Of a DNA stretch of 64,000 bases, positions 1-64,000 are shown in pieces. The notes under the pieces were generated by a model. The model did no database searches and was not told where the DNA came from. It was given only the letters and a program-made list of their open reading frames with translations. The translations under genes and the position numbers were made by a program. How positions within the stretch are numbered: the stretch's first letter is position 1; each line of letters opens with the position of its first letter. The stretch comes from a virus: positions 1 to 64,000 of the IMG/VR virus record IMGVR_UViG_3300044714_000124, one strand, 5' to 3'.

Positions 1-88
1 CGCCCCGGCGCCCCCGCCTCCCGGCAAGTATATATTCAACCCGAAAACCAATCGCCTTGAACCGGTAACGGTGGCGGCTGGGCCATGA
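1..88 (+). CDS. 3' end of a virion-type protein (partial)
   Basis: The window opens inside a gene. An open frame from base 2 gives 28 codons and stops with TGA at 86-88. The visible tail is proline-rich and then reads GKYIFNPKTNRLEPV, a kind of short C-terminal tail seen in phage structural proteins. It lies just upstream of the large polyvalent protein on the same strand. The function cannot be judged from 28 residues. Confidence 0.55.
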   Translation, partial: APAPPPPGKYIFNPKTNRLEPVTVAAGP

Positions 89-97
89 GGGTGAATA

Positions 98-124
98 CCC
101 GGCTCGCCGGGAAGGCAGCGAGAT
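98..124 (+). repeat. Solitary truncated CRISPR-family repeat
   Basis: This 27-base element has the CCCGGCTCGCCGGG hairpin and the 3' end AAGGCAGCGAGAT. It matches the last 27 positions of the 36-nt repeat of the arrays further right, with an A-to-C change shared with the repeat at 4819-4854. The 5' nine bases (GTGTTGCGG) are absent. It begins nine bases after a stop codon and no second repeat follows before the next gene. It may be the remnant of a mini-array or a single-guide unit. Confidence 0.8.
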
Positions 125-167
125 GGTGCAAACACCGGCGAATAATTGATGAAAATGGTGCCTTGCT

Positions 168-3100
168 ATGACAATCGACGTACAGGGTCCTGACGGCTCT
201 TCGTTCAGTTTTCCTGACGAAACCGCTCAGGACACGATTACCGGCGCGTTGGCGTCCCATTACGGAGCGGCAACGCCAGCGCCGTCAGCCCCTCCTCGCA
301 CCAGCATGTTCGGCTCGCCTCTTCCGCCCCGCCCGCAATACGGCTCCTACATGGAGAATCTGCAAGCCGACTGGAAAGCCGCAAACGACATGCTCGCCAA
401 AGGCGAGCAAGAGGCTTTTCCGGCCAAACCGGCTCAAACATGGGGGGAACAGGCAGCGCGGCCGTTCAAGGCGGCTGAAGGGCTCTATCACTCGGCCGCG
501 GCGACCTTGGCGGGCGCGGCTTCGCCGCTTACGGCGGCGTGGAACCGCTATGGTGCGCCCGCGCAGGAGTATGTAACGGGTATCCCGTCAGAGAAGTTTT
601 TGGGGGCGTCAGGGGCTGCGTTGCCTGGGAAGGCTTTTGGCGCTTTGCAGGGGTTTGGCGGATTGGAGGTTGGCGCAGCGGCTCGCAGCGCTAATCCTTT
701 GGGGCCTCGAACGCTAGGACAAGGCGAAGCTCTTGGCGCGGCCAGTGCCGCGCGCAATGCGCCCGTCGTCGATATGGGGGCGCTCGAACGGGAAATAACG
801 CCGTCGGCTTCACCCGTCGATATGGAGGCGCTGGCGCGGGAGATGGCGGCGCCGGCGGGTGCCGCGGCCGGCCCGTTGGAGGCGCCGGTCGCTGTTCCGC
901 GCGCCGGCACCGACATTGAACTTCTACCGCCGGAAACGCCCCATGAGACGCCCGTGGGCGGCTATCGCGGCAGTGTCGGGGCGGCGGCAGCGCCGCGTGA
1001 TCCGCTGGCCGATTATTCGGCTGCGGCGGTCAACAAGGCGCGCGAAGCGCTGGCGGAAAACGGTCTCGATAATCCGAATATGTTGGAGCAAAGGTTCGAC
1101 GAACAGTCAGTCCATCATACCTTCGGCGAGTTGGCGCCCGGCCTTGAAAGCAAGATGGCGGGCATCGCCGCGGCCGATACCGGCAACGCGCGCAACACCA
1201 TCATTCAGAGTCTCCAACAGCGGGCATCAGAAGCGCCGCAACGTATGGCGGCGGCTTTTGATCGGGCATTCGGAGAATCGCAGAACCGGGCGGAACTGCA
1301 ACGCTCGATCGAGATTGAGCGGGCCAAGACCGCCTCGCCGTTCTGGCGAACCTTTACGCGCACGGGAGTAACGCCGACTGAGGAAATCCGTGCGGTGCTG
1401 CCGCGGCTTGATGCCGCCGGAGCGCTCAAGGCGGCGAACAAGGCGATGCGTGAGGAAGGGTTGCCGGCGCAACAGGGATTTACGCGCGAGGTACTTGAAA
1501 ACATCGGCGAGCGCGAGCCTGAATTTGAGAATGTTCAAGAGCTCGAGCATGTGCCGACGGCCGCAGCATTTCAATATGCCAAAGAGCATTTGGACAGACT
1601 GATTGATCAAAGCCTCGCCGAGCCCGGCGGTGCCAAGGCGGCGCGCCGTTATACCCAACTCAAGAATGATCTGGTGGGAGCCCTCGACAATCATCCTGAT
1701 CCGAATGTCGCCGGCGTCTGGCAGGCGGCCCGCAGGGCGTGGCAGGAACCGACGGAATTGTTGGAGTCGCAAAATCTCGGCCGGCGCCTGCTGACCAATC
1801 ATATCGATCGCGAGGATGTGCCGTTCCTGACGCAAGGATGGTCTCCTCAGCGCATGGAAAACCTCAACATTGGCTTGCGTAAATACCTTGAAGGTCTGGA
1901 GCGCAGCAACCGCAGTCCGGTTCGCACCGGCAATAAGTTGATGGATGCAGTCCTGGCGCCCGGCAATCAGGATAAGATTCGCGCCGTCATCGGCGACGAC
2001 AAGGCCGAAGAATTGATCCGCGCTATCGAGCACGAAGAATCGATGCACGGTACGCCGAACCGTGTCTATGGCAATTCGGCGACCGCGAGCCGGCAGACCG
2101 CAAAGCAGGAATGGATGCCCCAACTAGGCGGTATGGAAAAGGTGACGCTGGGGCAGATTGGGCATGCGGTGCGTCATCCGATTGCGGCGAGCGCAGAGGC
2201 TGGTGTCGGTGCGGTGATGAAAAGCCGCGCGGCGAAGCGCGAAGTGGAGTTGGCAAATCTGCGCGATGAGATGGCGCGGATGTTTATTACGCAAGGCGAG
2301 GAAAAGAAACGCTTGGCGCGAGCCCTGATTGGCGCCGAAGAGCCCACGCCGCCCGCGTGGAGCCCGCCCAGCACTCCGGCAGCGGCGTCGGCTCCTGCGG
2401 CAGCATCGGCGGCGACAGCGCGTCCAGCGCGTCCTGTGGCGCCCCGCGAACCGGGGTGGATGCCGGTATCTCCGGCCGAGGCGGCAAACTTGCAACGCCG
2501 CGGCGTGACGCCGCGCGACCTCGCAGGAGCGACCAAAGCCCCAAGCTCACCGAAGAGCCCCGCGATACCGGCTGCCGCAATGCCTGCCGCTCCTACGAGC
2601 GCGGCGAAGGCGTCGGCCGCGCCGCTGCCGCAAGAGGCGCTCAACTTCGCCCGCCAGGCGATGAAATCCCAACAGGGCACCCAAGGCGAGGTTCATCTGT
2701 TGCAATTTCTCGGCCGGCGCGGTGGTCTTAACATCGACGATCCTCTTGCCGGAGATGTAAGGGGAATCTTCGGCGGCCAGAATCCCACGGTCGGCAACCA
2801 AAAGCTCTTGCGGAAGGGCGGTCGTCCGATCGATGAATCGCGCGAGGCCGCCAATGAGGCGGGTTATCTCGGGCCGTTCAACGGCGGGGAGCACCCGCTG
2901 CTCGACGCGCTCGAAGCGCATAATCGCGGGCAAAAGGTCTATCCGCAGGGTATAACGGTCGGGCGCCGCGTCAACACCGAAGAGGAAGCTTGGCGCCGGC
3001 AGGGAGTCGAGGACGAAATAAAAGCGCATTTTGCGCGGGAAGATGAACCGCTGCCGTCCCCGGCGCTACTAAACCGCATGGTGGACCTGGCGCATGAGAA

Positions 3101-4082
3101 CAATCTGACGCCATTCGAAGCCCGCGAACGCGCAGAGATGGAAGATTATCATGCTGGACAGAACCAGGCCCGACCATCCGCAGGGGCCTCGCAAGGAAAC
3201 CTCGCTGCTCACGGCGCAACAGCATCGTCATCTCGCGTTCCTGCTGGGCAAGGCAAAGGGCAATCCTCGGGCGTTGGCGAAGGCGCGGGTGCACCTGTCT
3301 CTCGCGAAGTATATCGAGAGGCACGCGATCCTGCGCAGGTCCTAGCGCTCAAGCAGAGGTCCGACATGGCGCTTGCCGATCGGCTCGGCGTCACGGATCG
3401 CATTCGCAAGGAAGCGCTTGCCGGCAAGAGCGACGTGGAAATATCGGCCCTCATAGGGGGCAAGCTGCCTCCCGATCAGGTGCGGGGCGTGCGCGAGCAT
3501 CTTGGTATTGAGGCGATCAGTCCGCTGATGGCGCCGGGGGAAGAGATACCGTTTCGGCGTGGGGGGCGGGTTGGTCGCGCCCACGGCGGCCGCGTCAACG
3601 CCGCCAACATCGATTCAGCACCCTCGGAAGCTCAAAAGAAAGCCGGCAATTACGCCAAGGACCACGTAAGGGTCCACGGACTCGACCTGACGATCGAGAA
3701 CGCCAGGGGCTCTTTCCGCAGCGGTATCGGTCGAGACGGCAAGCCGTGGAAAGTTCGCCTCCCGGCGCATTATGGATATTTCAAGCGGTCCGAAGGCAAA
3801 GATGGCGATCACGTAGACGTGTACCTCGGCCCTCATATCCGTTCGCCGCATGTGTTCGTGATCGACCAGATTGACGCCGATTCCGGCAAGTTCGACGAAC
3901 ACAAGGTCATGATGGGATTCGCCAGCATGGCGCAAGCGCTCAATGTGTATCACAAGGCTTTCAATGACGGGCGTGCCGGCGAACGGTTCGGGCACGTCAC
4001 GGAGATGACGATTGAGCAGTTCAAGGAATGGTTGGGCGACGGCAATACGAAGAAGCCGCTGCGGTTCAAGGCGGCGGCTTAG
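168..4082 (+). CDS. Polyvalent virion protein with C-terminal InPase-like domain
   Basis: A 1304-residue protein. The first 35 residues (IDVQGPDGSSFSFPDETAQD) are of a type found at the start of phage internal or ejected proteins. The middle is alanine- and proline-rich with helical stretches and low-complexity linkers (about residues 720-860). Around 1125-1145 there is a GGRVGRAHGGRV segment like those in other proteins here (28073, 45884). The last 155 residues (NYAKDHVRVHGLDLTIENA, then KDGDHVDVYLGPH and FDEHKVMMGF) match the inorganic-pyrophosphatase-like (InPase) domain of phage polyvalent proteins. By family it is probably packaged and delivered with the DNA. No strong ribosome-binding site is seen upstream of the ATG. 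Confidence 0.8.
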   Translation: MTIDVQGPDGSSFSFPDETAQDTITGALASHYGAATPAPSAPPRTSMFGSPLPPRPQYGSYMENLQADWKAANDMLAKGEQEAFPAKPAQTWGEQAARPFKAAEGLYHSAAATLAGAASPLTAAWNRYGAPAQEYVTGIPSEKFLGASGAALPGKAFGALQGFGGLEVGAAARSANPLGPRTLGQGEALGAASAARNAPVVDMGALEREITPSASPVDMEALAREMAAPAGAAAGPLEAPVAVPRAGTDIELLPPETPHETPVGGYRGSVGAAAAPRDPLADYSAAAVNKAREALAENGLDNPNMLEQRFDEQSVHHTFGELAPGLESKMAGIAAADTGNARNTIIQSLQQRASEAPQRMAAAFDRAFGESQNRAELQRSIEIERAKTASPFWRTFTRTGVTPTEEIRAVLPRLDAAGALKAANKAMREEGLPAQQGFTREVLENIGEREPEFENVQELEHVPTAAAFQYAKEHLDRLIDQSLAEPGGAKAARRYTQLKNDLVGALDNHPDPNVAGVWQAARRAWQEPTELLESQNLGRRLLTNHIDREDVPFLTQGWSPQRMENLNIGLRKYLEGLERSNRSPVRTGNKLMDAVLAPGNQDKIRAVIGDDKAEELIRAIEHEESMHGTPNRVYGNSATASRQTAKQEWMPQLGGMEKVTLGQIGHAVRHPIAASAEAGVGAVMKSRAAKREVELANLRDEMARMFITQGEEKKRLARALIGAEEPTPPAWSPPSTPAAASAPAAASAATARPARPVAPREPGWMPVSPAEAANLQRRGVTPRDLAGATKAPSSPKSPAIPAAAMPAAPTSAAKASAAPLPQEALNFARQAMKSQQGTQGEVHLLQFLGRRGGLNIDDPLAGDVRGIFGGQNPTVGNQKLLRKGGRPIDESREAANEAGYLGPFNGGEHPLLDALEAHNRGQKVYPQGITVGRRVNTEEEAWRRQGVEDEIKAHFAREDEPLPSPALLNRMVDLAHENNLTPFEARERAEMEDYHAGQNQARPSAGASQGNLAAHGATASSSRVPAGQGKGQSSGVGEGAGAPVSREVYREARDPAQVLALKQRSDMALADRLGVTDRIRKEALAGKSDVEISALIGGKLPPDQVRGVREHLGIEAISPLMAPGEEIPFRRGGRVGRAHGGRVNAANIDSAPSEAQKKAGNYAKDHVRVHGLDLTIENARGSFRSGIGRDGKPWKVRLPAHYGYFKRSEGKDGDHVDVYLGPHIRSPHVFVIDQIDADSGKFDEHKVMMGFASMAQALNVYHKAFNDGRAGERFGHVTEMTIEQFKEWLGDGNTKKPLRFKAAA

Positions 4083-4305
4083 CCGTGCCGTTGAGTTGAA
4101 TTTCAAGCAGGCGGTCGAGTTTCTCTTTCAATCTCTTATTTTCCGCCCGCAATCCGGCATTGTCGAACTGTAGTCTGGTGATCATCTCCGCGCGTTCGGC
4201 GGCGATGATGCGCAGCGCATTGCGCTGGGCAGTCTCGGTATCGTGGAGGCGGATGACGTTGAGGGCGGTTGGCGCCGATCTGTCTTTGATGTCAATGTGT
4301 TCCAT
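4066..4305 (-). CDS. Small coiled-coil protein
   Basis: A protein of 79 residues if translation starts at the ATG preceded by GAGG (a longer frame upstream has no such site). The C-terminal half (about residues 38-70) has a heptad-like pattern: ITRLQFDNAGLRAENKRLKE, a short leucine-zipper-like coiled coil. It is the last gene of the leftward operon, and its end overlaps the 3' end of the polyvalent protein on the other strand by 17 bases. No family is recognised; dimerisation or DNA binding is possible but not shown. Confidence 0.6.
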   Translation of the reverse strand: MEHIDIKDRSAPTALNVIRLHDTETAQRNALRIIAAERAEMITRLQFDNAGLRAENKRLKEKLDRLLEIQLNGTAKPPP

Positions 4306-4384
4306 CGTTTCCTCTTGTTCTTGACGGCGCTTTGTGTTCATCAACCGCGCTTAAAGCGCCGTGGGTGTCGTCGGTTTTCCACGT

Positions 4385-4405
4385 CCGATAATCTTCAATT
4401 ATCGG
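4385..4405 (-). other. Perfect 8-bp hairpin
   Basis: The arms CCGATAAT and ATTATCGG enclose a five-base loop. It lies between mini-array 4439-4537 and the small coiled-coil gene, in the leftward transcript. There is no following T tract, so it is not a clear terminator. It could be a processing or protein-binding site. Confidence 0.5.
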
Positions 4406-4438
4406 GCATAATACGCATGTTGCGTCAGATAGGGTTGA

Positions 4439-4537
4439 ATCTCGCTTCCGTCCCGGCGAGCCGGGTCGCAACACTGCACAGACTGCTTGCGACGCTTACG
4501 GCGTCAGCAATATCTCGCTTCCGTCCCGGCGAGCCGG
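4439..4537 (-). CRISPR. Mini-array: truncated repeat, one spacer, full repeat
   Basis: Read on the minus strand, a truncated repeat (4537-4512, no GTGTTGCGG) is followed by a 37-nt spacer (4511-4475) and a full 36-nt repeat (4474-4439). The full repeat differs from the array consensus only by GCGA for GCGG at the 5' part. The spacer holds a strong hairpin: GACGC-CGTAA-GCGTC, extended by TTGC/GCAA with one bulged T. The truncated repeat begins two bases after the stop codon of gene 4540-4794, so the element is probably transcribed with the operon. Confidence 0.85.
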
Positions 4538-4539
4538 TA

Positions 4540-4794
4540 TTACGGTAGTCCGCCATTCATCAGATTCAGCGCACGGACGATCATTTCCGCGTCGTCTTTG
4601 GCGTTGTTCAATGGCCGCTTGTCTTCATCGCTGTAGGAGCAACTGTCGTTGAAATCGTTGATCGTACATAGGCGCCGGTAGGTGTCTGGTCGGTGATCCC
4701 AGATTTCATAGCTGATCGATCCGTCTTCCTGATCATGACGTTCGACTACGTAGGGATGCGACGCTGAAAACTTTCTCTGTAGTGGTCGTGCCAT
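4540..4794 (-). CDS. Hypothetical protein, 84 residues
   Basis: The chosen start (MARPLQRKF) has a GGAG site about eight bases upstream; the longer open frame beyond it only reads through the repeats. The protein is polar with an acidic patch (CSYSDEDKRPLNNAKDDAE) and resembles no family I know. It is unusual in being enclosed by two CRISPR mini-arrays in its own orientation: one ends 24 bases before its start and the other begins 2 bases after its stop. Confidence 0.7.
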   Translation of the reverse strand: MARPLQRKFSASHPYVVERHDQEDGSISYEIWDHRPDTYRRLCTINDFNDSCSYSDEDKRPLNNAKDDAEMIVRALNLMNGGLP

Positions 4795-4818
4795 GTGAAT
4801 TCTCCGCAAGAACTGCGA

Positions 4819-4917
4819 ATCTCGCTGCCTCCCCGGCGAGCCGGGCCGCAACACCTCCATCAGCCCATGAAACAGACTGTCCATTCCTACCGATCTCGCT
4901 TCCGTCCCGGCGAGCCG
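4819..4917 (-). CRISPR. Mini-array: truncated repeat, one spacer, full repeat
   Basis: On the minus strand a truncated repeat (4917-4893) is followed by a 38-nt spacer (4892-4855) and a full 36-nt repeat (4854-4819). The full repeat has the GGGGAGG loop-flank type and a CAGCGAGAT 3' end, shared with the solitary copy at 98. A tiny 16-codon frame starting MEKSCCF ends just before the truncated repeat. The element fills the gap between the Sak4-like ATPase and the small gene that follows. Confidence 0.87.
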
Positions 4918-5023
4918 AGTCATTCAATGTTGGCCCGGCGCCGGTCGATGAAGCAACAAGATTTCTCCATCTTCCGGCACCGGGCCGTTTCCGCGCCCAA
5001 GGGGCGGGAGGGCGCGAAAAGTC

Positions 5024-6262
5024 TCACCATCCGGCTGCGCTGGGTTTCTCCGGCTTGGCAACGTCCCTTGGGCTGCGGCGGTCGAGGAAGGCGGGAACTC
5101 CATCGACCTCCGCATGATCGAGCGCCGGCCCACGCGGCGGTGTCGCCTGGATCGGGGGCGCCGAGTGCGTAGGAAGCTCGTCCATGCGATCCAGGGCGCC
5201 GCGCTCGTCTTTGATCATGGCAGCATGATAGCGCGACCATTGGCCTTCTAAAGTGAAGGTAAGAGTATCGTAGCCGTGGTGTAATTGATCAAGGGTCATG
5301 ACTGATTCCATCTCTTCCCACGGCGCCTTGAAGTGGGTGCGGATGAGCTCGGCGCGGCGCTTCTTGTCGGCGACCGACTGACCGCTGACGTGGATTGCCA
5401 GTAATTGCTCGATTTCGCCGAGTGCGATCTTGCGCTGCACCGGCTGCCAGTCGCGTTTTTCGGTCTTGAGAATATGTTCGCTGTCGGCGCCATGCTCCAC
5501 GCCGATGTGGGAACCCCCGATCGCCAGCAACTCGATGTGCGGCAGAAAATCCTTGAAATCGGGATTGTCGATTTCGTGGCCGTCAAGTCGCGTCGATCGG
5601 TCCTTCTGGACGATGGCGCGGTGAATGATCTTGTTGGTGCGCAGATCTTCGACCTGTTCCATGTACACTAACAGCGAGGGCTCAAACCCTGTTTCGCCTT
5701 CGGTCTTCATCTTGGTTCCGACTTTTTCGATGTGGCGTTTGCCCTGGTCGTCTTTGTAGTCGTCGAATTCGTAGCCGGCCCTGCCGCACATGATGATGTG
5801 AAGCTTGGAGTTGATGAAGCGATCGGTGAACTTTGCCCATCCATGTTCGCCTTTGAGATAGCCCCAATCTTCCATCTGCAAAAACGTGCGCTGTTTCTTG
5901 CGCATGTGAGCTTCGCACAACTCCCGCCACGGATGGGTGATCGAGTCAATGATGAGGATGGAGGCGCCGGCCTCGGCCTCGTTGAGAACCGCGAGAAGAT
6001 CGGCAAAGCTGCGTCGCTTGGCGGCGACGAACGGCACGTTCGCCTTGTGAAAGTCCTCGATCAGCCAGTCGCTCCCGGTCTCGGTGTCAAAAAAAGCGAC
6101 CGGTTTGTTGCGGCAGTCGAGGCCCTTGGATTGCATGTATTTGTAGAGGCCGATCGCGGTCTTGCCGGCGGTCTTGGTTTTGCCGGACCCCTGGAAGCCC
6201 AGGAGCCCCATTTTGAGGTAGGCCGAGGTAAACTTCGCGGGTTGCAGAAGTGAAAGTGTCAT
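5024..6262 (-). CDS. Sak4-like RecA-fold ATPase (AAA_24 type)
   Basis: A 412-residue P-loop ATPase with Walker A GFQGSGKT (residues 22-29) and Walker B SILIIDSIT (about 101-109). The order and the DTETGSDWLIEDF segment between them match the phage Sak4/AAA_24 group, single-strand annealing recombinases of the RecA superfamily that work with a single-stranded-DNA-binding protein. The C-terminal 120 residues are charged and then proline-rich. It heads the distal part of the leftward operon. I see no separate SSB or exonuclease in the window. The family assignment is good; the exact biochemical role is inferred. Confidence 0.8.
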   Translation of the reverse strand: MTLSLLQPAKFTSAYLKMGLLGFQGSGKTKTAGKTAIGLYKYMQSKGLDCRNKPVAFFDTETGSDWLIEDFHKANVPFVAAKRRSFADLLAVLNEAEAGASILIIDSITHPWRELCEAHMRKKQRTFLQMEDWGYLKGEHGWAKFTDRFINSKLHIIMCGRAGYEFDDYKDDQGKRHIEKVGTKMKTEGETGFEPSLLVYMEQVEDLRTNKIIHRAIVQKDRSTRLDGHEIDNPDFKDFLPHIELLAIGGSHIGVEHGADSEHILKTEKRDWQPVQRKIALGEIEQLLAIHVSGQSVADKKRRAELIRTHFKAPWEEMESVMTLDQLHHGYDTLTFTLEGQWSRYHAAMIKDERGALDRMDELPTHSAPPIQATPPRGPALDHAEVDGVPAFLDRRSPRDVAKPEKPSAAGW

Positions 6263-6292
6263 GTAAAGCCCCTTTGATTTGGTTGGTTGACG

Positions 6293-6376
6293 TCAGATCG
6301 GCGGACAGGCGATGCAGTAGATCGCGAGCCACACCGCAACGGCGATGGTCGCCGTGATGATCTCGGCGATCGTCAT
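6293..6376 (-). CDS. 27-residue single-pass membrane peptide
   Basis: The sequence MTIAEIITATIAVAVWLAI continues to YCIACPPI, a short hydrophobic helix and nothing else. Its ATG overlaps the stop of the preceding small gene (ATGA), which supports translational coupling. Such small membrane peptides are frequent in phage early operons. The function is unknown. Confidence 0.5.
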   Translation of the reverse strand: MTIAEIITATIAVAVWLAIYCIACPPI

Positions 6377-6519
6377 ATCTGCACAAACGCCACGGCGTCG
6401 GCCGACAGACAGCGCGAATGCTTGGCGTGGGATAGCGCCACGAGATTGAGGTAGCTGGCAACGACAAGCCCGCCGATGACGATCATGACGGCGGCGGCCG
6501 AGTAGGTTTTGATGATCAT
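6373..6519 (-). CDS. 48-residue single-pass membrane protein
   Basis: It starts at an ATG with an AAGGGG site close upstream. A hydrophobic segment (AAAVMIVIGGLVVASYLNLV, about residues 8-27) is followed by a short polar tail with one cysteine. It overlaps the next small gene by four bases. The N-terminus could be an uncleaved signal anchor. No family is recognised. Confidence 0.5.
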   Translation of the reverse strand: MIIKTYSAAAVMIVIGGLVVASYLNLVALSHAKHSRCLSADAVAFVQI

Positions 6520-6659
6520 GGTATGCCCCTTTGGCTGGTTGACGTTTCAACTATCCACCGAAACTCTTAATGCTTGGTTAATGCGATCAAAAGAAACTCC
6601 CCAGAAGCCCTGAGCTGGGAGGCCGGTAAGGCCCCTGGGGAGGCCGCGACCGCAGCGAG

Positions 6660-6698
6660 CCGGCGGGCGGGTACGTCGTTGGCTGGTTTGCCCGCCGG
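6660..6698 (-). other. Perfect 9-bp inverted repeat downstream of gene 6706-7032
   Basis: The arms CCGGCGGGC and GCCCGCCGG are separated by 21 bases, in a gap of about 190 bases in the leftward operon. The same gap also contains a GGCC-flanked hairpin near 6627-6643. There is no T tract, so a Rho-independent terminator is not established. No gene is supported in this gap. Confidence 0.4.
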
Positions 6699-6705
6699 GG
6701 GCGAC

Positions 6706-7032
6706 TTATGACGGTCGTGGTTTTCGAAACAATGCTGTAGCACTGTCTTTAATCCTGTCGAGGAAGCCTTTGTGGCCATATCGCGGAAGATCGTGTATTT
6801 TGCAGCGGAACAGGCGCTCGACGCGGCGTTGTGTTGCATCGTCGTAGTAGCCGGCATAATAGCCGATGTTCTCTCGTTCGATTGCTTCGGCTGTGTCACG
6901 AGCGCGGCCGAAACTCATATTGTGTGTGACGCATTTTTCGAAATAAGCGTCAGCCTCCGATTGATCGGTGATTTTCATCGCTGGGTCGTATTTTTGGCCT
7001 ATGGTGATGTCCTTCGAAAAACTCTCGCTCAT
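6706..7032 (-). CDS. Hypothetical protein, 108 residues
   Basis: A mostly helical polar protein (DTAEAIERENIGYYAGYYDD in the middle, basic C-terminus). An AAGGAAAGG stretch lies upstream of the ATG. It sits in the leftward early-type operon with similar small genes. No domain is recognised. Confidence 0.6.
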   Translation of the reverse strand: MSESFSKDITIGQKYDPAMKITDQSEADAYFEKCVTHNMSFGRARDTAEAIERENIGYYAGYYDDATQRRVERLFRCKIHDLPRYGHKGFLDRIKDSATALFRKPRPS

Positions 7033-7055
7033 ATGGTATCCTTTCCTTTTCGGTT

Positions 7056-7223
7056 TCAGTCCTGAAGCGGTCTTTGATCTTCAAAAGCGTCGATAGCGTT
7101 ACGCAAGAGGCTGATTTGCGCAGTTCCAACTTCGTGACCGTCTTCCATCAATCGACACACGAAATCAGATATTTTGCGCAAGTGGTCTATCTTGTTGATT
7201 GTTTTGTTTTCATACGCTGTCAT
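7056..7223 (-). CDS. Hypothetical protein, 55 residues
   Basis: The start chosen (MTAYENKTINKIDHL) has an AGGAG site seven bases upstream; the longer frame does not. The protein is helical and acidic towards the end. No domain is recognised. It is followed closely by gene 6706-7032 in the same operon. Confidence 0.55.
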   Translation of the reverse strand: MTAYENKTINKIDHLRKISDFVCRLMEDGHEVGTAQISLLRNAIDAFEDQRPLQD

Positions 7224-7316
7224 GTCAGGCTCCTGCTTTCTTGTTTTGAATAGGCGCTCGCGCAGCTTTAACCGGTGGCACAATTCCGCCGCGCGAGCGC
7301 CCGATCGGCCACAACG

Positions 7317-7766
7317 CTAGACCGGCGCGGCCGCAAGCGTATAGTAATCATGTTCGGCATGCTCGGGATCGGCGAGTTCCTCGGCAATGCGCTGCTCGAT
7401 ATAGGCGGTGTAGCGCTTGTCGAAAGCGTCGAGGATCAAGAGATAAAGCCGCTCGTCGCGGTCGGCATCAAGGTTGGCGAGCGTGGCGCGGTTCAAGGTG
7501 CCGAATTTGTAGTTCTCGCACTGAATTCGCAGATTGGTCACGTGCCAGTCGCCGGAGTGGTCGTATTCGACTTCCGCCCATCCATCGACCAGGAGAGCGC
7601 AAAGCGTCTCGCCCTTGTGTTGATAGGAGAACAGCGGCAACTCTTCGATCGGCAGTGAAAACCCGTAGGGATAAACGCCGGGCCAGCCATGTGCTGCCGA
7701 GGCCGGACTGATGGAGGTTGCGGGCGACGGTGAAACGAGTGTAAGGTGGGTGGTATCCTGAACCAT
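7317..7766 (-). CDS. Hypothetical protein, 149 residues
   Basis: After a serine- and proline-rich first 25 residues there is a compact, tryptophan- and tyrosine-containing region (LLVDGWAEVEYDHSGDWHV) and an acidic helical end. An AGGGG stretch precedes the ATG. It resembles small conserved phage early proteins that I cannot name. First clear gene of the main leftward series. Confidence 0.6.
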   Translation of the reverse strand: MVQDTTHLTLVSPSPATSISPASAAHGWPGVYPYGFSLPIEELPLFSYQHKGETLCALLVDGWAEVEYDHSGDWHVTNLRIQCENYKFGTLNRATLANLDADRDERLYLLILDAFDKRYTAYIEQRIAEELADPEHAEHDYYTLAAAPV

Positions 7767-7855
7767 GGTTAAGCCCCTAAGTGGTTTGGGTTGAGGCCGG
7801 ATGGGAGTTGCTGTGGGAAGGGCTCCCGTCCGGCTTGATCGGCTGGTCGCCGTTG

Positions 7856-7875
7856 ATGGCCTCTGGGGAGGCCAT
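7856..7875 (-). terminator. Hairpin after gene 7890-8162 (weak terminator candidate)
   Basis: ATGGCCTC and GAGGCCAT form a perfect 8-bp stem with a TGGG loop, 14 bases downstream of the stop of the cysteine-rich gene on the minus strand. There is no U tract on either side, so it might equally be an RNA-stability or regulatory hairpin. Confidence 0.4.
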
Positions 7876-7889
7876 GGGCTGCGATCAGG

Positions 7890-8162
7890 TTAGTTGCACG
7901 CGAATTGTCGGCCGTGGTTTTTGCCGCCGCAAGAGCATTCGCAGTTCATGCTTTTGCCGGTTGCTCCCATGCAACGAGCGTCGCATTCATGCTTCGAGGG
8001 GAATGCTTTATATTGAATGCGGCGCGTGACCTTGATCCATTTCTTGCCATCAGGGTCCCATCCCCACGTACCGCCGTTCAGGCCGGCGCCGCCGCGATGA
8101 TCGATGTTGGTCACTCGAATAACCCGATCTGCGACGTCGGCGAAGTATCGGATGTTTGCCAT
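7890..8162 (-). CDS. Cysteine-rich small protein, 90 residues
   Basis: The C-terminal third carries a dense cysteine/histidine cluster (HECDARCMGATGKSMNCECS, then C-GGKNH), which suggests a bound metal. The N-terminal half (YFADVADRVIRVTNIDH) looks beta-rich. It is transcribed leftward from the same intergenic region that serves the ribbon-helix-helix gene to the right, and a promoter-like pair TTGCGG, 16 bases, TATGGT lies upstream on its strand. No named family. Confidence 0.65.
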   Translation of the reverse strand: MANIRYFADVADRVIRVTNIDHRGGAGLNGGTWGWDPDGKKWIKVTRRIQYKAFPSKHECDARCMGATGKSMNCECSCGGKNHGRQFACN

Positions 8163-8198
8163 TTCCGTGTTCCCCGTTTCGATGACCAGACCATATCA

Positions 8199-8283
8199 CA
8201 AGTGTAACACACCGCAACACACTTTTCAGCATAGCTGATCCGCGTAAGGTGCAACACACTTATCGGAAAGTGTGTTGCACTTG
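8199..8283. promoter_or_regulatory. Divergent operator region with repeated GCAACACACTT sites
   Basis: Between the divergent genes at 8162 and 8313 there are four related sites: AAGTGTAACACAC near 8201, GCAACACACTTTT at 8214, and a near-perfect operator made of GTGCAACACACTT (8249-8261) and AAGTGTGTTGCAC (8268-8280) around a six-base centre, a 13-bp inverted repeat. This is the layout expected for autoregulation by the adjacent ribbon-helix-helix protein. The leftward promoter candidate (TTGCGG...TATGGT) lies within the sites. The minus-strand copy at 8220-8212 contains GTGTTGCGG, the same nine bases that open the CRISPR repeats. Confidence 0.7.
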
Positions 8284-8312
8284 TCGGTGTGTATGTGCTA
8301 GGGACCCGCCCC

Positions 8313-8582
8313 ATGTCCGGCACGTCGACCCGCACCAAGTATTTTTCATTGCGTCTGCCCAATGCTTTGTGGAGCGAGCTTCAGCACAGAGCGAATGCGC
8401 GGGGAACCTCGATGTCATTCGAGATGCTGTCGGGATTGACGCTGTTGCCGGCGCGCGAGGAAGCACTGATTGACGCATGGCGGGCGCTTGAACGCGACAA
8501 ACCAAGCCGCAGCGAGGCCGTCAGGCGGCTGGTATTGAGGCAATTACGGGGACGGAAGCCACGGGAGGGATTGGATGGCTAA
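8313..8582 (+). CDS. Ribbon-helix-helix transcriptional regulator
   Basis: 89 residues from the ATG. The segment TKYFSLRLPNALWSELQHRA (about 8-27) is a typical Arc/MetJ ribbon followed by helix, and a second RHH-like stretch, KPSRSEAVRRLVLRQL, lies near the C-terminus. Proteins of this class bind operators as dimers through the beta ribbon. The palindromic sites directly upstream are likely targets. Its end overlaps the start of the TnpB/Cas12-like gene by eight bases, so the two are probably translated together and the regulator likely controls the effector. Confidence 0.8.
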   Translation: MSGTSTRTKYFSLRLPNALWSELQHRANARGTSMSFEMLSGLTLLPAREEALIDAWRALERDKPSRSEAVRRLVLRQLRGRKPREGLDG

Positions 8583-9942
8583 GCGCACGAGACCGGTCGA
8601 TGGCGTCAATCGCCGTTATACGTGGCGGCTCTATCCGCTGCGCGAGCAGGAGGAAATTCTCTGGCAGCAAGCGCGGATGTGCGCCGATCTGTGGAATGCG
8701 CTGCTTGAGATGTGCGAGACGATCGAACAGCGCCTGCATCAGCGGCTGTCGTGGATCGACGGCGTTGGCGGCCGGCATCGCGGCGTGGTCACTCATGATG
8801 AGTGTTGGTACATGACGGCTCAGGGTCCGAGTCGTCATCCGCCCGACGGTGACGCCGAGAAAGCGCGCCGTAGCGGCCTGCCGTCGGAATACGACATGGG
8901 TTATTGGATCACCGCGATGCTGCGCGAATTACCTGAGTGGCGGGCGCTCTCGACCTGGACGCCGCGCCGGGTGGCGACCAGTTTGACGGCGGCTTGGAAA
9001 GCATTCTTTCGGCGCGTGCGCGAAGGGCAAACCGGTGCCGAGGCCGGCTATCCGCGCTATAAGTCGCGGCGCAAGGCCGCAAGCGTGCCGCACCGCTCGG
9101 TGAGCGGGTGCACCTTCGAGAAGTCGGCGACCCATCCGCGGGCCTGGGCGTTGCATCTCAAGGGCGTCGGCGGTCCTGGATGGAGCGGGATCGGTTGGGG
9201 CACTTACGGGCTCGATGCTGGAATTCCCGCTTTGGGCGTTGTGCGCCTTGCGGCAGCGCCGACCGAATGGCTCGACGTCGATGTGGTACATCGCGGCGGC
9301 CATTGGGAGGCGTCGGCTGCGGTCGCGATCGCGGCGCCGCGGGTCGCGGGCAACCGGCCGGTCACTGTACGGCTGGACCTGCTCGACGGGTTTTGTCTGG
9401 TCAACAACATGCCTGACACGCCGCCCGAACTTGTCGATGCCGCGATAGTGGCGGAAGATTGCGATCGGCTGCAAACTGAGTTTGATCTGCGCTGGCCGCG
9501 CGGCAGGCGGTTGACGGATGATGAGCGCCGGAGCCGGGAAGCAGAATGGGGGGTCATCGCTCGCAAAATGAGACATGTCGCCGACAAGCGCCGTAACGCG
9601 CTGCATGTCTGGTCGGCGCGCCTGGTGGCCCGCGCGAGCGTTATCACGGTGATCATGCCGGCGCCGAAATCGGCAACGCGCAGTGCGCGCGGCGATGAAA
9701 AACAATGGGGTGCGGCCGTGGCTGACGTGGCGCGGGTGAACCGGGGCGCCTTGAATTTTGCACCGGCGATGGCGGCGCAGATGCTGCGATACAAGGCGGG
9801 CGAGGCGGGCATTGCCTGCACAATAGTCGAGGATAGCGAGCCTAAGCTGGCCGTGGCGCCTCGATTGGTGCAGGCGGTAAAAACCGTGAGGACCGCATCG
9901 CGCGGTGTGCGGCGGCCGGCGGTGTTACGTCATGCCGATTGA
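8575..9942 (+). CDS. TnpB/Cas12-like protein, predicted nuclease-inactive
   Basis: 455 residues. The N-terminus (YTWRLYPLREQEEIL, 15-29, then DLWNALLE) matches the first helices of TnpB and small Cas12 proteins; TAAWKAFFRRV and GYPRYKSR (about 137-164) match the following OrfB-type region. The RuvC-I strand is VTVRLDLLDG (263-272) with an aspartate at 268 or 271. The helix before RuvC-II is clear (LHVWSARLVARASVITVIM, 343-361), but isoleucine 360 stands where a catalytic glutamate is expected. After LRYKAGEAGIACTIVED (404-420) there is no CxxC zinc ribbon and no RuvC-III aspartate. By family it should bind a guide RNA; by these losses it should not cut. The adjacent CRISPR array suggests a type V-like effector used for silencing. 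A degenerate transposon TnpB is the alternative, but no transposon ends are seen. Confidence 0.8.
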   Translation: MAKRTRPVDGVNRRYTWRLYPLREQEEILWQQARMCADLWNALLEMCETIEQRLHQRLSWIDGVGGRHRGVVTHDECWYMTAQGPSRHPPDGDAEKARRSGLPSEYDMGYWITAMLRELPEWRALSTWTPRRVATSLTAAWKAFFRRVREGQTGAEAGYPRYKSRRKAASVPHRSVSGCTFEKSATHPRAWALHLKGVGGPGWSGIGWGTYGLDAGIPALGVVRLAAAPTEWLDVDVVHRGGHWEASAAVAIAAPRVAGNRPVTVRLDLLDGFCLVNNMPDTPPELVDAAIVAEDCDRLQTEFDLRWPRGRRLTDDERRSREAEWGVIARKMRHVADKRRNALHVWSARLVARASVITVIMPAPKSATRSARGDEKQWGAAVADVARVNRGALNFAPAMAAQMLRYKAGEAGIACTIVEDSEPKLAVAPRLVQAVKTVRTASRGVRRPAVLRHAD

Positions 9943-10300
9943 TCCGGCAATCGCGACTGAAATTGCCGCGCTCGACGAGTCGATGGCGATGGCGAGAGCG
10001 GCTTTCGATGGCGCCGAAAGCGTCTTCGATTCGACGGCGTCGATCGCCGGCAAGCGGAAAATCGAAATCGCACATATCGAGCTTGGTGCCGCGCGAGCCA
10101 TGATCAACGCGACGCGGCTGCGATTGCTCGGGCGTTTGATGGCGCCGCGATTGTTGCGGCACGAGGCATTAACGGTGGGAACCGCCGCCGTGGTTGCGAG
10201 CGCTGCGGCGCCGCGTTCTGTGCCGGGAGCGCTCGATGCGGAAAATATCAGTTCCAACAATAACTTGCGCGGTGGCCGAAAGGGAGTTGATGAATCATGA
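9932..10300 (+). CDS. Unknown 122-residue protein coupled to the effector
   Basis: Its ATG lies inside the last codons of the TnpB/Cas12-like gene (overlap of 11 bases). The protein is largely helical and alanine-rich: EIAALDESMAMARAAFDGAE near the N-terminus, a middle helix (ELGAARAMINATRLRLLGRL) and a disordered end. No family is recognised. The position between effector and array, on the same strand, makes an accessory role in the RNA-guided system plausible. Confidence 0.65.
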   Translation: MPIDPAIATEIAALDESMAMARAAFDGAESVFDSTASIAGKRKIEIAHIELGAARAMINATRLRLLGRLMAPRLLRHEALTVGTAAVVASAAAPRSVPGALDAENISSNNNLRGGRKGVDES

Positions 10301-10371
10301 CATGGGAAGAGAAAGAGCGCTCGCAAAGGTCACAAAAATGATAGGATGGACAAGAGGATATGGGTTACCGG

Positions 10372-11368
10372 GTGTTGCGGCCCGGCTCGCCGGGACGGAA
10401 GCGAGATGTGGTTACCGAATTACATTGGTCGCGGACGGCCATGGTGTTGCGGCCCGGCTCGCCGGGACGGAAGCGAGATAACCACTCCCTAGCACAGATC
10501 GCTGTGTTTGCAAACAGGTGTTGCGGCCCGGCTCGCCGGGGGGGAAGCGAGATGAGCAGATCGGCAACCGCGCGACGCATTCTCTGCACGGGGGTGTTGC
10601 GGCCCGGCTCGCCGGGGAGGAAGCGAGATGTTCAGCGCCTCGACGCATTCGCCGACGAAGATGTGCAGGGTGTTGCGGCCCGGCTCGCCGGGGAGGAAGC
10701 GAGATGGGTTGCCGACGCGCCCAACTGGACGGGTGACCAAAGGTGTTGCGGCCCGGCTCGCCGGGACGGAAGCGAGATGGGGGCGGAGTCCGAGGAGGGG
10801 CCGACGGCGGAGCCTTGTGTTGCGGCCCGGCTCGCCGGGACGGAAGCGAGATAGCGGAATGAAACCAATTCCGACGGCCTTTGCCGATTGTGTTGCGGCC
10901 CGGCTCGCCGGGAAAGAAGCGAGATGAACCTTGCGGCCCCAGCATTTCCGACCGCGCTATGTGCGAGTGTTGCGGCCCGGCTCGCCGGGGCGGAAGCGAG
11001 ATAAAAAATAGAGCCGGGAAACATCCTGATTCCGTGGATGTGTTGCGGCCCGGCTCGCCGGGGCGGAAGCGAGATGTCTTAATTTGGTTGAGGGCGGTGG
11101 CTGTCGTCGCCCGGTGTTGCGGCCCGGCTCGCCGGGGAGGAAGCGAGATTGGCGCGCCGGCTGATAAACGGACGCAACACCCTTTGTGTTGCGGCCCGGC
11201 TCGCCGGGGAGGAAGCGAGATCGGATCATGTGAACCCCCAACAACCGGGGCCGCGCGGAGGGTGTTGCGGCCCGGCTCGCCGGGACGGAAGCGAGATCAG
11301 CAGACAAGCCTGGCAAATTCGCGGCCGGGATTGTGTTGCGGCCCGGCTCGCCGGGGAGGAAGCGAGAT
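10372..11368 (+). CRISPR. CRISPR array 1: 14 repeats, 13 spacers
   Basis: The 36-nt repeat is GTGTTGCGG, then CCCGGCTCGCCGGG (hairpin), then a 13-base end NNGGAAGCGAGAT. Repeats start at 10372, 10444, 10518, 10594, 10670, 10743, 10817, 10890, 10967, 11040, 11114, 11186, 11262 and 11333. Spacers are 35-41 nt and unique within the array. Sequence changes are confined almost wholly to the bases just after the hairpin: AC, GG, GA, AA and GC types. The array follows gene 9932-10300 after about 70 purine-rich bases and is on the effector strand. No cas1/cas2 is near. The handle at the 3' end of the repeat, with spacer following, matches the type V arrangement. Confidence 0.95.
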
Positions 11369-11397
11369 AAGGTTTCCACATGGAAGGCAAATAAACA

Positions 11398-11559
11398 ATG
11401 TATGATCTGCTTTCACTACCCTATACCACGCTGTCCGTGATCGCCATGCAGACGGCGCGCGAAATCGACCGTGGCGCATGGCAGAAACGCGCGCGGCTTG
11501 AGGCAATTTTTCGCGAAATGCGATCACGGCTGGAATTGGCGTCTTTGGAGGACCAATGA
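11398..11559 (+). CDS. Small hypothetical protein, 53 residues
   Basis: MYDLLSLPYTTLSVIAMQTA then a basic helical end. It starts 29 bases after the last repeat of array 1, with a GAAGG site upstream, and its stop overlaps the next start (ATGA). The overlap is the best support that it is real. No family is known. Confidence 0.55.
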   Translation: MYDLLSLPYTTLSVIAMQTAREIDRGAWQKRARLEAIFREMRSRLELASLEDQ

Positions 11560-12278
11560 GCCGCGGTGATCGCAGGCATCATGATCTGAGCGGTCGTGAG
11601 ATGGATCGGTTGCTGGACGATGTACTTGCGAATCCGGCAATCAAGGCTCGTCTGGCGCGGCGCTATCGACTGCTGACGATCTACGATATCGCGCTGCTCG
11701 GTTCATCCTCGATCGGTGGCGCTCATGTCTATCTTGACCGGCATCTGCGGGAGAATGGTCAGCCCTATGGTGTTCTGAAAATCAAAGGGGGGCCTTTCGA
11801 TGTCCGCCCGCATCTGGTGGGGCACGAGCGCCTTGAGCAGGCGATCGAGGATGTGTTGGGGTGGCCCTATTTCATGCTGGCGCACCCTCTGGCTACACAC
11901 GCGGAGAATCGCAGCGTGATAATGAGAGGCGGCGACCCTACCGCCTATGAAGCTGCGCTGAAACCGTTTATCAAGGCTGACGAATCGGAGCGCATCACCA
12001 AGACGCCGTCCGATCTTGACATGCGCCCTCTGATGGCATGGGGTGACGACAAGGTGATTGCGCAGGTCAAGGCAGTAGCGCAGAAGGAAAAACGCGACCA
12101 TGCAAGCGTCGGCTATGTAGGGCAATCGCAACGCTCCGGTCAGCAATGCAGCAAGTGCGCGATGTTCATCGCGGAAAAATACGGTGGTCCGGCCTGCACG
12201 GGGGTGCAGAGTCCCATAGCGCCGGATGGATGGTGCCGGCGGTTTAACGCCGGCAAGCTGGATGCTCCGGGAGATTGA
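11556..12278 (+). CDS. Hypothetical protein with HiPIP-like cysteine motif
   Basis: 240 residues. The N-terminal three quarters have no recognised domain. The C-terminal 45 residues (QCSKCAMFIAEKYGGPACTG, then a GWC near the end) carry four cysteines in the CxxC...C...WC pattern of high-potential iron-sulfur proteins, which in that family ligate a [4Fe-4S] cluster. Such short cysteine tails occur in other phage proteins of unknown role. It begins the gene group between the two CRISPR arrays and ends four bases before the next start. Confidence 0.6.
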   Translation: MSRGDRRHHDLSGREMDRLLDDVLANPAIKARLARRYRLLTIYDIALLGSSSIGGAHVYLDRHLRENGQPYGVLKIKGGPFDVRPHLVGHERLEQAIEDVLGWPYFMLAHPLATHAENRSVIMRGGDPTAYEAALKPFIKADESERITKTPSDLDMRPLMAWGDDKVIAQVKAVAQKEKRDHASVGYVGQSQRSGQQCSKCAMFIAEKYGGPACTGVQSPIAPDGWCRRFNAGKLDAPGD

Positions 12279-12281
12279 TCG

Positions 12282-12509
12282 ATGCCCTATACGATGCCCT
12301 CCGGCGACCTTGCTCGCTGCATCACACACGAGGCCGACGAATCATGGCCGGTGATGATCGAGATCGTCGCCTATTTCGGGGAGGGGCGGCGCAAGCGGCG
12401 GTCGGTGGAAATACCGGCTGATCAGTTCTTCGGGCGGAATGGTTTCGGCGCGCCGATGTCCGGTGAGCAGATTGTGATGATGATCGATAAGCTCCGGAGG
12501 CAAAAGTGA
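12282..12509 (+). CDS. Hypothetical protein, 75 residues
   Basis: Basic centre (GEGRRKRRSVEIPADQFFG) with beta-like ends. It is tightly packed, starting just after its neighbour, and its stop overlaps the next gene's GTG start. No family is recognised. Confidence 0.55.
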   Translation: MPYTMPSGDLARCITHEADESWPVMIEIVAYFGEGRRKRRSVEIPADQFFGRNGFGAPMSGEQIVMMIDKLRRQK

Positions 12510-12691
12510 TTTCTGACGACGAACTGGTGAAAATCGCAAAAGTGTTGGCTACCGCTGACGGCGGGTGTCCCTCTTGCGTCCCTGCGATTTTCCGAGTATT
12601 CGTCGAGAGTTTTCCTGAGCACTCGGCGCGGATGAAAGAGTTATATCATCTAGTATATGACGATGAATATAATTTCTGGGAGGATGATTGA
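12506..12691 (+). CDS. Hypothetical protein, 61 residues
   Basis: A GTG start overlaps the upstream stop and a GGAGG site lies just before it. One CPSC pair in the first third and an acidic end (YDDEYNFWEDD). Its stop shares a base with the endolysin ATG, so it belongs to the lysis transcript. The function is unknown. Confidence 0.55.
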   Translation: MISDDELVKIAKVLATADGGCPSCVPAIFRVFVESFPEHSARMKELYHLVYDDEYNFWEDD

Positions 12692-13209
12692 TGAAAACCA
12701 GCGACGACGGCCGACGACTGATCGAGGCGTTTGAGGGACTGTTTTTGTCGGCCTACGACGATGCCGATGATCGGATCATGAAGCTCGGTCAGGTCGTTCG
12801 CGGGACACTGACAATCGGTTACGGGCACACTTCTGCCGCAGGGCCGCCCAAAGTATATATCGGCATGACGATCACGCACGAGGAAGCGGATTCATTTCTT
12901 TCCTCCGACCTGACCAGCGTCGAGTTGGAAATCGCCCATCTGGTGAAGGTGAGCCTCGATCAACAGCAGTTTGATGCGCTGGTCTCGTTCCAGTACAACA
13001 CCGGCTGGCTGGCGCATCGTCAATGCTCGCTGCTGGCAGCGCTTAATGCGGGAAATTACGATTTGGCTGACAAGGATTTTGGGCTATACGACGAAGCCGC
13101 CGGCAAGGTCCTTGCCGGCTTGCAGCGGCGCCGGAGGGCCGAGGCTTTGATGTTCTCCGGCAAAGTGCAGCAGGCGTTTGCTGTGGCGGGGGTGCCGGTT
13201 GTATCATGA
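12691..13209 (+). CDS. Endolysin, GH24 lysozyme
   Basis: 172 residues of the T4/lambdoid lysozyme family, which hydrolyse the MurNAc-GlcNAc bond of peptidoglycan. The catalytic glutamate is E15 in EAFEG; aspartates 23-24 and the TIGYGHT motif (41-47) complete the expected E-D-T site, with a spacing between D and T somewhat longer than in T4. SFQYNTGW and GLQRRRRAEALMF are the usual C-lobe motifs. There is no signal peptide, so a holin is needed. GGGAGG lies seven bases before the ATG. The truncated first repeat of array 2 begins right after its stop codon. Confidence 0.88.
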   Translation: MKTSDDGRRLIEAFEGLFLSAYDDADDRIMKLGQVVRGTLTIGYGHTSAAGPPKVYIGMTITHEEADSFLSSDLTSVELEIAHLVKVSLDQQQFDALVSFQYNTGWLAHRQCSLLAALNAGNYDLADKDFGLYDEAAGKVLAGLQRRRRAEALMFSGKVQQAFAVAGVPVVS

Positions 13210-13693
13210 CGGCCCGGCTCGCCGGGGCGGAAGCGAGATCGCAACGTCGCAACGTCGCAACGCCGCAACGCCGACAACTGTTGACAGAGGTGTTGCGGCC
13301 CGGCTCGCCGGGGAGGAAGCGAGATATTAAAGTTAACGAAGACATCCTAAGTCATCGACAAGGTGTTGCGGCCCGGCTCGCCGGGACGGAAGCGAGATAT
13401 ATCCCAAAATAATGCTTGCTAGTTCGAATAGCAAGGTGTTGCGGCCCGGCTCGCCGGGGCGGAAGCGAGATAACCACTCCCTAGCACAGATCGCTGTGTT
13501 TGCAAACAGGTGTTGCGGCCCGGCTCGCCGGGGGGGAAGCGAGATAAAAAATAGAGCCGGGAAACATCCTGATTCCGTGGATGTGTTGCGGCCCGGCTCG
13601 CCGGGACGGAAGCGAGATGATCCAAATCTTGTACGTCTTATCAATCGCCTCATTGATGTGTTGCGGCCCGGCTCGCCGGGGAGATAGCGAGAT
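13210..13693 (+). CRISPR. CRISPR array 2: 7 repeats, 6 spacers
   Basis: Repeats end at 13239 (5'-truncated), 13325, 13398, 13471, 13545, 13618 and 13693. The last has GATAGCGAGAT in place of GGAAGCGAGAT. Spacers 2-6 are 37-39 nt; the first interval is 50 nt and begins with four copies of an 8-bp unit, CGCAACGY. Spacer 4 is identical to spacer 2 of array 1 and spacer 5 to spacer 9 of array 1. Spacers 2, 3 and 6 are AT-rich and phage-foreign in composition. The array follows the endolysin stop codon directly and has no leader of its own. Confidence 0.93.
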
Positions 13694-13872
13694 CAAGAAG
13701 TCGTGGATGCGTCCCACAACGCCAGCAAGGCGTTCATTCTTTCGTCCTGCCTGGCGAGTTCCAGCCACGATTGAGCGATCGACAAGCGCAACAAGCGTTC
13801 CCGCGGTGGGAATGCCAGTGCCGCGCTCAGGCATTCAGCGGCAATCAGGCGGTATCGTTGCCAGTTCTGCAT
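13693..13872 (-). CDS. Small host-like helical protein, 59 residues
   Basis: MQNWQRYRLIAAECLSAALA, then SIAQSWLELARQDERM: the YRLxAAECL...WLxLA pattern of a small helical family very common in Bradyrhizobium and related genomes, of unknown function. A GGAAGGA site lies upstream. It is on the minus strand, alone among rightward genes, and its stop codon shares the last base of CRISPR array 2. It supports a Rhizobiales host and may be host-derived. Confidence 0.65.
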   Translation of the reverse strand: MQNWQRYRLIAAECLSAALAFPPRERLLRLSIAQSWLELARQDERMNALLALWDASTTS

Positions 13873-13930
13873 GGTCCATCCTTCCCCATGCGCATCTTAA
13901 CCTGACGGCATGACGGGTCTGTGCAAAATT

Positions 13931-13952
13931 GATCGAGTGTCGATCTTTTTTT
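13931..13952 (+). terminator. Rho-independent terminator candidate
   Basis: GATCGA-GTG-TCGATC is followed directly by seven T residues, the canonical form. It lies downstream of array 2 for rightward transcription and immediately before the promoter of the small membrane-protein genes, so it probably ends the endolysin/array transcript. Confidence 0.7.
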
Positions 13953-13979
13953 GCCATCAGTGCTTGATAAACGTATAAG
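13951..13979 (+). promoter_or_regulatory. Sigma-70-like promoter candidate
   Basis: TTGCCA and TATAAG are separated by exactly 17 bases, close to the consensus. The position, between the terminator and gene 14012, makes it the likely start of the operon of small membrane proteins. Confidence 0.6.
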
Positions 13980-14011
13980 CTGACGCTCATGCGCTTGATG
14001 GAGTGACTCAA

Positions 14012-14194
14012 ATGACACGTGGCTTGATCTTCTGGGTGCTGATGCTCATTTGGTTCGTCTTTTCATTGGCTCTTTTTGGCGGTGTATTTCCGGGCAATGT
14101 TGCCCGCTTTGGCGAGATCGGGAATACGTTCCTGTTCTTCGTTTTGTTTGCCCTGCTTGGCTGGGAGGCCTATGGTCCGGCTGTGCATGGATAG
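14012..14194 (+). CDS. Small two-helix membrane protein
   Basis: 60 residues with two hydrophobic segments (LIFWVLMLIWFVFSLALFGG near the start and FLFFVLFALLGW near the end). GGAG lies upstream of the ATG. It is the first gene after the promoter. Size and topology fit a holin or holin antagonist, but no family is recognised. Confidence 0.6.
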   Translation: MTRGLIFWVLMLIWFVFSLALFGGVFPGNVARFGEIGNTFLFFVLFALLGWEAYGPAVHG

Positions 14195-14203
14195 GGTGCA
14201 GTG

Positions 14204-14431
14204 ATGAAAGTCGATCCGAAAGTCACGATGATCCTTGGGATCATCACGACATTGTCGCTGGCGATCGGCCAGGGCACGATTCATCTGACCGGAGCGGTGC
14301 CCGACACCTGGATTCCGGTCATCACCGGATGGGCGGCGATCATCAGCACGGTCAACAGCGCTGTATTGACGGCGCTCGCGGCAATATCCTCGAAACAATC
14401 CGGGCCGCTGTCGTCGGATGCGCCTAAATAG
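14204..14431 (+). CDS. Holin-like membrane protein
   Basis: 75 residues with two predicted membrane helices (MILGIITTLSLAIGQG and WIPVITGWAAIISTVNSAVL) and a polar C-terminus. The short two-helix plan with a charged tail is common among phage holins. Located in a run of small membrane genes downstream of the endolysin region. The call is from topology only. Confidence 0.5.
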   Translation: MKVDPKVTMILGIITTLSLAIGQGTIHLTGAVPDTWIPVITGWAAIISTVNSAVLTALAAISSKQSGPLSSDAPK

Positions 14432-14440
14432 GAGATCGGG

Positions 14441-14629
14441 ATGGCCTACAGCGTCGGCGAGATCAATGCGGTGTTCGCCCAGGTCAAGAGAGACCTGTTT
14501 GCTCTGATCGATGCCAAGGGCGGCATGTTCTCCGGCGAGATCGAGGACCAAATCTCCGATGCCGAGCTTCTGACTATCGTCAGGGATGGCCTGACGGCCT
14601 TGTCGAACTATCAGACCCAGCAAAAATAG
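14441..14629 (+). CDS. Hypothetical protein, 62 residues
   Basis: A soluble helical protein (EINAVFAQVKRDLFALIDA near the start). It is preceded by a GGAG site and lies ten bases after the upstream gene. No family. Confidence 0.55.
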   Translation: MAYSVGEINAVFAQVKRDLFALIDAKGGMFSGEIEDQISDAELLTIVRDGLTALSNYQTQQK

Positions 14630-14641
14630 GAGAGCCTCTCT

Positions 14642-14971
14642 ATGGCGATTACCAGCCTGAATTCCGTCGTGTCGATCCTCCAGAGTGCCGGCGTGACCGG
14701 CACGGCGCTTTCGACCGCCATTTCCGGGCTATTTGCGGCGAGTCCGACGACGGCTATCAATGCGACTTGCCAAGTGATCCTTGCCAATTCCAACAATCCG
14801 ACAGTGGTCAAGGACGAGGCGATGAAGCTCGGTGAGATTCCGAATCTGCCGCTTGCCGTGGCAAACCTGATTCCGAGCCTGACGGCAGCCAATAGCGCAC
14901 CGGAGGTCGTGCAGGCGGTACAGAATATCGAGACGGCGATAGGACCGAATCACTCGATTTTCAACCTGTAG
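14642..14971 (+). CDS. Hypothetical protein, 109 residues
   Basis: Alanine- and serine-rich with repeated hydrophobic helices (SVVSILQSAGVTGTALSTAI). No signal peptide or clear membrane span. GGAG upstream. Same operon as its neighbours. The function is unknown. Confidence 0.55.
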   Translation: MAITSLNSVVSILQSAGVTGTALSTAISGLFAASPTTAINATCQVILANSNNPTVVKDEAMKLGEIPNLPLAVANLIPSLTAANSAPEVVQAVQNIETAIGPNHSIFNL

Positions 14972-14983
14972 AGTGCCTCTGAC

Positions 14984-15220
14984 GTGAGTCCTTTCACGCT
15001 CGTTGACATAGCCGCTATTTTGAGCGCCGTGGCAGCGCTCGGCAGTTGCGTTGTAGGCTGGTCGAATATGCGCAGAATCCAGGAAGTGCATTTGTCCGTC
15101 AACTCGCGCCTCGATCAATTGCTGGCGGTGACGAAGGCGAAAGCATATGAAAACGGCATGGCCGAACAAAGAGCGCGTCATCTGGAAGACAATCCGGGAA
15201 TTGCCGAAAGGAAACTCTAG
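14984..15220 (+). CDS. Membrane-anchored coiled-coil protein, 78 residues
   Basis: GTG start. One N-terminal membrane helix (LVDIAAILSAVAALGSCVVG) is followed by a charged helical tail. This is the plan of small phage lysis-accessory proteins (spanin or holin regulators), but the sequence shows no family signature. Confidence 0.5.
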   Translation: MSPFTLVDIAAILSAVAALGSCVVGWSNMRRIQEVHLSVNSRLDQLLAVTKAKAYENGMAEQRARHLEDNPGIAERKL

Positions 15221-15223
15221 GCA

Positions 15224-15322
15224 ATGTCCGTCATCGATCGCTTTGTGGTTCTGACCGGAGTGGTCGCATTTGCCGCTGCCGTCGTCATTATTTTGATCGC
15301 GGCGTTTTTCGTGCCATGGTAA
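15224..15322 (+). CDS. 32-residue single-span membrane peptide
   Basis: MSVIDRFVVLTGVVAFAAAV then a second hydrophobic stretch to the end. Its stop overlaps the start of the next gene, which suggests coupling. Preceded by GAAAGG. Confidence 0.5.
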   Translation: MSVIDRFVVLTGVVAFAAAVVIILIAAFFVPW

Positions 15323-15510
15323 ATCGAATGATGGCTTGTGCGGCGAGTTTCTGGCTAGGCGGCATGTTCTCGGTGCCGGTTGGATATGCGGTTGCGCGCA
15401 ACGCCGGCGCCGAGCCGCTGCCATGGCTCATCGTGGCTGTGGCGACGCTGTTTTGGCCGTTGACGCTCATGCTGGGGGTCGCTGGGGTGAAGGCGGACCG
15501 CAGATTGTGA
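15316..15510 (+). CDS. Two-helix membrane protein, 64 residues
   Basis: Two hydrophobic helices (ACAASFWLGGMFSVPVGYAV and LPWLIVAVATLFWPLTLML) separated by a short polar turn. Overlaps the upstream and downstream genes. No family. Confidence 0.5.
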   Translation: MVNRMMACAASFWLGGMFSVPVGYAVARNAGAEPLPWLIVAVATLFWPLTLMLGVAGVKADRRL

Positions 15511-15833
15511 GCGATATCCCGGGTAACGTCGATCTGGCATTCAAGGCCGCCGAGGTCCTGTCGATATTCGGCGGCGGGAGTTTCATGCTGGTCAAGCTCG
15601 GCCGCGCCGTCGAGCGCTTCGAGATCCTGGGCGCCCTGCAATCAAAGGAAATCGCCGAACTGAAAACCGAAGTCGTGACCATGCGCAACGTGATCACGCA
15701 AGTTGCACTGCAGAACGAGCGCCTGGACCAGATTTCCAAGCGCATCAATAATCAGGACGAGACGATTCTGCTGATGCGCAAGGGGGAAGGGTATATTTTC
15801 CCGCTGCGGGATCGTGTCATTGAGGCTAAGTGA
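15507..15833 (+). CDS. Membrane-anchored coiled-coil protein, 108 residues
   Basis: GTG start overlapping the previous stop. One hydrophobic helix near residues 15-33 (AAEVLSIFGGGSFMLVKLG) is followed by a long charged coiled coil (KEIAELKTEVVTMRNVITQV). Such a plan resembles inner-membrane spanin-like lysis proteins, though no outer-membrane partner is seen. It is convergent with gene 15826-16155. Confidence 0.55.
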   Translation: MSDIPGNVDLAFKAAEVLSIFGGGSFMLVKLGRAVERFEILGALQSKEIAELKTEVVTMRNVITQVALQNERLDQISKRINNQDETILLMRKGEGYIFPLRDRVIEAK

Positions 15834-16155
15834 TGTTTCCGGCGCATCGGCGCTTCTTCTCCTGCCACGCGAGAACCGCCCCGTAAACCCGTCCCTGGAT
15901 GGTCGGATGAATCCGCACGACCCGGTCGGCCTTGCCGCACCTGACCACGACGATCAATCCATAGGCGACGAGCTCATCGATGGTGTGCTGCGACAGGGTG
16001 AGGCCGCCATGGAAAAAACGTCCCCGTGAAGCATTGATCGGTCCGTGGCGGTGTATCCAGCGCAATGCCCCGCGCAAGCGTGGCGGCAATGCGTAGGCCA
16101 TGGCGCGCAGATGGGCAAACGCGGCGGCCGGGTCGATGGTCTCGACGCTGCGCAT
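15826..16155 (-). CDS. Small winged-helix-like protein, 109 residues
   Basis: The start is the ATG eight bases after the HNH gene stop; an in-frame ATG far upstream would overlap the HNH gene. The central segment (LTLSQHTIDELVAYGLIVVV, then CGKADRVVRIHPTIQG) looks like a winged-helix recognition region. It is co-transcribed with the HNH gene. Function unknown; a regulatory role is possible. Confidence 0.5.
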   Translation of the reverse strand: MRSVETIDPAAAFAHLRAMAYALPPRLRGALRWIHRHGPINASRGRFFHGGLTLSQHTIDELVAYGLIVVVRCGKADRVVRIHPTIQGRVYGAVLAWQEKKRRCAGNIT

Positions 16156-16165
16156 GGCGGTGCGC

Positions 16166-16513
16166 CTATCGCCGGACCACGCTCCCGTCCATTTTCTTCT
16201 TCCACTTGCTCCGCCGGCCGCACGGCATCGGCCGCGACGACAGTCCCGGCCCGCTGATTCCCAGATGCCGCCGTCTCTGCCGCTTGACCTTGGCGACCAT
16301 CGGGACCACGATTTCGCTGCCGTGACGGCGATTGCACGCGACATGCGCGACGCCGACCTCTTCGCCTCCCAAGGCCGCCGGGGCGCCGATGTGGGATATC
16401 TCCCAGGCAGCGCCGGCCTCGACGATGAAACCGCATATATTGCAACGCACCGCGCCGCTTACGTCGCGGGAAATCTGCCAGATATGCTCACGCCGACGCG
16501 GTGATGAGGTCAC
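16166..16513 (-). CDS. HNH endonuclease
   Basis: 115 residues. CNICG and CNRRHGSE flank the catalytic histidine region EISHIGAPAALGGEEVGVAH, the beta-beta-alpha HNH motif with two zinc-binding CxxC-like sites. The tail PMPCGRRSKWKKKMDG is of a form common in HNH proteins of alphaproteobacterial phages. It is the first gene of a short leftward operon, divergent from the Xre-type regulator. HNH nucleases in phages may act in packaging or as mobile elements; neither is shown here. Confidence 0.75.
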   Translation of the reverse strand: MTSSPRRREHIWQISRDVSGAVRCNICGFIVEAGAAWEISHIGAPAALGGEEVGVAHVACNRRHGSEIVVPMVAKVKRQRRRHLGISGPGLSSRPMPCGRRSKWKKKMDGSVVRR

Positions 16514-16533
16514 GCAACAACTCCATTTAATCC

Positions 16534-16574
16534 TGTTGACAACCTCACGCTACCATTTGCAACCTGCCTGTCAA
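16534..16574. promoter_or_regulatory. Divergent promoter region with inverted TTGACA
   Basis: Between HNH and the Xre-type gene, TTGACA (16534-16539) and TGTCAA (16569-16574) form an inverted pair, each a perfect -35 box pointing toward the other strand. The -10 boxes are weak. It is a plausible operator/promoter for the adjacent Xre-type repressor. Confidence 0.45.
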
Positions 16575-16575
16575 T

Positions 16576-16848
16576 ATGAAAAATGAATCGAAATCTAACG
16601 AGCAGGATCACCTCCTCATGCGCCATCCCCTGGAAGTGTTTCGCGAGCGCCAGCAACCGCCGTGGCGCCAAATCGATCTGGCCCGGAAGCTCGGCGTCGG
16701 ACGGGCGACGGTCTCCCATTGGGAGGGCGGCACCCGGCGCATCGGGATCGACAAGCTCGCGCGCGTGATGGCTGTGACGGGCTTGGATATGATGGTGCTG
16801 CGCCAGGATATCGGCGAGTTGCTCGAACGGAATGGGGACAGGCAATGA
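16576..16848 (+). CDS. Xre-type helix-turn-helix regulator
   Basis: 90 residues. The helix-turn-helix is WRQIDLARKLGVGRATVSHW, followed by EGGTRRIGIDKLARVM, the usual Xre/Cro four-helix plan. A start at M15 is possible. It is divergent from HNH and overlaps the methyltransferase start, so it likely controls the switch between the two operons. Confidence 0.75.
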   Translation: MKNESKSNEQDHLLMRHPLEVFRERQQPPWRQIDLARKLGVGRATVSHWEGGTRRIGIDKLARVMAVTGLDMMVLRQDIGELLERNGDRQ

Positions 16849-18176
16849 CAGGCGCGGACCCGGCGATTGCGCAAGCCGTAAAGCTCCATCGCGGCGGTCT
16901 GGGCTACCGGGCCATCGCCCTCGAACTCGGCAAGCCCACGCGCTGGGTGCGGGAGCGGCTAACGGAGGCGGGCGTCATGGGGCTTGGGGCGACGCGCCAA
17001 GCGCTGGCGCTGGCCTCTCGGGGCCGTGGCGGGCTATCCCTCTACGAGACTGCCCGGCAGGCGATCGCCATGGCGAAGAGCGCCGATGAGGTCCGGGAGA
17101 TCGCCGACCGCCATGCCGCGCTGCAAGAATATGCACGGCGCGCCAAGGACCGCGGAATGGAGGTTGACTGCGCGGAAATCCGTATTCTGAGCGGCAAGCG
17201 GCTCGGAGAGATGCTGCGTGGTGTGAAGTTGAGCGCCGGAGGGCGGCCGAAAACCGGTCCTGCTGCGGAACCGTTTTCTGCTGGAAAGGGGCGGCCGAAA
17301 ACCGGTCCTGCGTCAGGACCGGTTTCTGCGGAGATGGAGGTCACATTGAGGGATGTAGGAATCGACAAGAATATGTCGGCGCGGGCGCAGAAGCTCGCCA
17401 AATTGAGTGATGATGAATTCGAGCGGCGTTTGCGGGATTGGCGAAGTCACGCTGAATCGACCCGCGACCGGGTATCCGCCGACCTGCTGCGCGAGGGCCA
17501 CGTCAACGGTTCGCGCGCCGTGATGGCGGCACGGCAGGCGAGCGAAGATGAGCTCGATTTCTATCCGACGCCCCCATGGGCCACGCGCGCCCTGATGCAG
17601 TATGCGATGCCGGCGATAGGATGGACCGGCAAGCGCTTCGATTCGGTGTGGGAGCCGGCCTGCGGCGAAGGCCACATGGCAGAAGTGCTCGCCGAATATT
17701 CCGACGACGTGCGCGCCAGTGACGTGCACGATTATGGTTATGGCAAGCTTTTCGATTTTCTCGACCCGCAGCCGAATCGCGGCTTGGCAATGAAAGAATT
17801 GCCGTCCTGGATCATCACCAACCCCCCGTTCAAAGGCGACAAAGCAGAGCAATTCACGGCGCGCGCTATTCTCTTGGCACGTGTCGGCGTCGCCATGTTT
17901 GTCCGTGTCCAGTTCCTCGAAACCGTAGGCCGCTACGAGCGTCTGTTCGAGCGGCTGCCGCCCACACTGCTCGCAATGTTTTCGGAACGCGTCAACCTGC
18001 GCCAGGGTTATTGGGACCCTGACGGCGGCACGGCAACGGCCTATTGCTGGCTCATCTGGGTCAAGGACATGGCGCCATTGCCGCCGCTGTGGATTCCACC
18101 GTATTGCCGGGAAAATCTGACGCGCGCTGATGATCGTGCGCGGTTTACGGAGCATCCGGTTAAACGGAGAGTGTGA
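16845..18176 (+). CDS. N6-adenine DNA methyltransferase
   Basis: 443 residues. Motif I WEPACGEGHM (269-278) binds SAM and motif IV NPPF (326-329) is the adenine-type catalytic site, in the order I then IV. The first 150 residues contain a HTH-like region and a GKRLGEMLRGV segment known in phage methyltransferase-linked proteins. A duplicated linker, GRPKTGPA...GRPKTGPA, separates the two parts. It could protect phage DNA from host restriction. The ATG overlaps the regulator's stop. Confidence 0.78.
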   Translation: MTGADPAIAQAVKLHRGGLGYRAIALELGKPTRWVRERLTEAGVMGLGATRQALALASRGRGGLSLYETARQAIAMAKSADEVREIADRHAALQEYARRAKDRGMEVDCAEIRILSGKRLGEMLRGVKLSAGGRPKTGPAAEPFSAGKGRPKTGPASGPVSAEMEVTLRDVGIDKNMSARAQKLAKLSDDEFERRLRDWRSHAESTRDRVSADLLREGHVNGSRAVMAARQASEDELDFYPTPPWATRALMQYAMPAIGWTGKRFDSVWEPACGEGHMAEVLAEYSDDVRASDVHDYGYGKLFDFLDPQPNRGLAMKELPSWIITNPPFKGDKAEQFTARAILLARVGVAMFVRVQFLETVGRYERLFERLPPTLLAMFSERVNLRQGYWDPDGGTATAYCWLIWVKDMAPLPPLWIPPYCRENLTRADDRARFTEHPVKRRV

Positions 18177-18979
18177 TGGGCGAAGAGACCGCAATCGAAT
18201 GGGCGGATCATACCTGGAATCCATGGATCGGATGCACGAAAGTTTCGGCGGCCTGCGACGGGTGTTATGCCGAGGATTTGATGTCTCATCGATATGGCCG
18301 CGTCAGATGGGGCGCCGGCCAGCATCGAGTGCGGACGTCTATGGCTAACTGGCGGGAACCCGCGCGATGGAACCGCAAAGCATGCGCTGCCGGCAGAATG
18401 GAGACGGTGTTCTGCTTGTCGCTCGGCGATATCTGGGACAATGAGGTCGATCCGGTTTGGCGCCATGAAGCGTTCGATGTGATGAATAACACATCGAATT
18501 TGCTGTATTTGCTGCTCTCCAAGCGTGTCGGCAATGCGGTGAAAATGTGTGATCCTGCTGCCGGCAATCTAATGCTGCCGCGCAATTGCGCGCTGGGTGC
18601 GACTCTCGAAAACCAGGAGGTATGGAACCGGGATATTCAAAAACTGATCAGAGCCGCGAAAACGCTCGGTGCGCGCTTTTCGTTCGCGAGTGTCGAGCCG
18701 ATGCTGGGGCCGATCGACGCTCGCGGGATGCTCCCGGATTGGGTGATTGTCGGGGGCGAAAGCGGCAACAGGGCGCGACCGATGGACCCTGATTGGGCAC
18801 GCGGCCTCCGCGACCAATGCGCGGCGGCCGGGGTGCCTTACTTTTTCAAGCAATGGGGCGAGTATCATCCATTGATGAGTCAGGATGGCGATACGCATAA
18901 ATTCCATCGCGTCGGCAAGAGAGCGGCCGGTCGCGTGCTCGATGGTGTAGTACATGACGCCATGCCGCGGATGCCGTAG
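18176..18979 (+). CDS. Gp37/Gp68-family protein (DUF5131)
   Basis: 267 residues. AIEWADHTWNPWIGCTKVS and CDGCYAE near the N-terminus, then ASVEPMLGPID and VIVGGESGNRARPM, match the widespread phage Gp37/DUF5131 family. The cysteines recall radical-SAM-like clusters. No proven function for the family is known to me. ATG overlaps the methyltransferase stop. Confidence 0.75.
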   Translation: MGEETAIEWADHTWNPWIGCTKVSAACDGCYAEDLMSHRYGRVRWGAGQHRVRTSMANWREPARWNRKACAAGRMETVFCLSLGDIWDNEVDPVWRHEAFDVMNNTSNLLYLLLSKRVGNAVKMCDPAAGNLMLPRNCALGATLENQEVWNRDIQKLIRAAKTLGARFSFASVEPMLGPIDARGMLPDWVIVGGESGNRARPMDPDWARGLRDQCAAAGVPYFFKQWGEYHPLMSQDGDTHKFHRVGKRAAGRVLDGVVHDAMPRMP

Positions 18980-19173
18980 TGACCCGTCATCGCTGGCGCC
19001 TCGACACGCGCGTTGACGATCATCTGACCATCCGCACCTGCGTAAAATGCGGCTGCGTTGCTCATTCTCGCCACGAATGGAACGGCCGCTACGAGGTCCA
19101 CTGGAAGGAATACTATACGGCGGACAGGCCGGAAATAAGGCTCACGATCATGCCGGAATGTGGGGAGGGATAG
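18979..19173 (+). CDS. Small zinc-binding-type protein
   Basis: 64 residues with TIRTCVKCGC and a later C and H. GTG start overlapping the previous stop codon (TAG). A short zinc-ribbon-like protein of unknown role. Confidence 0.55.
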   Translation: MTRHRWRLDTRVDDHLTIRTCVKCGCVAHSRHEWNGRYEVHWKEYYTADRPEIRLTIMPECGEG

Positions 19174-19177
19174 TGAG

Positions 19178-19753
19178 ATGTCGATGAAAGCAATCATGTG
19201 GGCTTTCGGCTTGCGTGGTATGAGTCCCGGTGCAAAACTGGCGGCGATCGGAGTGGCCGAATGTGCATCCGGGGGCGTCGTTGATCATCGGAAAGTGGAA
19301 TGGCTGGCTAGGTTCGTTGGCGTGGACGTTGATCGTCTGTTTGTATATCTGGATGAATTAACCGAAAATTGCGGGGTGGAATTACGGAAGCTGCCTGATG
19401 GCGGAATTGAAATATTAGCGCCGGCATTAATTCCCGATACGCTCGAAAGAAAGGCAACCGCTTCGGATGAATCACCTTCTTTTATTTACATAATTGCCGG
19501 CGTTGAAATAACCAAAATAGGCATTTCTTCAAGTCCGAGAGAGCGATTGTACAGCTTGCAACTTTCGTTCGAAAGTCCCCTGAAATTGATAGCTGCATAC
19601 GCGGGGCCTGTCTGGTTGATCAGGCTGATCGAACGTGAATGCCATGCGATATTGCAGCCGAAGAAAGCTTTCGGTGAATGGTACAGGGTATCCCCCGACG
19701 AGGCGATTGAGATCGTCAGGGGTCGATTTGATGTGCACGGGAGACCGATATGA
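19178..19753 (+). CDS. Winged-helix plus GIY-YIG/T5orf172-like protein
   Basis: 191 residues. The N-terminal 80 residues look like a winged-helix (VDHRKVEWLARFVGVDVDRL). The C-terminal half (FIYIIAGVEITKIGISSSPR, then IERECHAILQPKKAFGEWYR) matches the T5orf172/Mug113 branch of the GIY-YIG nuclease fold, with the R, E and Y residues of that fold. A GGGAGG site precedes the ATG. A replication- or defence-linked nuclease is possible. Confidence 0.7.
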   Translation: MSMKAIMWAFGLRGMSPGAKLAAIGVAECASGGVVDHRKVEWLARFVGVDVDRLFVYLDELTENCGVELRKLPDGGIEILAPALIPDTLERKATASDESPSFIYIIAGVEITKIGISSSPRERLYSLQLSFESPLKLIAAYAGPVWLIRLIERECHAILQPKKAFGEWYRVSPDEAIEIVRGRFDVHGRPI

Positions 19754-21054
19754 GCGAAAAGCATAGCAGTCCGAAAGCGCGGCGTTTCGGGTCGGATGAA
19801 GCACATTCCTGGGCTCGAAATTTGCGTTTAGGCAACAGCCACGCGAAGCATATCCTTAAAGCTCTGACGCTGTACGTGGATGGGGATGGATCATGTTTCG
19901 TGAGCGTGCCGCAATTAGCGCTCGATTGTGAGATTGCGCCCGAGACGGTGCGCCGGCGACTGGTGTGGTTGGAATCGATTGGCGCAATCGTGCGGCTGCC
20001 ACAATGGATTCACGAAAATGGCAGGCGTAGCGGTAGTCCGCCAGGTAAGCGGACCAGTGATGAGATTCGGTTGCTGATCATGGATGACGTCGAGGAAATC
20101 GAACGCCGGGCATGCGGCGAGGATGGTACGGGGGCAGGTCAGGAAGACAGTGAACTTAATCAATGTGATGAGCCGGATAGTGGTATTGAGGTAGGCCACG
20201 TACCGCAGCCAGGGCTAAATGATGCGGTTAGCCACGTACCGCAGCCAGGGCTAAATAATGCCCAGGACTCTAGTAGGACTCTAGTAGGACTCTATCAGGA
20301 CTCTAATACGGTAGAGTCCACAGAATCGCGCGCGCGCGATTCTAACCTTAACCTTAATAAGAAAGAAAACCCCCCTACCCCCCTTAAAAGGGGGGGGGAA
20401 CATGAAATTCAATTTGAGGATTTCAGCGCGGCCTATCCTGGGCCTGTAATCGACGTGCCGAAGGCGGAGGCATTCTGGCGCGCCCTCACCGATCCCGAAC
20501 GCGCCGCCGCCCTCACGGGCGCCAAAGGCTACGCGGCCTACATCGACGCCGAACGCTCCGCCGGCCGCAACCGCGCCGTCAAGGACGCCCATCGCTGGCT
20601 GCGCGACAAATTGTGGATCGGATTTGCCAAGGAAGGCGCCAAGGCGGAAACCTCCGCCCAACAATTCACCTGTACGGAGAATTCGCCCGAATGGCTCAAA
20701 TGGCAGGTCTACTACCGCTGCTGCGGCGAGGATGGCATTCCCGAATATCGGATCAGCCGCTTCGAGGGGCGCAATGCCAAACTCGCCACGGTGCCTCGGC
20801 GCTGGCCTCCCGAATGCGGCGGCTTCTCAGGCGAACCATGGCAGGAACATGCTCGAGGGTCGCGCGAGTGCGCCGCGTGGCTCGCCCGGCTGCGCGAATT
20901 GCCCGGCGCGCGGATCGTCTTTCGCCGGGTGCGCGTCGGCGGTGAGATGGCGGTTGGTTTGCGTGTTCCGTCGCAATGGCCTCCCGCCAAGGGCTCGAGC
21001 GTGGCGCCGGAGACGCTGATGGATGCCGAGGATGCAGCGGCATTCGGCGCCTAG
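19750..21054 (+). CDS. Replication-initiator-like protein with origin inside
   Basis: 434 residues. The N-terminal HTH (SVPQLALDCEIAPETVRRRL) is like the DnaD/O-type replication helix-turn-helix domain. A long low-complexity linker (about residues 145-225) is encoded by iteron-like repeats and an AT-rich tract. The C-terminal half (DPERAAALTGAKGYAAYID) is of a type found in phage replication proteins. By analogy with lambda O the protein may bind its own gene. It overlaps the previous gene start by 4 bases. Confidence 0.7.
   Translation: MSEKHSSPKARRFGSDEAHSWARNLRLGNSHAKHILKALTLYVDGDGSCFVSVPQLALDCEIAPETVRRRLVWLESIGAIVRLPQWIHENGRRSGSPPGKRTSDEIRLLIMDDVEEIERRACGEDGTGAGQEDSELNQCDEPDSGIEVGHVPQPGLNDAVSHVPQPGLNNAQDSSRTLVGLYQDSNTVESTESRARDSNLNLNKKENPPTPLKRGGEHEIQFEDFSAAYPGPVIDVPKAEAFWRALTDPERAAALTGAKGYAAYIDAERSAGRNRAVKDAHRWLRDKLWIGFAKEGAKAETSAQQFTCTENSPEWLKWQVYYRCCGEDGIPEYRISRFEGRNAKLATVPRRWPPECGGFSGEPWQEHARGSRECAAWLARLRELPGARIVFRRVRVGGEMAVGLRVPSQWPPAKGSSVAPETLMDAEDAAAFGA
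20195..20400 (+). other. Candidate replication origin (iterons) inside the replication gene
   Basis: Two 36-bp direct repeats (20195-20230 and 20231-20266) start with GCCACGTACCGCAGCC. They are followed by four 11-bp iterons AGGACTCTAGT/TC/AT at 20264, 20275, 20286 and 20297, an inverted half-copy GTAGAGTCC at 20311, and a 22-bp perfect palindrome (20322-20343, arms AGAATCGCGCG). Then comes an AT-rich tract (about 20344-20368) and runs of C and G. The order iterons, palindrome, AT-rich region is that of lambda-type origins. Confidence 0.75.
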
Positions 21055-21129
21055 CGCGTCGGATTCGACTCGAAGCTAAAAATCTGATAAATCCGTTGCA
21101 ATCGGTGTCGAATTGCGCGGAATCTCGAG

Positions 21130-21786
21130 ATGGAATCCCTCGAATCACTGCCGACCACGAACAGCGCCGCGATCCCCCTCAAGCGCGCCAAGTGGGAGCT
21201 CTACGCCCAGGAGCGCAGTTTAGGCCGCGGCGCCTGGGAGGCCTGCAAGCGCGCCGGCCTCGAGCCGAAGAACGGCGCTGCGACGAAAGTGGAACAGCAT
21301 CCCGACGTCCAGGCCCGCATCGCCTATCTGGCCGCGCAGACCGCCGACATTCTCGCCGAAAAACGAGCCCGCATCGAAGCGCGCCAATGGCTCGTCCACG
21401 ACGCGAACCTTGAATTATTCTATGAGGACGTGGAAGAACCGATCATACGCGACGGCAAGCTCGTGCTCGGTCCCGACGGCCAGCCGCTGACGCGCAACGT
21501 GCATCGGCTGCGGCGTTTCAGCGACATCCCATCCGAATTGCTGATGGCCATTGAAACGCTGACGCATACCGACAAGGGGCGTCCGAACCTCAAACTCTAC
21601 TCGAAGGAAAAAGCCTCGATCGAATTGCGCCGTCTCAACGGCCTCGATGCGCCTTCGCGTGATGCGCCCGCCGACGGCCCGCCGCAGAGCGCCGAACAGA
21701 TGCTCTCCGAACTGCGCAAGCAGGCTGTCGATCTCGGCATCATCAAATATCTGGTCGGCGGCGACAGCGGCGATGGAGCGGCGTGA
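21130..21786 (+). CDS. Terminase small subunit
   Basis: 218 residues. WELYAQERSLGRGAWEACKR and AATKVEQHPDVQARIAYLAA match the N-terminal DNA-binding part of Terminase_2-type small subunits; the C-terminal third is helical and binds the large subunit in known cases. The large subunit follows after one small gene. Confidence 0.75.
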   Translation: MESLESLPTTNSAAIPLKRAKWELYAQERSLGRGAWEACKRAGLEPKNGAATKVEQHPDVQARIAYLAAQTADILAEKRARIEARQWLVHDANLELFYEDVEEPIIRDGKLVLGPDGQPLTRNVHRLRRFSDIPSELLMAIETLTHTDKGRPNLKLYSKEKASIELRRLNGLDAPSRDAPADGPPQSAEQMLSELRKQAVDLGIIKYLVGGDSGDGAA

Positions 21787-22049
21787 TGAGTGATTGGCTT
21801 CCGATTGAAAGCGCGCCGAAAGACGGCAGCGCAATTCTGGGCTTTGGTACGCATGTCGGAACTCCTCATGAGGAGCAACGTGGCGTGGTTGCCGGGGATT
21901 GGTGGTGGGCTATCATGCTGTGGGACGTGTGGCGTAATCCGCATCAGTGGGTGTTCAGCAAGGATGGATCGCCGACATGGTCGGCGCCGTCTCACTGGAT
22001 GCCGCTGCCGCGAGCTCCATTGCGGGTTGAAGACGTGATCTCGGGTTGA
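21786..22049 (+). CDS. DUF551-like protein
   Basis: 87 residues. WLPIESAPKDGSAILGF at the start and SHWMPLPRAP at the end are the two signatures of the DUF551 family, small phage/prophage proteins with no known function. The ATG overlaps the stop of the small terminase gene. Confidence 0.65.
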   Translation: MSDWLPIESAPKDGSAILGFGTHVGTPHEEQRGVVAGDWWWAIMLWDVWRNPHQWVFSKDGSPTWSAPSHWMPLPRAPLRVEDVISG

Positions 22050-22061
22050 AGAGGTGATCTG

Positions 22062-23783
22062 ATGTCGCTGCAATCACCCGCTCTGCTCGGAGGTTTCAAG
22101 CGTGCGCTCGATCGTTACGCCGACCAGTTGCTTCGCAATGAGCATTCGACGCGTGGCTATCGCGACGCCGAAGGCGTGTGGTGCTGCGGGCTCTACAGTT
22201 TCGTCCAGCATTTCTGGCGCGTGATCGAGCCCGAGACGCCGATGGTGCCCGGCTGGCCGATGGAGGCGATCTGTCAGCATCTGGAAGCGGTCACATTCGG
22301 CGATATCACGCGGCTGCTGATGAACGTATCGCCCGGCAGTTGCAAGAGTTTGCTGGTCGATGTGTTCTGGCCCGCGTGGGAATGGGCGATCGGTTATTCG
22401 CACTACCGCTATGTGACGTTCTCCTACTCCGCATCGCTGACGGAGCGCGACAACGGCCGCTTTCGCGACCTGATCGCGAGCGCGGCCTATCAGCGGCTCT
22501 ATGGCGATGTCGTAACTCTGCGAAACAAGACGACGCTGAAAGTGATCAACACCGCGACCGGCTGGAAGCTTGCGTCCTCAGTCGGCGGCGTGGGTACCGG
22601 CGAGCGCGGCGACCGGATCATCCTCGACGATCCGCACAACGTCAAGGACGCCGAGTCTCAGATTGTCCGGGACGAGACGGTGCGCTGGTTTCGCGAGTCG
22701 ATGAGCAATCGCCTTAACGATTTGGAGCATGGCGCGATCGTGATCATCATGCAGCGCGTTCACGAGGACGATGTGTCCGGGGCGATCATCTCGTTGCGGC
22801 TTGACTACTGCCATTTACTGATCCCGATGGAGCATGAATATGTGCGCAAACCGAACGAGATCGGATGGAGCGATCCGCGCGACGATGATGACGATGCGGA
22901 AATACTCTGCTGGCCGGAACGGTTTTCGGCGGCCGTGGTCGAGCGCACCAAGCGCGAAGTCGGGCCTTACGCCTGGGCCGGTCAGTATCAGCAGACACCC
23001 GCTCCTCGCGGCGGCGGCATATTCAAGCGCGAATGGTGGCAGGAATGGCGCGACGAGCGCGGTAAATTCCCCGTCTGCGATCTGGTGATCGCGTCGCTTG
23101 ATGGGGCGTTCACTGAAAACGAAGAAAACAGCGCCTGCGCCCTCACGGTATGGGGAACCTTCACGCATCCCGAACACAAGCGCCGGCGCATCATCCTGCT
23201 TCACGCTTGGCGCAAGCATCTGCAATTCTCCGGTGCGCGCATCGAGCGTCTGCCCCATGAAATCATTCTCCCGGAAATGCACGAGGAAGTCCGCAAGGCC
23301 CGCAACCAGATGTATCGCCGCCGCTGCATGAGTTCGCAGACGTGGGGCCTGATCGAGTGGACGCGCGACACTTGCGTCCGCTTCAAGGTCGATCGCCTCT
23401 TGATCGAAGCGAAGGCAAGCGGCATGTCGGCAGCCCGCGAATTGCGCAGCCGTTACGGCAACGAGAATTACGCGGTGCATCTGTGCAAGGTGACCGCGGA
23501 CAAATACGCGCGCGCACAAGCGGCGCAGCCGACCTTTTCGCAGGAGCTCGTCTACGCGCCGTGGAACCTTGCCATCGACAACTGGTATACCCACGCCGAA
23601 ACCGTGATCGACGAGATGGCGGTATTCCCGAAAGGCAAGTACGACGACTTGACCGACTCGGCGACTCAGGCGATCAAACACCTGCGCGATCTGGGCTTTG
23701 CCAACACGGACGACGAGGCAAGCGCGATCGAGATCGACGCGGTCACTCACAGGCCGCAGCCCAAGCCGCTTTATCCGGTGTAA
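22062..23783 (+). CDS. Terminase large subunit
   Basis: 573 residues. Walker A VSPGSCKSLL (89-98) and Walker B DRIILDDPHN (184-193) give the ATPase; DLVIASLDGAF with D and later DRLLIEAKAS fit the C-terminal RNase-H-like nuclease. It translocates and cuts DNA at the portal. A GAGGTG site precedes the ATG; the gap holds a 19-bp tandem repeat (22024-22061). Confidence 0.9.
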   Translation: MSLQSPALLGGFKRALDRYADQLLRNEHSTRGYRDAEGVWCCGLYSFVQHFWRVIEPETPMVPGWPMEAICQHLEAVTFGDITRLLMNVSPGSCKSLLVDVFWPAWEWAIGYSHYRYVTFSYSASLTERDNGRFRDLIASAAYQRLYGDVVTLRNKTTLKVINTATGWKLASSVGGVGTGERGDRIILDDPHNVKDAESQIVRDETVRWFRESMSNRLNDLEHGAIVIIMQRVHEDDVSGAIISLRLDYCHLLIPMEHEYVRKPNEIGWSDPRDDDDDAEILCWPERFSAAVVERTKREVGPYAWAGQYQQTPAPRGGGIFKREWWQEWRDERGKFPVCDLVIASLDGAFTENEENSACALTVWGTFTHPEHKRRRIILLHAWRKHLQFSGARIERLPHEIILPEMHEEVRKARNQMYRRRCMSSQTWGLIEWTRDTCVRFKVDRLLIEAKASGMSAARELRSRYGNENYAVHLCKVTADKYARAQAAQPTFSQELVYAPWNLAIDNWYTHAETVIDEMAVFPKGKYDDLTDSATQAIKHLRDLGFANTDDEASAIEIDAVTHRPQPKPLYPV

Positions 23784-23799
23784 TTGGGGAGGAATGGAA

Positions 23800-24480
23800 A
23801 TGATCGATTTTGAAAAATTGGCCGTGTTTCGTTTGTTGATCGGGTCGCACAGGACTGCCGAATCAGGGCTGTGCGCGATGGAAGCGGTGGCGTGGCTTGA
23901 AGGTCTGCCGCACAGTGATCGGCCAGTATGCACCTGTCCGATCATAGGCGCCTATGTGCGCGCTCTGAATGATGGGTTGCCTTATGAACAGCGGCAACTG
24001 CTGTTAGCTTATCTTCCACGGCTTGTAGGCACGGTAGCTCCCGGAAAGGAGTCGGAGCGGACGCAATTCCTGATCCAAGAATCGTTGAGCCGGGTATGGC
24101 CCGTGGTTTTGCGTGCTTGGAATCTGAATGAACTGGCACAAGAGTTCGAACAGATGGCGCGGGATTGGAAATGCGGTGCGCGCGTGGATTTTGATGCGCT
24201 GTACATTTACGCTTTACGTCTAAATTACAGGCGGCTTGCTACCTCCATCGTTTTTTTTGAAGCCGGCCTTTCCAGTTCGGTTCCCGTCGTCGCCGCTAAC
24301 TTCGCCGCTCTCTCTTGTGGCCCCGCCCGTGTCTGGCTCACCGATCGCGCTGCCCTCAGGGCCATTTACGATATCCAATTCGAAATGCTGGATGGCGTCT
24401 TGAAGATCGGCGCACCATCTCCGGGTTTTACGAAATCGATAGAGCCTCGCATTCTGGCATATCTAGAATTGGTGTCGTAA
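23800..24480 (+). CDS. Hypothetical protein, 226 residues
   Basis: ESGLCAMEAVAWLEGLPHSD and VCTCPIIGAYVRALNDG near the N-terminus match a short domain found in many phage and bacterial proteins. The rest is helical and unrecognised. GGGGAGG precedes the ATG. The composition shifts at about residue 150 (SIVFFEAGLSSSVPVVAANF). Function unknown. Confidence 0.6.
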   Translation: MIDFEKLAVFRLLIGSHRTAESGLCAMEAVAWLEGLPHSDRPVCTCPIIGAYVRALNDGLPYEQRQLLLAYLPRLVGTVAPGKESERTQFLIQESLSRVWPVVLRAWNLNELAQEFEQMARDWKCGARVDFDALYIYALRLNYRRLATSIVFFEAGLSSSVPVVAANFAALSCGPARVWLTDRAALRAIYDIQFEMLDGVLKIGAPSPGFTKSIEPRILAYLELVS

Positions 24481-24566
24481 GCAAAGGGCGTCGTAAAAAT
24501 GCCGATCGATAGATTGTGCCGGAAGCTGGATCACGAACGAAAGAAACGCTAGGGAAATCTCTTCGC

Positions 24567-24854
24567 ATGACCCTGCATCTCCCACTCGACGAAGCCCAGA
24601 TCGCTTGCGCCGATCTGCTCAAGGAAGCACTCGCCGAAGCGCTTGAAGGCCGCGTGACGTCGATCGGGATCATTGCCTGCATGAAGGACGGCTATGCCGC
24701 GGTGATGGCGGGCCATCAGGCGTCCGCTCTCAATCTGGGCTGCGACGAGCTCAAGCGGCGTATCCTCGATGCGATTTCCTCCGGGAATGTAAGGCCGGTG
24801 GCGGCGAAGCCGAAAATCGAGCTTGGGGTGTGGGAAAACGGGAGGCCGAAATGA
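24567..24854 (+). CDS. Hypothetical protein, 95 residues
   Basis: Helical acidic start (LPLDEAQIACADLLKEALAE) and a basic, proline-rich end. The start is the first ATG in frame near the gap; no strong SD site. Ends by overlapping the MazG-like gene. Confidence 0.5.
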   Translation: MTLHLPLDEAQIACADLLKEALAEALEGRVTSIGIIACMKDGYAAVMAGHQASALNLGCDELKRRILDAISSGNVRPVAAKPKIELGVWENGRPK

Positions 24855-25399
24855 GCGATTACGAGAAGCTGAAACGCAGAGTTCTTGAATTCGAGGAATG
24901 GTTGCGAGGAAACGATCGTGCGGGCGGCGGTCAATTCGATACGCTGGTTCATGATTTGTGGAACGAGATCGAGTGGCTGCGCTCCAGACTTGGCGCGATC
25001 TCCGATTCCGAATCCGGTAGGTCATGGGCGCCTGAGGAATTTTCCGATATGACGTTTCGGGATTTCAGCCGTGCAAATCGTAAACGCTGCGAAGCCGGGA
25101 ATGGGTTTAATCATCGGCTGGATGCTTGGACTTCATCCGATTGGATGACGGCAGTCATGGGCGAATTGGGTGAAGCAGCAAATATCGTGAAGAAACTTAA
25201 CCGTGTTCGCGATTGTATTCCTGGAAATAAAGAAACGGAAAAAGAACTGAAAAATAAGCTCTATCAGGAGCTCGGAGATACTTTTGTCTATCTTGATCTG
25301 CTTTCTCAGTCGTTAGCATTTAATATCGGGGAAGCGGCTTGTGTGGTGTTTAAAAATAAATCAATCCAAATAGGGTATCCCCTGGTGGATAAAATATGA
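24851..25399 (+). CDS. MazG-like nucleotide pyrophosphohydrolase
   Basis: 182 residues. After an N-terminal coiled part, ANRKRCEAGNGFNHRLDAW, then AVMGELGEAANIVKKLNR and YQELGDTFVYLDLLSQS carry the ExxExx(x)/ExxD metal-binding motifs of the MazG/all-alpha NTP pyrophosphohydrolase fold. Phage MazG proteins hydrolyse NTPs, and may lower (p)ppGpp. ATG overlaps the previous stop. Confidence 0.75.
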   Translation: MSDYEKLKRRVLEFEEWLRGNDRAGGGQFDTLVHDLWNEIEWLRSRLGAISDSESGRSWAPEEFSDMTFRDFSRANRKRCEAGNGFNHRLDAWTSSDWMTAVMGELGEAANIVKKLNRVRDCIPGNKETEKELKNKLYQELGDTFVYLDLLSQSLAFNIGEAACVVFKNKSIQIGYPLVDKI

Positions 25400-27654
25400 C
25401 CGACCTCTCCGTCGTCATCGATGACGATACGCAAACCGTCCACGTCGATCCGGTAACGGGCAGCGTGACGACGGATCAGCCCGACGGCGGGGTGGTCGTG
25501 CAATTGCGTGATCGTCCAAAAACGGCGGATGCGAGCGCCGGTGACTTTGACGCCAATTTAGCCGAGACGATGGATTCGCAGAGCCTCGCGAGGATCGCCA
25601 ACGATCTTTATGACGCCATCGGGGCCGACGATCAGTCGCGTCAGGAATATCTGCAAATCCGCGCCCGCGGCTTCGGCCTGCTCGGCACGAAACTCGAAGA
25701 GCCGAAATCGACAGTCGGCGATACCTCGTCGTCGATGGAGGGTATGGCGACCGTCACCAATCCGCTGCTGCTCGAAGCGGTCCTCAAAGGATGGGCCAAC
25801 GCTCATGCCGAGATGCTGCCGGCCGATGGCCCGGTCAAGATCAAGGAGGACGGCGAGGAAACAACCGCCGACGATGACGACGCCGAAGCGCTCGAGCGCG
25901 GCATGAACCATTACCTCACGGTCACGGCCTCCGATTATTACGCCGACACGTCGCACATGCTGTTGTGGGGGCCGTATTTCGGCGGCAGCGGATTCAAGAA
26001 AGTCTATCGTTGTCCGTTGCGCGAGCGTCCGGTGTCGGAAGCAATCGACGTCAAGGATTTGATCGTTTCCGACGCCAAGAAAGACCTGCGCGCATGCGAG
26101 CGCATCACCTTCCAGACGGAGATGCGCTCGTCCGTCATGAAGCGTATGAAGCTCGCCGGCGCCTATCGCGACGTGACGTTGACGCAACCTTCGCCCGAAA
26201 CCAACGCGGTCGATTCGAAGATCGCGTCTATCCAAGGCGTGCAGCCGTCGCAGACGCGACCGGAAGACCAGCCGCACAACATCTGGGAATCGCAATGCGA
26301 GCTCGATATCGAAGAAGGCTTCGACCATAAATCGATGCGCGGCAGCCGCTTCAAGGACCGTGGCATTCCGCTGCCCTATCTCGTCACGATGGACAAGGAT
26401 TCCCGCGAAATCCTCGCCCTGCGCCGCGATTGGAGCGAGGGCGATCCGAACTGCACGCGAAAACGCCTCTATGTCCGCTTTCCCTATGTTCCCGGTCCCG
26501 GCTTCTACGGCACGGGCCTGCTCAACATCCTTGGCAATTCATCGGCCGCGATGACGGCTGCATGGCGGCTCGCTCTCGACAGCGGCATGCTGGCGAACTT
26601 CCCGTCAGGTATGATCGCCAAGATCGCCGGTCGCCAGAACTCAAGCGACATGCGCGCCGGCCCCGGCGAGTTCGTTCCGATCGACACCGGGGGGGTGCCG
26701 CTCAAAGACATGATCATGCCCAATCCGTTCCATGACATCACGTCGGGCTTCATGACGCTGATCGACAAGATCAGTTCGCAGGCCAAGGAAGTCGGCGGAA
26801 CGGCCGATATCCCGGTCGGCGAGGGCCTCCAGAATGTCCCGGTCGGGACGATGCTTGCCAATATCGAGCAGGCAACGAAGATCATGGCCGCCGCCCACAA
26901 GGGCCTCGTCAAGGCGATGGCGGAAGAGTTGCAGATGCTGCTCGACCTATTCCGCCGGCATCCCGAAGACTTCTGGCGCGAAAGCGAAATCCAGCCGGAT
27001 TATTGGGACGAGCAGAAGCTTTTGCGCGCCCTCGACAATACCAAGCTGGTGCCGGTCGCCGACCCCAACACGCCGTCGCATCTCCATCGCGTCGCAAAAG
27101 CGCTCGCCCTCGTGCAATTGCTTGCCGTGCCGCAGTTCGCGCCGCTTCTCAATGCCAAGGAAGCGCTGCTGCGCTGCCTGCGGGTGATCCGCGAAGACCC
27201 GACCAACCTCGTTGTCGATCCCCCGCCCCAGGCTCAACAGCCCGACCCGAAGGCCATCGCCGCTCAGGCCGCGCTGACCAAGGCTCAGGTCGCCGGCATG
27301 GAAGCGCAGGCCAAGGTCGCCTCGGCGCAACAGGATGCGCAGCTACAGCAAGCGAAGTTGGCGACCGAAAAGGATATCGCGACCGTCGATCTGTCGAAGG
27401 AAATGGTCATCCACAATGCCGATCAGGATCGTCTTGCCCAGCAAAACGATCTTGAGGCAAGGCAGCACGCTCTCGACGTCGTCAAGACAGCCCATCAGAT
27501 TCGCGGCGATCAGCAAGACCGCGGCCTTGAAGCGGTCAAGACCGCGCACGACGCCGCGATGGATCATCACGAGGCCGGAATGGCGCAGCAGGAACATGCG
27601 TTGAATGTCGCTCAGGCGATGAAGCCGGAAACGCCGGCCGCGAAGAAGGATTGA
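25396..27654 (+). CDS. Portal protein
   Basis: 752 residues. The central part (HNIWESQCELDIEEGFDHKS, then FYGTGLLNILGNSSAAMTAA) matches the large podovirus-type portals. The C-terminal 170 residues are Q- and A-rich coiled coil (DLEARQHALDVVKTAHQIRG), longer than usual. Portals form the dodecameric DNA gate bound by TerL. The ATG overlaps the MazG stop. Confidence 0.8.
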   Translation: MTDLSVVIDDDTQTVHVDPVTGSVTTDQPDGGVVVQLRDRPKTADASAGDFDANLAETMDSQSLARIANDLYDAIGADDQSRQEYLQIRARGFGLLGTKLEEPKSTVGDTSSSMEGMATVTNPLLLEAVLKGWANAHAEMLPADGPVKIKEDGEETTADDDDAEALERGMNHYLTVTASDYYADTSHMLLWGPYFGGSGFKKVYRCPLRERPVSEAIDVKDLIVSDAKKDLRACERITFQTEMRSSVMKRMKLAGAYRDVTLTQPSPETNAVDSKIASIQGVQPSQTRPEDQPHNIWESQCELDIEEGFDHKSMRGSRFKDRGIPLPYLVTMDKDSREILALRRDWSEGDPNCTRKRLYVRFPYVPGPGFYGTGLLNILGNSSAAMTAAWRLALDSGMLANFPSGMIAKIAGRQNSSDMRAGPGEFVPIDTGGVPLKDMIMPNPFHDITSGFMTLIDKISSQAKEVGGTADIPVGEGLQNVPVGTMLANIEQATKIMAAAHKGLVKAMAEELQMLLDLFRRHPEDFWRESEIQPDYWDEQKLLRALDNTKLVPVADPNTPSHLHRVAKALALVQLLAVPQFAPLLNAKEALLRCLRVIREDPTNLVVDPPPQAQQPDPKAIAAQAALTKAQVAGMEAQAKVASAQQDAQLQQAKLATEKDIATVDLSKEMVIHNADQDRLAQQNDLEARQHALDVVKTAHQIRGDQQDRGLEAVKTAHDAAMDHHEAGMAQQEHALNVAQAMKPETPAAKKD

Positions 27655-27660
27655 TCCCGG

Positions 27661-28119
27661 ATGTATGATTTGAGCCTTGAAGCCGCCCGGCGGCAGTTCG
27701 AGACACTGTTCTCCCACGTCTATGAATTCCGGTCGGAAACTCATCGGATTGGCAGGAATGAGTTGTTTCCGGCTCGAACGCCCAACGGCAAATCCTACAT
27801 GATCGTTCGCAATGGCACCCTCGTGCTCGAAGCCGAAAACCGCGTCGCCCCCTTGCCTGAGCGCGACGCCATCGCGGCATGGTCTTCTGCGGTAATATCG
27901 CTTTGGCGGTTGATGGGCGCGCCATCCTACCTTTACTGGCGCACCGGTCCGGCATATGATTCCGGGTTCGTCTATTCACGATTCGCAATGTCCCACGATC
28001 CGCCGTTCGACAACTATGCGGGGCGGCCGATCAAGTCGCCCGAGCATGCGCCGCTCCTCCAGGAGGTCTCCGATGGCTCATCCCTATCATCAGCATCGCC
28101 AACACAAGGTCGAGCATAG
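27661..28119 (+). CDS. Hypothetical protein, 152 residues
   Basis: A mostly globular protein (SHVYEFRSETHRIGRNELFP), ending in a serine-rich tail. Overlaps the next gene by 47 bases. No family is recognised; location right after the portal suggests a head-related role. Confidence 0.55.
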   Translation: MYDLSLEAARRQFETLFSHVYEFRSETHRIGRNELFPARTPNGKSYMIVRNGTLVLEAENRVAPLPERDAIAAWSSAVISLWRLMGAPSYLYWRTGPAYDSGFVYSRFAMSHDPPFDNYAGRPIKSPEHAPLLQEVSDGSSLSSASPTQGRA

Positions 28120-28831
28120 GCGCGTCGGCCATATCGCGCACGGCTATGCCAGCGGCGGCGGCGTGCGGGTGGAGCACACCGACGAGGGCGCCGACCGCAA
28201 GCTGTTCGCGAAGATGTTCCGCGAGCGCGATGCGCAGGCCGCGGAGGGCGAAGGTGCCGCCCAACGCCGCGATCGTCCGCACCGCGCGAGGGGCGGCAAG
28301 GTTTCCGGCAAGAAGCATCATGGCAAAACCAACGTCAATGTGATCGTAGCGCCGTCCGCCCCTCCTGCTGCGGGCGGCCTGCGTGGTCCGCAGGTCCTCC
28401 CTGGCGGACCGGTCGCGGCGGGCGCACCCGTGTCTCCCCAGACCCCCCCGCCGCGACCTCCCATGCCGCCGCAGGCCGGTGTCGGCCCCGTTCCGCCCGG
28501 AATCGGTGCTTCTGGGGCGCCGGTCATTCCCCCCGGCATGCGCCGCGCCGGAGGGCGTACCGGCTACGCCAAAGGCGGCGGGGTGAAAGACGGCCCGGCC
28601 TGGCGGGAAGGCATTCGCAACGCCACGCCCGTTCAACACAACGAGAGCGGCAAGCTGAATATGGGCGATGTAGGCCGCGGCAAGCCGATCACCTATCGGC
28701 AGGGCGGCGCGGTGCGCGGCGAATCCTCCGATGCAATCGCGCCCGCCACGAAGTTGCCGGGCGGCTCCGGCGGGGCACGCGCGCGGCTGGCGAAGGAGAA
28801 GCGCGCGGCCAAGGATTATGCGAGGGCATGA
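28073..28831 (+). CDS. Basic glycine/proline-rich virion-type protein
   Basis: 252 residues. Start chosen for the AGGAGG six bases upstream. Many Gly-Gly-Arg/Lys patches (RAGGRTGYAKGGGVKDGP), a proline-rich middle and His-rich N-terminus (HPYHQHRQHKVEHRR). Similar GG(R/K)V tails occur in the 1304-residue protein and in gene 45884. Probably virion-associated; no enzyme motif. Confidence 0.6.
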   Translation: MAHPYHQHRQHKVEHRRVGHIAHGYASGGGVRVEHTDEGADRKLFAKMFRERDAQAAEGEGAAQRRDRPHRARGGKVSGKKHHGKTNVNVIVAPSAPPAAGGLRGPQVLPGGPVAAGAPVSPQTPPPRPPMPPQAGVGPVPPGIGASGAPVIPPGMRRAGGRTGYAKGGGVKDGPAWREGIRNATPVQHNESGKLNMGDVGRGKPITYRQGGAVRGESSDAIAPATKLPGGSGGARARLAKEKRAAKDYARA

Positions 28832-29058
28832 TGGCCGGCGGCGAATCTCCGATCAAGTTTTTCGCCGCCGACTATCCTGGTGGCCCGCGCAATCTCAGGG
28901 AACGCCTCGATGAGGCCATGCGCCTTTGTGCGCGGGAAATCGTAACCCCCGGCGTGGTCAAGGATTGGCCGGATTTTGTGCGGCGGATGGGAATTGTCCA
29001 GGGGTTGCAATCCGCCATCGGGATCTGCGATCGGATCGACAAGGAAATGAGGTCGTAA
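28828..29058 (+). CDS. Hypothetical protein, 75-76 residues
   Basis: Two adjacent ATGs overlap the previous stop. PGGPRNLRERLDEAMRLCAR and VRRMGIVQGLQSAIGICDRI suggest a helical phage protein. No family. Confidence 0.55.
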   Translation: MMAGGESPIKFFAADYPGGPRNLRERLDEAMRLCAREIVTPGVVKDWPDFVRRMGIVQGLQSAIGICDRIDKEMRS

Positions 29059-29490
29059 ATGCACGCTAATTTACGTGAAATAGCCGAAGCGGCGACAGTC
29101 GATCCAAAACAGGCGCTATTGGACGCTGTAGGGGAGTTGTCCTACTACGAGGTGTTTCATAATCTCGTGCTGATCGCGACTTACGTGGCCTCGGAAAAGG
29201 TTGGATCATTGTATATGCCCGATCAGACGTTGACGGCCGGACGATTTTATAACGAGGTCGGGTTGGTTCTCAAAAGTGGTCCGCTGGCATTCAGGGATGA
29301 CGATGCCGTGAAGTTTGGCGGCATTACGATAGCAACTGGCGATTGGGTGCTTTATAAGCCGTCCGAAGCCTGGGAGCATTTCATCCGGGATCGGCGTGGT
29401 GCTCATAAGGGGGTGTCGGTGCGACTGGTGCATGATACCAGAGTGCTTGCGCGGGTTGTCGATCCGACGATGATCGGCCGCAGCAGATGA
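29059..29490 (+). CDS. GroES-like co-chaperonin (first copy)
   Basis: 143 residues. TYVASEKVGSLYMPDQTLTA, then GDWVLY and VRLVHDTRVLARVVDP match the beta-barrel of the Cpn10 family with the mobile loop between them. Phage GroES-like proteins (as T4 gp31) help folding of the capsid protein by host GroEL. The next gene is a paralogue. No GroEL is seen. Confidence 0.65.
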   Translation: MHANLREIAEAATVDPKQALLDAVGELSYYEVFHNLVLIATYVASEKVGSLYMPDQTLTAGRFYNEVGLVLKSGPLAFRDDDAVKFGGITIATGDWVLYKPSEAWEHFIRDRRGAHKGVSVRLVHDTRVLARVVDPTMIGRSR

Positions 29491-29885
29491 CTACTTTGCG
29501 GCAAGTCGCCAAAGCCTCGGCGGTGGAATCGCAAGATGCGTGGCGGGCGGCTCTTGGCGACATCTCCGGGATGGCAATTGAAGGGAATTTTTTGTTGGTT
29601 GCTCCATATATAGGATCGGAGAAAATCGGATCGTTGTTCAAGACGGACGAACATCTCGAACAGGCGAGATATCAGGCAAAAACAGGATTTGTGTTGAAGT
29701 GCGGCCCGGTGGCATTTCGCGATGATGAGAGCGTGCGGTTTGGCGGCGTTGGTGTAAAAAACGGTGATTGGGTCATATTTCATCCTAGAAAAATCTTTGA
29801 AATTTTCGTAAATGGACTGCCTTTGCGTTTATTGGAAGACGTTGATGTGATGGCGCGGGTCACCGACCCCGAAATGATTTATTGA
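29487..29885 (+). CDS. GroES-like co-chaperonin (second copy)
   Basis: 132 residues, paralogous to the upstream gene: LVAPYIGSEKIGSLFKTDEH, GDWVIFHP and LLEDVDVMARVTDPEM. The ATG overlaps the stop of copy one. Two different co-chaperonin subunits might form a mixed ring, or serve different clients. Confidence 0.65.
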   Translation: MTTLRQVAKASAVESQDAWRAALGDISGMAIEGNFLLVAPYIGSEKIGSLFKTDEHLEQARYQAKTGFVLKCGPVAFRDDESVRFGGVGVKNGDWVIFHPRKIFEIFVNGLPLRLLEDVDVMARVTDPEMIY

Positions 29886-29892
29886 GGGCGTC

Positions 29893-30186
29893 ATGCCACT
29901 GATAACCTCGCGCCGATCGCTGATTACCGGGCTGGTCTCGTTGATGGCCGCGCCGGCCATCGTGCGTCTGCAAAGCATCATGCCGGTCAAGGCGATCGAG
30001 GCATTTGATCCGGTTAAAGACACCGAAGGTCTTGCTGCGTGTGTCGCGTCGGGTTACGCCATCACATGCAAGGCCATCGTCGATAATCTCTTCGAACAGC
30101 AATTCAATGCGCCTAATCTGCTTTTTGTAAAGGCGCTGGAACATTTTTCCCAAGGATACAATGATCCGAGATCAATCTATGGCTGA
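29893..30186 (+). CDS. Tat-type leader fused to a major-capsid-like fragment
   Basis: 97 residues. Residues 6-25 (SRRSLITGLVSLMAAPAIVR) look like a twin-arginine signal, a kind frequent in Rhizobiales phage proteins. From about residue 53, GYAITCKAIVDNLFEQQFNA aligns with GYAITRKAIDDNLYKQQFNP of the capsid protein at 43321, and the end (QGYNDPRSIYG) aligns with its C-terminus (FGYNDPRAAWG). The DNA is diverged, so this is not a recent deletion. Confidence 0.6.
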   Translation: MPLITSRRSLITGLVSLMAAPAIVRLQSIMPVKAIEAFDPVKDTEGLAACVASGYAITCKAIVDNLFEQQFNAPNLLFVKALEHFSQGYNDPRSIYG

Positions 30187-31204
30187 CGAAGATATCGTGA
30201 TCGCCCTCGAACCGGATGTCACCGGCACAACGGCCGGCAACCAATCTGTCGTCACGAAGACTGTCGATCCCGCCGAGGACCTCGCCGCACAATTCAAGGA
30301 AGCCCAGGCCGAACGGGACCGCGAACGCCAAGGCCGCGAAGCGGCGGAGCGCCAGGCGCAGGCCGAGCGGGAAAACAGCCGGCGCGCCCATGAGGAACTC
30401 GCGACAGCCCGCCGGGAAACGAGCGACAGCCGCTACGATACGGTGTCGTCTGGCATAACCGCGGCGACTGCCGAGATCGATGCTGCCAAGAAGGACATCC
30501 GTGCCGCCGCCGAAGCTGGCGATTTCGACCGTCAGGCCGACGCATACGACAAGCTCGCCCGAGCCAATGCGCGCATGGTGCTGCTTACCGAGGCAAAGAG
30601 CGAGCTTGAAGCGCAGCGGTCGCGAAGTGCTGACGAAGGGGCTGCGGCCGATACACGGCGCCAGGGCGCCCAGACCGCCGCTGCGGCGCCGGCCGACCCG
30701 GTCGAGGCATTCATCTCATCGCGCACGGCGCCTAGCCAGCAATGGCTCCGCGCGCATCTCGATTACGTCAAGGACCCGAAAAAAAACGCCCGGATGACGG
30801 CCGCTCATTTCGATGCGAAGGCGGATGGCCTGATGGAAGATACGGCGGAATATTTCGCGCACATCAACAAATATCTCGGTCTGGATCGCGCGGCCAATGG
30901 CGCCGGCAATGACACCGGCAACGGTCATGCGCAGAATCAGCAAACCGCCATAAGGAGACCCGCCGTGCCCGTTGCTCCCGTCAATTCGAGCCGCGGCGGC
31001 GACGGCAGCAGTCCGACCGAAGTGCGTTTGAGCCGGTCGGAGGCCGAAGCCGCGACCGACGGAACGCATGTGTGGAATTATGACGATCCTTCGCCGCAGA
31101 AGCGCTTCAAGAAAGGCGATCCGATCGGGACTCAGGAATTTGCGCGGCGCAAATACGAAATGACGAAGCAGGGGCGCTATGCGCGGTATAACACGGATCA
31201 GTAG
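30179..31204 (+). CDS. Scaffold-type protein
   Basis: 341 residues from MADEDIV (an earlier ATG at 30161 is possible). The N-terminal 180 residues form a charged coiled coil (EAQAERDRERQGREAAERQA). The C-terminus (EAEAATDGTHVWNYDDPSPQ, then KKGDPIGTQEFARRKYEMTK) is a separate domain repeated in gene 31213. Size, coiled coil and place between portal and capsid fit a scaffolding protein. Confidence 0.6.
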   Translation: MADEDIVIALEPDVTGTTAGNQSVVTKTVDPAEDLAAQFKEAQAERDRERQGREAAERQAQAERENSRRAHEELATARRETSDSRYDTVSSGITAATAEIDAAKKDIRAAAEAGDFDRQADAYDKLARANARMVLLTEAKSELEAQRSRSADEGAAADTRRQGAQTAAAAPADPVEAFISSRTAPSQQWLRAHLDYVKDPKKNARMTAAHFDAKADGLMEDTAEYFAHINKYLGLDRAANGAGNDTGNGHAQNQQTAIRRPAVPVAPVNSSRGGDGSSPTEVRLSRSEAEAATDGTHVWNYDDPSPQKRFKKGDPIGTQEFARRKYEMTKQGRYARYNTDQ

Positions 31205-31212
31205 GAGACTTG

Positions 31213-31872
31213 ATGTCGTTTTCGTCATGGGTGCGCCGTGCGGTGGCGTACGTGGAAAGCTTGGTCGCGCCGCGACGCGACACCAAACCTTATTCAATCG
31301 ATCCGTTTCACGTCGATCCCGCCATTGTGCCGGAGGGATGGGAGTATCAATGGAATGTTCTGACCGTTCTCGGGCAGGAACAGGTGCAGTTGGAAAAATT
31401 CATGGCAAATGGCGGCTGGCATCCGGTCCCGTTTCGCAAGCATGCGCGTTATTTTCCAGGCTATGAACGCGACGGGGAAATTCACTATGGTGGTCAACGG
31501 CTGGAACGCCGGCTCAAAGCAGAAAACGCCGGCAGGACAAGCGCCGGGGGCCTTGAGGAAATCCTGGGCTATCATGCTCAACGGTATCCGCAACTGCCGT
31601 CGATTGATAAGGTGCTGGAATCCCCCAAGGGGGTTTATGGGTTGTCATATAATGATCGAAATCCAATAAAGTCATCTCCGACAGAGCATGTTTCGATCGA
31701 AGATGTCGTATTGACGACAAGAGAAATCGAAGCAGCGACCGATGGAACAATCCCTTGGAACCATGACGATATCGCTGGGAGCTATAAAAAAGGCGATCCC
31801 ATCGGAATTGACGAGTATAAACGCCGGAAGGCGATCATGACCAAAGAGGGCCGCTACGATGTCAAACACTGA
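31213..31872 (+). CDS. Mosaic structural protein
   Basis: 219 residues. The N-terminal part (IDPFHVDPAIVPEGWEYQWN) is paralogous to gene 31859, while the C-terminal part (IEAATDGTIPWNHDDIAGSY, KKGDPIGIDEYKRRK) is paralogous to the C-terminus of 30179. AGGAG lies upstream of the ATG. No enzyme motif; likely virion-assembly related. Confidence 0.6.
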   Translation: MSFSSWVRRAVAYVESLVAPRRDTKPYSIDPFHVDPAIVPEGWEYQWNVLTVLGQEQVQLEKFMANGGWHPVPFRKHARYFPGYERDGEIHYGGQRLERRLKAENAGRTSAGGLEEILGYHAQRYPQLPSIDKVLESPKGVYGLSYNDRNPIKSSPTEHVSIEDVVLTTREIEAATDGTIPWNHDDIAGSYKKGDPIGIDEYKRRKAIMTKEGRYDVKH

Positions 31873-32506
31873 GGGAATGCCGATGGACCTCGGCGAGGAC
31901 GTTCATGCCGCCGCCATGCCGCGCCGCGGGCGCCCGCGCAAGGATGCGCGTTCCGAGTCTGCCCGCGAATTGCCGCGCGAGATGCGCGAAGGTCTCGTCG
32001 TGCAGGGCCGCAACGGCGAAATGCTGTCCCGGAAGAGGCGCGGCAACATCTCCGACCCGCTGCACGTCGATCCTTCCATGGTGCCCGAAGGTTGGGAATA
32101 CCAGTGGAACACCGTCGATGTCTACGGCAATGCCGACGTGGTCCGCCGCCAATCGAATGAGATGTACGCGAACGGCTGGCGCCCTGTTCCGGCCGAGCGC
32201 CATCCGGGCATCTGGACGGCGATCGATTACAAGGGGCCTATCATCATGGCCGGATGCCGTCTTGACGAGCGGCCGAAATCCCTGTGCGACGATGCCCGCG
32301 AAGACATGCGGGCCGAAGCTCGCCGGCAGACTCAGGATCGTGACAATTCGATCATGGGCGGCAAGGCCGCGTTGCGGCAGAACATGCCGCCTGGATTCGA
32401 GATGGATCGGCGCTATCGCGGCACCGGCGGCGACCTGCGCATGTCGATCGATCCGGCAGTGGACGTGCCGGCGCCGCAGCATCGGCTTGCGGAACCAGGG
32501 GAATGA
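31859..32506 (+). CDS. Structural-type protein, 215 residues
   Basis: PLHVDPSMVPEGWEYQWNTV and ANGWRPVPAERHPG identify a family also seen in 31213. The N-terminus has a basic RGRPRKDAR patch like an AT-hook. The ATG overlaps the previous stop. No function is known. Confidence 0.6.
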   Translation: MSNTEGMPMDLGEDVHAAAMPRRGRPRKDARSESARELPREMREGLVVQGRNGEMLSRKRRGNISDPLHVDPSMVPEGWEYQWNTVDVYGNADVVRRQSNEMYANGWRPVPAERHPGIWTAIDYKGPIIMAGCRLDERPKSLCDDAREDMRAEARRQTQDRDNSIMGGKAALRQNMPPGFEMDRRYRGTGGDLRMSIDPAVDVPAPQHRLAEPGE

Positions 32507-32645
32507 GGATTACCCATCCGGGACATCTTTCGGCTTGGGCAGCGCCGGGCTCGGGTATCGGAAATGTAGCCTGCGGGTTTCGGATGGGACAAAGCGTGAT
32601 CACCGTTCAAGGCTACAGACCGGCGCACCAATCAAGGAGGATCGA

Positions 32646-33605
32646 TTGCCGAAACTGGTCATCTCTCTAGCGACCCGAGGCCGCCCGGCGCAGCTTCTTG
32701 ACACCATCCTGAAGTCCCGCGCGAACTGGACGCACCCGGAAACCGTGCTGGTGGTCGCCTGCGACGATGACGACCAGCCATCCATCGCCGCGGTGCTCGG
32801 CCTCAATCCCGCGATCCGCCATCCGCAATTGCCGGTCCCCCAGACCGGTATCGTGCTTGATGTCAGGCCAAGAGAAGACACCATCGCCGGCAAATGGAAC
32901 CGCGCAATCGAAGTCCCCGCCGATGTCTATCTGGTGGCCGCCGATGATGCTCCCGATGTCACGCCGGGTTACGACAGCGCCATTCTCGAAGCCGCTGGCC
33001 GTTTCAACGACGGAATCGGTGTCGTATATGGGCACCTCGCCAACGCTTCCTTTCCCGGCATCATGGCCCCAACCCGCAAGTTTGTCGAAAAGCTCGGCCA
33101 TATCTTTCCTCCGTTGTTCTCCTACTGGTTCGTCGATCACTGGATCGACGATATCGCGCGATTGATCGACCGCATTTCGTTTGCCGATGTTCGCACCGAC
33201 CAATCCCGCGCCGGGCAGACCCAGGAAATGCGCGAGCCTGCTTGGTGGGCGAATTTCTTCGATGCGGGCTATCTGCTGCGCCGGCGGATCGCTCATGCGA
33301 TCGTCTCCGGCGAGGACTTCATCGAGACTCCGGGCCGGAAAGCGATACTGCTTGCCCACCATCCCCTGATCGAATTCCGTTCGCGCTGGATCAACGACAA
33401 CGTCCGCGCCAATGCGGGCGCAATGACCAATTGGGCGGCCGAGCAGAACAAGGACGAGCGCTACATGCGCGTGCGCAATGCCGCGGTGGGGATGCTCGAT
33501 GGCATTCTCGACGGAATGGATGCCGTCGAGGCGGCGCGGTTTCGTGGCTTGCTGGTGCCGCCCACCATCGTGCCGGCGCTGCCGCGGGCTGTGGGGTTCA
33601 TGTGA
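32646..33605 (+). CDS. GT-A-type glycosyltransferase
   Basis: 319 residues. A TTG start is chosen because AAGGAGG is five bases upstream and no later ATG has one. LPKLVISLATRGRPAQLLDT and a DDDDQPS motif near residues 40-45 match family-2-like nucleotide-sugar binding; VYLVAADDAPDVTPGYDSAI is the second conserved part. It opens the sugar module. Donor and acceptor are unknown. Confidence 0.65.
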   Translation: MPKLVISLATRGRPAQLLDTILKSRANWTHPETVLVVACDDDDQPSIAAVLGLNPAIRHPQLPVPQTGIVLDVRPREDTIAGKWNRAIEVPADVYLVAADDAPDVTPGYDSAILEAAGRFNDGIGVVYGHLANASFPGIMAPTRKFVEKLGHIFPPLFSYWFVDHWIDDIARLIDRISFADVRTDQSRAGQTQEMREPAWWANFFDAGYLLRRRIAHAIVSGEDFIETPGRKAILLAHHPLIEFRSRWINDNVRANAGAMTNWAAEQNKDERYMRVRNAAVGMLDGILDGMDAVEAARFRGLLVPPTIVPALPRAVGFM

Positions 33606-35038
33606 TGGCCGTCCCGCGCAGTTATTTACCATTTCCGCCTGATCTATATATCGTAAATCCTCGTATTGTGTTAGCCCACGGCTGCTTCGACCTTCTCCAT
33701 CTCGGCCACATTCGCCATCTTCAGGAAGCCCGCGCCATGGGCGATCGTCTGGTTGTGAGCGTGACCGGCGACCAGCACGTCGAAAAGGGTTTGGGCCGCC
33801 CGCGCTTTACCGCCGCTGAGCGCGTGGAGGCGCTCAAGGCGTTGGCCTGCGTCGATGAAGTGTTCGTCAACGATGATTCGGATGCGGTTGCAACAATCCA
33901 GCGAATTCGGCCGGCGGTGTATGTCAAGGGCGCCGATTACGTCTCGCACGGCAACGATGTTGTGGGAATGTCCGATGCCATTTTGGCCGCCGAGGTCTCG
34001 GCGGTTCGATCCCATGGCGGCGAATTTGCTCTCACCAAGGCCGCCCTGTGGTCGTCCTCCCGTCTTCTGGCCGGCGAGGTCTATTCGCCCGACGTCTTCG
34101 ATTATCTCTCCCACGCCCGCGCCAATGGCTTCGGCGAGGCTATCGCCGAAGCCATGGCAAAAGCCGATCGGCTTAAGATCATCTTCGTGGGCGAGCGCAT
34201 CATCGACGAGTACCGCTACGTCGAGGCGCTTGCGCGTCCGTCGAAGGAAACCATCGTCGCGGTTGCCGAAGGTGACCGTACCGAAGTGTTCGACGGTGGC
34301 GTTGCGATCGCTGCGCAGCATGGCGAATGGAAGCGCGCCAAAGTCGTCACGGCTGGCATTCCGTTGCGCAAGACACGGTTCATCGACCGTGATTTTCACC
34401 GCAAGCTGTTCGAAAGCTATTCCGCCCCGCAGATGGAGTGGAAGCCCGAACAGCGCGAGCGGTTCCGCGAAATCGTGGCGAAGGAAGCCGGCGAGGCCGA
34501 TGTGGTGATCGCCCTCGATTTCGGGCACGGATTGATCGATGCGCAAATGCGGCGCGCGATGGAAGCTGCATCGTTCTTCGCGGTGAACTCCCAGACCAAC
34601 GCGGCGAACCGCGGCTTCAATCCGATCACGCTTTATCATCGCGCCGATCTGGTGTGTCTCGACGATCCGGAAGCGCGGCTTGCCGTGCATCTCCAATTCG
34701 AGCCGATCGCGATGGTGATTGATGCTCTGCGGGCAAAGATTGAAAGTCCTCGTTTCCTTGTCACACACGGTCGCTATGGCGCGGTGGCTTGGCAGCAATG
34801 GTTTCAAGCCTCACTGTACCGCGAGCTTCCGGCCTTGGCGACCCGTGTCGTGGACACCATGGGCGCCGGCGACGCCTTCTTCGCGGTGGCCGCTCCGCTG
34901 GTGGCGGCGGGTTGCGGCCTCGAAGCCGCCGCCTTCGCCGGCAGTGTCGCTGCGGCCATCAAGACCTCGATCGTCGGGCATCGGCGCCCGGTCGGCCGCG
35001 GTGAGTTGGTGGCGACCATCAAGGCGTTGCTGAAATGA
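33605..35038 (+). CDS. HldE-like heptose kinase/nucleotidyltransferase, domains swapped
   Basis: 477 residues. The N-terminal part (HGCFDLLHLGHIRHL, 25-39, with HxGH) is a cytidylyltransferase-type domain; the C-terminal part ends in the PfkB kinase motif DTMGAGDAFF (about 417-426). In E. coli HldE the kinase is first and the nucleotidyltransferase second, so the order here is reversed. The pair makes ADP-heptose from heptose 7-phosphate together with a phosphatase (GmhB) not seen here. The ATG overlaps the previous stop. Confidence 0.8.
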   Translation: MAVPRSYLPFPPDLYIVNPRIVLAHGCFDLLHLGHIRHLQEARAMGDRLVVSVTGDQHVEKGLGRPRFTAAERVEALKALACVDEVFVNDDSDAVATIQRIRPAVYVKGADYVSHGNDVVGMSDAILAAEVSAVRSHGGEFALTKAALWSSSRLLAGEVYSPDVFDYLSHARANGFGEAIAEAMAKADRLKIIFVGERIIDEYRYVEALARPSKETIVAVAEGDRTEVFDGGVAIAAQHGEWKRAKVVTAGIPLRKTRFIDRDFHRKLFESYSAPQMEWKPEQRERFREIVAKEAGEADVVIALDFGHGLIDAQMRRAMEAASFFAVNSQTNAANRGFNPITLYHRADLVCLDDPEARLAVHLQFEPIAMVIDALRAKIESPRFLVTHGRYGAVAWQQWFQASLYRELPALATRVVDTMGAGDAFFAVAAPLVAAGCGLEAAAFAGSVAAAIKTSIVGHRRPVGRGELVATIKALLK

Positions 35039-35169
35039 TCGACTTCGTATTCAGCTTTGTGCACGACTTTTTGGTAGTGTTTGTGATGACGTTTCTTGGG
35101 CTTGGTATTGCCAGCTACGTGTTATGGGGAAAGGCAGGATGGGATACGTTTGTGGACATGCTGAAATGA
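35035..35169 (+). CDS. 44-residue membrane protein
   Basis: MIDFVFSFVHDFLVVFVMTF leads to a single hydrophobic span and a WGKAGWDTFVDMLK tail. The start overlaps the previous stop. Its last 47 bases are duplicated exactly upstream of the isomerase (35370). No family. Confidence 0.5.
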   Translation: MIDFVFSFVHDFLVVFVMTFLGLGIASYVLWGKAGWDTFVDMLK

Positions 35170-35416
35170 ACGACTTCCCTAGGGATAACGTAGATGGATA
35201 TGCTCCGGATCGTCGCCCAGTCCTGGCCACTCGCGGCGGTGGCGATCTCGTTCATTGCATTCGTCGGAGTCTACGCGCTGTTTAGTCGGGCCGCCCGTCG
35301 CGAGGACGAGCGCGTACGCATGTTCAGGATTGAAAACCGCAGCAGGGACAGTTGACGTGATTCGCAGGCATGGGGAAAGGCAGGATGGGATACGTTTGTG
35401 GACATGCTGAAATGAA
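35124..35416 (+). repeat. 47-bp exact direct repeat flanking a small gene
   Basis: 35124-35170 and 35370-35416 are identical, starting ATGGGGAAAGGCAGGATGGG. The first copy encodes the end of the 44-residue membrane protein; the second ends with the ATG region of the SIS isomerase. The duplicated tract probably arose by a recombination event that inserted the 53-residue gene in between. Confidence 0.8.
35194..35355 (+). CDS. 53-residue membrane protein
   Basis: A single hydrophobic segment (SWPLAAVAISFIAFVGVYAL) and an arginine-rich cytoplasmic tail. Flanked by the 47-bp direct repeats. Function unknown. Confidence 0.5.
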   Translation: MDMLRIVAQSWPLAAVAISFIAFVGVYALFSRAARREDERVRMFRIENRSRDS

Positions 35417-36011
35417 TGAATCCATCAGCACCACACTGATCTGGCCCGGACGTCCGTTTGCCGACGGTCGAGGCTTCGGCTGGGATGTCCAGCAGGCATT
35501 CACTCACGTCGAGGCTGAGCCGGATGCCTTTGAGACGGCCTTGAAAATCATGACTTCGGCCCGCGACAGGCGCAGCAAGCTCTATTTCGTCGGCAACGGC
35601 GGCTCGGCGGCGATCGCGAGCCACATGGCGGCCGACTTCACGAAAGCGGGTGGCTTTTCGGCCTTTGCCCTCAATGATGCCGCTGCATTGACGGCGTGGT
35701 CGAACGACTGCGGCTACGAAAAATCCTATGTGTCGCAACTCCACAATCACCTGGACAACGGCGATGTCGTGATAGCGATTTCAAGCTCGGGGGCCTCGCG
35801 CAATATCATCGATGCGGTCGATGTCGATCACCAGGGGCCGCATGAATTCGACCGCATCACGCTTTCCGGCTTCAATCCTGGCAATCCGCTCCGCGCCAAA
35901 GGCGATCTTAACTTCTACGTTCCGTCGCACCGCTATGGCGTGGTCGAGGTCGTGCATTTGATGATCCTTCACGCGATGCTTGACAGTATCGTGGCGCAGG
36001 AGGTCGCGTGA
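35412..36011 (+). CDS. SIS-domain sedoheptulose-7-phosphate isomerase-like (GmhA)
   Basis: 199 residues. YFVGNGGSAAIASHMAADFT is the phosphosugar-binding SIS motif of GmhA, and VVIAISSSGASRNIIDAV the second. GmhA converts sedoheptulose 7-phosphate to heptose 7-phosphate, the substrate of the HldE-like enzyme upstream. The ATG is preceded by the duplicated 47-bp tract. Confidence 0.8.
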   Translation: MNESISTTLIWPGRPFADGRGFGWDVQQAFTHVEAEPDAFETALKIMTSARDRRSKLYFVGNGGSAAIASHMAADFTKAGGFSAFALNDAAALTAWSNDCGYEKSYVSQLHNHLDNGDVVIAISSSGASRNIIDAVDVDHQGPHEFDRITLSGFNPGNPLRAKGDLNFYVPSHRYGVVEVVHLMILHAMLDSIVAQEVA

Positions 36012-36211
36012 TGAAACCCATAGAACCGCTGCACGTGAATGTTCGTTTCGGTCCCGGCATTCCGGTCGAGGTTTATGGAACAGCGCTGTTGCAGTTCGAA
36101 AAGTATCTGCGCGCCTTGGCGAATCTGCCGTGCGAAGTATTCCAGGATCGCGCCGGCGATGATTCCAAGCTCCGCGCCGCGATGACGCCGCAACAGAGGG
36201 CAAAGCTATGA
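36011..36211 (+). CDS. Conserved small protein, 66 residues
   Basis: LHVNVRFGPGIPVEVYGTAL and LRAAMTPQQRAKL match a small family found with phage genes in many proteobacteria, function unknown to me. The ATG overlaps the isomerase stop. Probably cotranscribed with the sugar module. Confidence 0.6.
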   Translation: MKPIEPLHVNVRFGPGIPVEVYGTALLQFEKYLRALANLPCEVFQDRAGDDSKLRAAMTPQQRAKL

Positions 36212-36414
36212 TCCATCCTTCCCGCATGAGGTTGCGTGTATGTGCCGTAGGAGGCGATTGCTGGGAGGGCATGGACGACGCGCAGCATTGCAATGCTGCT
36301 TGCAAATTAAGCGGTGCCAATAAGCGTTATTGGGATGTGAGGCCGGGAGAATCCCTTGGGGAGATGATGCGGCGCGGTGGCCCCGGTATTGTGGAGGATA
36401 AAAATCAGACATGA
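36208..36414 (+). CDS. Hypothetical protein, 68 residues
   Basis: Contains three cysteines (RLRVCAVGGDCWEG and HCNAACKLSG). Overlaps the genes on both sides. No family. Confidence 0.5.
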   Translation: MIHPSRMRLRVCAVGGDCWEGMDDAQHCNAACKLSGANKRYWDVRPGESLGEMMRRGGPGIVEDKNQT

Positions 36415-37559
36415 CCTCTCCCCTCCCCGAACTCGTCAGCCATGTGGTCGGCGGATCGCCGGTCTACGACCTCGAGCTCGACGGTACCAAGATCGGCTGG
36501 TATCGCGACCGCGTGCTGGCATGGCAGCGGGGCGAGCGCATCGCGCCTATTACGATGGATGTCGCATGGACGCGCAAATGCGAGGCAGCCTGCAATTTCT
36601 GCTACGCCGCTTTGCAGGCGAGCGAAGATACCGTCATCACAAAACAGAACGCTTTCGACTTCCTGGAAGACGCCGCTGCGATCGGCGTCAAGGGCGTCTC
36701 TCTGATCTCCGATGGCGAAAGCACCAACGTGCCCTGGTATGCCGAGTCGATCAAATACGGCGCCTCCCTCGGCTTGCAGCTTGGCATCAGTTCGAACGGC
36801 GTCAAACTCACGCCGGATGTGCTCGAACAAATCCTGCCGCATCTGTCTTACCTCCGCTTCAATTTCTCCGGCGGCGACAAAAAACGCTGGGCGCAGATCA
36901 TGGGGATGAAACAGGCGATGTTCGATCGCGTCGTCGCCAACATCAAGGCCGCCATGGAGATCAAGCGGCGCGATATGTTAACGTGCAACGTCAACATGCA
37001 GTTCGTCGTCATGCCAAAGGACGGTGACCAGATAATACCGTTCACCAGACTGGCGAAGGAACTGCGGCCCGACTACGCCATCATGAAGCATTGCGCGGAT
37101 AGCGTCGATGGCGAGCTCGACGTCGATTACCGCCGCTATAGCGACCTGTTTCCGCTGTTCGAGGAAGCGGAGACCTACAGCGATGCGACCTTCCGGGTGG
37201 CGGTGAAATGGTCGCGGATACAGAACGAGGGCAAACGGCTCTATCAAAGGTGCTACGGCCCGCCGTTCATTCTGCAAATGTCCGGCAATGGGCTGATCGC
37301 GCCGTGCGGGCAGAAGTTCAATTCGCGCTATGCGAAGTTTCATATCGGGAACATCACGCGTGACCGGTTCCGGGATATCTTTGCGAGTGACCGCTATTGG
37401 GAAGTGATGAGCTATCTGGCAAGCGATGCGTTTGATGCGCAGCAGAATTGCGGCGAAAATTGTCTTCAGACGAATACCAATCTCTGGCTGGATCGCTTTG
37501 TGAAGGGAAACGCAGCGTTTCCGACTACACCGGCGCCGCCGCAACTGGGATTCTTGTGA
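36411..37559 (+). CDS. Radical SAM protein with SPASM-like tail
   Basis: 382 residues. CEAACNFC (57-64) is the CX3CX2C cluster site of radical SAM enzymes. A later set of cysteines (QRCYGPPF, IAPCGQKF, CGENCLQTN) resembles a SPASM/twitch auxiliary cluster region. Substrate unknown; its place in a sugar operon suggests a sugar or peptide modification. The ATG overlaps the previous stop. Confidence 0.75.
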   Translation: MTSPLPELVSHVVGGSPVYDLELDGTKIGWYRDRVLAWQRGERIAPITMDVAWTRKCEAACNFCYAALQASEDTVITKQNAFDFLEDAAAIGVKGVSLISDGESTNVPWYAESIKYGASLGLQLGISSNGVKLTPDVLEQILPHLSYLRFNFSGGDKKRWAQIMGMKQAMFDRVVANIKAAMEIKRRDMLTCNVNMQFVVMPKDGDQIIPFTRLAKELRPDYAIMKHCADSVDGELDVDYRRYSDLFPLFEEAETYSDATFRVAVKWSRIQNEGKRLYQRCYGPPFILQMSGNGLIAPCGQKFNSRYAKFHIGNITRDRFRDIFASDRYWEVMSYLASDAFDAQQNCGENCLQTNTNLWLDRFVKGNAAFPTTPAPPQLGFL

Positions 37560-37569
37560 ACTAACATAG

Positions 37570-37693
37570 CCCGGCTCGCCGGGGAGGAAGCGAGATGGCG
37601 CGTTGATAAAGGAGTTAATCGAGAGCTGCGTGGAGTGAACGGCCATTGCGAGCATTTGTATTGCGGCTCGGCTCGCCGGGACGGAAGCGAGAT
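37570..37693 (+). CRISPR. Mini-array: truncated repeat, long interval, full repeat
   Basis: A truncated repeat (37570-37596) starts ten bases after the radical SAM stop. The full repeat (37658-37693) differs from the consensus in two places (GTATTGCGG, CTCGG). The interval is 61 nt, about twice a normal spacer, and may once have held another repeat. The TPP enzyme begins 51 bases later. Confidence 0.8.
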
Positions 37694-37744
37694 TGGCTCG
37701 CTCGCGGGAGGGCCAAGCAAGTCAGATGATTTGGAGTGCCGGAC

Positions 37745-39523
37745 GTGAAACTCGCCCAATACGTCGCCGACTGGATCGCCTCATTCTCTCCCCGCGTCTA
37801 TGCGGTCTGTGGCGCCGGCGCCATGCACCTCAACGATGCGATCTGTCACCATGACTGGATCGACGTGATTGCCGTACATCATGAACAGGCGGCCTGTTTC
37901 GCCGCCGAGGCGGAAGCGCGCATCACCAACGAACCGTCCGTCGTCCACGTTACCGCAGGTCCCGGCGGCACCAACACCATGACAGGCATCGCCTGCGCAT
38001 TCGTCGATTCCATTCCCATGATAGTCCTTGCCGGGCAGGTATCCTCGGAGACCATGCGCGCCGGACTGCGCTATCGCCAGTATGGAATGAACGAGCTCGA
38101 CATGCTGACGATGGTCAAGTCGATCACCAAGTATTGCGCATCGGTGACAAGGCCCGATTCGATCCGCTACCATCTTGAACGTGCCTTGCATCTCGCCAAC
38201 ACGGGCCGCAAGGGGCCGGTGTGGCTCGAAATCCCGCTGGATATCCAGGCCGCCGAAATCGATCCGGCCAGCCTGCGGGCCTTCAACGTCGCGGAATATC
38301 CGGTGATCGAAAATCAGGCCTATCTCGCTCGCAATGCCGTCAAGGTAATGGATATGATCGCCGCCGCCAAGCGGCCCTTGATGATCATAGGCAACGGCGT
38401 GCGGCTCTCGGGTGCATGCGATGACCTGCTCCGGCTGGTCAATCTGCTCGAAATTCCAGTCGTCTCATCGTGGAATGCGAGCGACATCGTGCCGAACGAT
38501 TATTCGTGGTACATCGGCCGTTGCGGCATTTTTGGTGGGAGGGTGGCAAATCGGGCGGTGCAGGACGCCGATGTTATTCTTGCGATCGGCACAAGGCTTT
38601 CCGTTGCGCAGATCGGGCATGATACAACTGCTTTCGCGCCGCACGCCGCAAAGATCGTGGTCGATATCGATCCCTTCGAGGCAGAGCGGCTCAACCCGCA
38701 TCTTGCTGTCGTGGCCGATGCCGGCGAATTCATTCGTGCCTTATTTGATCGAATCGGTCCATGGCGGGGGCGGTTCCAGTCAACCGTATCATGGGTTCGG
38801 CCATGGGCATCAGGAACATTGGAGGACAGGCCCGCGCTTCTTGATCCCGATGCCGGCGTTGATGCCTATCGGTTCGTGCGCATGCTGCCGCGATTTCTCG
38901 ACGATAATGCGATCGTCGTCACCGACGTGGGGTTTTCGTTCATTCCGGTCATGCAGGAATTGAGTTTGAGGCCCGGACAGCGGCTGTTTCATTCCTCCGG
39001 CGTTTCTCCGATGGGTTGGGCGCTCGCCGCCGCCATTGGCGCCGCCAAGGCTGCGCCCGACTGTCAGGTCGTATGCCTGATCGGCGACGGCGGCTTGATG
39101 GTCAATATCCAGGAGTTTCACACCATCGCCCAGCTCGGATTGCGAATCACCGTGTTCGTGTTCTGCAACGACGGCTACGCGACCATGCGGCTCACCCAGC
39201 AGCATCATTTTCAGCGCGAGTCGATATCAGGACCGAACAGCGGGCGCGCCATAGCGCCGGAAATGATCATCGATGTGGCCGAAAGATTCAATCTGCCGAC
39301 GTATTTCTTGGAGTCTGACGATGAGCTGGATGAGTTTACCGACGGACTGTTCAATCCGCGCCGTCTCACGCCCTGCGTAGTCGCCTTGAGCATGGCGCCC
39401 GATCAGGTTATCTCGCCGCGGGTGATGTCCTATATGAAGGATGGGCAGATGATCCCCGGCCGGCTCGATGCGATGTGGCCGCCGCTGGCGCAGCAAGAGC
39501 GAATCATGGAGACTGCAACGTGA
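37745..39523 (+). CDS. TPP-dependent acetolactate-synthase-like enzyme
   Basis: 592 residues from a GTG with TTGGAG eight bases upstream. HHEQAACFAAEAEARIT has the catalytic glutamate; GDGGLMVN followed by CNDGY is the TPP/Mg motif. It belongs to the ALS-like family, which also includes YerE-type enzymes that transfer a two-carbon unit to nucleotide sugars. In this module a sugar-modifying role is more likely than branched-chain amino-acid synthesis, but that is inference. Confidence 0.75.
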   Translation: MKLAQYVADWIASFSPRVYAVCGAGAMHLNDAICHHDWIDVIAVHHEQAACFAAEAEARITNEPSVVHVTAGPGGTNTMTGIACAFVDSIPMIVLAGQVSSETMRAGLRYRQYGMNELDMLTMVKSITKYCASVTRPDSIRYHLERALHLANTGRKGPVWLEIPLDIQAAEIDPASLRAFNVAEYPVIENQAYLARNAVKVMDMIAAAKRPLMIIGNGVRLSGACDDLLRLVNLLEIPVVSSWNASDIVPNDYSWYIGRCGIFGGRVANRAVQDADVILAIGTRLSVAQIGHDTTAFAPHAAKIVVDIDPFEAERLNPHLAVVADAGEFIRALFDRIGPWRGRFQSTVSWVRPWASGTLEDRPALLDPDAGVDAYRFVRMLPRFLDDNAIVVTDVGFSFIPVMQELSLRPGQRLFHSSGVSPMGWALAAAIGAAKAAPDCQVVCLIGDGGLMVNIQEFHTIAQLGLRITVFVFCNDGYATMRLTQQHHFQRESISGPNSGRAIAPEMIIDVAERFNLPTYFLESDDELDEFTDGLFNPRRLTPCVVALSMAPDQVISPRVMSYMKDGQMIPGRLDAMWPPLAQQERIMETAT

Positions 39524-39729
39524 CGTTCAAGCTGTATGTCATCGTCGGCGAACTGCTTTGGGCTCTTATTATCGGCACGGTCGATCCCGTCAAGGTGCAT
39601 CGGGAGTGGCATAGGGCGGGGCTCGTGCCGCGACTTGACTGTGCGGTGCTGGGAAGCGTCGTATCGGTTTTGGCTTGGCCGCTCGTACTGGCTTATGTGC
39701 TATGTCTGGCAGTGCGTGAGAGTGAATGA
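39520..39729 (+). CDS. Membrane protein, 69 residues
   Basis: Two hydrophobic segments (YVIVGELLWALIIGTV and CAVLGSVVSVLAWPLVLAYV) with a basic linker. GTG start overlapping the TPP gene stop. No family. Confidence 0.5.
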   Translation: MTFKLYVIVGELLWALIIGTVDPVKVHREWHRAGLVPRLDCAVLGSVVSVLAWPLVLAYVLCLAVRESE

Positions 39730-39745
39730 AAACAAGGAGAGAGAT

Positions 39746-40165
39746 ATGGCAACATCGACGACACCCAAGCCGACCAATCCGCCTGCGGGGCAGCCCGTGA
39801 AACGGTTGGAGCCACCGGCCGGTCTGGGTCAGGGCGTTCTTTACACGCCGGACGGACAGAAATGGTGGGTCGGGTTTACGACGAGCGCCCGGACTGCGGC
39901 TCCCGCCACTCCCGCGGCACCTGCGCTACCAAATCCATCATCCGGCGGAACGAGCCCCAAGGTTCCGGTAGCACCGACGCCGGCGCCCCGCGCAACGGCC
40001 GATATCCTGGTCTGGGACGTGGATGCGGCCAACTGGACTTTGCTCATCGGAGTGGCGGAAGGCGGCGATGAAACGCCGTACTTCTTGGCAAATACCGGTA
40101 CCGGATCGGGTGCCGGGCAATACAAGGCGCCGCCGCCCGTCCCGCCGAGGCCGCCGGCCGCCTGA
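39746..40165 (+). CDS. Proline/alanine-rich protein, 139 residues
   Basis: AAGGAGA site upstream. A low-complexity middle (PATPAAPALPNPSSGGTSPK) between two short folded parts (GVLYTPDGQKWWVGF and DAANWTLLIGVAEG). Likely a virion or linker protein; no motif for an enzyme. Confidence 0.55.
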   Translation: MATSTTPKPTNPPAGQPVKRLEPPAGLGQGVLYTPDGQKWWVGFTTSARTAAPATPAAPALPNPSSGGTSPKVPVAPTPAPRATADILVWDVDAANWTLLIGVAEGGDETPYFLANTGTGSGAGQYKAPPPVPPRPPAA

Positions 40166-40211
40166 TATTGATTGATATTGTCGACTAAACGTAGAGGAAG
40201 AAAAGCGCCCG

Positions 40212-40910
40212 ATGCTCACCGATCGCGATACCAAGCATTGGGCGCCGCTCCAGGCGGTAACGGATCATCTGTGCCGGATCATTCCGGCGGGCGCCAAGGT
40301 GCTCGATGTCGGTCCGGGTCATGCGCCGTTTGCGCGCGCCGATGCTTCCGTCGATTTCCAGGACGCGCCGGGAGCGAAGAATCTGACGAAATGCGACTTT
40401 GCCGTCGAGGCGCTGCCGTTTTCCGACAAGAGCTTCGATTTCGTGTACTGTCGCCACGTCCTCGAAGACCTCCATGATCCATTCCATCTGATTGCCGAAA
40501 TGTCTCGCGTCGGGAAAGCGGGCTATATCGAGACGCCGTCGCCGTTCGCCGAATTGACGCGCGGAGTTGACGGGGGCTCGCCGCCGTGGCGGGGCTATCA
40601 CCATCACCGCTGGATCATCTGGTCGCGTCAACTCAGCGAGGCTTTGCGTGCCGATGAATTGTGTTTCGTCTCCAAGTTCCCGATGATCGAACACGATTCG
40701 CGGCTCGACGACCTCGAACCGCTGTTGCGTGCTTCTGCCCGGCGGTGGAATACTTATCACCTGTGGAGCGATCAGATCTTCGTCAAACATCATCAGAATC
40801 CGCTCGATTTCCGCATGCCGGAAGGCTATCAGGGCCTGTTGTTCGCGGCAGCGGCCGGTTCGCAGAATGCGACGGATCGGTTTTTCGGGGAGAATAACAT
40901 TGGCTCATAA
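40212..40910 (+). CDS. Class I SAM methyltransferase
   Basis: 232 residues. AKVLDVGPGHAPFARADASV is motif I; AVEALPFSDKSFDFVYCRHV is the motif-III/IV region of the Methyltransf_11 group. Probably methylates a sugar or small molecule in the glycan module. The next gene starts before its stop. Confidence 0.72.
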   Translation: MLTDRDTKHWAPLQAVTDHLCRIIPAGAKVLDVGPGHAPFARADASVDFQDAPGAKNLTKCDFAVEALPFSDKSFDFVYCRHVLEDLHDPFHLIAEMSRVGKAGYIETPSPFAELTRGVDGGSPPWRGYHHHRWIIWSRQLSEALRADELCFVSKFPMIEHDSRLDDLEPLLRASARRWNTYHLWSDQIFVKHHQNPLDFRMPEGYQGLLFAAAAGSQNATDRFFGENNIGS

Positions 40911-41904
40911 GCTTTTCATCTTCGTCCCCGCCTTCGGGCATCTGGTGACGACCACGACATTCCTCACCACCCATGCGCTTCAACAGGGCCTGGGCGCTCG
41001 CGGCATCCAGGCCGGCATATCGTCCCTGTCGTTCCCCGATATCGCCGAACTCCGCGCCATGGCCTTGACCGTGTTCTACGACACGTCGGATTTCTCGCAT
41101 CTGCTGTTCGTCGATTCGGACATGGGCTTCGCTCCCGATCTCGTATTCGACATGCTGCTTCTCGACGAGCCGATCGTGGGCACGCTCTACCGCCAGCGCC
41201 GCGAGCCCGTATCGTGGGCCGGCTCCGGCAACGGCGCCCCGACCACGGAGCGCCGTGCCGGCTTCATGAAGGTCGAAGGCGTCGGCATGGGCTGTACGCT
41301 GATCCGCCGCGACGCCGTCAAGGCGATCATCGAAAAATTCCCCGAGATCGTTGACGTGCGCCTCGAACTCCACCCGGCTCGCGATATCCTGTTCGGGTCG
41401 GGTGCCCGGCGCCTCATTCGCGCTTTCGAGAAGATCGATATTCCCGGCCGCGGCATCGTCAGCGAGGACCTGTCGTTCTGCATGCGCTGGAACCAGTGCG
41501 GCGGCAGCGTATGGGCGGCGATCAATCATCGTATTTCCCACGTCGGGCAATACGACTATAATGGGCGGTTTCTGGACGACGTCGAGCGCCAGGCGGCGAT
41601 GGAGGCGGCGAAAGCGGGTCAGGGACAGGTCGTAAAACCGACGACGGTGGCTGAGTTGGAAAAAATATTAAACGATCCAAATCCTCCTGAAGTGAACGTT
41701 ATGCCCGATGGCAGATGTGAACCAGCGTCCACGGTCGTCACAGCACCGGATTCCGATAGGAATTTGGGAAGCGATGCCGACCAAATCGTCCGGGAGGCGA
41801 GGCCGAATCCTCAATATCAGCCGTCGAACGGCGATTGGGAAAAATGGGCAGCGGACACAGGAACGAATTACCCCAAAGCAGAGGCGCCGCGCGACGCGAT
41901 CTAG
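40900..41904 (+). CDS. Glycosyltransferase-like protein
   Basis: 334 residues from a TTG with GGGGAG seven bases upstream. HLLFVDSDMGFAPDLVFDML is a DxD-like metal/nucleotide-sugar motif; GRGIVSEDLSFCMRWNQCGG fits a GT-A acceptor region. The C-terminal 90 residues are low-complexity. Probably the second transferase of the sugar module. Confidence 0.65.
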   Translation: MAHKLFIFVPAFGHLVTTTTFLTTHALQQGLGARGIQAGISSLSFPDIAELRAMALTVFYDTSDFSHLLFVDSDMGFAPDLVFDMLLLDEPIVGTLYRQRREPVSWAGSGNGAPTTERRAGFMKVEGVGMGCTLIRRDAVKAIIEKFPEIVDVRLELHPARDILFGSGARRLIRAFEKIDIPGRGIVSEDLSFCMRWNQCGGSVWAAINHRISHVGQYDYNGRFLDDVERQAAMEAAKAGQGQVVKPTTVAELEKILNDPNPPEVNVMPDGRCEPASTVVTAPDSDRNLGSDADQIVREARPNPQYQPSNGDWEKWAADTGTNYPKAEAPRDAI

Positions 41905-42101
41905 GCTGGCTCTGCGACCTCAAATTCGCCCCTCGCTGCTGCTGGGGCTGTACGAGGCCGTTCATTCCGCGTCATAGCGCCCATCGGTTCTGTTCCTCTC
42001 TCTGTGCGGCCAGAAAGCATTCTTTGATTGTCTGGATCAAGAAGCGTCACGGCAGCTATCGAGCTTCGGCGCCGATGCCTGTGGTTTATATGAAGTGGTG
42101 A
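41844..42101 (+). CDS. Small zinc-finger-type protein
   Basis: 85 residues. CCWGCTRPFIPRHSAHRFCS then C-AARK has paired cysteines (CxxC, CxxxC) of a small zinc ribbon. The first 60 bases overlap the glycosyltransferase. The start is uncertain; a start within the non-overlapping part is possible. Confidence 0.5.
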   Translation: MGSGHRNELPQSRGAARRDLGWLCDLKFAPRCCWGCTRPFIPRHSAHRFCSSLCAARKHSLIVWIKKRHGSYRASAPMPVVYMKW

Positions 42102-42105
42102 ACAG

Positions 42106-42363
42106 ATGATCATGGATATTTTGCTTGCAGCTACAATGAGTTGCAATCCTAATCCGTGTAACGAATACGGGGTCTCGCGGGATTGGAAAGACACTGCGCC
42201 AAGTGGAATGCATACCGAAAATCGCGACGGCAAAATGCTGTGGTGCGATCAGATGGAGTGTGCGCCGGCAGGAAGCTTTATTTATTCTCCGTCTCCGGGA
42301 GTAAGGGAATATTGCGCGGGGTATCCGTTAACTTGCGTTAGAGCTGGGTCGAACACTCAATGA
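42106..42363 (+). CDS. Cysteine-containing small protein, 85 residues
   Basis: Six cysteines spread through the sequence (TMSCNPNPCNEYGVS near the start and REYCAGYPLTC near the end). The N-terminus is weakly hydrophobic and could be a signal peptide, in which case the cysteines might form disulfides. No family. Confidence 0.5.
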   Translation: MIMDILLAATMSCNPNPCNEYGVSRDWKDTAPSGMHTENRDGKMLWCDQMECAPAGSFIYSPSPGVREYCAGYPLTCVRAGSNTQ

Positions 42364-42446
42364 CCCTCGATCCCTATGCCGAACTCGGCGTCAAGCGCGC
42401 ATCAAGAACGATCTGGCCGTGCGCGATGAAGCACTGTCGATCATGA
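42360..42446 (+). pseudogene. Possible gene fragment with frameshift
   Basis: The frame starting MTLDPYAELGVK overlaps the previous stop in the usual ATGA way, but after about 12 codons the sensible reading moves to another frame (RIKNDLAVRDEALSIMKDCG), ending with a stop near 42466. The remaining gap up to 42700 has no supported gene. Very uncertain. Confidence 0.3.
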
Positions 42447-42474
42447 AGGATTGTGGATTCAGCTAAACTCCCTG

Positions 42475-42501
42475 TTGACAGTCTCTTCGATTTGATTCTA
42501 C
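42475..42501 (+). promoter_or_regulatory. Weak promoter candidate before the capsid genes
   Basis: A perfect TTGACA is followed, about 15-17 bases later, by only a weak -10 (TTCTAC). The gap of about 230 bases to the next start holds no gene, which is consistent with a late promoter and leader, but evidence is thin. Confidence 0.35.
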
Positions 42502-42699
42502 CCTGATCGTCAACGTTTCTCCGTTGAACCTCTCCCTTGCGCGCCGCGAGGGATCGAAGATCAAGCCATCACCGTCAGGGCGACGCTCGCCGGGTCGATG
42601 GCTTTACTGCCGCAGCGCGCCGCAGCGGCTCCCCCCGCGTCCGCCGTATTCCCTTGATGACGCCCATCGGGAATGGACCGCAGCCCGGAGGCGTCCGGC

Positions 42700-43305
42700 G
42701 TGGCCAATATCCAAGCGCAGTTCGGCTTCAAGCACATCGGCTTCCTGTCGGGTTTTGCCCCCGATTACCAGATGACCACGCGGGCGATTCAATCGACCTA
42801 TGCGACGGCCATCGGGCTCGGTGATCCGGTCGCCAAGGTCAACGCGACGTCCGCATACATCGGGCAGGCGGGCAATACGATCTCGACGACAAGCATTCTC
42901 GAAGGGATATTCGCCGGCTGCACCTACGTGCCCTCGGGGGGTGGGCCGCCCACATGGTCGCCATATTGGCCCGGCGCGCAGAATTCCAACGGTACCGCCT
43001 ATCTGATCGATTCGCCCGGCGCTCTTTTTCTGGTGGCCGCGCTTCAGACCGCGATCACGAGCGCCAATATCGGTCAGGCCATCAATTTCACGACCGGCGC
43101 TCCGACCACGACGGGCGGCGGGTTTGCCATCGCCACGGTCGATCAATCGACCGCAACCTCGGCCAACGCCACGTCGGCCGCCCTGCCGTTCAAGGTGCAG
43201 GGCCTCTATCCCGGCATCGGCAACGGCTCCGACCCGACCACCAATTACAATTGGGTTGTCGTCACCTTCAACAATCAGCGCTGGAAAGCGCTGACGGCGC
43301 TGTGA
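42700..43305 (+). CDS. Head decoration or capsid-associated protein
   Basis: 201 residues from a GTG with GGAGG eight bases upstream. A beta-rich, glycine- and threonine-rich protein (VANIQAQFGFKHIGFLSGFA; VPSGGGPPTWSPYWPG). It directly precedes the capsid gene, as do head-decoration proteins in other podovirus-like genomes. No enzyme motif. Confidence 0.6.
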   Translation: MANIQAQFGFKHIGFLSGFAPDYQMTTRAIQSTYATAIGLGDPVAKVNATSAYIGQAGNTISTTSILEGIFAGCTYVPSGGGPPTWSPYWPGAQNSNGTAYLIDSPGALFLVAALQTAITSANIGQAINFTTGAPTTTGGGFAIATVDQSTATSANATSAALPFKVQGLYPGIGNGSDPTTNYNWVVVTFNNQRWKALTAL

Positions 43306-43320
43306 TTGGAGGATTGACGG

Positions 43321-44235
43321 ATGCCCGTAGCTCTCGCCAATATTCGCTCAGAACTTCTGCCCGGCCTCTTCGATGTCCGCGGCTCCTACGACATGATCCC
43401 GCGCCAGTGGGACAAGGTCTTCCGCACTCATAAATCCAACATGGCGGTCGAACGCTCGACGCAGATGGCGTTCGTGGCGCTGCCGTATCTCAAGGACGAG
43501 GGGGCAGCCACTCAGTTCGACAACAACGCCGGCGAACGTTTCACCTGGGCGTTTACCCATATCGAGGTCGCCCTAGGCTACGCCATAACTCGTAAAGCGA
43601 TAGATGACAATTTGTACAAGCAACAGTTTAATCCGACCAACCTGAAGCTCCAGGAAGCATTCGCGCAGTTCAAGGAAATTCAGGCCGCGAATATCCTGAA
43701 CAACGGCACGACCTACAACAACGCCATCATCGGCGATCAAGTAGCGCTGTTCTCGACCGCACATCCCTATGACGGGGGCACCTGGGCCAATACGTCTTCG
43801 ACGCCGAAGAGCCTCAACGAATCGACGCTGCTTGCCGACATGAGCAATGTCCGTGCGCAGTTCGTCAACGAGCGCGGCCTGCGCATCTTCTCGCGGGCGC
43901 GCCGGCTCGTGGTGCCGATCAATCTTGAGGCCATCGCGATCCGGTTGATGAAGACCGAATTGCGGCCCGGCACGGCCGACAACGACGTCAACGCGATCCT
44001 CACCTTGAGCGGCGGGCTGCCGGAAGGGCATATCGTGCTGGACTTCCTGACCAGCAACTTCGCGTGGTTCCTCACGACGAATATCGAGGGGCTCATACAC
44101 ATGCTGAGGATTCCGTATGAGAGCGACTTGTGGGTCGATAATGTTACGGATAATTTACTGACAAAGGCGTACGAGCGGTACTCGTTCGGGTACAACGACC
44201 CGCGAGCCGCGTGGGGAGAGTTCCCGACCAGTTAA
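43321..44235 (+). CDS. Major capsid protein
   Basis: 304 residues. MAVERSTQMAFVALPYLKDE, then LFSTAHPYDGGTWANTSSTP and NNFAW-like C-terminal parts match the Mu gpT/HK97-fold capsid group. The N-terminal arm and central HPYDGGTW loop are conserved. It forms the shell. A fragment paralogue is present at 29893. Confidence 0.8.
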   Translation: MPVALANIRSELLPGLFDVRGSYDMIPRQWDKVFRTHKSNMAVERSTQMAFVALPYLKDEGAATQFDNNAGERFTWAFTHIEVALGYAITRKAIDDNLYKQQFNPTNLKLQEAFAQFKEIQAANILNNGTTYNNAIIGDQVALFSTAHPYDGGTWANTSSTPKSLNESTLLADMSNVRAQFVNERGLRIFSRARRLVVPINLEAIAIRLMKTELRPGTADNDVNAILTLSGGLPEGHIVLDFLTSNFAWFLTTNIEGLIHMLRIPYESDLWVDNVTDNLLTKAYERYSFGYNDPRAAWGEFPTS

Positions 44236-44260
44236 GGTTGTATCGGTTCATGAGACATAC

Positions 44261-44380
44261 ATGGCGGCCGCGCGCAAGTATCAAGGTGCCTTTGCTCACG
44301 CCGGTCAGGCGCCGCAGAACGTTCCCCTCTCGCCCCATCGTGATTGGTTGATAGTGGCCAGTCCGAACTTTGGAGCCTAA
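44261..44380 (+). CDS. Possible 39-residue peptide
   Basis: MAAARKYQGAFAHAGQAPQN, ending six bases before the next start. No clear ribosome-binding site. It may be untranslated. Confidence 0.3.
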   Translation: MAAARKYQGAFAHAGQAPQNVPLSPHRDWLIVASPNFGA

Positions 44381-44385
44381 CCCCG

Positions 44386-45687
44386 ATGGGTGAAACCAAC
44401 TGGCGCGGCCCGCTCAATGCGATGGGCTCTCTCGAAGTCGATGCGGGGACGACCGCGTCGATACAGCCGTTCGACGGGCCGAGCGGGTTCTATCAGGGTA
44501 TCGTCTACCCCGACATTCGCGGCGCACCGTTTCCGGCCGAGGGCACGGCACCGGGGCGCGCATCCGGGTTTCTCGACATTGCGTCGCAGTTCACGATCGA
44601 TAACAAGCCGCAGGCCAATGCGACGAATGTGATCGCAACGTCGCAGGTTGCGACGACCTCGCTTGCCATTGCGCTCGTCACGGCCGCGCCGGCCGGGGCC
44701 AATGCGGGCTCGCCGCAATTGACGGTCGCCGTGCCGATCATCCCCAGCGGGACGACCGTTGCAACGACTGCGGCGATCGCGATCGATTTCGGGTTCACTA
44801 CGGGCACGACCACGGCCGCGAGTTCGACCGTCGTGGTCTACGACAATACCCAATTCACGTTGGGACAATGGGTGTTCATCGGCGGTGCGGGTGCCTCGGG
44901 AAACACCGCGGGCCTGTTCACCCAGGTGACGGCGATCGCGACCGCGAATTTCACCGGGATCAATGTGTTTCCGCTTCCGACCGGTTCGCTTGCCAATGCG
45001 CCGATCGGACAGGCTGCGCTTTACGGGTCGGGCCTGTTGCCGGCTCAGACGCAATTCGGTCCGGGAGCCGTCACGCCGGCTGCGATCAATCCGAATGTGC
45101 TTGCCGGCCTTTACAAGGTGCATAATCCGAGGGAAGCGATCGCGCGTAATCTATCGGTTACGCTGGTCACCGGGGGCACCGCGACTTCGGTTGGGTTCCT
45201 GGCGCTCGGATGGGATCTGTGGCGCCAGCCGATGAGCGAGCTGATTACCGTTCCGGCGACCACGTCGGCCACGACCGCATATGGCAAGAAGGCGTTCAAG
45301 TTCGTCAGTTCGATCACGCCTCAATCGAATCCGGCCGGCAATTCGTATGCGGTCGGTGTCGGCGACGTGTTCGGTTTGCCGATTCGTGCCGATGAATGGG
45401 AACAGACGCAAATCTATTGGAACGGCTGTCAGGTTCCGACCTCGCTTGGGTTTACCGGTGCGGTCAGCACCACGGGCTCGCCGGCCACCAACACGACGGG
45501 CGACGTGCGAGGGACGATCCAGGTTTCTACGGTCGGGGGCGGTTCGGCCGCCGCTGTTGCGACCGCGCAGGTATCGAACGGAACGGCCCGGCTGTGCGTT
45601 ATTCAGAACGCCGGTGTGTGGAATCAGGTATTCGGGACGCCGATCAATACGGTGCCGATGTTCGGGGTGCAGAATTCTACGAACTAG
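44386..45687 (+). CDS. Structural protein, 433 residues
   Basis: Threonine-, alanine- and glycine-rich beta-type sequence (TSLAIALVTAAPAGANAGSP; TVVVYDNTQFTLGQWVF). The C-terminus reads GTPINTVPMFGVQNSTN. It follows the capsid gene and is likely a virion (head fibre or tail-associated) component. No family identified. Confidence 0.6.
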   Translation: MGETNWRGPLNAMGSLEVDAGTTASIQPFDGPSGFYQGIVYPDIRGAPFPAEGTAPGRASGFLDIASQFTIDNKPQANATNVIATSQVATTSLAIALVTAAPAGANAGSPQLTVAVPIIPSGTTVATTAAIAIDFGFTTGTTTAASSTVVVYDNTQFTLGQWVFIGGAGASGNTAGLFTQVTAIATANFTGINVFPLPTGSLANAPIGQAALYGSGLLPAQTQFGPGAVTPAAINPNVLAGLYKVHNPREAIARNLSVTLVTGGTATSVGFLALGWDLWRQPMSELITVPATTSATTAYGKKAFKFVSSITPQSNPAGNSYAVGVGDVFGLPIRADEWEQTQIYWNGCQVPTSLGFTGAVSTTGSPATNTTGDVRGTIQVSTVGGGSAAAVATAQVSNGTARLCVIQNAGVWNQVFGTPINTVPMFGVQNSTN

Positions 45688-45748
45688 AGTTGAAAGTTGA
45701 GCGAACGAAATGAAATCAAATCACGGTTACGTCGATGGATTACACCTA

Positions 45749-45815
45749 TCAACACGGTGCCGATGTTCGGTGTCGTGCTTCAATGAGGCCGTGACACTTG
45801 AGATGTCACGGAAAT
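45749..45815 (+). repeat. Gene-end remnant and CRISPR-repeat-like hairpin unit
   Basis: 45749-45775 repeats with three mismatches the 3' end of the upstream gene (45646-45672) and encodes INTVPMFGVVLQ with stop. The overlapping unit 45777-45815 reads GCTTCAATGAGGCC, then a hairpin of CCGTGACA and TGTCACGG around a seven-base loop, then AAAT. A related unit is at 46565. The form resembles bacterial CRISPR repeats beginning CTTCAATG; a duplicated gene end plus terminator-like hairpin is the rival reading. Confidence 0.5.
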
Positions 45816-45883
45816 CGAGTTCCCGTGATTTGATTACTGGTGATATAACGTAAGTGTGCTAATGACGCAATAGGAGGACCGCC

Positions 45884-46255
45884 ATGAAGGGTGGCCATAA
45901 AGCGCATCACCACGGGCATAAGAAGGCTGAGGGCGGCCGCACTGAGATGAAGGTTTCGGGGAATCCTGACGTTTTCAAAGAGACCAAAGGCCCGGAATTC
46001 AAGCACGGCGGCCGGGCGAAGAAGCATCGCGCCAATGGCGGCAAGGTCGCAGGGGTGGCCGGTGAGGGCGGCGGCAAGGTCCTCGGGCTGATGACCGGAG
46101 GGGCCGTCAGGCCGCGTTTAGACCGTCCTGGACGCAAGATGGGGGGCCGGGTGGGCGCCGACAAGTCGCCGCTGTCTACGGCTCACCACGGGCATCCTGA
46201 CGGGCATGAGACGCCATCGAGCAAGGACAGTTACGGCGGGACGCCTTCGGACTGA
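45884..46255 (+). CDS. Glycine/histidine/lysine-rich protein, 123 residues
   Basis: AGGAGG upstream. Low-complexity HKAHHHGHKKAEGGRTEMKV and several GGRVGADKSP-like segments, like other GG(R/K) proteins here. Probably virion-associated. No enzyme motif. Confidence 0.55.
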   Translation: MKGGHKAHHHGHKKAEGGRTEMKVSGNPDVFKETKGPEFKHGGRAKKHRANGGKVAGVAGEGGGKVLGLMTGGAVRPRLDRPGRKMGGRVGADKSPLSTAHHGHPDGHETPSSKDSYGGTPSD

Positions 46256-46261
46256 GCCGTC

Positions 46262-46510
46262 GTGAGCAAGCTTACGGCAAAGCGGCGGAATGCGTTGCCG
46301 GCGAACACCTTCGCTGGTCCCGATAGAAGCTATCCGATTCCAGATGCAAGCCACGCCAGGAACGCGCTTGCCAGGGCTTCACAGCATGCGGGGGCTGATC
46401 TGAAGGCAAAAATACGCGCCAAGGTTCACAAGAAATTTCCGCAAATCCAGATGGCGATGGAGGGCGGGGCGGTCAGGGCGCGGATGGATCGCCAGAGATG
46501 CAAGACATGA
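46262..46510 (+). CDS. Conserved phage small protein, 82 residues
   Basis: GTG start. RRNALPANTFAGPDRSYPIP then ASHARNALARASQHAG match a short motif widespread in phage genomes (LPxxxFxxPxxxxYPIxDxxHARNAL). The function is unknown to me. It follows gene 45884 by a few bases. Confidence 0.65.
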   Translation: MSKLTAKRRNALPANTFAGPDRSYPIPDASHARNALARASQHAGADLKAKIRAKVHKKFPQIQMAMEGGAVRARMDRQRCKT

Positions 46511-46515
46511 TTGGT

Positions 46516-46615
46516 GGAGGATTAAACTTGATGCTGCCGCCAGCGAATAGGTTATCACGTTCGGGCTTCAATGAGGCCGAGGCGTGGATAGCCCCGGAAA
46601 TCTGTTTAATCCTCC
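46516..46615 (+). repeat. Inverted repeat enclosing a second CRISPR-repeat-like unit
   Basis: The arms GGAGGATTAAAC (46516-46527) and GTTTAATCCTCC (46604-46615) are perfectly complementary over 12 bases. Between them, 46565-46601 reads GCTTCAATGAGGCCG, a hairpin of CCGAGGC and GCCCCGG, then AAAT, 37 nt in all. The stem differs from the unit at 45777 while the flanking bases are the same. No gene is supported in the gap before 46672. Confidence 0.5.
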
Positions 46616-46671
46616 AAGCAGGATTGATACACCGACGTTTTCCGTTTGTCTACTGTTGACGCGGAGCGTTC

Positions 46672-47346
46672 ATGCTGCCGAATGTTATCACTTACTCTTT
46701 GATTGCGGCGTCCGCGACAGGTGTGGTCAATGCGGCGCCCATCCAGGGGCCGGGACCTCTCCCGCTTAATTCTCCGCAGACGCTTGCTCCGACGGGCTCC
46801 CTGGTCAATTCGACCACGAATCCGGTCGTACTCGATAATCAGCGGCGGCTGCTGATTACGACCTCGGGCAACGAAAGCAGCAATAAATTCACCATCGTCG
46901 GGCTCAATCAGAACGGCTTCACGACCACGGAAATAATCGTCGGGCCGAGCAGTTCGACGGCGCAATCGCTGCTCGATTACAAGACCGTGATTTCCATCAC
47001 GCCCCTTGCCACCACGGCGGCGACGGTCTCGGTCGGCACTAACGGGGTCGGCGATACGCCTTGGAACATCATCAATACCCACGACACGCCGGTCAATATC
47101 GAGGTCTCGACGATCCTGGTCACCGGGGCGGCGACGTGGTCGGTGCAATATACCGATGACGATCCGAACAACCTGCCTGCCGGCGTGACGGCGCCGCAGG
47201 CGTTCAATCATGCGACCATCGTCAATGCGACGGCGACGGTTGACGGGTCGATCACTTCGCCGATCTTCGCGAACCGGTTGCAGATAACCGGAGGAACGGG
47301 AACGATCAGGTTCATATCGCTGCAAGCCGGGATCAGCGGGCCATGA
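46672..47346 (+). CDS. Structural protein, 224 residues
   Basis: ITYSLIAASATGVVNAAPIQ then beta-rich, threonine-rich sequence (STAQSLLDYKTVISITPL). The first 22 residues could be a signal-like stretch. A virion surface or fibre-like protein is likely. Its stop overlaps the next start. Confidence 0.58.
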   Translation: MLPNVITYSLIAASATGVVNAAPIQGPGPLPLNSPQTLAPTGSLVNSTTNPVVLDNQRRLLITTSGNESSNKFTIVGLNQNGFTTTEIIVGPSSSTAQSLLDYKTVISITPLATTAATVSVGTNGVGDTPWNIINTHDTPVNIEVSTILVTGAATWSVQYTDDDPNNLPAGVTAPQAFNHATIVNATATVDGSITSPIFANRLQITGGTGTIRFISLQAGISGP

Positions 47347-47957
47347 GCGATCCGATGGGCAGTGTGGGGGGTTCCGCGCGGAAAGCGCCGGGCGATGTGG
47401 ATATCGCCTTCGAGGGCGGCCCGCCGTTTGCGGCCCGGATCGCCCAATTGAGCACGCTCAAGGAAGCAAACAGCGAAGCGCTGGCGGAATTGAAGCTCGG
47501 GCGCAGCGCGCGAGCGGCTTATGACGAGGCAGCCCGGCTTCATGATCTTGCGGTGTCGGACAGGAATGATGCGGCCGGGGTTCTCGCCAAGGCAAAAGCG
47601 GACGCGGAAAAGCTGCTTGCCGATGCGCGCGATGAGGCGGCGAGCGTTCGGACTGAAGCCGCGAAAGCGGCTGATGAGATGCGCGCAGAAGCCGCCCGTC
47701 AGACAGCCGGCATTGTAGCCGAAATGGGGCGGCAGAAACAGCTTGCCGATGATGACCGCGCGGCGGCAGCGAAGCTCAAGGGTGATGCGCGGGATGTCTT
47801 GCGTGAGGCCGAAGCGAAAGCCGTCGAGGCCGGGAAAGCGAGGGACGAGCAGGAACGGCAGAGTGCCGCCGCGGTGGCATTGCAGGACGATCTGAAGGGG
47901 AAACACGCGAAGCTGCAAGCTGTCCTGCGGGATGTGATCGGCCCCGCGCCGGGGTAA
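47343..47957 (+). CDS. Coiled-coil protein, 204 residues
   Basis: Almost wholly alanine-rich coiled coil (AGVLAKAKADAEKLLADARD, DEAASVRTEAAKAADEMRAE). Such proteins are often rod-like virion parts or internal proteins. No other feature. Confidence 0.58.
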   Translation: MSDPMGSVGGSARKAPGDVDIAFEGGPPFAARIAQLSTLKEANSEALAELKLGRSARAAYDEAARLHDLAVSDRNDAAGVLAKAKADAEKLLADARDEAASVRTEAAKAADEMRAEAARQTAGIVAEMGRQKQLADDDRAAAAKLKGDARDVLREAEAKAVEAGKARDEQERQSAAAVALQDDLKGKHAKLQAVLRDVIGPAPG

Positions 47958-47961
47958 TCGC

Positions 47962-48141
47962 GTGGACGCGCAAGGCAGCAAATCGACACTCGGCGGTGTC
48001 CTGTGGACGCTGCCGGCGCCGGCTGCTTATAATTCTCCAGGGATTGCCGGCCAGATTTCCTACGATTCCAACGGAAATTTCTATCTGTGCTATGCGTCGA
48101 ACATGTGGGCATTGTTTGTTGGCCTCTTGGTGTTTCCTTGA
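47962..48141 (+). CDS. Small protein, first tandem copy
   Basis: 59 residues from GTG, MDAQGSKSTLGGVLWTLPAP, near-identical in its first 40 residues to the next gene. The C-terminus differs and is hydrophobic (LFVGLLVFP). A recent duplication is evident. Function unknown. Confidence 0.55.
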   Translation: MDAQGSKSTLGGVLWTLPAPAAYNSPGIAGQISYDSNGNFYLCYASNMWALFVGLLVFP

Positions 48142-48156
48142 CTCGGGAGATTTGGC

Positions 48157-48414
48157 GTGGCTGACGCGCAAGGCAGCAAATCGACACCGGGCGGCGTCCT
48201 GTGGACGCTGCCGGCGCCCGCGGCGGACGATTCGCCGGGGCGCGCCGGGCAGATTTCCTATGATTCAAGTGGAAATTTCTACCTGGATTATGGGCCGAAT
48301 ATGTGGGCCAAATTTACCGGAACGCTGATATGGCCGGTGCAGCCTTACGTCTTCGACTTTTCTCAGGTTGCGAACAGTCAATACATTCCGATACTTCTTG
48401 GCGGGTTTGCGTGA
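48157..48414 (+). CDS. Small protein, second tandem copy
   Basis: 85 residues, MADAQGSKSTPGGVLWTLPA, paralogue of the upstream gene. The ending (VANSQYIPILLGGFA) differs. Its position before the large fibre gene suggests a virion role. Confidence 0.55.
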   Translation: MADAQGSKSTPGGVLWTLPAPAADDSPGRAGQISYDSSGNFYLDYGPNMWAKFTGTLIWPVQPYVFDFSQVANSQYIPILLGGFA

Positions 48415-48417
48415 TGA

Positions 48418-50793
48418 ATGGCTAGTTATACCTTCTTTACGGTACTCAACTCGGCCGGAGCGACAACCTATTTCGGCGCCGTCGAGAACGGTACCGGATT
48501 ATTCAATCAATCGATTCCGACAAATCTATCCGGCACGGCGCTGATCGGTTCGTCTGTAATGGCGAACGCGATACCGTTTACGCTTGCGACGGATCAGCCG
48601 GCTATGCCGGTCAATCTGGCTTCGGTGGGTGGCGTTAGTTTTGGGTTGGGCCAGGCCGTCATGGCGACCTCGCTGCCGGTCGCCATAGCGTCAAATCAAT
48701 CCGCAATTCCTGTTACCATTGGTTCGGGGACTTCGCCGATCGGCACGGCGACGGTGCTTCAAGGGACCAATCCCTGGGTCGTCAATCTCTCGCAAATCAA
48801 CGGCACGGCGATCAGTATCGGCCAGGGAGTGATGACGGCTTCCGTGCCCGTCGTGATCGCTTCCAATCAAAGCAATTTGACGACGGTGCTCGGCGCTGCT
48901 CTGCCGGCCGGCACGAACGCTATTGGTACAGTGTCGATCACGGGCGCGTTGCCGGCTGGGACGAATGCGTTAGGAACCGTCTCCATAACCGGCGCGCTGC
49001 CCGCGGGTACCAACGCCATCGGCACGGCGACGGTCTTGCAGGGCACCGCGCAATGGGCCGTCAATCTCGAACAGGTTGGCGGTTCGACCTTGGCCTTCGG
49101 TCAGGCCGTGATGGCCTCGTCGATTCCGGTTGCGATCGCATCGAACCAATCTGCGATTCCAGTTACCGGCTCGCTCAGCGCGTCGATCTCCGGTTTTCAG
49201 CCTGGCAACAGCTACACGTCGCAAACCTTTAGTACCGCTGCCGGCACCATAGGGTTGCCGACGGGAACGACGGTCATCGTCTATAACGTCGGCAGCAATT
49301 CGGTCAGTGTGGCGCTCGGGACGACCACGATCTCGGCCGCCACGACCAATGACCAGATTCAGGCCGGTGGGTGGCTCGCCTATGCGGTTGGTACCGCGAC
49401 GACGCTGGGCGGCATTACGGCCAACAGCACGACCAAACTCGTGTTGTCCGGCGGTCAGGGCTTGCCTACCGGTGTTGGTGGGCTCTCCAGCGGCGGGAGC
49501 GGCGGTTCCGTTACCCAAGGAACGGTACCGTGGTTGGATAACATCTCGCAGTTCGGCGGCTCTACGGTCGCTCTTGGTCAGGGGGTGATGGCCTCGTCGA
49601 TGCCGGTGGTGATCGCGTCGAACCAGAGCAACCTCACGACCGTCCTCGGTGCGGCAATTCCGGCCGGCACGAACGCCATCGGCACGGTTTCTGTGACCGG
49701 CGCGCTTCCTGCGGGCACCAACGCCATCGGTACTGCCACGGTGCTTCAGGGCACTGCGCAATGGGCCGTAAATCTCGATCAGGTTGGCGGCTCGACTTTG
49801 GCCTTCGGCCAGGCCGTCATGGCGACCAGCATTCCGGTCGCGATAGCGTCGAATCAAAGCGCGATTCCCGTCACCATCGGTGCCGGCACCAACGTTATCG
49901 GCACGGCGACGGTGCTTCAAGGGACCAATCCGTGGGTCGTCAATCTCTCGCAAATTAACGGGACGGCGATCAGTATCGGCCAGGCCGTGATGGCGACCTC
50001 GCTGCCGGTCGCCATCGCGTCGAATCAAAGCGCGATTCCCGTCACCATCGGGGCCGGCGCGAACGCTATCGGCACGGTCTCCGTGACCGGGGCGCTGCCG
50101 GCCGGCACCAACGCCATCGGAACGGCGACGGTCTTGCAGGGTACCGCGGAATGGGCCAGCAACGTCAATCAGATCGGCGGCGTGGCGCTCGCCTTCGGCC
50201 AGGCCGTCATGGCGACCTCGATCCCGGTCGCCATCGCATCGAATCAGTCCACGCTGCCGATCAACCTCGGGACCGTGGCCGGCGTCGCCATAGCGACTTC
50301 CGGCTTCTCAGGTGGGCTTGCGGTCGGCGGGTTGACGGCCGCCGGCGGGGCTCCCGTCGGCTATCCGCTGTGGCTGGGAGCGCAGGCACAGACCGGGGAA
50401 ATCGCGACCTCGGCAACCGGCAAACTCATTCCCCTGGTCGCCGACAAGGTCGGGAAGCAGATCATTCTGCCGCATGCCAATCCTGAGAATTATACCTCCG
50501 GCAAGGCGGCTATCAACACGACGGTGGCGCAGCAAATCATCACCGCTGCCAACGCCACCAACCGGTTCTATATGACATCGATGCAGCTTGGTAACAGTTC
50601 GACCGCTGCCACTACGATCCTCGTTAGTTTGAACGATCCTGCGCAATCGCAGTTCATTGTTCCTGGGGGCGGCGGCAGCAACCTGACTTTTCCTGTTCCG
50701 CTGGTGTTCGGGCTGGGCAGCGCTGTCCTGGCGACCTGCGCTGCGGCGGCAGCGACCGTGTATGTCAATGCGCAGGGCTATGTAGGGACGTGA
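48418..50793 (+). CDS. Repetitive tail-fibre-like protein
   Basis: 791 residues with many degenerate ~20-70-residue repeats (FGQAVMATSIPVAIASNQSA recurs about seven times; TALPAGTNAIGTVSVTG-type strands between). The repeats and the beta-rich composition fit a fibre shaft. A non-repeat C-terminus (from about residue 650) may be the receptor-facing or trimerising part. Confidence 0.65.
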   Translation: MASYTFFTVLNSAGATTYFGAVENGTGLFNQSIPTNLSGTALIGSSVMANAIPFTLATDQPAMPVNLASVGGVSFGLGQAVMATSLPVAIASNQSAIPVTIGSGTSPIGTATVLQGTNPWVVNLSQINGTAISIGQGVMTASVPVVIASNQSNLTTVLGAALPAGTNAIGTVSITGALPAGTNALGTVSITGALPAGTNAIGTATVLQGTAQWAVNLEQVGGSTLAFGQAVMASSIPVAIASNQSAIPVTGSLSASISGFQPGNSYTSQTFSTAAGTIGLPTGTTVIVYNVGSNSVSVALGTTTISAATTNDQIQAGGWLAYAVGTATTLGGITANSTTKLVLSGGQGLPTGVGGLSSGGSGGSVTQGTVPWLDNISQFGGSTVALGQGVMASSMPVVIASNQSNLTTVLGAAIPAGTNAIGTVSVTGALPAGTNAIGTATVLQGTAQWAVNLDQVGGSTLAFGQAVMATSIPVAIASNQSAIPVTIGAGTNVIGTATVLQGTNPWVVNLSQINGTAISIGQAVMATSLPVAIASNQSAIPVTIGAGANAIGTVSVTGALPAGTNAIGTATVLQGTAEWASNVNQIGGVALAFGQAVMATSIPVAIASNQSTLPINLGTVAGVAIATSGFSGGLAVGGLTAAGGAPVGYPLWLGAQAQTGEIATSATGKLIPLVADKVGKQIILPHANPENYTSGKAAINTTVAQQIITAANATNRFYMTSMQLGNSSTAATTILVSLNDPAQSQFIVPGGGGSNLTFPVPLVFGLGSAVLATCAAAAATVYVNAQGYVGT

Positions 50794-50797
50794 AGCG

Positions 50798-51175
50798 ATG
50801 CGCTTCACCGGTCATCGGTTTGGTGGCGTGATGGCTTCGATCTATTATTTGGCATCCGGCGAACGGATCGACTGGCATCAGCACCCGGTCGCGCATTCTA
50901 CCGGCGTTAGCGCCGGCCGCTCGCTGGTCGATGTCGGCGATGACGTTTCGCTTGAGATGCGCCCCGGCGATCCTGACTACGAGTTACCGCCCAACATCAG
51001 GCACCGCGTCACCGCGCTGGAAGACGGCACCATCGTCGTGCACATGATCGAGCGCATTCAATCGGACGACCCGCCGCCGGTCGGTCCCGACGGCAAGCCG
51101 CGCACCCACGGCGGCGTGCTGCTCGATACCGGCGAGATCATCTACGATAATGATAACACAGGAGAACTAATATGA
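50798..51175 (+). CDS. Cupin-like protein
   Basis: 125 residues (a start at 50831 is also possible). ASGERIDWHQHPVAHSTGVS and LPPNIRHRVTALEDGTIVVH carry the HxH...H pattern of cupins, small beta-barrels that bind metal or sugars. It precedes gene 51172 by overlap. Role in the virion or host unknown. Confidence 0.6.
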   Translation: MRFTGHRFGGVMASIYYLASGERIDWHQHPVAHSTGVSAGRSLVDVGDDVSLEMRPGDPDYELPPNIRHRVTALEDGTIVVHMIERIQSDDPPPVGPDGKPRTHGGVLLDTGEIIYDNDNTGELI

Positions 51176-51384
51176 GGATGATTCAGTTTACTCCATACAA
51201 TATCGCCACTGGAGCGTTGCAGGCTCCAACCGCGCGCTCTGATATCAGAATCGCTCAGATCGGCGAGTTTGGTTATCAAGGTCCTAATAATTTTATTCGC
51301 GTTCCAGCGACACAACTGATCTTCAGTGACGGATCGACAGCATATTGCCAGGAAGCCATCGCGACTCTAGTGGCGAACAGCTAA
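51172..51384 (+). CDS. Hypothetical protein, 70 residues
   Basis: MIQFTPYNIATGALQAPTAR then GYQGPNNFIRVPATQLIFSD. A beta-type small protein, likely virion-related. ATG overlaps the previous stop. Confidence 0.5.
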   Translation: MRMIQFTPYNIATGALQAPTARSDIRIAQIGEFGYQGPNNFIRVPATQLIFSDGSTAYCQEAIATLVANS

Positions 51385-51397
51385 ACAAGTTGCCGTG

Positions 51398-52441
51398 ATG
51401 GCTGACGATTGCGAGATCATCCCAACGTTGCGCTCCCTCAAGGAGCGCGAGCGATTCAAGCCGGTGAAAATCCAGTTCGTGCTTGGCAGGCCGCGTAATC
51501 GGCGCCTCTATCACACTGTCGTCATCGGCAGCATCGCGGCGCTGAGCCTGTTGCTGTCGTGGGGCGTGATCCCGCGGATCAATCCAATCAGCAGGGACTT
51601 GCTCATCGGACATCATCAGCTCACGTCCGATCAATGGAAGCAGCTACTTGATCGCCACGATGTAATCTTGGGATTGTCATGGGCGTTTGCCACTAGCGGC
51701 TCTACCCTCACACTCGATCCGACATTCAATACGGCCTCGAACAACATCTACTGCATCGGGGCCGGCCGAGGCGGTGCTAATGGCGCTGGCGCCACCGGCG
51801 GCGGTGGCGGCGGCGGCGGCGCTTTCGCGACCTTGGCAAACTACAATTTGAACGGTCCCAATGCGTCGGTCGGCATCCAGGTTGCCGGCGCCAATACGAT
51901 TTTCGACACGACAAATAATGCTGTCATTGCAGTTCAAGGTGCTGCCGGAAGCGGTGCTACCGGTGGCACGGGGGGGGCCGCTGCGTCGTGCACGCCATCC
52001 ACGGGGGCGTTCTCGGGTGGCACTGGCGGGGCCAGCGGTTCGGGATTGGACGGCGGAGGGGGCGGCGGTGCCGCCGGCCCGAACGGAAACGGTAATAATG
52101 GAAGCGCCGGGATCACCACGAATGGCGGCAACGGCGGCAGTGGTGATGGCGGCGTAGGGGGAAGCGGAGGGGCTGCCGGCTCGTGTAGCCCTAGCGGGGG
52201 GGGCGGGACTGAGTGGTCTGCGTCTCCAAACCGCGGGTCCGGCGGCGGGGGCGGCGGCGGCGCAACAGGCATTGCTGCCGCCGGGGCCGGGGGCGCGTAT
52301 GGTGCCGGTGGGGGCGGCGGCTCGAAAACATCGTTGCAAACCGGTGCCGCGGGCACTGGTGGCCTGATCGCGGTCAGTTGGACGCCGGCCAGCGGCGGCG
52401 CCGCAACGCAGTTTCTGTCGCTGCTGGGGGTTGGCACATGA
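51398..52441 (+). CDS. Glycine-rich tail protein
   Basis: 347 residues. An N-terminal portion with one hydrophobic stretch (TVVIGSIAALSLLLSWGV), then a glycine-rich region (about residues 150-315; NGGNGGSGDGGVGGSGG-type) typical of phage tail-tip or receptor-binding fibres with polyglycine II packing. The end is beta-rich. Receptor contact is a fair guess. Confidence 0.6.
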   Translation: MADDCEIIPTLRSLKERERFKPVKIQFVLGRPRNRRLYHTVVIGSIAALSLLLSWGVIPRINPISRDLLIGHHQLTSDQWKQLLDRHDVILGLSWAFATSGSTLTLDPTFNTASNNIYCIGAGRGGANGAGATGGGGGGGGAFATLANYNLNGPNASVGIQVAGANTIFDTTNNAVIAVQGAAGSGATGGTGGAAASCTPSTGAFSGGTGGASGSGLDGGGGGGAAGPNGNGNNGSAGITTNGGNGGSGDGGVGGSGGAAGSCSPSGGGGTEWSASPNRGSGGGGGGGATGIAAAGAGGAYGAGGGGGSKTSLQTGAAGTGGLIAVSWTPASGGAATQFLSLLGVGT

Positions 52442-53151
52442 CCAGTTCCGGCACGTATAATTGGGGTCTATCCAACGCCGAAGCGGTCTTCGCCGCTTTC
52501 GAGCGCGTGCAAATCCGCATGCCGGAACTTCGCCAGGAGCACATGGCGACGGCGCGGCGCGAGTTGAATGACCTTTTCGTCGAGCTATCGAACCGCCAGG
52601 TCAATCTCTGGAAAGTCCAACTCAACACAGTCTCGCTCACCGCAGGCATCGGCACCTACACGCTCCCCTCCAACGTGGTGATGGTCCTCGACGCCTACCG
52701 CTCCCTTAATTACGGCGCCACGAATCAGACCGACATCTACACCACGCCGATCAGCCGCACCGAATATGCGACCTATGCGGCAAAGACGACGCCGGGGCCG
52801 CCGATCGTCTATTGGTTCGACCGCACGATTACGCCGACCGTGACCTTCTACCCCTATCCCGACTCCGGGGGACCGTACACATGGGCCTATTATGCGGCGG
52901 TCCAGATTCAGGATGCGAATCTGCCCGGAGGGGAAACGCCGGATTTGCCCTATCGCTGGCTGGGGGTGCTGGTCGCGGGCCTCGCATTGCGGCTCGCAAG
53001 GTGCTACCCTCCATCGGGAATCGACCCGATCGCGTTCAAGGCGGACCGGCAGGCCGATTACGACAAGGCGTGGATGTATGCGGCGGGGCAGGATACTGAG
53101 AACGTGAATTTCAGCCTCGGGGTGGCGCTGGATTCCTATTATAGGCGGTGA
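52438..53151 (+). CDS. Head-to-tail adaptor-like protein (first)
   Basis: 237 residues. MATARRELNDLFVELSNRQV and ITPTVTFYPYPDSGGPYTWA resemble P22 gp4-like connector/adaptor proteins in podoviruses. A similar but different protein lies at 58174. The ATG overlaps the previous stop. Confidence 0.6.
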   Translation: MTSSGTYNWGLSNAEAVFAAFERVQIRMPELRQEHMATARRELNDLFVELSNRQVNLWKVQLNTVSLTAGIGTYTLPSNVVMVLDAYRSLNYGATNQTDIYTTPISRTEYATYAAKTTPGPPIVYWFDRTITPTVTFYPYPDSGGPYTWAYYAAVQIQDANLPGGETPDLPYRWLGVLVAGLALRLARCYPPSGIDPIAFKADRQADYDKAWMYAAGQDTENVNFSLGVALDSYYRR

Positions 53152-53289
53152 ATGATGCCTCCGGGACTTCTGTATTGCGGCCCGCCGCACTCATTGATGG
53201 TGGCTGTTCTGGGAGTTGTCATTCCGGTGCTGTTCGCTGCCGGCGTCCTTGCTTGGGTGATCATCAGGGATGATTCGAGGATCGTTTGA
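53152..53289 (+). CDS. 45-residue membrane protein, first copy
   Basis: LLYCGPPHSLMVAVLGVVIP and a second hydrophobic half (VLFAAGVLAWVII). Its stop overlaps the next paralogous gene. Function unknown. Confidence 0.5.
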   Translation: MMPPGLLYCGPPHSLMVAVLGVVIPVLFAAGVLAWVIIRDDSRIV

Positions 53290-53423
53290 TGAGTCCGCTG
53301 TTCCCTGTAGTTCTGCATCATTGCGGCCAGCCGCATTCATTGATGGTGGCTATTCTGGGATTTGTCATTCCGGCGCTGTTTGAGGCCGGCGTCTATGCTT
53401 GGGTGTTGACTAGGAAAGATTAG
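53289..53423 (+). CDS. 44-residue membrane protein, second copy
   Basis: CGQPHSLMVAILGFVIPALF closely matches the previous gene. A seven-codon remnant of a third copy (MSPHAIG) follows at 53434. It points to repeated tandem duplication. Confidence 0.5.
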   Translation: MSPLFPVVLHHCGQPHSLMVAILGFVIPALFEAGVYAWVLTRKD

Positions 53424-53467
53424 AGGATCGTTTGATGAGCCCGCATGCGATAGGGTGAGGTGACGTC

Positions 53468-53647
53468 ATGCTTTTGATTTTGGGGTTACTGGTCGCTGTC
53501 GGGACGGTTATTTTTGGTATCATGGCTGTGGCAGCCAACATGGCGACTGATGCGCCGAGTGTACAAAGTACCTCCGTCACACCGATTTTTGTAATCGGAT
53601 TTGGCGTGGCTGCGGTGCTGATATTGGTTCATTTTGTAGGGGTGTGA
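53468..53647 (+). CDS. 59-residue two-span membrane protein
   Basis: Two hydrophobic segments (LLILGLLVAVGTVIFGIM and TPIFVIGFGVAAVLILVHFV) with a short polar loop. Small membrane protein of unknown function, just upstream of the next gene. Confidence 0.5.
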   Translation: MLLILGLLVAVGTVIFGIMAVAANMATDAPSVQSTSVTPIFVIGFGVAAVLILVHFVGV

Positions 53648-53650
53648 GCC

Positions 53651-54106
53651 ATGCGCCCGCATCCGCGACGAACGATAACCGATCCGACGAGGCCGGAAGC
53701 CTGGGGCACGGACGATCGTTCGGGGTTTATCGGCAATCATAAGAATTTGCGCTGGCAGATGGAATGGGCCGGCACGAAGCTCATCAACAAGCGCGTGCTG
53801 GTGTTCGACGATCAATACGATACCCCTCAACGCCAACTCGGCACGCTCATCCTTCCTCCCGACCCGGTGCCGATCGCGAATGCCCGGCCCGAACAATATC
53901 CGCTTGATGAAATCTGGCCTGTATTGACAGAAATCGGCACCGAACACGGCGCCATCCCGCTTTATCTGGAAACCTCGACATTATTGAACAACCCCGAAGA
54001 GATCATTGCCGTTTCGCTCGAATTGTCTACGATCCCCGCAACGCCGACGGCGCAGCCGTTCGTGGTGGGACAGAGTCAAATCGGGGGGCCGAATGTCATT
54101 GCCTAG
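53651..54106 (+). CDS. Hypothetical protein, 151 residues
   Basis: MRPHPRRTITDPTRPEAWGT and LGTLILPPDPVPIANARPEQ, conserved-looking phage type. Overlaps the tail-spike start by 14 bases. Possibly a connector or fibre-attachment protein. Confidence 0.55.
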   Translation: MRPHPRRTITDPTRPEAWGTDDRSGFIGNHKNLRWQMEWAGTKLINKRVLVFDDQYDTPQRQLGTLILPPDPVPIANARPEQYPLDEIWPVLTEIGTEHGAIPLYLETSTLLNNPEEIIAVSLELSTIPATPTAQPFVVGQSQIGGPNVIA

Positions 54107-55853
54107 GCTGTTCGCCGCGGTTCTGCTTTTCGTGATCGGCTGCGCGGCGCCGAGCTTCGGGCAGACGAATCCGGGGTTTGTCAATGGGCAGGTGCTCACC
54201 GCGGATCAGTTGAATCAGGCATTTGCGCGCAAACAGGACCTCCTTTCGATTTCCATCGGAGGGACGCCGGCGGCCGGTTATGTTCCGGTTGCCTCGTCCG
54301 CGACGGCCGCCGCGTGGGCTCAGTTGAACTTCTCCGGCTTGAGCGGCGTTATTGCGACCAATCAACTCGGCGGGACCGTCGGGGGTGATCTCGTCGGGAC
54401 ATTACCGAATCCGGGCGTGGCGAAGATCAATGGGGTTGCCGTAACGGGGACGCCGGCGGCCGGGTATGTGCCTGCCGCGACATCTTCGACGGCGGCCGCA
54501 TGGGCTCAATTGAATTTCTCCGGGTTGAGCGGCGTGATCGCGACCGGCCAACTCGGCGGGACCGTCGGGGGCGATCTTTCCGGGACGCTTCCTGATCCGA
54601 GCGTGGCGAAACTCAATGGCGTCGCGGTGAGCGGTACGCCAGTGGCGGGCGCCGTGCCGATTGCCACCAATGCCTTTGCGGCGGGGTGGGCATTGCTCTC
54701 GATCGTACCGGCCTTCGATGTGGCAAATTATGTCAACGGCGCTGCCGGGGCTGTCGCGGCGTGTACTGCCGCCGGGGGCGGCTGGATTTATTTCGGGGCA
54801 GGCACATTCATCGAAACGGCCCTGACGATTCCAAACGGCTGTAACGTGCTGTGCGCCGGCATCGAGGCCACTACCATCGAGGCCGGATCGGCGACGGGAG
54901 ACATATTCGACGTTGTCGGATATTCGAGCATTCTGCATTGCGGATTTCTGTCGTCCGGGACACCGGGAACCTCGCAGACGGCCGGATCGTTTGTCAATCT
55001 GACGGGCGCGTGGGCGGAAGTGGGCGACGTGTGGTGCAACGGCGCCTATAACTGCCTGACGTTGAACAATGGCATCGCCCGGATTCATGACGTCGTCGTC
55101 AATCATCTGACCCGGCGAACCGTTGCGGCGGGCGCGTCGGCCATTCTGTGCTTGCAGGGCGGCAGCGTCCAGGTTTCCCGTCTGACGGTCGGCACGACCT
55201 CGGACCCGTCATCGGAATGGGCGAGTTATGGCGTGCTGGCGACCGGGGCAAACGGTACATGCCCGCTGCAAATATCGGACTCGGCGATCCTCGAAGTACA
55301 GACTGGGCTCGCGGCGCTCCCCGCCGCCGGCAAGGCGGTCTGCATCAAATCGAGCAACAATTATTATGACAACAATCTCCAACCTGTCATTCTTCAGCCG
55401 CAGGCCAATACAGGCTTGATCTGCAATGCGTCCTTCGTCGGCGACAGTTTCAACATGATCAATACGGGTCAGACGCCGGCCGGCCTGCTCGCGGATACCA
55501 ACACCAACGGCGGCACCATCGATCAGTTGACGATTACCGGAACCAATAACATCTCCTACACGACCGGAAACGGAAGCTGCATCACGCTCTCCGGGAGCGG
55601 TTTGGTCTCGGCACAGATTACCGGAAACAATTGCGGCAGCACCAATCAGGTCTGGTACAACGGCGTCACCGTCATCAACGGCGCCGGCAATTTCGACATA
55701 TCGCACAACTCGCTGATGAACTCCGGCGGCACCACGATCTTCTGCAATTCGACCGGCAACAATCTGGTCATCGAATTCAACCGGTTGAACGGCGGCAACA
55801 CCAACACGTCGGCGTGTAACAACTCGCCCTATCTGATCGGCAACAATCAGTAA
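54093..55853 (+). CDS. Tail-spike-like protein with signal-like N-terminus
   Basis: 586 residues. The first 24 residues (LPRLFAAVLLFVIGCAAPSF) resemble a signal/lipoprotein leader, which is odd for a virion protein. Two ~65-residue repeats (AQLNFSGLSGVIAT...GGTVGGDL) follow, then a right-handed beta-helix-type region (ARIHDVVVNHLTRR; FDISHNSLMNSGGT) of pectate-lyase-like spikes. No catalytic pair can be fixed by eye. Host polysaccharide binding or cleavage is likely by fold only. Confidence 0.6.
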   Translation: MSLPRLFAAVLLFVIGCAAPSFGQTNPGFVNGQVLTADQLNQAFARKQDLLSISIGGTPAAGYVPVASSATAAAWAQLNFSGLSGVIATNQLGGTVGGDLVGTLPNPGVAKINGVAVTGTPAAGYVPAATSSTAAAWAQLNFSGLSGVIATGQLGGTVGGDLSGTLPDPSVAKLNGVAVSGTPVAGAVPIATNAFAAGWALLSIVPAFDVANYVNGAAGAVAACTAAGGGWIYFGAGTFIETALTIPNGCNVLCAGIEATTIEAGSATGDIFDVVGYSSILHCGFLSSGTPGTSQTAGSFVNLTGAWAEVGDVWCNGAYNCLTLNNGIARIHDVVVNHLTRRTVAAGASAILCLQGGSVQVSRLTVGTTSDPSSEWASYGVLATGANGTCPLQISDSAILEVQTGLAALPAAGKAVCIKSSNNYYDNNLQPVILQPQANTGLICNASFVGDSFNMINTGQTPAGLLADTNTNGGTIDQLTITGTNNISYTTGNGSCITLSGSGLVSAQITGNNCGSTNQVWYNGVTVINGAGNFDISHNSLMNSGGTTIFCNSTGNNLVIEFNRLNGGNTNTSACNNSPYLIGNNQ

Positions 55854-55857
55854 GCCA

Positions 55858-58170
55858 ATGGCAAGCAGCGGATATCCGACTGACGGACGGATTACCAGCT
55901 TGGCGACCTTCACAGGCGCGCTGGTCGGCAGCGAATTGATTCCGATCGTGTCTCCTGGCAACGCGGCGTCCGGCGTCAATTACAACATGACGACGCTGAA
56001 TTTCGCCAACTCGCTGCTGTCGTCGCTGATAAATGCGACGTCGTTTGCCTCGATACAGGTACTCGGTACCGCGACTTTCAGCGCCGGACCGGTAATCATC
56101 AACGGCACGACGCAAAGTTTTCCGTCGAGCGGGGATATCGTTGGCGCGGTCGAAACCGCGACGCTTACCAACAAGACGCTCAATTCCGCGATCCTGAACA
56201 ATCCGGCGTTGAATACCGCGACGTTCAACAATGCTACGATCAACACTGCGATCATCAACAATGCCACGCTCAACACGGCAGTTCTCAACAATCCAGTTCT
56301 CAACACCGCAATCCTCGGCACCGCGACGCTGAATTCTCCGACCATCGCCTCCGCGACCTTCACCGGCACTCAGACTTTGCCGGATGGCACTCTTTGGGGC
56401 GTGAACGGCATCAGTGCCGCCAACGGCGCGGCGGTGGCGCTTGGAGCGCTGACCTTTGCCGCGGCGGCCTACAATCTGACCTTGGCGGCAACGGCAACCG
56501 CTGGCGCGCTCACGGTCACTGCCAATGCGATAAGTCAAATGGGCGCCACTACTGGCGTCACGCCGAGCGCGGCAAATCCCGTGCTCATTGGTTTCCGCTC
56601 GAATACCATCTCCTACGGATATCCGACGTTCGAAAGCGTCACCAGTGCGCTGTCGATCACGATCGCGTCCGGCAACACGCTGGGCATGACCAACGGCTCG
56701 ACGTCGAGGCTGTACGTTGTCGGCATGAACAATGCCGGCAGCGTGGCGCTGGCGCTGTACAATGGGGCGGGGTCGAGCATCAACGAGGACCTGTTGCAGA
56801 CGAGCGCCGTGGGCACGGCGGGCGGCAACAGCACCAGCATCTTCTATGCGTCGCAAAGCGGTCTGAGCAATGTAGCGGTTCGCATCATCGGCTACATGGA
56901 TATCGCCGAGACAACGGCCGGCGTCTGGGCGAACGGTCCTACCATGCTCAAGCTGTTCGGCGGCAACGAATTGAGCGCTTCGACAAGTTCGATTTCCACT
57001 TCGACCTTCACGACATTGACGGTCCTTGGTACCGCGACTTTCAGTGCGGGGCCGACCACTTTCAACGGTACGACGACGCTTAACACGCCGACCATCGCCT
57101 CCGCAACTTTCACCGGCACCCAGACTTTGCCGGATGGCAACACCTGGGGTGTAGGCGGCCTTTCCGGCAGCCTGCAATCGGGCAGCATCAATGCCGGTTC
57201 TCTCAACATCAGCGCTTTGCCCTACGCGCCCGTTAACCTGACATTGGAGGCAACCGTCGCCAACAGCGCGTTGACGGTCGCGGTGCAGGCGGCTACGTCG
57301 AGCGGCACGACAGGCGTGGTTCCGACCGCGGCGAATCCGGTCATCATACCGTTCCGCTCGAACAACATTGGTTTTGGCTATCCGGCCGTTGAGACGGTTA
57401 CTGCGGCGCTGTCGATCACGATTGCCTCCGGCCACACCTTGGGCACCATAAGCGGGCAGATGGCGCGACTGTGGATCGTCGGCATGAACAACGCCGGGAG
57501 CGTCGCCGTGGCGCTCTACAATGCGCTGCAAAGCGCTGCGGTGGGTGGATGGACCATCCAGGGCATCAACGAGGACGTTCTCCAATCGAGCGCCAGTGGC
57601 ACGACGGGCGGCAGCAGTGTGCAGACCTATTACGCCTCGCAAAGCTCGCTGAGCAACGTCGCCGTCCGCATCCTCGGCTACCTGGAAATCCAGCAGCAGA
57701 CTGCGGGGACCTGGGCGACTGCGCCGAATATCGTAAGGCTGTTCGGCCCCGGCACGCTCAAGCCCGGCGAGACGGTGCAGATCGCGTGGACTAATTCAAG
57801 CGCCATCACCACGACGGCGCTTACGGCGACCTTCGCCACGGTCGGACCGATCGCGGTCATCAACCCGTTCTCGGCGGCCAATCTCATCAAGGTCAACACG
57901 TTCGGTTCTCTCCAGAACGCCAGCACGCTCGGTGCCGGGACCGACATGATCATCGGCAAGAACGGCACGACGCAGGTAGGTTATGTCTATCAGACGAATT
58001 CCGCCGGCACCGCTTATGCGTCGCCGATAGCGATGGAGGTCTATGATGCGCCGAACTCAACGGCGCTCTTGAGTTATGGGGCTTGCGCCAAGATCACGAC
58101 GGGAATTTTGAGTTATCCCTATAGCAACGTCGGGGCTGCGACGGTTTCCGCAACCGAAATTCAGGTGTAA
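55858..58170 (+). CDS. Tail fibre with two homologous modules
   Basis: 770 residues. The first 150 residues contain short repeats (NNPALNTATFNNATINTAII) of the decapeptide beta type. Then two modules of about 260 residues (starting GTQTLPDGTLWGVNGIS and GTQTLPDGNTWGVGGLS) share SLSNVAVRIIGYMD-like segments. The end (ASTLGAGTDMIIGKNGTTQV) is separate. A fibre with a duplicated tip is likely. Confidence 0.65.
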   Translation: MASSGYPTDGRITSLATFTGALVGSELIPIVSPGNAASGVNYNMTTLNFANSLLSSLINATSFASIQVLGTATFSAGPVIINGTTQSFPSSGDIVGAVETATLTNKTLNSAILNNPALNTATFNNATINTAIINNATLNTAVLNNPVLNTAILGTATLNSPTIASATFTGTQTLPDGTLWGVNGISAANGAAVALGALTFAAAAYNLTLAATATAGALTVTANAISQMGATTGVTPSAANPVLIGFRSNTISYGYPTFESVTSALSITIASGNTLGMTNGSTSRLYVVGMNNAGSVALALYNGAGSSINEDLLQTSAVGTAGGNSTSIFYASQSGLSNVAVRIIGYMDIAETTAGVWANGPTMLKLFGGNELSASTSSISTSTFTTLTVLGTATFSAGPTTFNGTTTLNTPTIASATFTGTQTLPDGNTWGVGGLSGSLQSGSINAGSLNISALPYAPVNLTLEATVANSALTVAVQAATSSGTTGVVPTAANPVIIPFRSNNIGFGYPAVETVTAALSITIASGHTLGTISGQMARLWIVGMNNAGSVAVALYNALQSAAVGGWTIQGINEDVLQSSASGTTGGSSVQTYYASQSSLSNVAVRILGYLEIQQQTAGTWATAPNIVRLFGPGTLKPGETVQIAWTNSSAITTTALTATFATVGPIAVINPFSAANLIKVNTFGSLQNASTLGAGTDMIIGKNGTTQVGYVYQTNSAGTAYASPIAMEVYDAPNSTALLSYGACAKITTGILSYPYSNVGAATVSATEIQV

Positions 58171-58173
58171 CGC

Positions 58174-58899
58174 ATGCTCAGTTACGCCACCTTCGTCACG
58201 TCGCTCGCGAACCTGCTGGTGGTGCCGGCGGGTGACGCAGGCTTCCAGACGGTTCTGCCGAACATCATCGACGACGCCGAGCAGCGCATCTATCGCGATT
58301 TGGATTTTCTCACCACTTTGGCTCAGACCACGACAGCCCTGACGGCGATGAACAGGGAATTTTCAGCGCCGCAGGTCAACTCCAACGGGCTCAACGTTCC
58401 CTATGTGGTGATCGAAGAGGTCAACGTCATCACGCCCGCATCCGTGACGAATCCCAATCTGGGCTCGCGCAATCAGTTGGTGCCGACCAGCAAGGAAGTC
58501 CTCAACTTGACGTGGCCCAGTTCGAGCGGAGCGACGGTCCCCGAATATTATGCCATGGTGGGGCAGACCAGCATTCTGCTCGGGCCGTGGCCTGATCAAG
58601 CCTATACGGTCGAAGTCGTCGGCACCTACCGGCCGGCGCCCATGTCGCCGAGCAATCAGTTTACCTTCATCAGTCTGAATCTGCCTGATCTGCTGCTTGC
58701 CGCGGCGATGGTGTTCGGTAATGGGTACCTGAAAAACTTCGGCTCCGTGGTTGACGATCCGAAAGCGGCAGTTACGTGGGAAAGTCATTATCAGACTCTC
58801 AAGCAGAGCGCCGAGGTCGAGGAAGCCCGCAAGAAGTTCACCGCGGCCGGATGGTCTACCAAACAGCCATCGCCGATCGTGACGCCGCCGAGGATGTGA
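58174..58899 (+). CDS. Head-to-tail adaptor-like protein (second)
   Basis: 241 residues. IIDDAEQRIYRDLDFLTTLA and SFYRL-like parts match the fold seen at 52438 and podovirus adaptors. Two different adaptors may form the tail tube and neck. GGTGTAACG separates it from the fibre gene. Confidence 0.6.
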   Translation: MLSYATFVTSLANLLVVPAGDAGFQTVLPNIIDDAEQRIYRDLDFLTTLAQTTTALTAMNREFSAPQVNSNGLNVPYVVIEEVNVITPASVTNPNLGSRNQLVPTSKEVLNLTWPSSSGATVPEYYAMVGQTSILLGPWPDQAYTVEVVGTYRPAPMSPSNQFTFISLNLPDLLLAAAMVFGNGYLKNFGSVVDDPKAAVTWESHYQTLKQSAEVEEARKKFTAAGWSTKQPSPIVTPPRM

Positions 58900-58900
58900 T

Positions 58901-59875
58901 ATGGCCGAACCGACGACCAATAATAAGGGTCTGATCGTTCCTAATACCGGCGACCTGGTCGGCGCATGGGGCACGACCGCCGTCAACGCCGATTTCAACG
59001 CCATCGACGGCATGCTCGGCGGTGTTCTCAATCTTTCGCTTTCCGCTGCGACCAGTTTCAATCTGACAGCGCCGTCCGCCACCATCACGCCGAGTTCCGG
59101 CCCGACGCAATCGCAGAACATGGCGATTCACCTGTCGGGAACGCTTACCGGAAATGTGCAGATAGGCTTCACGCTTCCCGGCATCTATCTCGTGGACAAT
59201 TCCTGCATCACGGGAGCCTATTACGTCCAGTTGATGAATTCCGGGGGCCTTGGCGCGGGCTCCTATGTCGGGTGCCCTCCCGGCTTCCCGATCTTCGTCT
59301 ATTACGACGGGACGAATGTGAGGCTCGTCAACGCGCCCCCTGTCGGGAGTTATCTCGACCTCGCAGTGACGACGTCGCCGCTGTGGATGACGGCTTCTTC
59401 GTTCGTGCCATATCTGCCTTGTAATGGCTCGACCTATAATACCAGCGCCTATCCGCAGCTCGGCAACCTGCTGGGTTCGACCTTCGGCGGCAACGGCATC
59501 ACGACGTTCGCGGTGCCCGACCTCTCGAACCGCTTCCGCATTCCTCTCGATCTGACGGGGAGCAACCGCGTTACGGCGGGCGGTGCCGGAATCAGCGGGA
59601 CGACGCTTGGCGCTGCGGGGGGCGATCAGAGTCTCCAGGCACACACCCATGCCGCCGTGGCGACGGTGACCGATCCGGGGCACTCGCACACCGATATCGC
59701 TATCCTGGCGGGCACCGTGCTCGGCGCTCAAAATGGCTTTCAGGTTACGCCCAGCACGACCGGCGTGTCTGTGACCAACATCAGCGTCGCGGTCGCCAAC
59801 GCCACGACCGGCGTGGGGGGCGGGCAGAACATGCCGCCCTCGATGGTGGCGGGGATATGTTTCATCAAGACGTGA
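58901..59875 (+). CDS. Tail-collar-domain fibre
   Basis: 324 residues. The C-terminus (SLQAHTHAAVATVTDPGHSH, ending GGGQNMPPSMVAGICFIKT) is a phage tail collar domain, the H-T-H metal-binding type used in short fibres. The N-terminal part is the virion anchor. Receptor binding is likely. Confidence 0.75.
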   Translation: MAEPTTNNKGLIVPNTGDLVGAWGTTAVNADFNAIDGMLGGVLNLSLSAATSFNLTAPSATITPSSGPTQSQNMAIHLSGTLTGNVQIGFTLPGIYLVDNSCITGAYYVQLMNSGGLGAGSYVGCPPGFPIFVYYDGTNVRLVNAPPVGSYLDLAVTTSPLWMTASSFVPYLPCNGSTYNTSAYPQLGNLLGSTFGGNGITTFAVPDLSNRFRIPLDLTGSNRVTAGGAGISGTTLGAAGGDQSLQAHTHAAVATVTDPGHSHTDIAILAGTVLGAQNGFQVTPSTTGVSVTNISVAVANATTGVGGGQNMPPSMVAGICFIKT

Positions 59876-59881
59876 GAGGCG

Positions 59882-60403
59882 ATGGTGTGGTGCGTTTCCC
59901 ATCGTGCCGATCCTGCTGCGGCTAGATTAGCTGATAGGCACTACAACCGGCAGAAGATTGGGACGCCTCAATTTGCGCCCACAGGTTCATGTTGCGTGTT
60001 CGTTACCGATTGCGGCCGGGCTTTCTGGATTACGTCATATCCGCTTGCAGAATGGGTAAAACATGCGTGGGGCGGCGCGTGGATATGCAGCGCCTTTCGT
60101 TCAGAAGGCGCTGGGTGCGCGTCTGAATTGATCCGTCAGGCGGTTGGTGCAACCCGTGCGCATTACGGCGAACCGCCGGCTATGGGAATGGTGACGTTCA
60201 TCGATCGGCGCAAGGTGAGACCCATAAAAGTGCGATCGCGCGATGTTTGGGGGTGGACATGGCGCAAGGCTGGATTTGTGGAGGACGGCGAAACCAAGGG
60301 TGGCCTTCTGGTGATGCGATTGCATGTGTGCGACATGCCAAACGCTTTGCCGGCCGCGCCTCGCACGATGCGCGGCTCTCCGCTGTTTGATTGGATTGCG
60401 TGA
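59882..60403 (+). CDS. GNAT-like phage protein
   Basis: 173 residues. ADPAAARLADRHYNRQKIGT then WGGAWICSAFRSEGAGCASE and GYVTF-like sites match a phage family that resembles a GNAT acetyltransferase fold. The target is unknown. It is embedded in the structural region, between a fibre and a large structural protein. Confidence 0.6.
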   Translation: MVWCVSHRADPAAARLADRHYNRQKIGTPQFAPTGSCCVFVTDCGRAFWITSYPLAEWVKHAWGGAWICSAFRSEGAGCASELIRQAVGATRAHYGEPPAMGMVTFIDRRKVRPIKVRSRDVWGWTWRKAGFVEDGETKGGLLVMRLHVCDMPNALPAAPRTMRGSPLFDWIA

Positions 60404-62454
60404 TGCCATTCGGAGAAATTAAGCTCGTCCCCGGCGTCAATGTCGAGCGCACTCCGACATTGCTGCAAGCCTCGATCTCGTCCGGCAACCTCATCCGCTT
60501 CAAAGACGGTCTCGTCCAGAAGCTCGGCGGCTGGCAGTCTTATTACCCTTTCAGCGTGCCGGGCATGCCGCGCGATCTGCACGCCTGGGAAGACCTCGAT
60601 CAGGTCACTCATCTCGGCGTCGGCACCACGACCGCGCTTGGCGTCATCACGAACAACAATTACCAGGACATCACGCCGCAGACCCTGACGACGAACTTTC
60701 CGCCGAATTTCACCACTACCAGCGGCTCGCCGATCGTCACCGTGACTGATACGAACATCAATAACGTCACGATCTACGACGCGGTTTATTTCAACACGCC
60801 GGTGAGCGTTGACGGGATCATCCTCTCCGGCCTGTATGCGATCAGCGAAGTGACCGGGGCGGATTCCTACGATATCGTCGCCGCGACCAATGGCGTGAGC
60901 GGCGTGACCTCGCAAGGCACCGTTCCGGCGTTCACCACGACGTCGGGGAGTGCGCTCGTCGCGGTCGAGCTTGCCTCCCATGGGCTTGTGGCGGGCAGCA
61001 CGATCAATTTCCCGATCGGCACGACTGGAAACGGGGTGACGGTGCTTGGCACCTATCCCGTGGTCACGCTTATCGATGCCAACAATTTCAAGATCGGAGC
61101 GAGCAATCAGGCGAGCGCGTCCGGCTCCTTCAACGTGAACGCGGCGAACACGCAGCTTGTCTATTACATCTCGCTGGGGCCGCCGGCGCTGGGGGCCGGC
61201 TACGGGCTCGGCGGTTACGGCGCAGGCGGCTACGGCACCGGGACGACGTCGGGCAACACTCAGACCGGGACGGAGATCACGGCAACCGACTGGACGTCGG
61301 ACAATTGGGGCGAAATCCTTCTTGCCGTGCCGGCCGGCGGCGGTGTCTATGCCTTCGACCCGACTTCGGGCTTCGTCAATGCGCAGCTCGTCGCGACTGC
61401 GCCGATCTTCAACGGCGGCGGATTCGTCTCGGCCAGCCTGCAAATCCTGGTGCTGTGGGGCTCGACGGTTGCGGAGGATATCGGCGTCACGCAGGACCCG
61501 TTGTTCATTCAATGGTCGAATGAAGGGGACTACACGGACTTCGTGGACCTGACGACGAACCTTGCCGGCAACGACCGGCTGTCGTCAGGCTCGAAGATCA
61601 TGGGAGGGCTCGCGGTCCAGCAACAGAACCTGATCTGGACCGATATCGACCTGTGGGCGATGAATTACATCGGCGCCCCTCTGGTGTTTTCCTTCAACAT
61701 CATCGGTGCCGGTGCGGGACTGATTTCATCACATGCGGCTCAGGCGGTCCGTGGGAACGTCTACTGGATGGGGCCTTCCAATTTCTACGCCTATACCAGC
61801 AACGGCGTGGCGGTGCTGCCTTGTCCGGTGTGGGATGCCGTGTTCCAGAATCTCAATACGGCCTATCAGCAGAACGTCCGGGCGATGCCGAATACGCCCT
61901 TCAACGAGGTAGGGTGGCTCTATCCCTCGGCGGCGAGCGTCTCGGGGGAATGCGATTCGTACGTCAAGTTCAACATCACCGAATCCGGCGCGCCTTGGGA
62001 TAACGGCGTGTGGCCGCTCGCGGGGCGCTCGGCCTGGATCGACCAGACCATCCTGGGGCCGCCGATCGGCGCCACTCCGGGCGGGGTGATCTACCAGCAC
62101 GAAAGGACGCCCGACGCCGCCGGGGCGGCGATGGTCTCGACATTCACCACGGGATATTTCTACATCGGCGAGGGCGAGGATTTCTGCTTCGTCGATCAGA
62201 TTTATCCCGATTTCATTTGGGAAACATATGCCGGGACGTACATTGCTCAAGGGTCGATGAGCTTCAATGTGACGAACTATCCAGGCGACACGCCGACTGT
62301 GTACGGGCCTTACACGGTGACCAAATCGACGGAATATTTATCGGTGCGGTTGCGTGGGCGGCAAATGTCCATTACCGTGACGTTCCAGGATGTGGGGAGC
62401 TTCTATAGGCTGGGCAAGGTGCGGTACCGGTATAACCCGGACGGGAGGCGGTGA
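60403..62454 (+). CDS. Large structural protein, tail-stabilisation type
   Basis: 683 residues. LVPGVNVERTPTLLQASISS and LIRFKDGLVQKLGGWQSYYP are a well-known start in phage proteins like P22 gp10-type stabilisers. WLYPSAASVSGECDSYVKFN is a repeated-type beta motif. It likely closes the neck and holds packaged DNA. The ATG overlaps the previous stop. Confidence 0.7.
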   Translation: MPFGEIKLVPGVNVERTPTLLQASISSGNLIRFKDGLVQKLGGWQSYYPFSVPGMPRDLHAWEDLDQVTHLGVGTTTALGVITNNNYQDITPQTLTTNFPPNFTTTSGSPIVTVTDTNINNVTIYDAVYFNTPVSVDGIILSGLYAISEVTGADSYDIVAATNGVSGVTSQGTVPAFTTTSGSALVAVELASHGLVAGSTINFPIGTTGNGVTVLGTYPVVTLIDANNFKIGASNQASASGSFNVNAANTQLVYYISLGPPALGAGYGLGGYGAGGYGTGTTSGNTQTGTEITATDWTSDNWGEILLAVPAGGGVYAFDPTSGFVNAQLVATAPIFNGGGFVSASLQILVLWGSTVAEDIGVTQDPLFIQWSNEGDYTDFVDLTTNLAGNDRLSSGSKIMGGLAVQQQNLIWTDIDLWAMNYIGAPLVFSFNIIGAGAGLISSHAAQAVRGNVYWMGPSNFYAYTSNGVAVLPCPVWDAVFQNLNTAYQQNVRAMPNTPFNEVGWLYPSAASVSGECDSYVKFNITESGAPWDNGVWPLAGRSAWIDQTILGPPIGATPGGVIYQHERTPDAAGAAMVSTFTTGYFYIGEGEDFCFVDQIYPDFIWETYAGTYIAQGSMSFNVTNYPGDTPTVYGPYTVTKSTEYLSVRLRGRQMSITVTFQDVGSFYRLGKVRYRYNPDGRR

Positions 62455-62660
62455 TGGATCAGGCTGAAAAAATCGATCGCATCATGGGGCAGCTTCGGCA
62501 GATGAAGGCGATGCTGTGTAAGACAGTATTTAGTGGTCAGTCGTACGATACGAGCGATCACGAATACGAAGAATTTCATGAGGCATGGAATGATATTTAC
62601 GACGCCGTCAGCGGACTGCTGCCATCGGAGAGCCTTGGATTGGCGAAGGAGCGGCGGTGA
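62454..62660 (+). CDS. Hypothetical protein, 68 residues
   Basis: Helical and acidic (YEEFHEAWNDIYDAVSGLLP). Start overlaps the previous stop. No family. Confidence 0.5.
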   Translation: MDQAEKIDRIMGQLRQMKAMLCKTVFSGQSYDTSDHEYEEFHEAWNDIYDAVSGLLPSESLGLAKERR

Positions 62661-62887
62661 TGAATGATCATGGTATGCAGGAACAATCGGCGCCGCTGAA
62701 ACAGCTTGCGGCAAAACCTCTATTGGATCGCTTGAAGGAATACAGTAAATCTGATGTTGAGGGTGTGCTTCGCGGCCTTGTGGTAACCGGTGAAATGGCA
62801 GATTACGATGATGAAATGGTTAATCGAGTGAGGGATGCCGCTGATCTGTGTGTCGCCGTGCGCGAGTTGCTGAGGCAATGGCCGTGA
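62660..62887 (+). CDS. Hypothetical protein, 75 residues
   Basis: Helical, polar (KPLLDRLKEYSKSDVEGVLR; VNRVRDAADLCVAVRELLRQ). Preceded by GAGCGG and overlapping the gene upstream. No family. Confidence 0.5.
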   Translation: MNDHGMQEQSAPLKQLAAKPLLDRLKEYSKSDVEGVLRGLVVTGEMADYDDEMVNRVRDAADLCVAVRELLRQWP

Positions 62888-62898
62888 TTGAAAATTGA

Positions 62899-63222
62899 AT
62901 GGCCTCCGCCGACGATATCAACTCGACCCTGCAGGGCATCAGCCGCAACATCGCCAATTGGGTGACGGCGTTCAACGGAAGGCTGATCGCGGGCTCCGTG
63001 ACCCTCGGCAACGCTACCGTGACCGTGGTAGCTCAACCGGGGGTGACGGGGGATTCCGTCATTTTCACGATGGCAACCAACGCGGCGGCGGCGTTGACGC
63101 AACGCACGAATGGGCTGTATGTTTCCGCGTTGACGGCGGGCTCCGGTTTTTCGCTGGCGACGCAATCCGGGTCGGCCAGCGGCAGCGAAACCTTCGATTA
63201 TATCTTGTTCAATCCGAGTTGA
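62899..63222 (+). CDS. Virion-type beta-rich protein, 107 residues
   Basis: ADDINSTLQGISRNIANWVT then repeated Thr/Val beta stretches (VTLGNATVTVVAQPGVTG). Compact and alanine-rich; a small fibre- or neck-associated protein is likely. Confidence 0.58.
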   Translation: MASADDINSTLQGISRNIANWVTAFNGRLIAGSVTLGNATVTVVAQPGVTGDSVIFTMATNAAAALTQRTNGLYVSALTAGSGFSLATQSGSASGSETFDYILFNPS

Positions 63223-63225
63223 AAA

Positions 63226-63336
63226 CCGCTGATAGGACTGCCGTTCATGTCGGCCTCATTGAAGCGTGCGAAACGAGGCCCGTGGGATGATGCGTGGGCC
63301 GATATTTTCCGACGTGAACGGCAGCCTTATCAGCGG
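63226..63336 (+). repeat. Inverted duplication of 28 bp at a gene start
   Basis: Arms 63226-63253 and 63309-63336 are complementary in 25 of 28 positions, separated by 55 bases. The first arm is intergenic, the second lies inside the small gene 63247-63357. The minus strand between them opens with GCTTCAATGAGGCCG, the same 15 bases as the units at 45777 and 46565. Confidence 0.6.
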
Positions 63337-63357
63337 CTCGACAATATGGGTGAATGA
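63247..63357 (+). CDS. Small basic protein, 36 residues
   Basis: MSASLKRAKRGPWDDAWADI and a basic end. Its stop overlaps the next start. The inverted duplication covers both ends. Very short; real if translational coupling holds. Confidence 0.4.
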   Translation: MSASLKRAKRGPWDDAWADIFRRERQPYQRLDNMGE

Positions 63358-64000
63358 TGCCTCTTTTGCATTCCTCTTCTCCGGGTGCCTTCCGGGCCAA
63401 CGTCAAGACGTTGATGAGCGAGGTTGGCAAAAGTCCTCACGTGGGATCACGGGATCAAGCATTAGCTATCGCATACGAGCTTAAGCGCCGCTCCAAACAT
63501 GCCTTCGGCGGAGCGCCCGCGCCGTGGTTTGTCAGGCAAGAATCCCGCGGGATGATGCGCGGCCCTATTCTCTCCGCGGTTGCCGGGCGAACCGATCATC
63601 ATCCGATGTCCGTCGCCAGCGGATCGTATGTGTTGCCGGCGGACCATATGAGCCACCTCGGCCAGGGCAATTCGCTTTCGGGCGCCAACGTCGTCAACCG
63701 CATGTTCCGCATGGGGCCTTATGGCGGCGCAGCGCCCTCGATCAAGCACGGCATGGGCGCGCCGAAACCTCCGAAGATGCAGGGCGTCATGGGGGCCTCG
63801 GGGGGCGCCATGGATGCCGGCGGGGCGCGTGGCAGTCATGGCGCGCCGGGTGCGCCGGTCCCCATCATGGCGGCGGGCGGCGAGTTCGTCGTACCGCCGG
63901 AAAAGCTCTTGGAATTCCTCCATCGCAACGGCCTGCCAGCGAACCTCAAATACGGTCACGCCATGATGGATGAATGGGTGAAATCGACGCGGCAGAAGCA
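63354..64000 (+). CDS. Virion-type protein (partial, runs off the window)
   Basis: At least 215 residues and no stop before the window end. PLLHSSSPGAFRANVKTLMS, then DQALAIAYELKRRSKHAF and SYVLPADHMSHLGQGNSLSG are of a type common in phages and usually followed by glycine-rich tails (APKPPKMQGVMGASGGAMDA). The end (GEFVVPPEKLLEFLHRNG) resembles scaffold-type domains in similar proteins. Confidence 0.65.
   Translation, partial: MMPLLHSSSPGAFRANVKTLMSEVGKSPHVGSRDQALAIAYELKRRSKHAFGGAPAPWFVRQESRGMMRGPILSAVAGRTDHHPMSVASGSYVLPADHMSHLGQGNSLSGANVVNRMFRMGPYGGAAPSIKHGMGAPKPPKMQGVMGASGGAMDAGGARGSHGAPGAPVPIMAAGGEFVVPPEKLLEFLHRNGLPANLKYGHAMMDEWVKSTRQK

Follow-up and report, generated by a model that had tools for sequence, protein, structure and literature searches.

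We analysed bases 1–64,000 (hereafter referred to as the window) of a 69,576-base virus record. An open reading frame on the plus strand (19750–21054) encodes a protein that matches PHROG 270 (replication initiation protein; E = 1.6e-14) and four more replication-initiation or O-like PHROG families. Its 5′ neighbours encode a DNA methyltransferase, a DUF5131 protein and a T5orf172/MUG113-domain protein, and its 3′ neighbours encode the small terminase (21130–21786), the large terminase and the portal. The features of the locus are as follows.

19750–21054, plus strand: replication initiator gene (434 residues)
19750–20124, plus strand: N-terminal winged-helix DNA-binding domain (residues 1–125; AlphaFold, Foldseek)
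20131–20400, plus strand: predicted disordered linker (residues 128–217)
20187–20222, plus strand: 36-bp direct repeat, copy 1
20223–20258, plus strand: 36-bp direct repeat, copy 2
20228–20254, no strand: 27-bp dyad, TTAGCC..GGCTAA
20264–20274, plus strand: 11-bp iteron 1
20275–20285, plus strand: 11-bp iteron 2
20286–20296, plus strand: 11-bp iteron 3
20297–20307, plus strand: 11-bp iteron 4
20298–20319, no strand: terminal dyad (iteron 4 and its inverted copy)
20312–20320, minus strand: inverted iteron copy
20322–20343, no strand: 22-bp perfect palindrome
20339–20369, plus strand: AACC repeats and A-rich tract, candidate DNA unwinding element
20370–20398, plus strand: C6-TA-C6-TTAAAA-G9 element (C-run, C-run, G-run)

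Domain organization of the initiator

An AlphaFold model, computed with an alignment of 27 sequences as input, predicts a well-ordered N-terminal domain (pLDDT 87–97 over residues 11–120), a disordered linker (pLDDT below 50) and a C-terminal domain folded from residue 222. A Foldseek search against the PDB returned generic winged-helix matches only (best E = 7.6e-3). The product is a winged-helix replication initiator, modelled with the domain order folded, disordered, folded. The linker is rich in P, S, N and E, and its DNA coincides with the putative origin element. Among the large open reading frames scanned in the window, none encodes a P-type or DnaC-like helicase loader, and the next genes are those of the terminase subunits.

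Repeat architecture of the linker

A sequence-only reading of this DNA had proposed a lambda-like origin within the gene, consisting of two 36-bp direct repeats, four 11-bp iterons and an inverted one, a 22-bp palindrome, an AT-rich tract and C/G runs, and each of these parts is present. The direct repeats are 89% identical and start 8 bp before 20195, the proposed start. The 27-bp dyad has the ends and length of a dyad found in the family, TTAGCCCTAGCAGCCAGCAAGGGCTAA, with shorter arms than in relatives. Four perfect copies of AGGACTCTA follow at 20264, 20275, 20286 and 20297, with a spacing of 11 bp, and an inverted copy carries one mismatch; the rest of the 64 kb holds a single one-mismatch match to this iteron. 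The terminal dyad has 8-bp arms and lies 24 bp before the AACC repeats. The palindrome is the sole perfect one of its length in the window. The nearest relative, L003, whose protein is 95% identical, retains the iterons, AACC repeats and C/G runs but has a broken palindrome, which is therefore probably peripheral to the element. Of all 26-bp stretches in the window, the AT-rich tract (20339–20364) ranks in the least stable 0.03%; together with the AACC repeats it reads ATTCTAACCTTAACCTTAATAAGAAAGAAAA.

The proposal that all of these parts lie in frame with the linker fails for the iterons: because 11 cannot be divided evenly by 3, the reading frame shifts from one copy to the next (QDSSRTLVGLYQDSN), and this argues for a function at the DNA level. 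We compared the linker with 1,000 synonymous-codon shuffles of the initiator gene. Its longest identical direct run is 26 nt (shuffles: mean 7.8, maximum 20) and its longest palindrome is 22 (shuffles: mean 8.5, maximum 22). If the linker were simply repetitive as protein and its DNA had no function, the disorder and the biased composition would be explained, but not the frame breaks, the reading of the same DNA repeats in different frames among relatives (see below) or the excess of most features over synonymous shuffles; we rejected a pure protein repeat on these grounds and consider such an explanation extremely improbable.

The strand spanning 20297–20345 folds strongly (z = −5.4). By itself, the C/G element folds no better than its shuffles (z = +0.7), because it consists almost entirely of C and G runs, and it is thus not simply a strong RNA hairpin. 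The repeats might instead serve to regulate the initiator gene, as operators bound by its own product or as hairpins in a transcript that attenuates translation. Dyads are typical of repressor sites, and the strong fold would suit a hairpin; however, the repeats lie in mid-gene rather than at a promoter, a low-stability tract adjoins them, their plan is the same as that of the lambda origin, and the folding of the C/G element offers this explanation no help. We regard regulation in place of origin function as unlikely.

Conservation among relatives

Relatives were found by alignment and DNA-pattern scans. The matches listed for viral contigs and genomes comprise 87 loci (43 non-redundant), mostly from Bradyrhizobium-type phages; 16 more distant loci were added, and a search for PHROG 270 across the phylum supplied another 70. 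The window protein alone as a query found nothing in genome contigs and no plasmid match, and the AACC/C-run pattern applied to genome contigs without a G-run filter gave many chance matches in unrelated loci.

The linkers of the 43 relatives usually show the same order: a dyad, 11-bp tandem half-sites, a second dyad that the final half-site forms with an inverted copy, CTCTGAACCTGAACCTGAA, a C-run, a second C-run and a G-run. An AACC pair followed by two C-runs occurs in 40 of the 43 relatives (synonymous-codon shuffles, which keep the protein fixed: mean 1.5, maximum 5), a frequency inflated by the collection of part of the close-family set through this very pattern; protein-based scans for relatives show the same arrangement. 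C-C-G runs occur in 41 of 43 (2.8 after shuffling). Dyads of at least 7 bp are present in 33 of 40 linkers (1.58 per linker, against 0.28 when shuffled), often about 10 and about 75 bp before AACC, and repeated 9-mers number 4.4 per linker against 0.17. The 11-bp period appears as an autocorrelation of 0.40 at lag 11 and 0.33 at lag 22, compared with about 0.25 at most other lags. The unstable tract is within the 5% least stable of its gene in 36 of 37 relatives. General codon-pair bias dominates five-mer enrichment, in which AACCT and GAACC nonetheless ranked high.

The arms of the dyads vary between phages and tend to match within each phage. Arms of the terminal dyad pair in 228 of 333 cells, against 181.7 ± 6.5 with permuted arms (maximum 204 in 2,000 permutations), although kinship among the phages inflates this and the other permutation tests on relatives; 68.5% are paired in register, compared with 17–35% when the arms are slid. 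The AACC repeat is read as NLNLN in the window, NLNL in L093 and EPEPE in most relatives, and in distant initiators a similar 12-bp repeat encodes EPSIEPSI, NRNRNRK or TVIGTVR. The differing frames, the covarying arms and the matched run lengths described below indicate that the linker repeats are conserved as DNA, not as peptide.

Among the loci from the phylum-wide search, the linkers of L172, L173, L196, L216 and L178 carry GAACC repeats with a spacing of about 12–13 bp and no C/G runs, read as EPVREPV or NLVREPL; there are many such initiators.

The C-run/C-run/G-run element across phages

All three run lengths are equal in 31 of 36 relatives, ranging from 4,4,4 to 7,7,7, whereas permuted run lengths gave a mean of 5.4 equal sets and at most 14 in 20,000 trials. 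The window, with runs of 6, 6 and 9, is one of the five exceptions. About ten run-length changes map onto an N-domain tree, a count that is indicative only, since the tree lacks branch support. The equality is compatible with pairing of the G-run with either C-run, with a triplex or with three copies of one binding site.

Scanning viral contigs for CCCCCCN{2,4}CCCCCCN{2,6}GGGGGG, with no protein information used, yielded at least 120 stretches. Among the matches listed, 86 non-redundant open reading frames of at least 160 residues contain the pattern, of which 30 match one replication-initiation family, 29 PHROG 270, 20 a primosomal family and 19 an O-like family; a reading frame can belong to more than one of these groups, so the figures are not additive. 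Their Pfam N-terminal domains, among the same matches, are unrelated (HTH_36 in 14, DUF1376 in 8 and Phage_rep_O in 1). As a composition control we used the mirror pattern GGGGGG..GGGGGG..CCCCCC. BLAST likeness to the collected initiators (sets A–C) was found, among the matches listed, for 1 of 46 mirror-pattern reading frames and 32 of 97 with the C/C/G pattern, and no replication family matched more than 2 of the 39 mirror-pattern reading frames listed. The recurrence of the element in replication genes of many unrelated phages suggests that it may mark a shared part of the start site. We found no description of such an element in the open-access literature.

The small terminase gene just downstream raises the alternative of a packaging (pac/cos) site. 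The element, however, tracks the initiator gene and not the terminase: in the related phage OP596613, terL lies about 2.4 kb past the initiator gene with several genes between, and the C/G element occurs in the initiators of many unrelated phages and in ydaU of the Escherichia coli Rac prophage. We rejected a packaging site for these reasons and deem one very improbable.

In L352 and in Cronobacter phage phiES15, lambda-O-type genes carry inverted-repeat iterons and an A-rich tract, followed by the C/C/G element. These genes (L352:7697–8551; phiES15, L476, 640–960) have different iterons, a similar A-rich tract and C-terminal part and the same C/C/G element, an apparent case of module exchange upstream of the A-rich tract. 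The linker of ydaU in E. coli K-12 (L477:20–877 = NC_000913.3 1421119–1421976) contains C7-TAAAT-C7-G5 on the coding strand together with TGTTCAAACA-type repeats, and the C-terminal part that follows resembles, as judged by eye, those of the L352 and phiES15 genes.

For the C/G part of the locus, a serious rival is that the element is a recombination boundary for swaps of initiator modules and has no role in initiation, in which case the iterons and the tract could still be an origin. A lambda-O-type N-terminal part (L352, phiES15) and a DUF1376 N-terminal part (Rac YdaU) indeed precede the same element and a similar C-terminal part. Such a boundary does not predict the joint change of the three run lengths or the fixed order after the unstable tract, and we think it rather unlikely; a boundary role could coexist with origin function. 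It is a credible possibility, which we advance tentatively, that C(n)-x-C(n)-y-G(n) with equal runs represents a general, so far undescribed part of phage origins that lie within genes, and that it acts through strand structure. Common to initiators with unrelated DNA-binding domains and located just 3′ of the unwinding tract, it would form alternative hairpins or a C.G:C triplex, for which the strand directions fit, and thereby position the helicase or a primer.

In other initiators, for instance those of L258, L270, L285, L296, L313, L328 and L347, the C/G element is preceded not by AACC repeats but by short purine-rich ones such as GAGAAGAGAAG or GGGAAGGGAA, which may act as alternative motifs for unwinding or loading.

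A putative intragenic origin

The position of the element, in a disordered linker between the DNA-binding and C-terminal domains of an initiator, is like that of the lambda origin in gene O, as had been proposed, and the order and composition of its parts also match the lambda plan. Tests in which the protein is kept fixed, or in which arms and run lengths are compared, show the plan to be conserved across some 40 relatives, which supports the reading as an origin. The sequence itself shows the linker location, part order, tract instability and DNA-level conservation; that the protein binds, opens the DNA and recruits the helicase is inferred from the analogy with lambda and from PMC5043065 and PMC7466680. 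On this basis, the element is probably the replication origin of the phage, embedded, as in lambda O, in the gene for the initiator.

GC skew had been suggested as a check. The best single breakpoint of the window does lie at 20200 (0.089 to 0.028), but its sign is opposite to that expected for simple bidirectional replication; the breakpoint also coincides with a gene-module boundary. OP596613 shows no break at its corresponding site. Skew is not decisive.

In origins of the lambda type, the initiator binds the iterons as a dimer and opens the tract, and transcriptional activation takes part. By analogy, the winged-helix domain, probably in dimeric form, would bind both the inverted-repeat sites and the 11-bp half-sites, and the bound array would strain and open the adjoining AACC/A-rich tract, whose strands would receive the host replicative helicase through recruitment by the C-terminal domain. 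The C/C/G element, just 3′ of the opened tract, could fold when single-stranded, with the G-run pairing with either C-run, and the folded element might mark or hold a loading, priming or boundary point, a role that we consider possible but doubtful.

The origins of most phages are unmapped. If this reading is correct, it assigns the origin in this phage family to a single gene and implies that protein and DNA codes overlap in initiator genes; a short DNA signature would then find candidate origins and initiator genes despite unrelated replication proteins, and the mechanism could be tested in E. coli K-12 with Rac ydaU. The C/C/G element, if its proposed role is true, would be a sequence signature for locating origins in phage genomes.

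Comparison with known systems

The lambda origin lies inside gene O, between the DNA-binding and C-terminal parts, and comprises inverted-repeat iterons and an adjoining unstable A+T-rich tract (PMC5043065, PMC7466680). The window has the same in-gene location between domains, as judged from sequence and model, and shares with lambda a winged-helix domain, iterons that include inverted repeats (the dyads at 20228–20254 and 20298–20319, with direct half-sites), an adjoining low-stability A-rich tract, a further inverted repeat and a C-terminal domain. It differs in its additional 11-bp tandem half-sites and AACC repeats, in having C/C/G runs at the place taken in lambda by another inverted repeat (although the O-type phages L352 and phiES15 do carry such runs) and in the next gene, which encodes a terminase rather than P. 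The window initiator has no Phage_rep_O match in a profile search and no homology to lambda O by hhalign profile comparison (probability 0.1 of 100). 'Lambda-like' is thus used here for a predicted likeness in working, not for homology to lambda ori or O; 23 of 27 aligned relatives match O-like PHROG families, so a remote kinship to lambda O is possible.

Iteron plasmid origins (P1, RK2 and R6K) contain helically phased direct-repeat arrays beside an A+T-rich region (PMC5043065). Phased direct repeats adjoining such a region are likewise found in the window. The repeat units of iteron plasmids are about 22 bp, whereas those of the window are 11 bp; in further contrast, the window has dyads, its putative origin is within a coding sequence, and no DnaA box (TTATCCACA, within one mismatch) occurs near 20 kb.

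The Rac prophage has a known origin, oriJ. Its ydaU, a DUF1376 gene, resembles the window initiator gene in having linker repeats followed by a C-run, a C-run and a G-run, and differs from it in its unrelated N-terminal domain, its different repeats and a G-run that is shorter than the C-runs.
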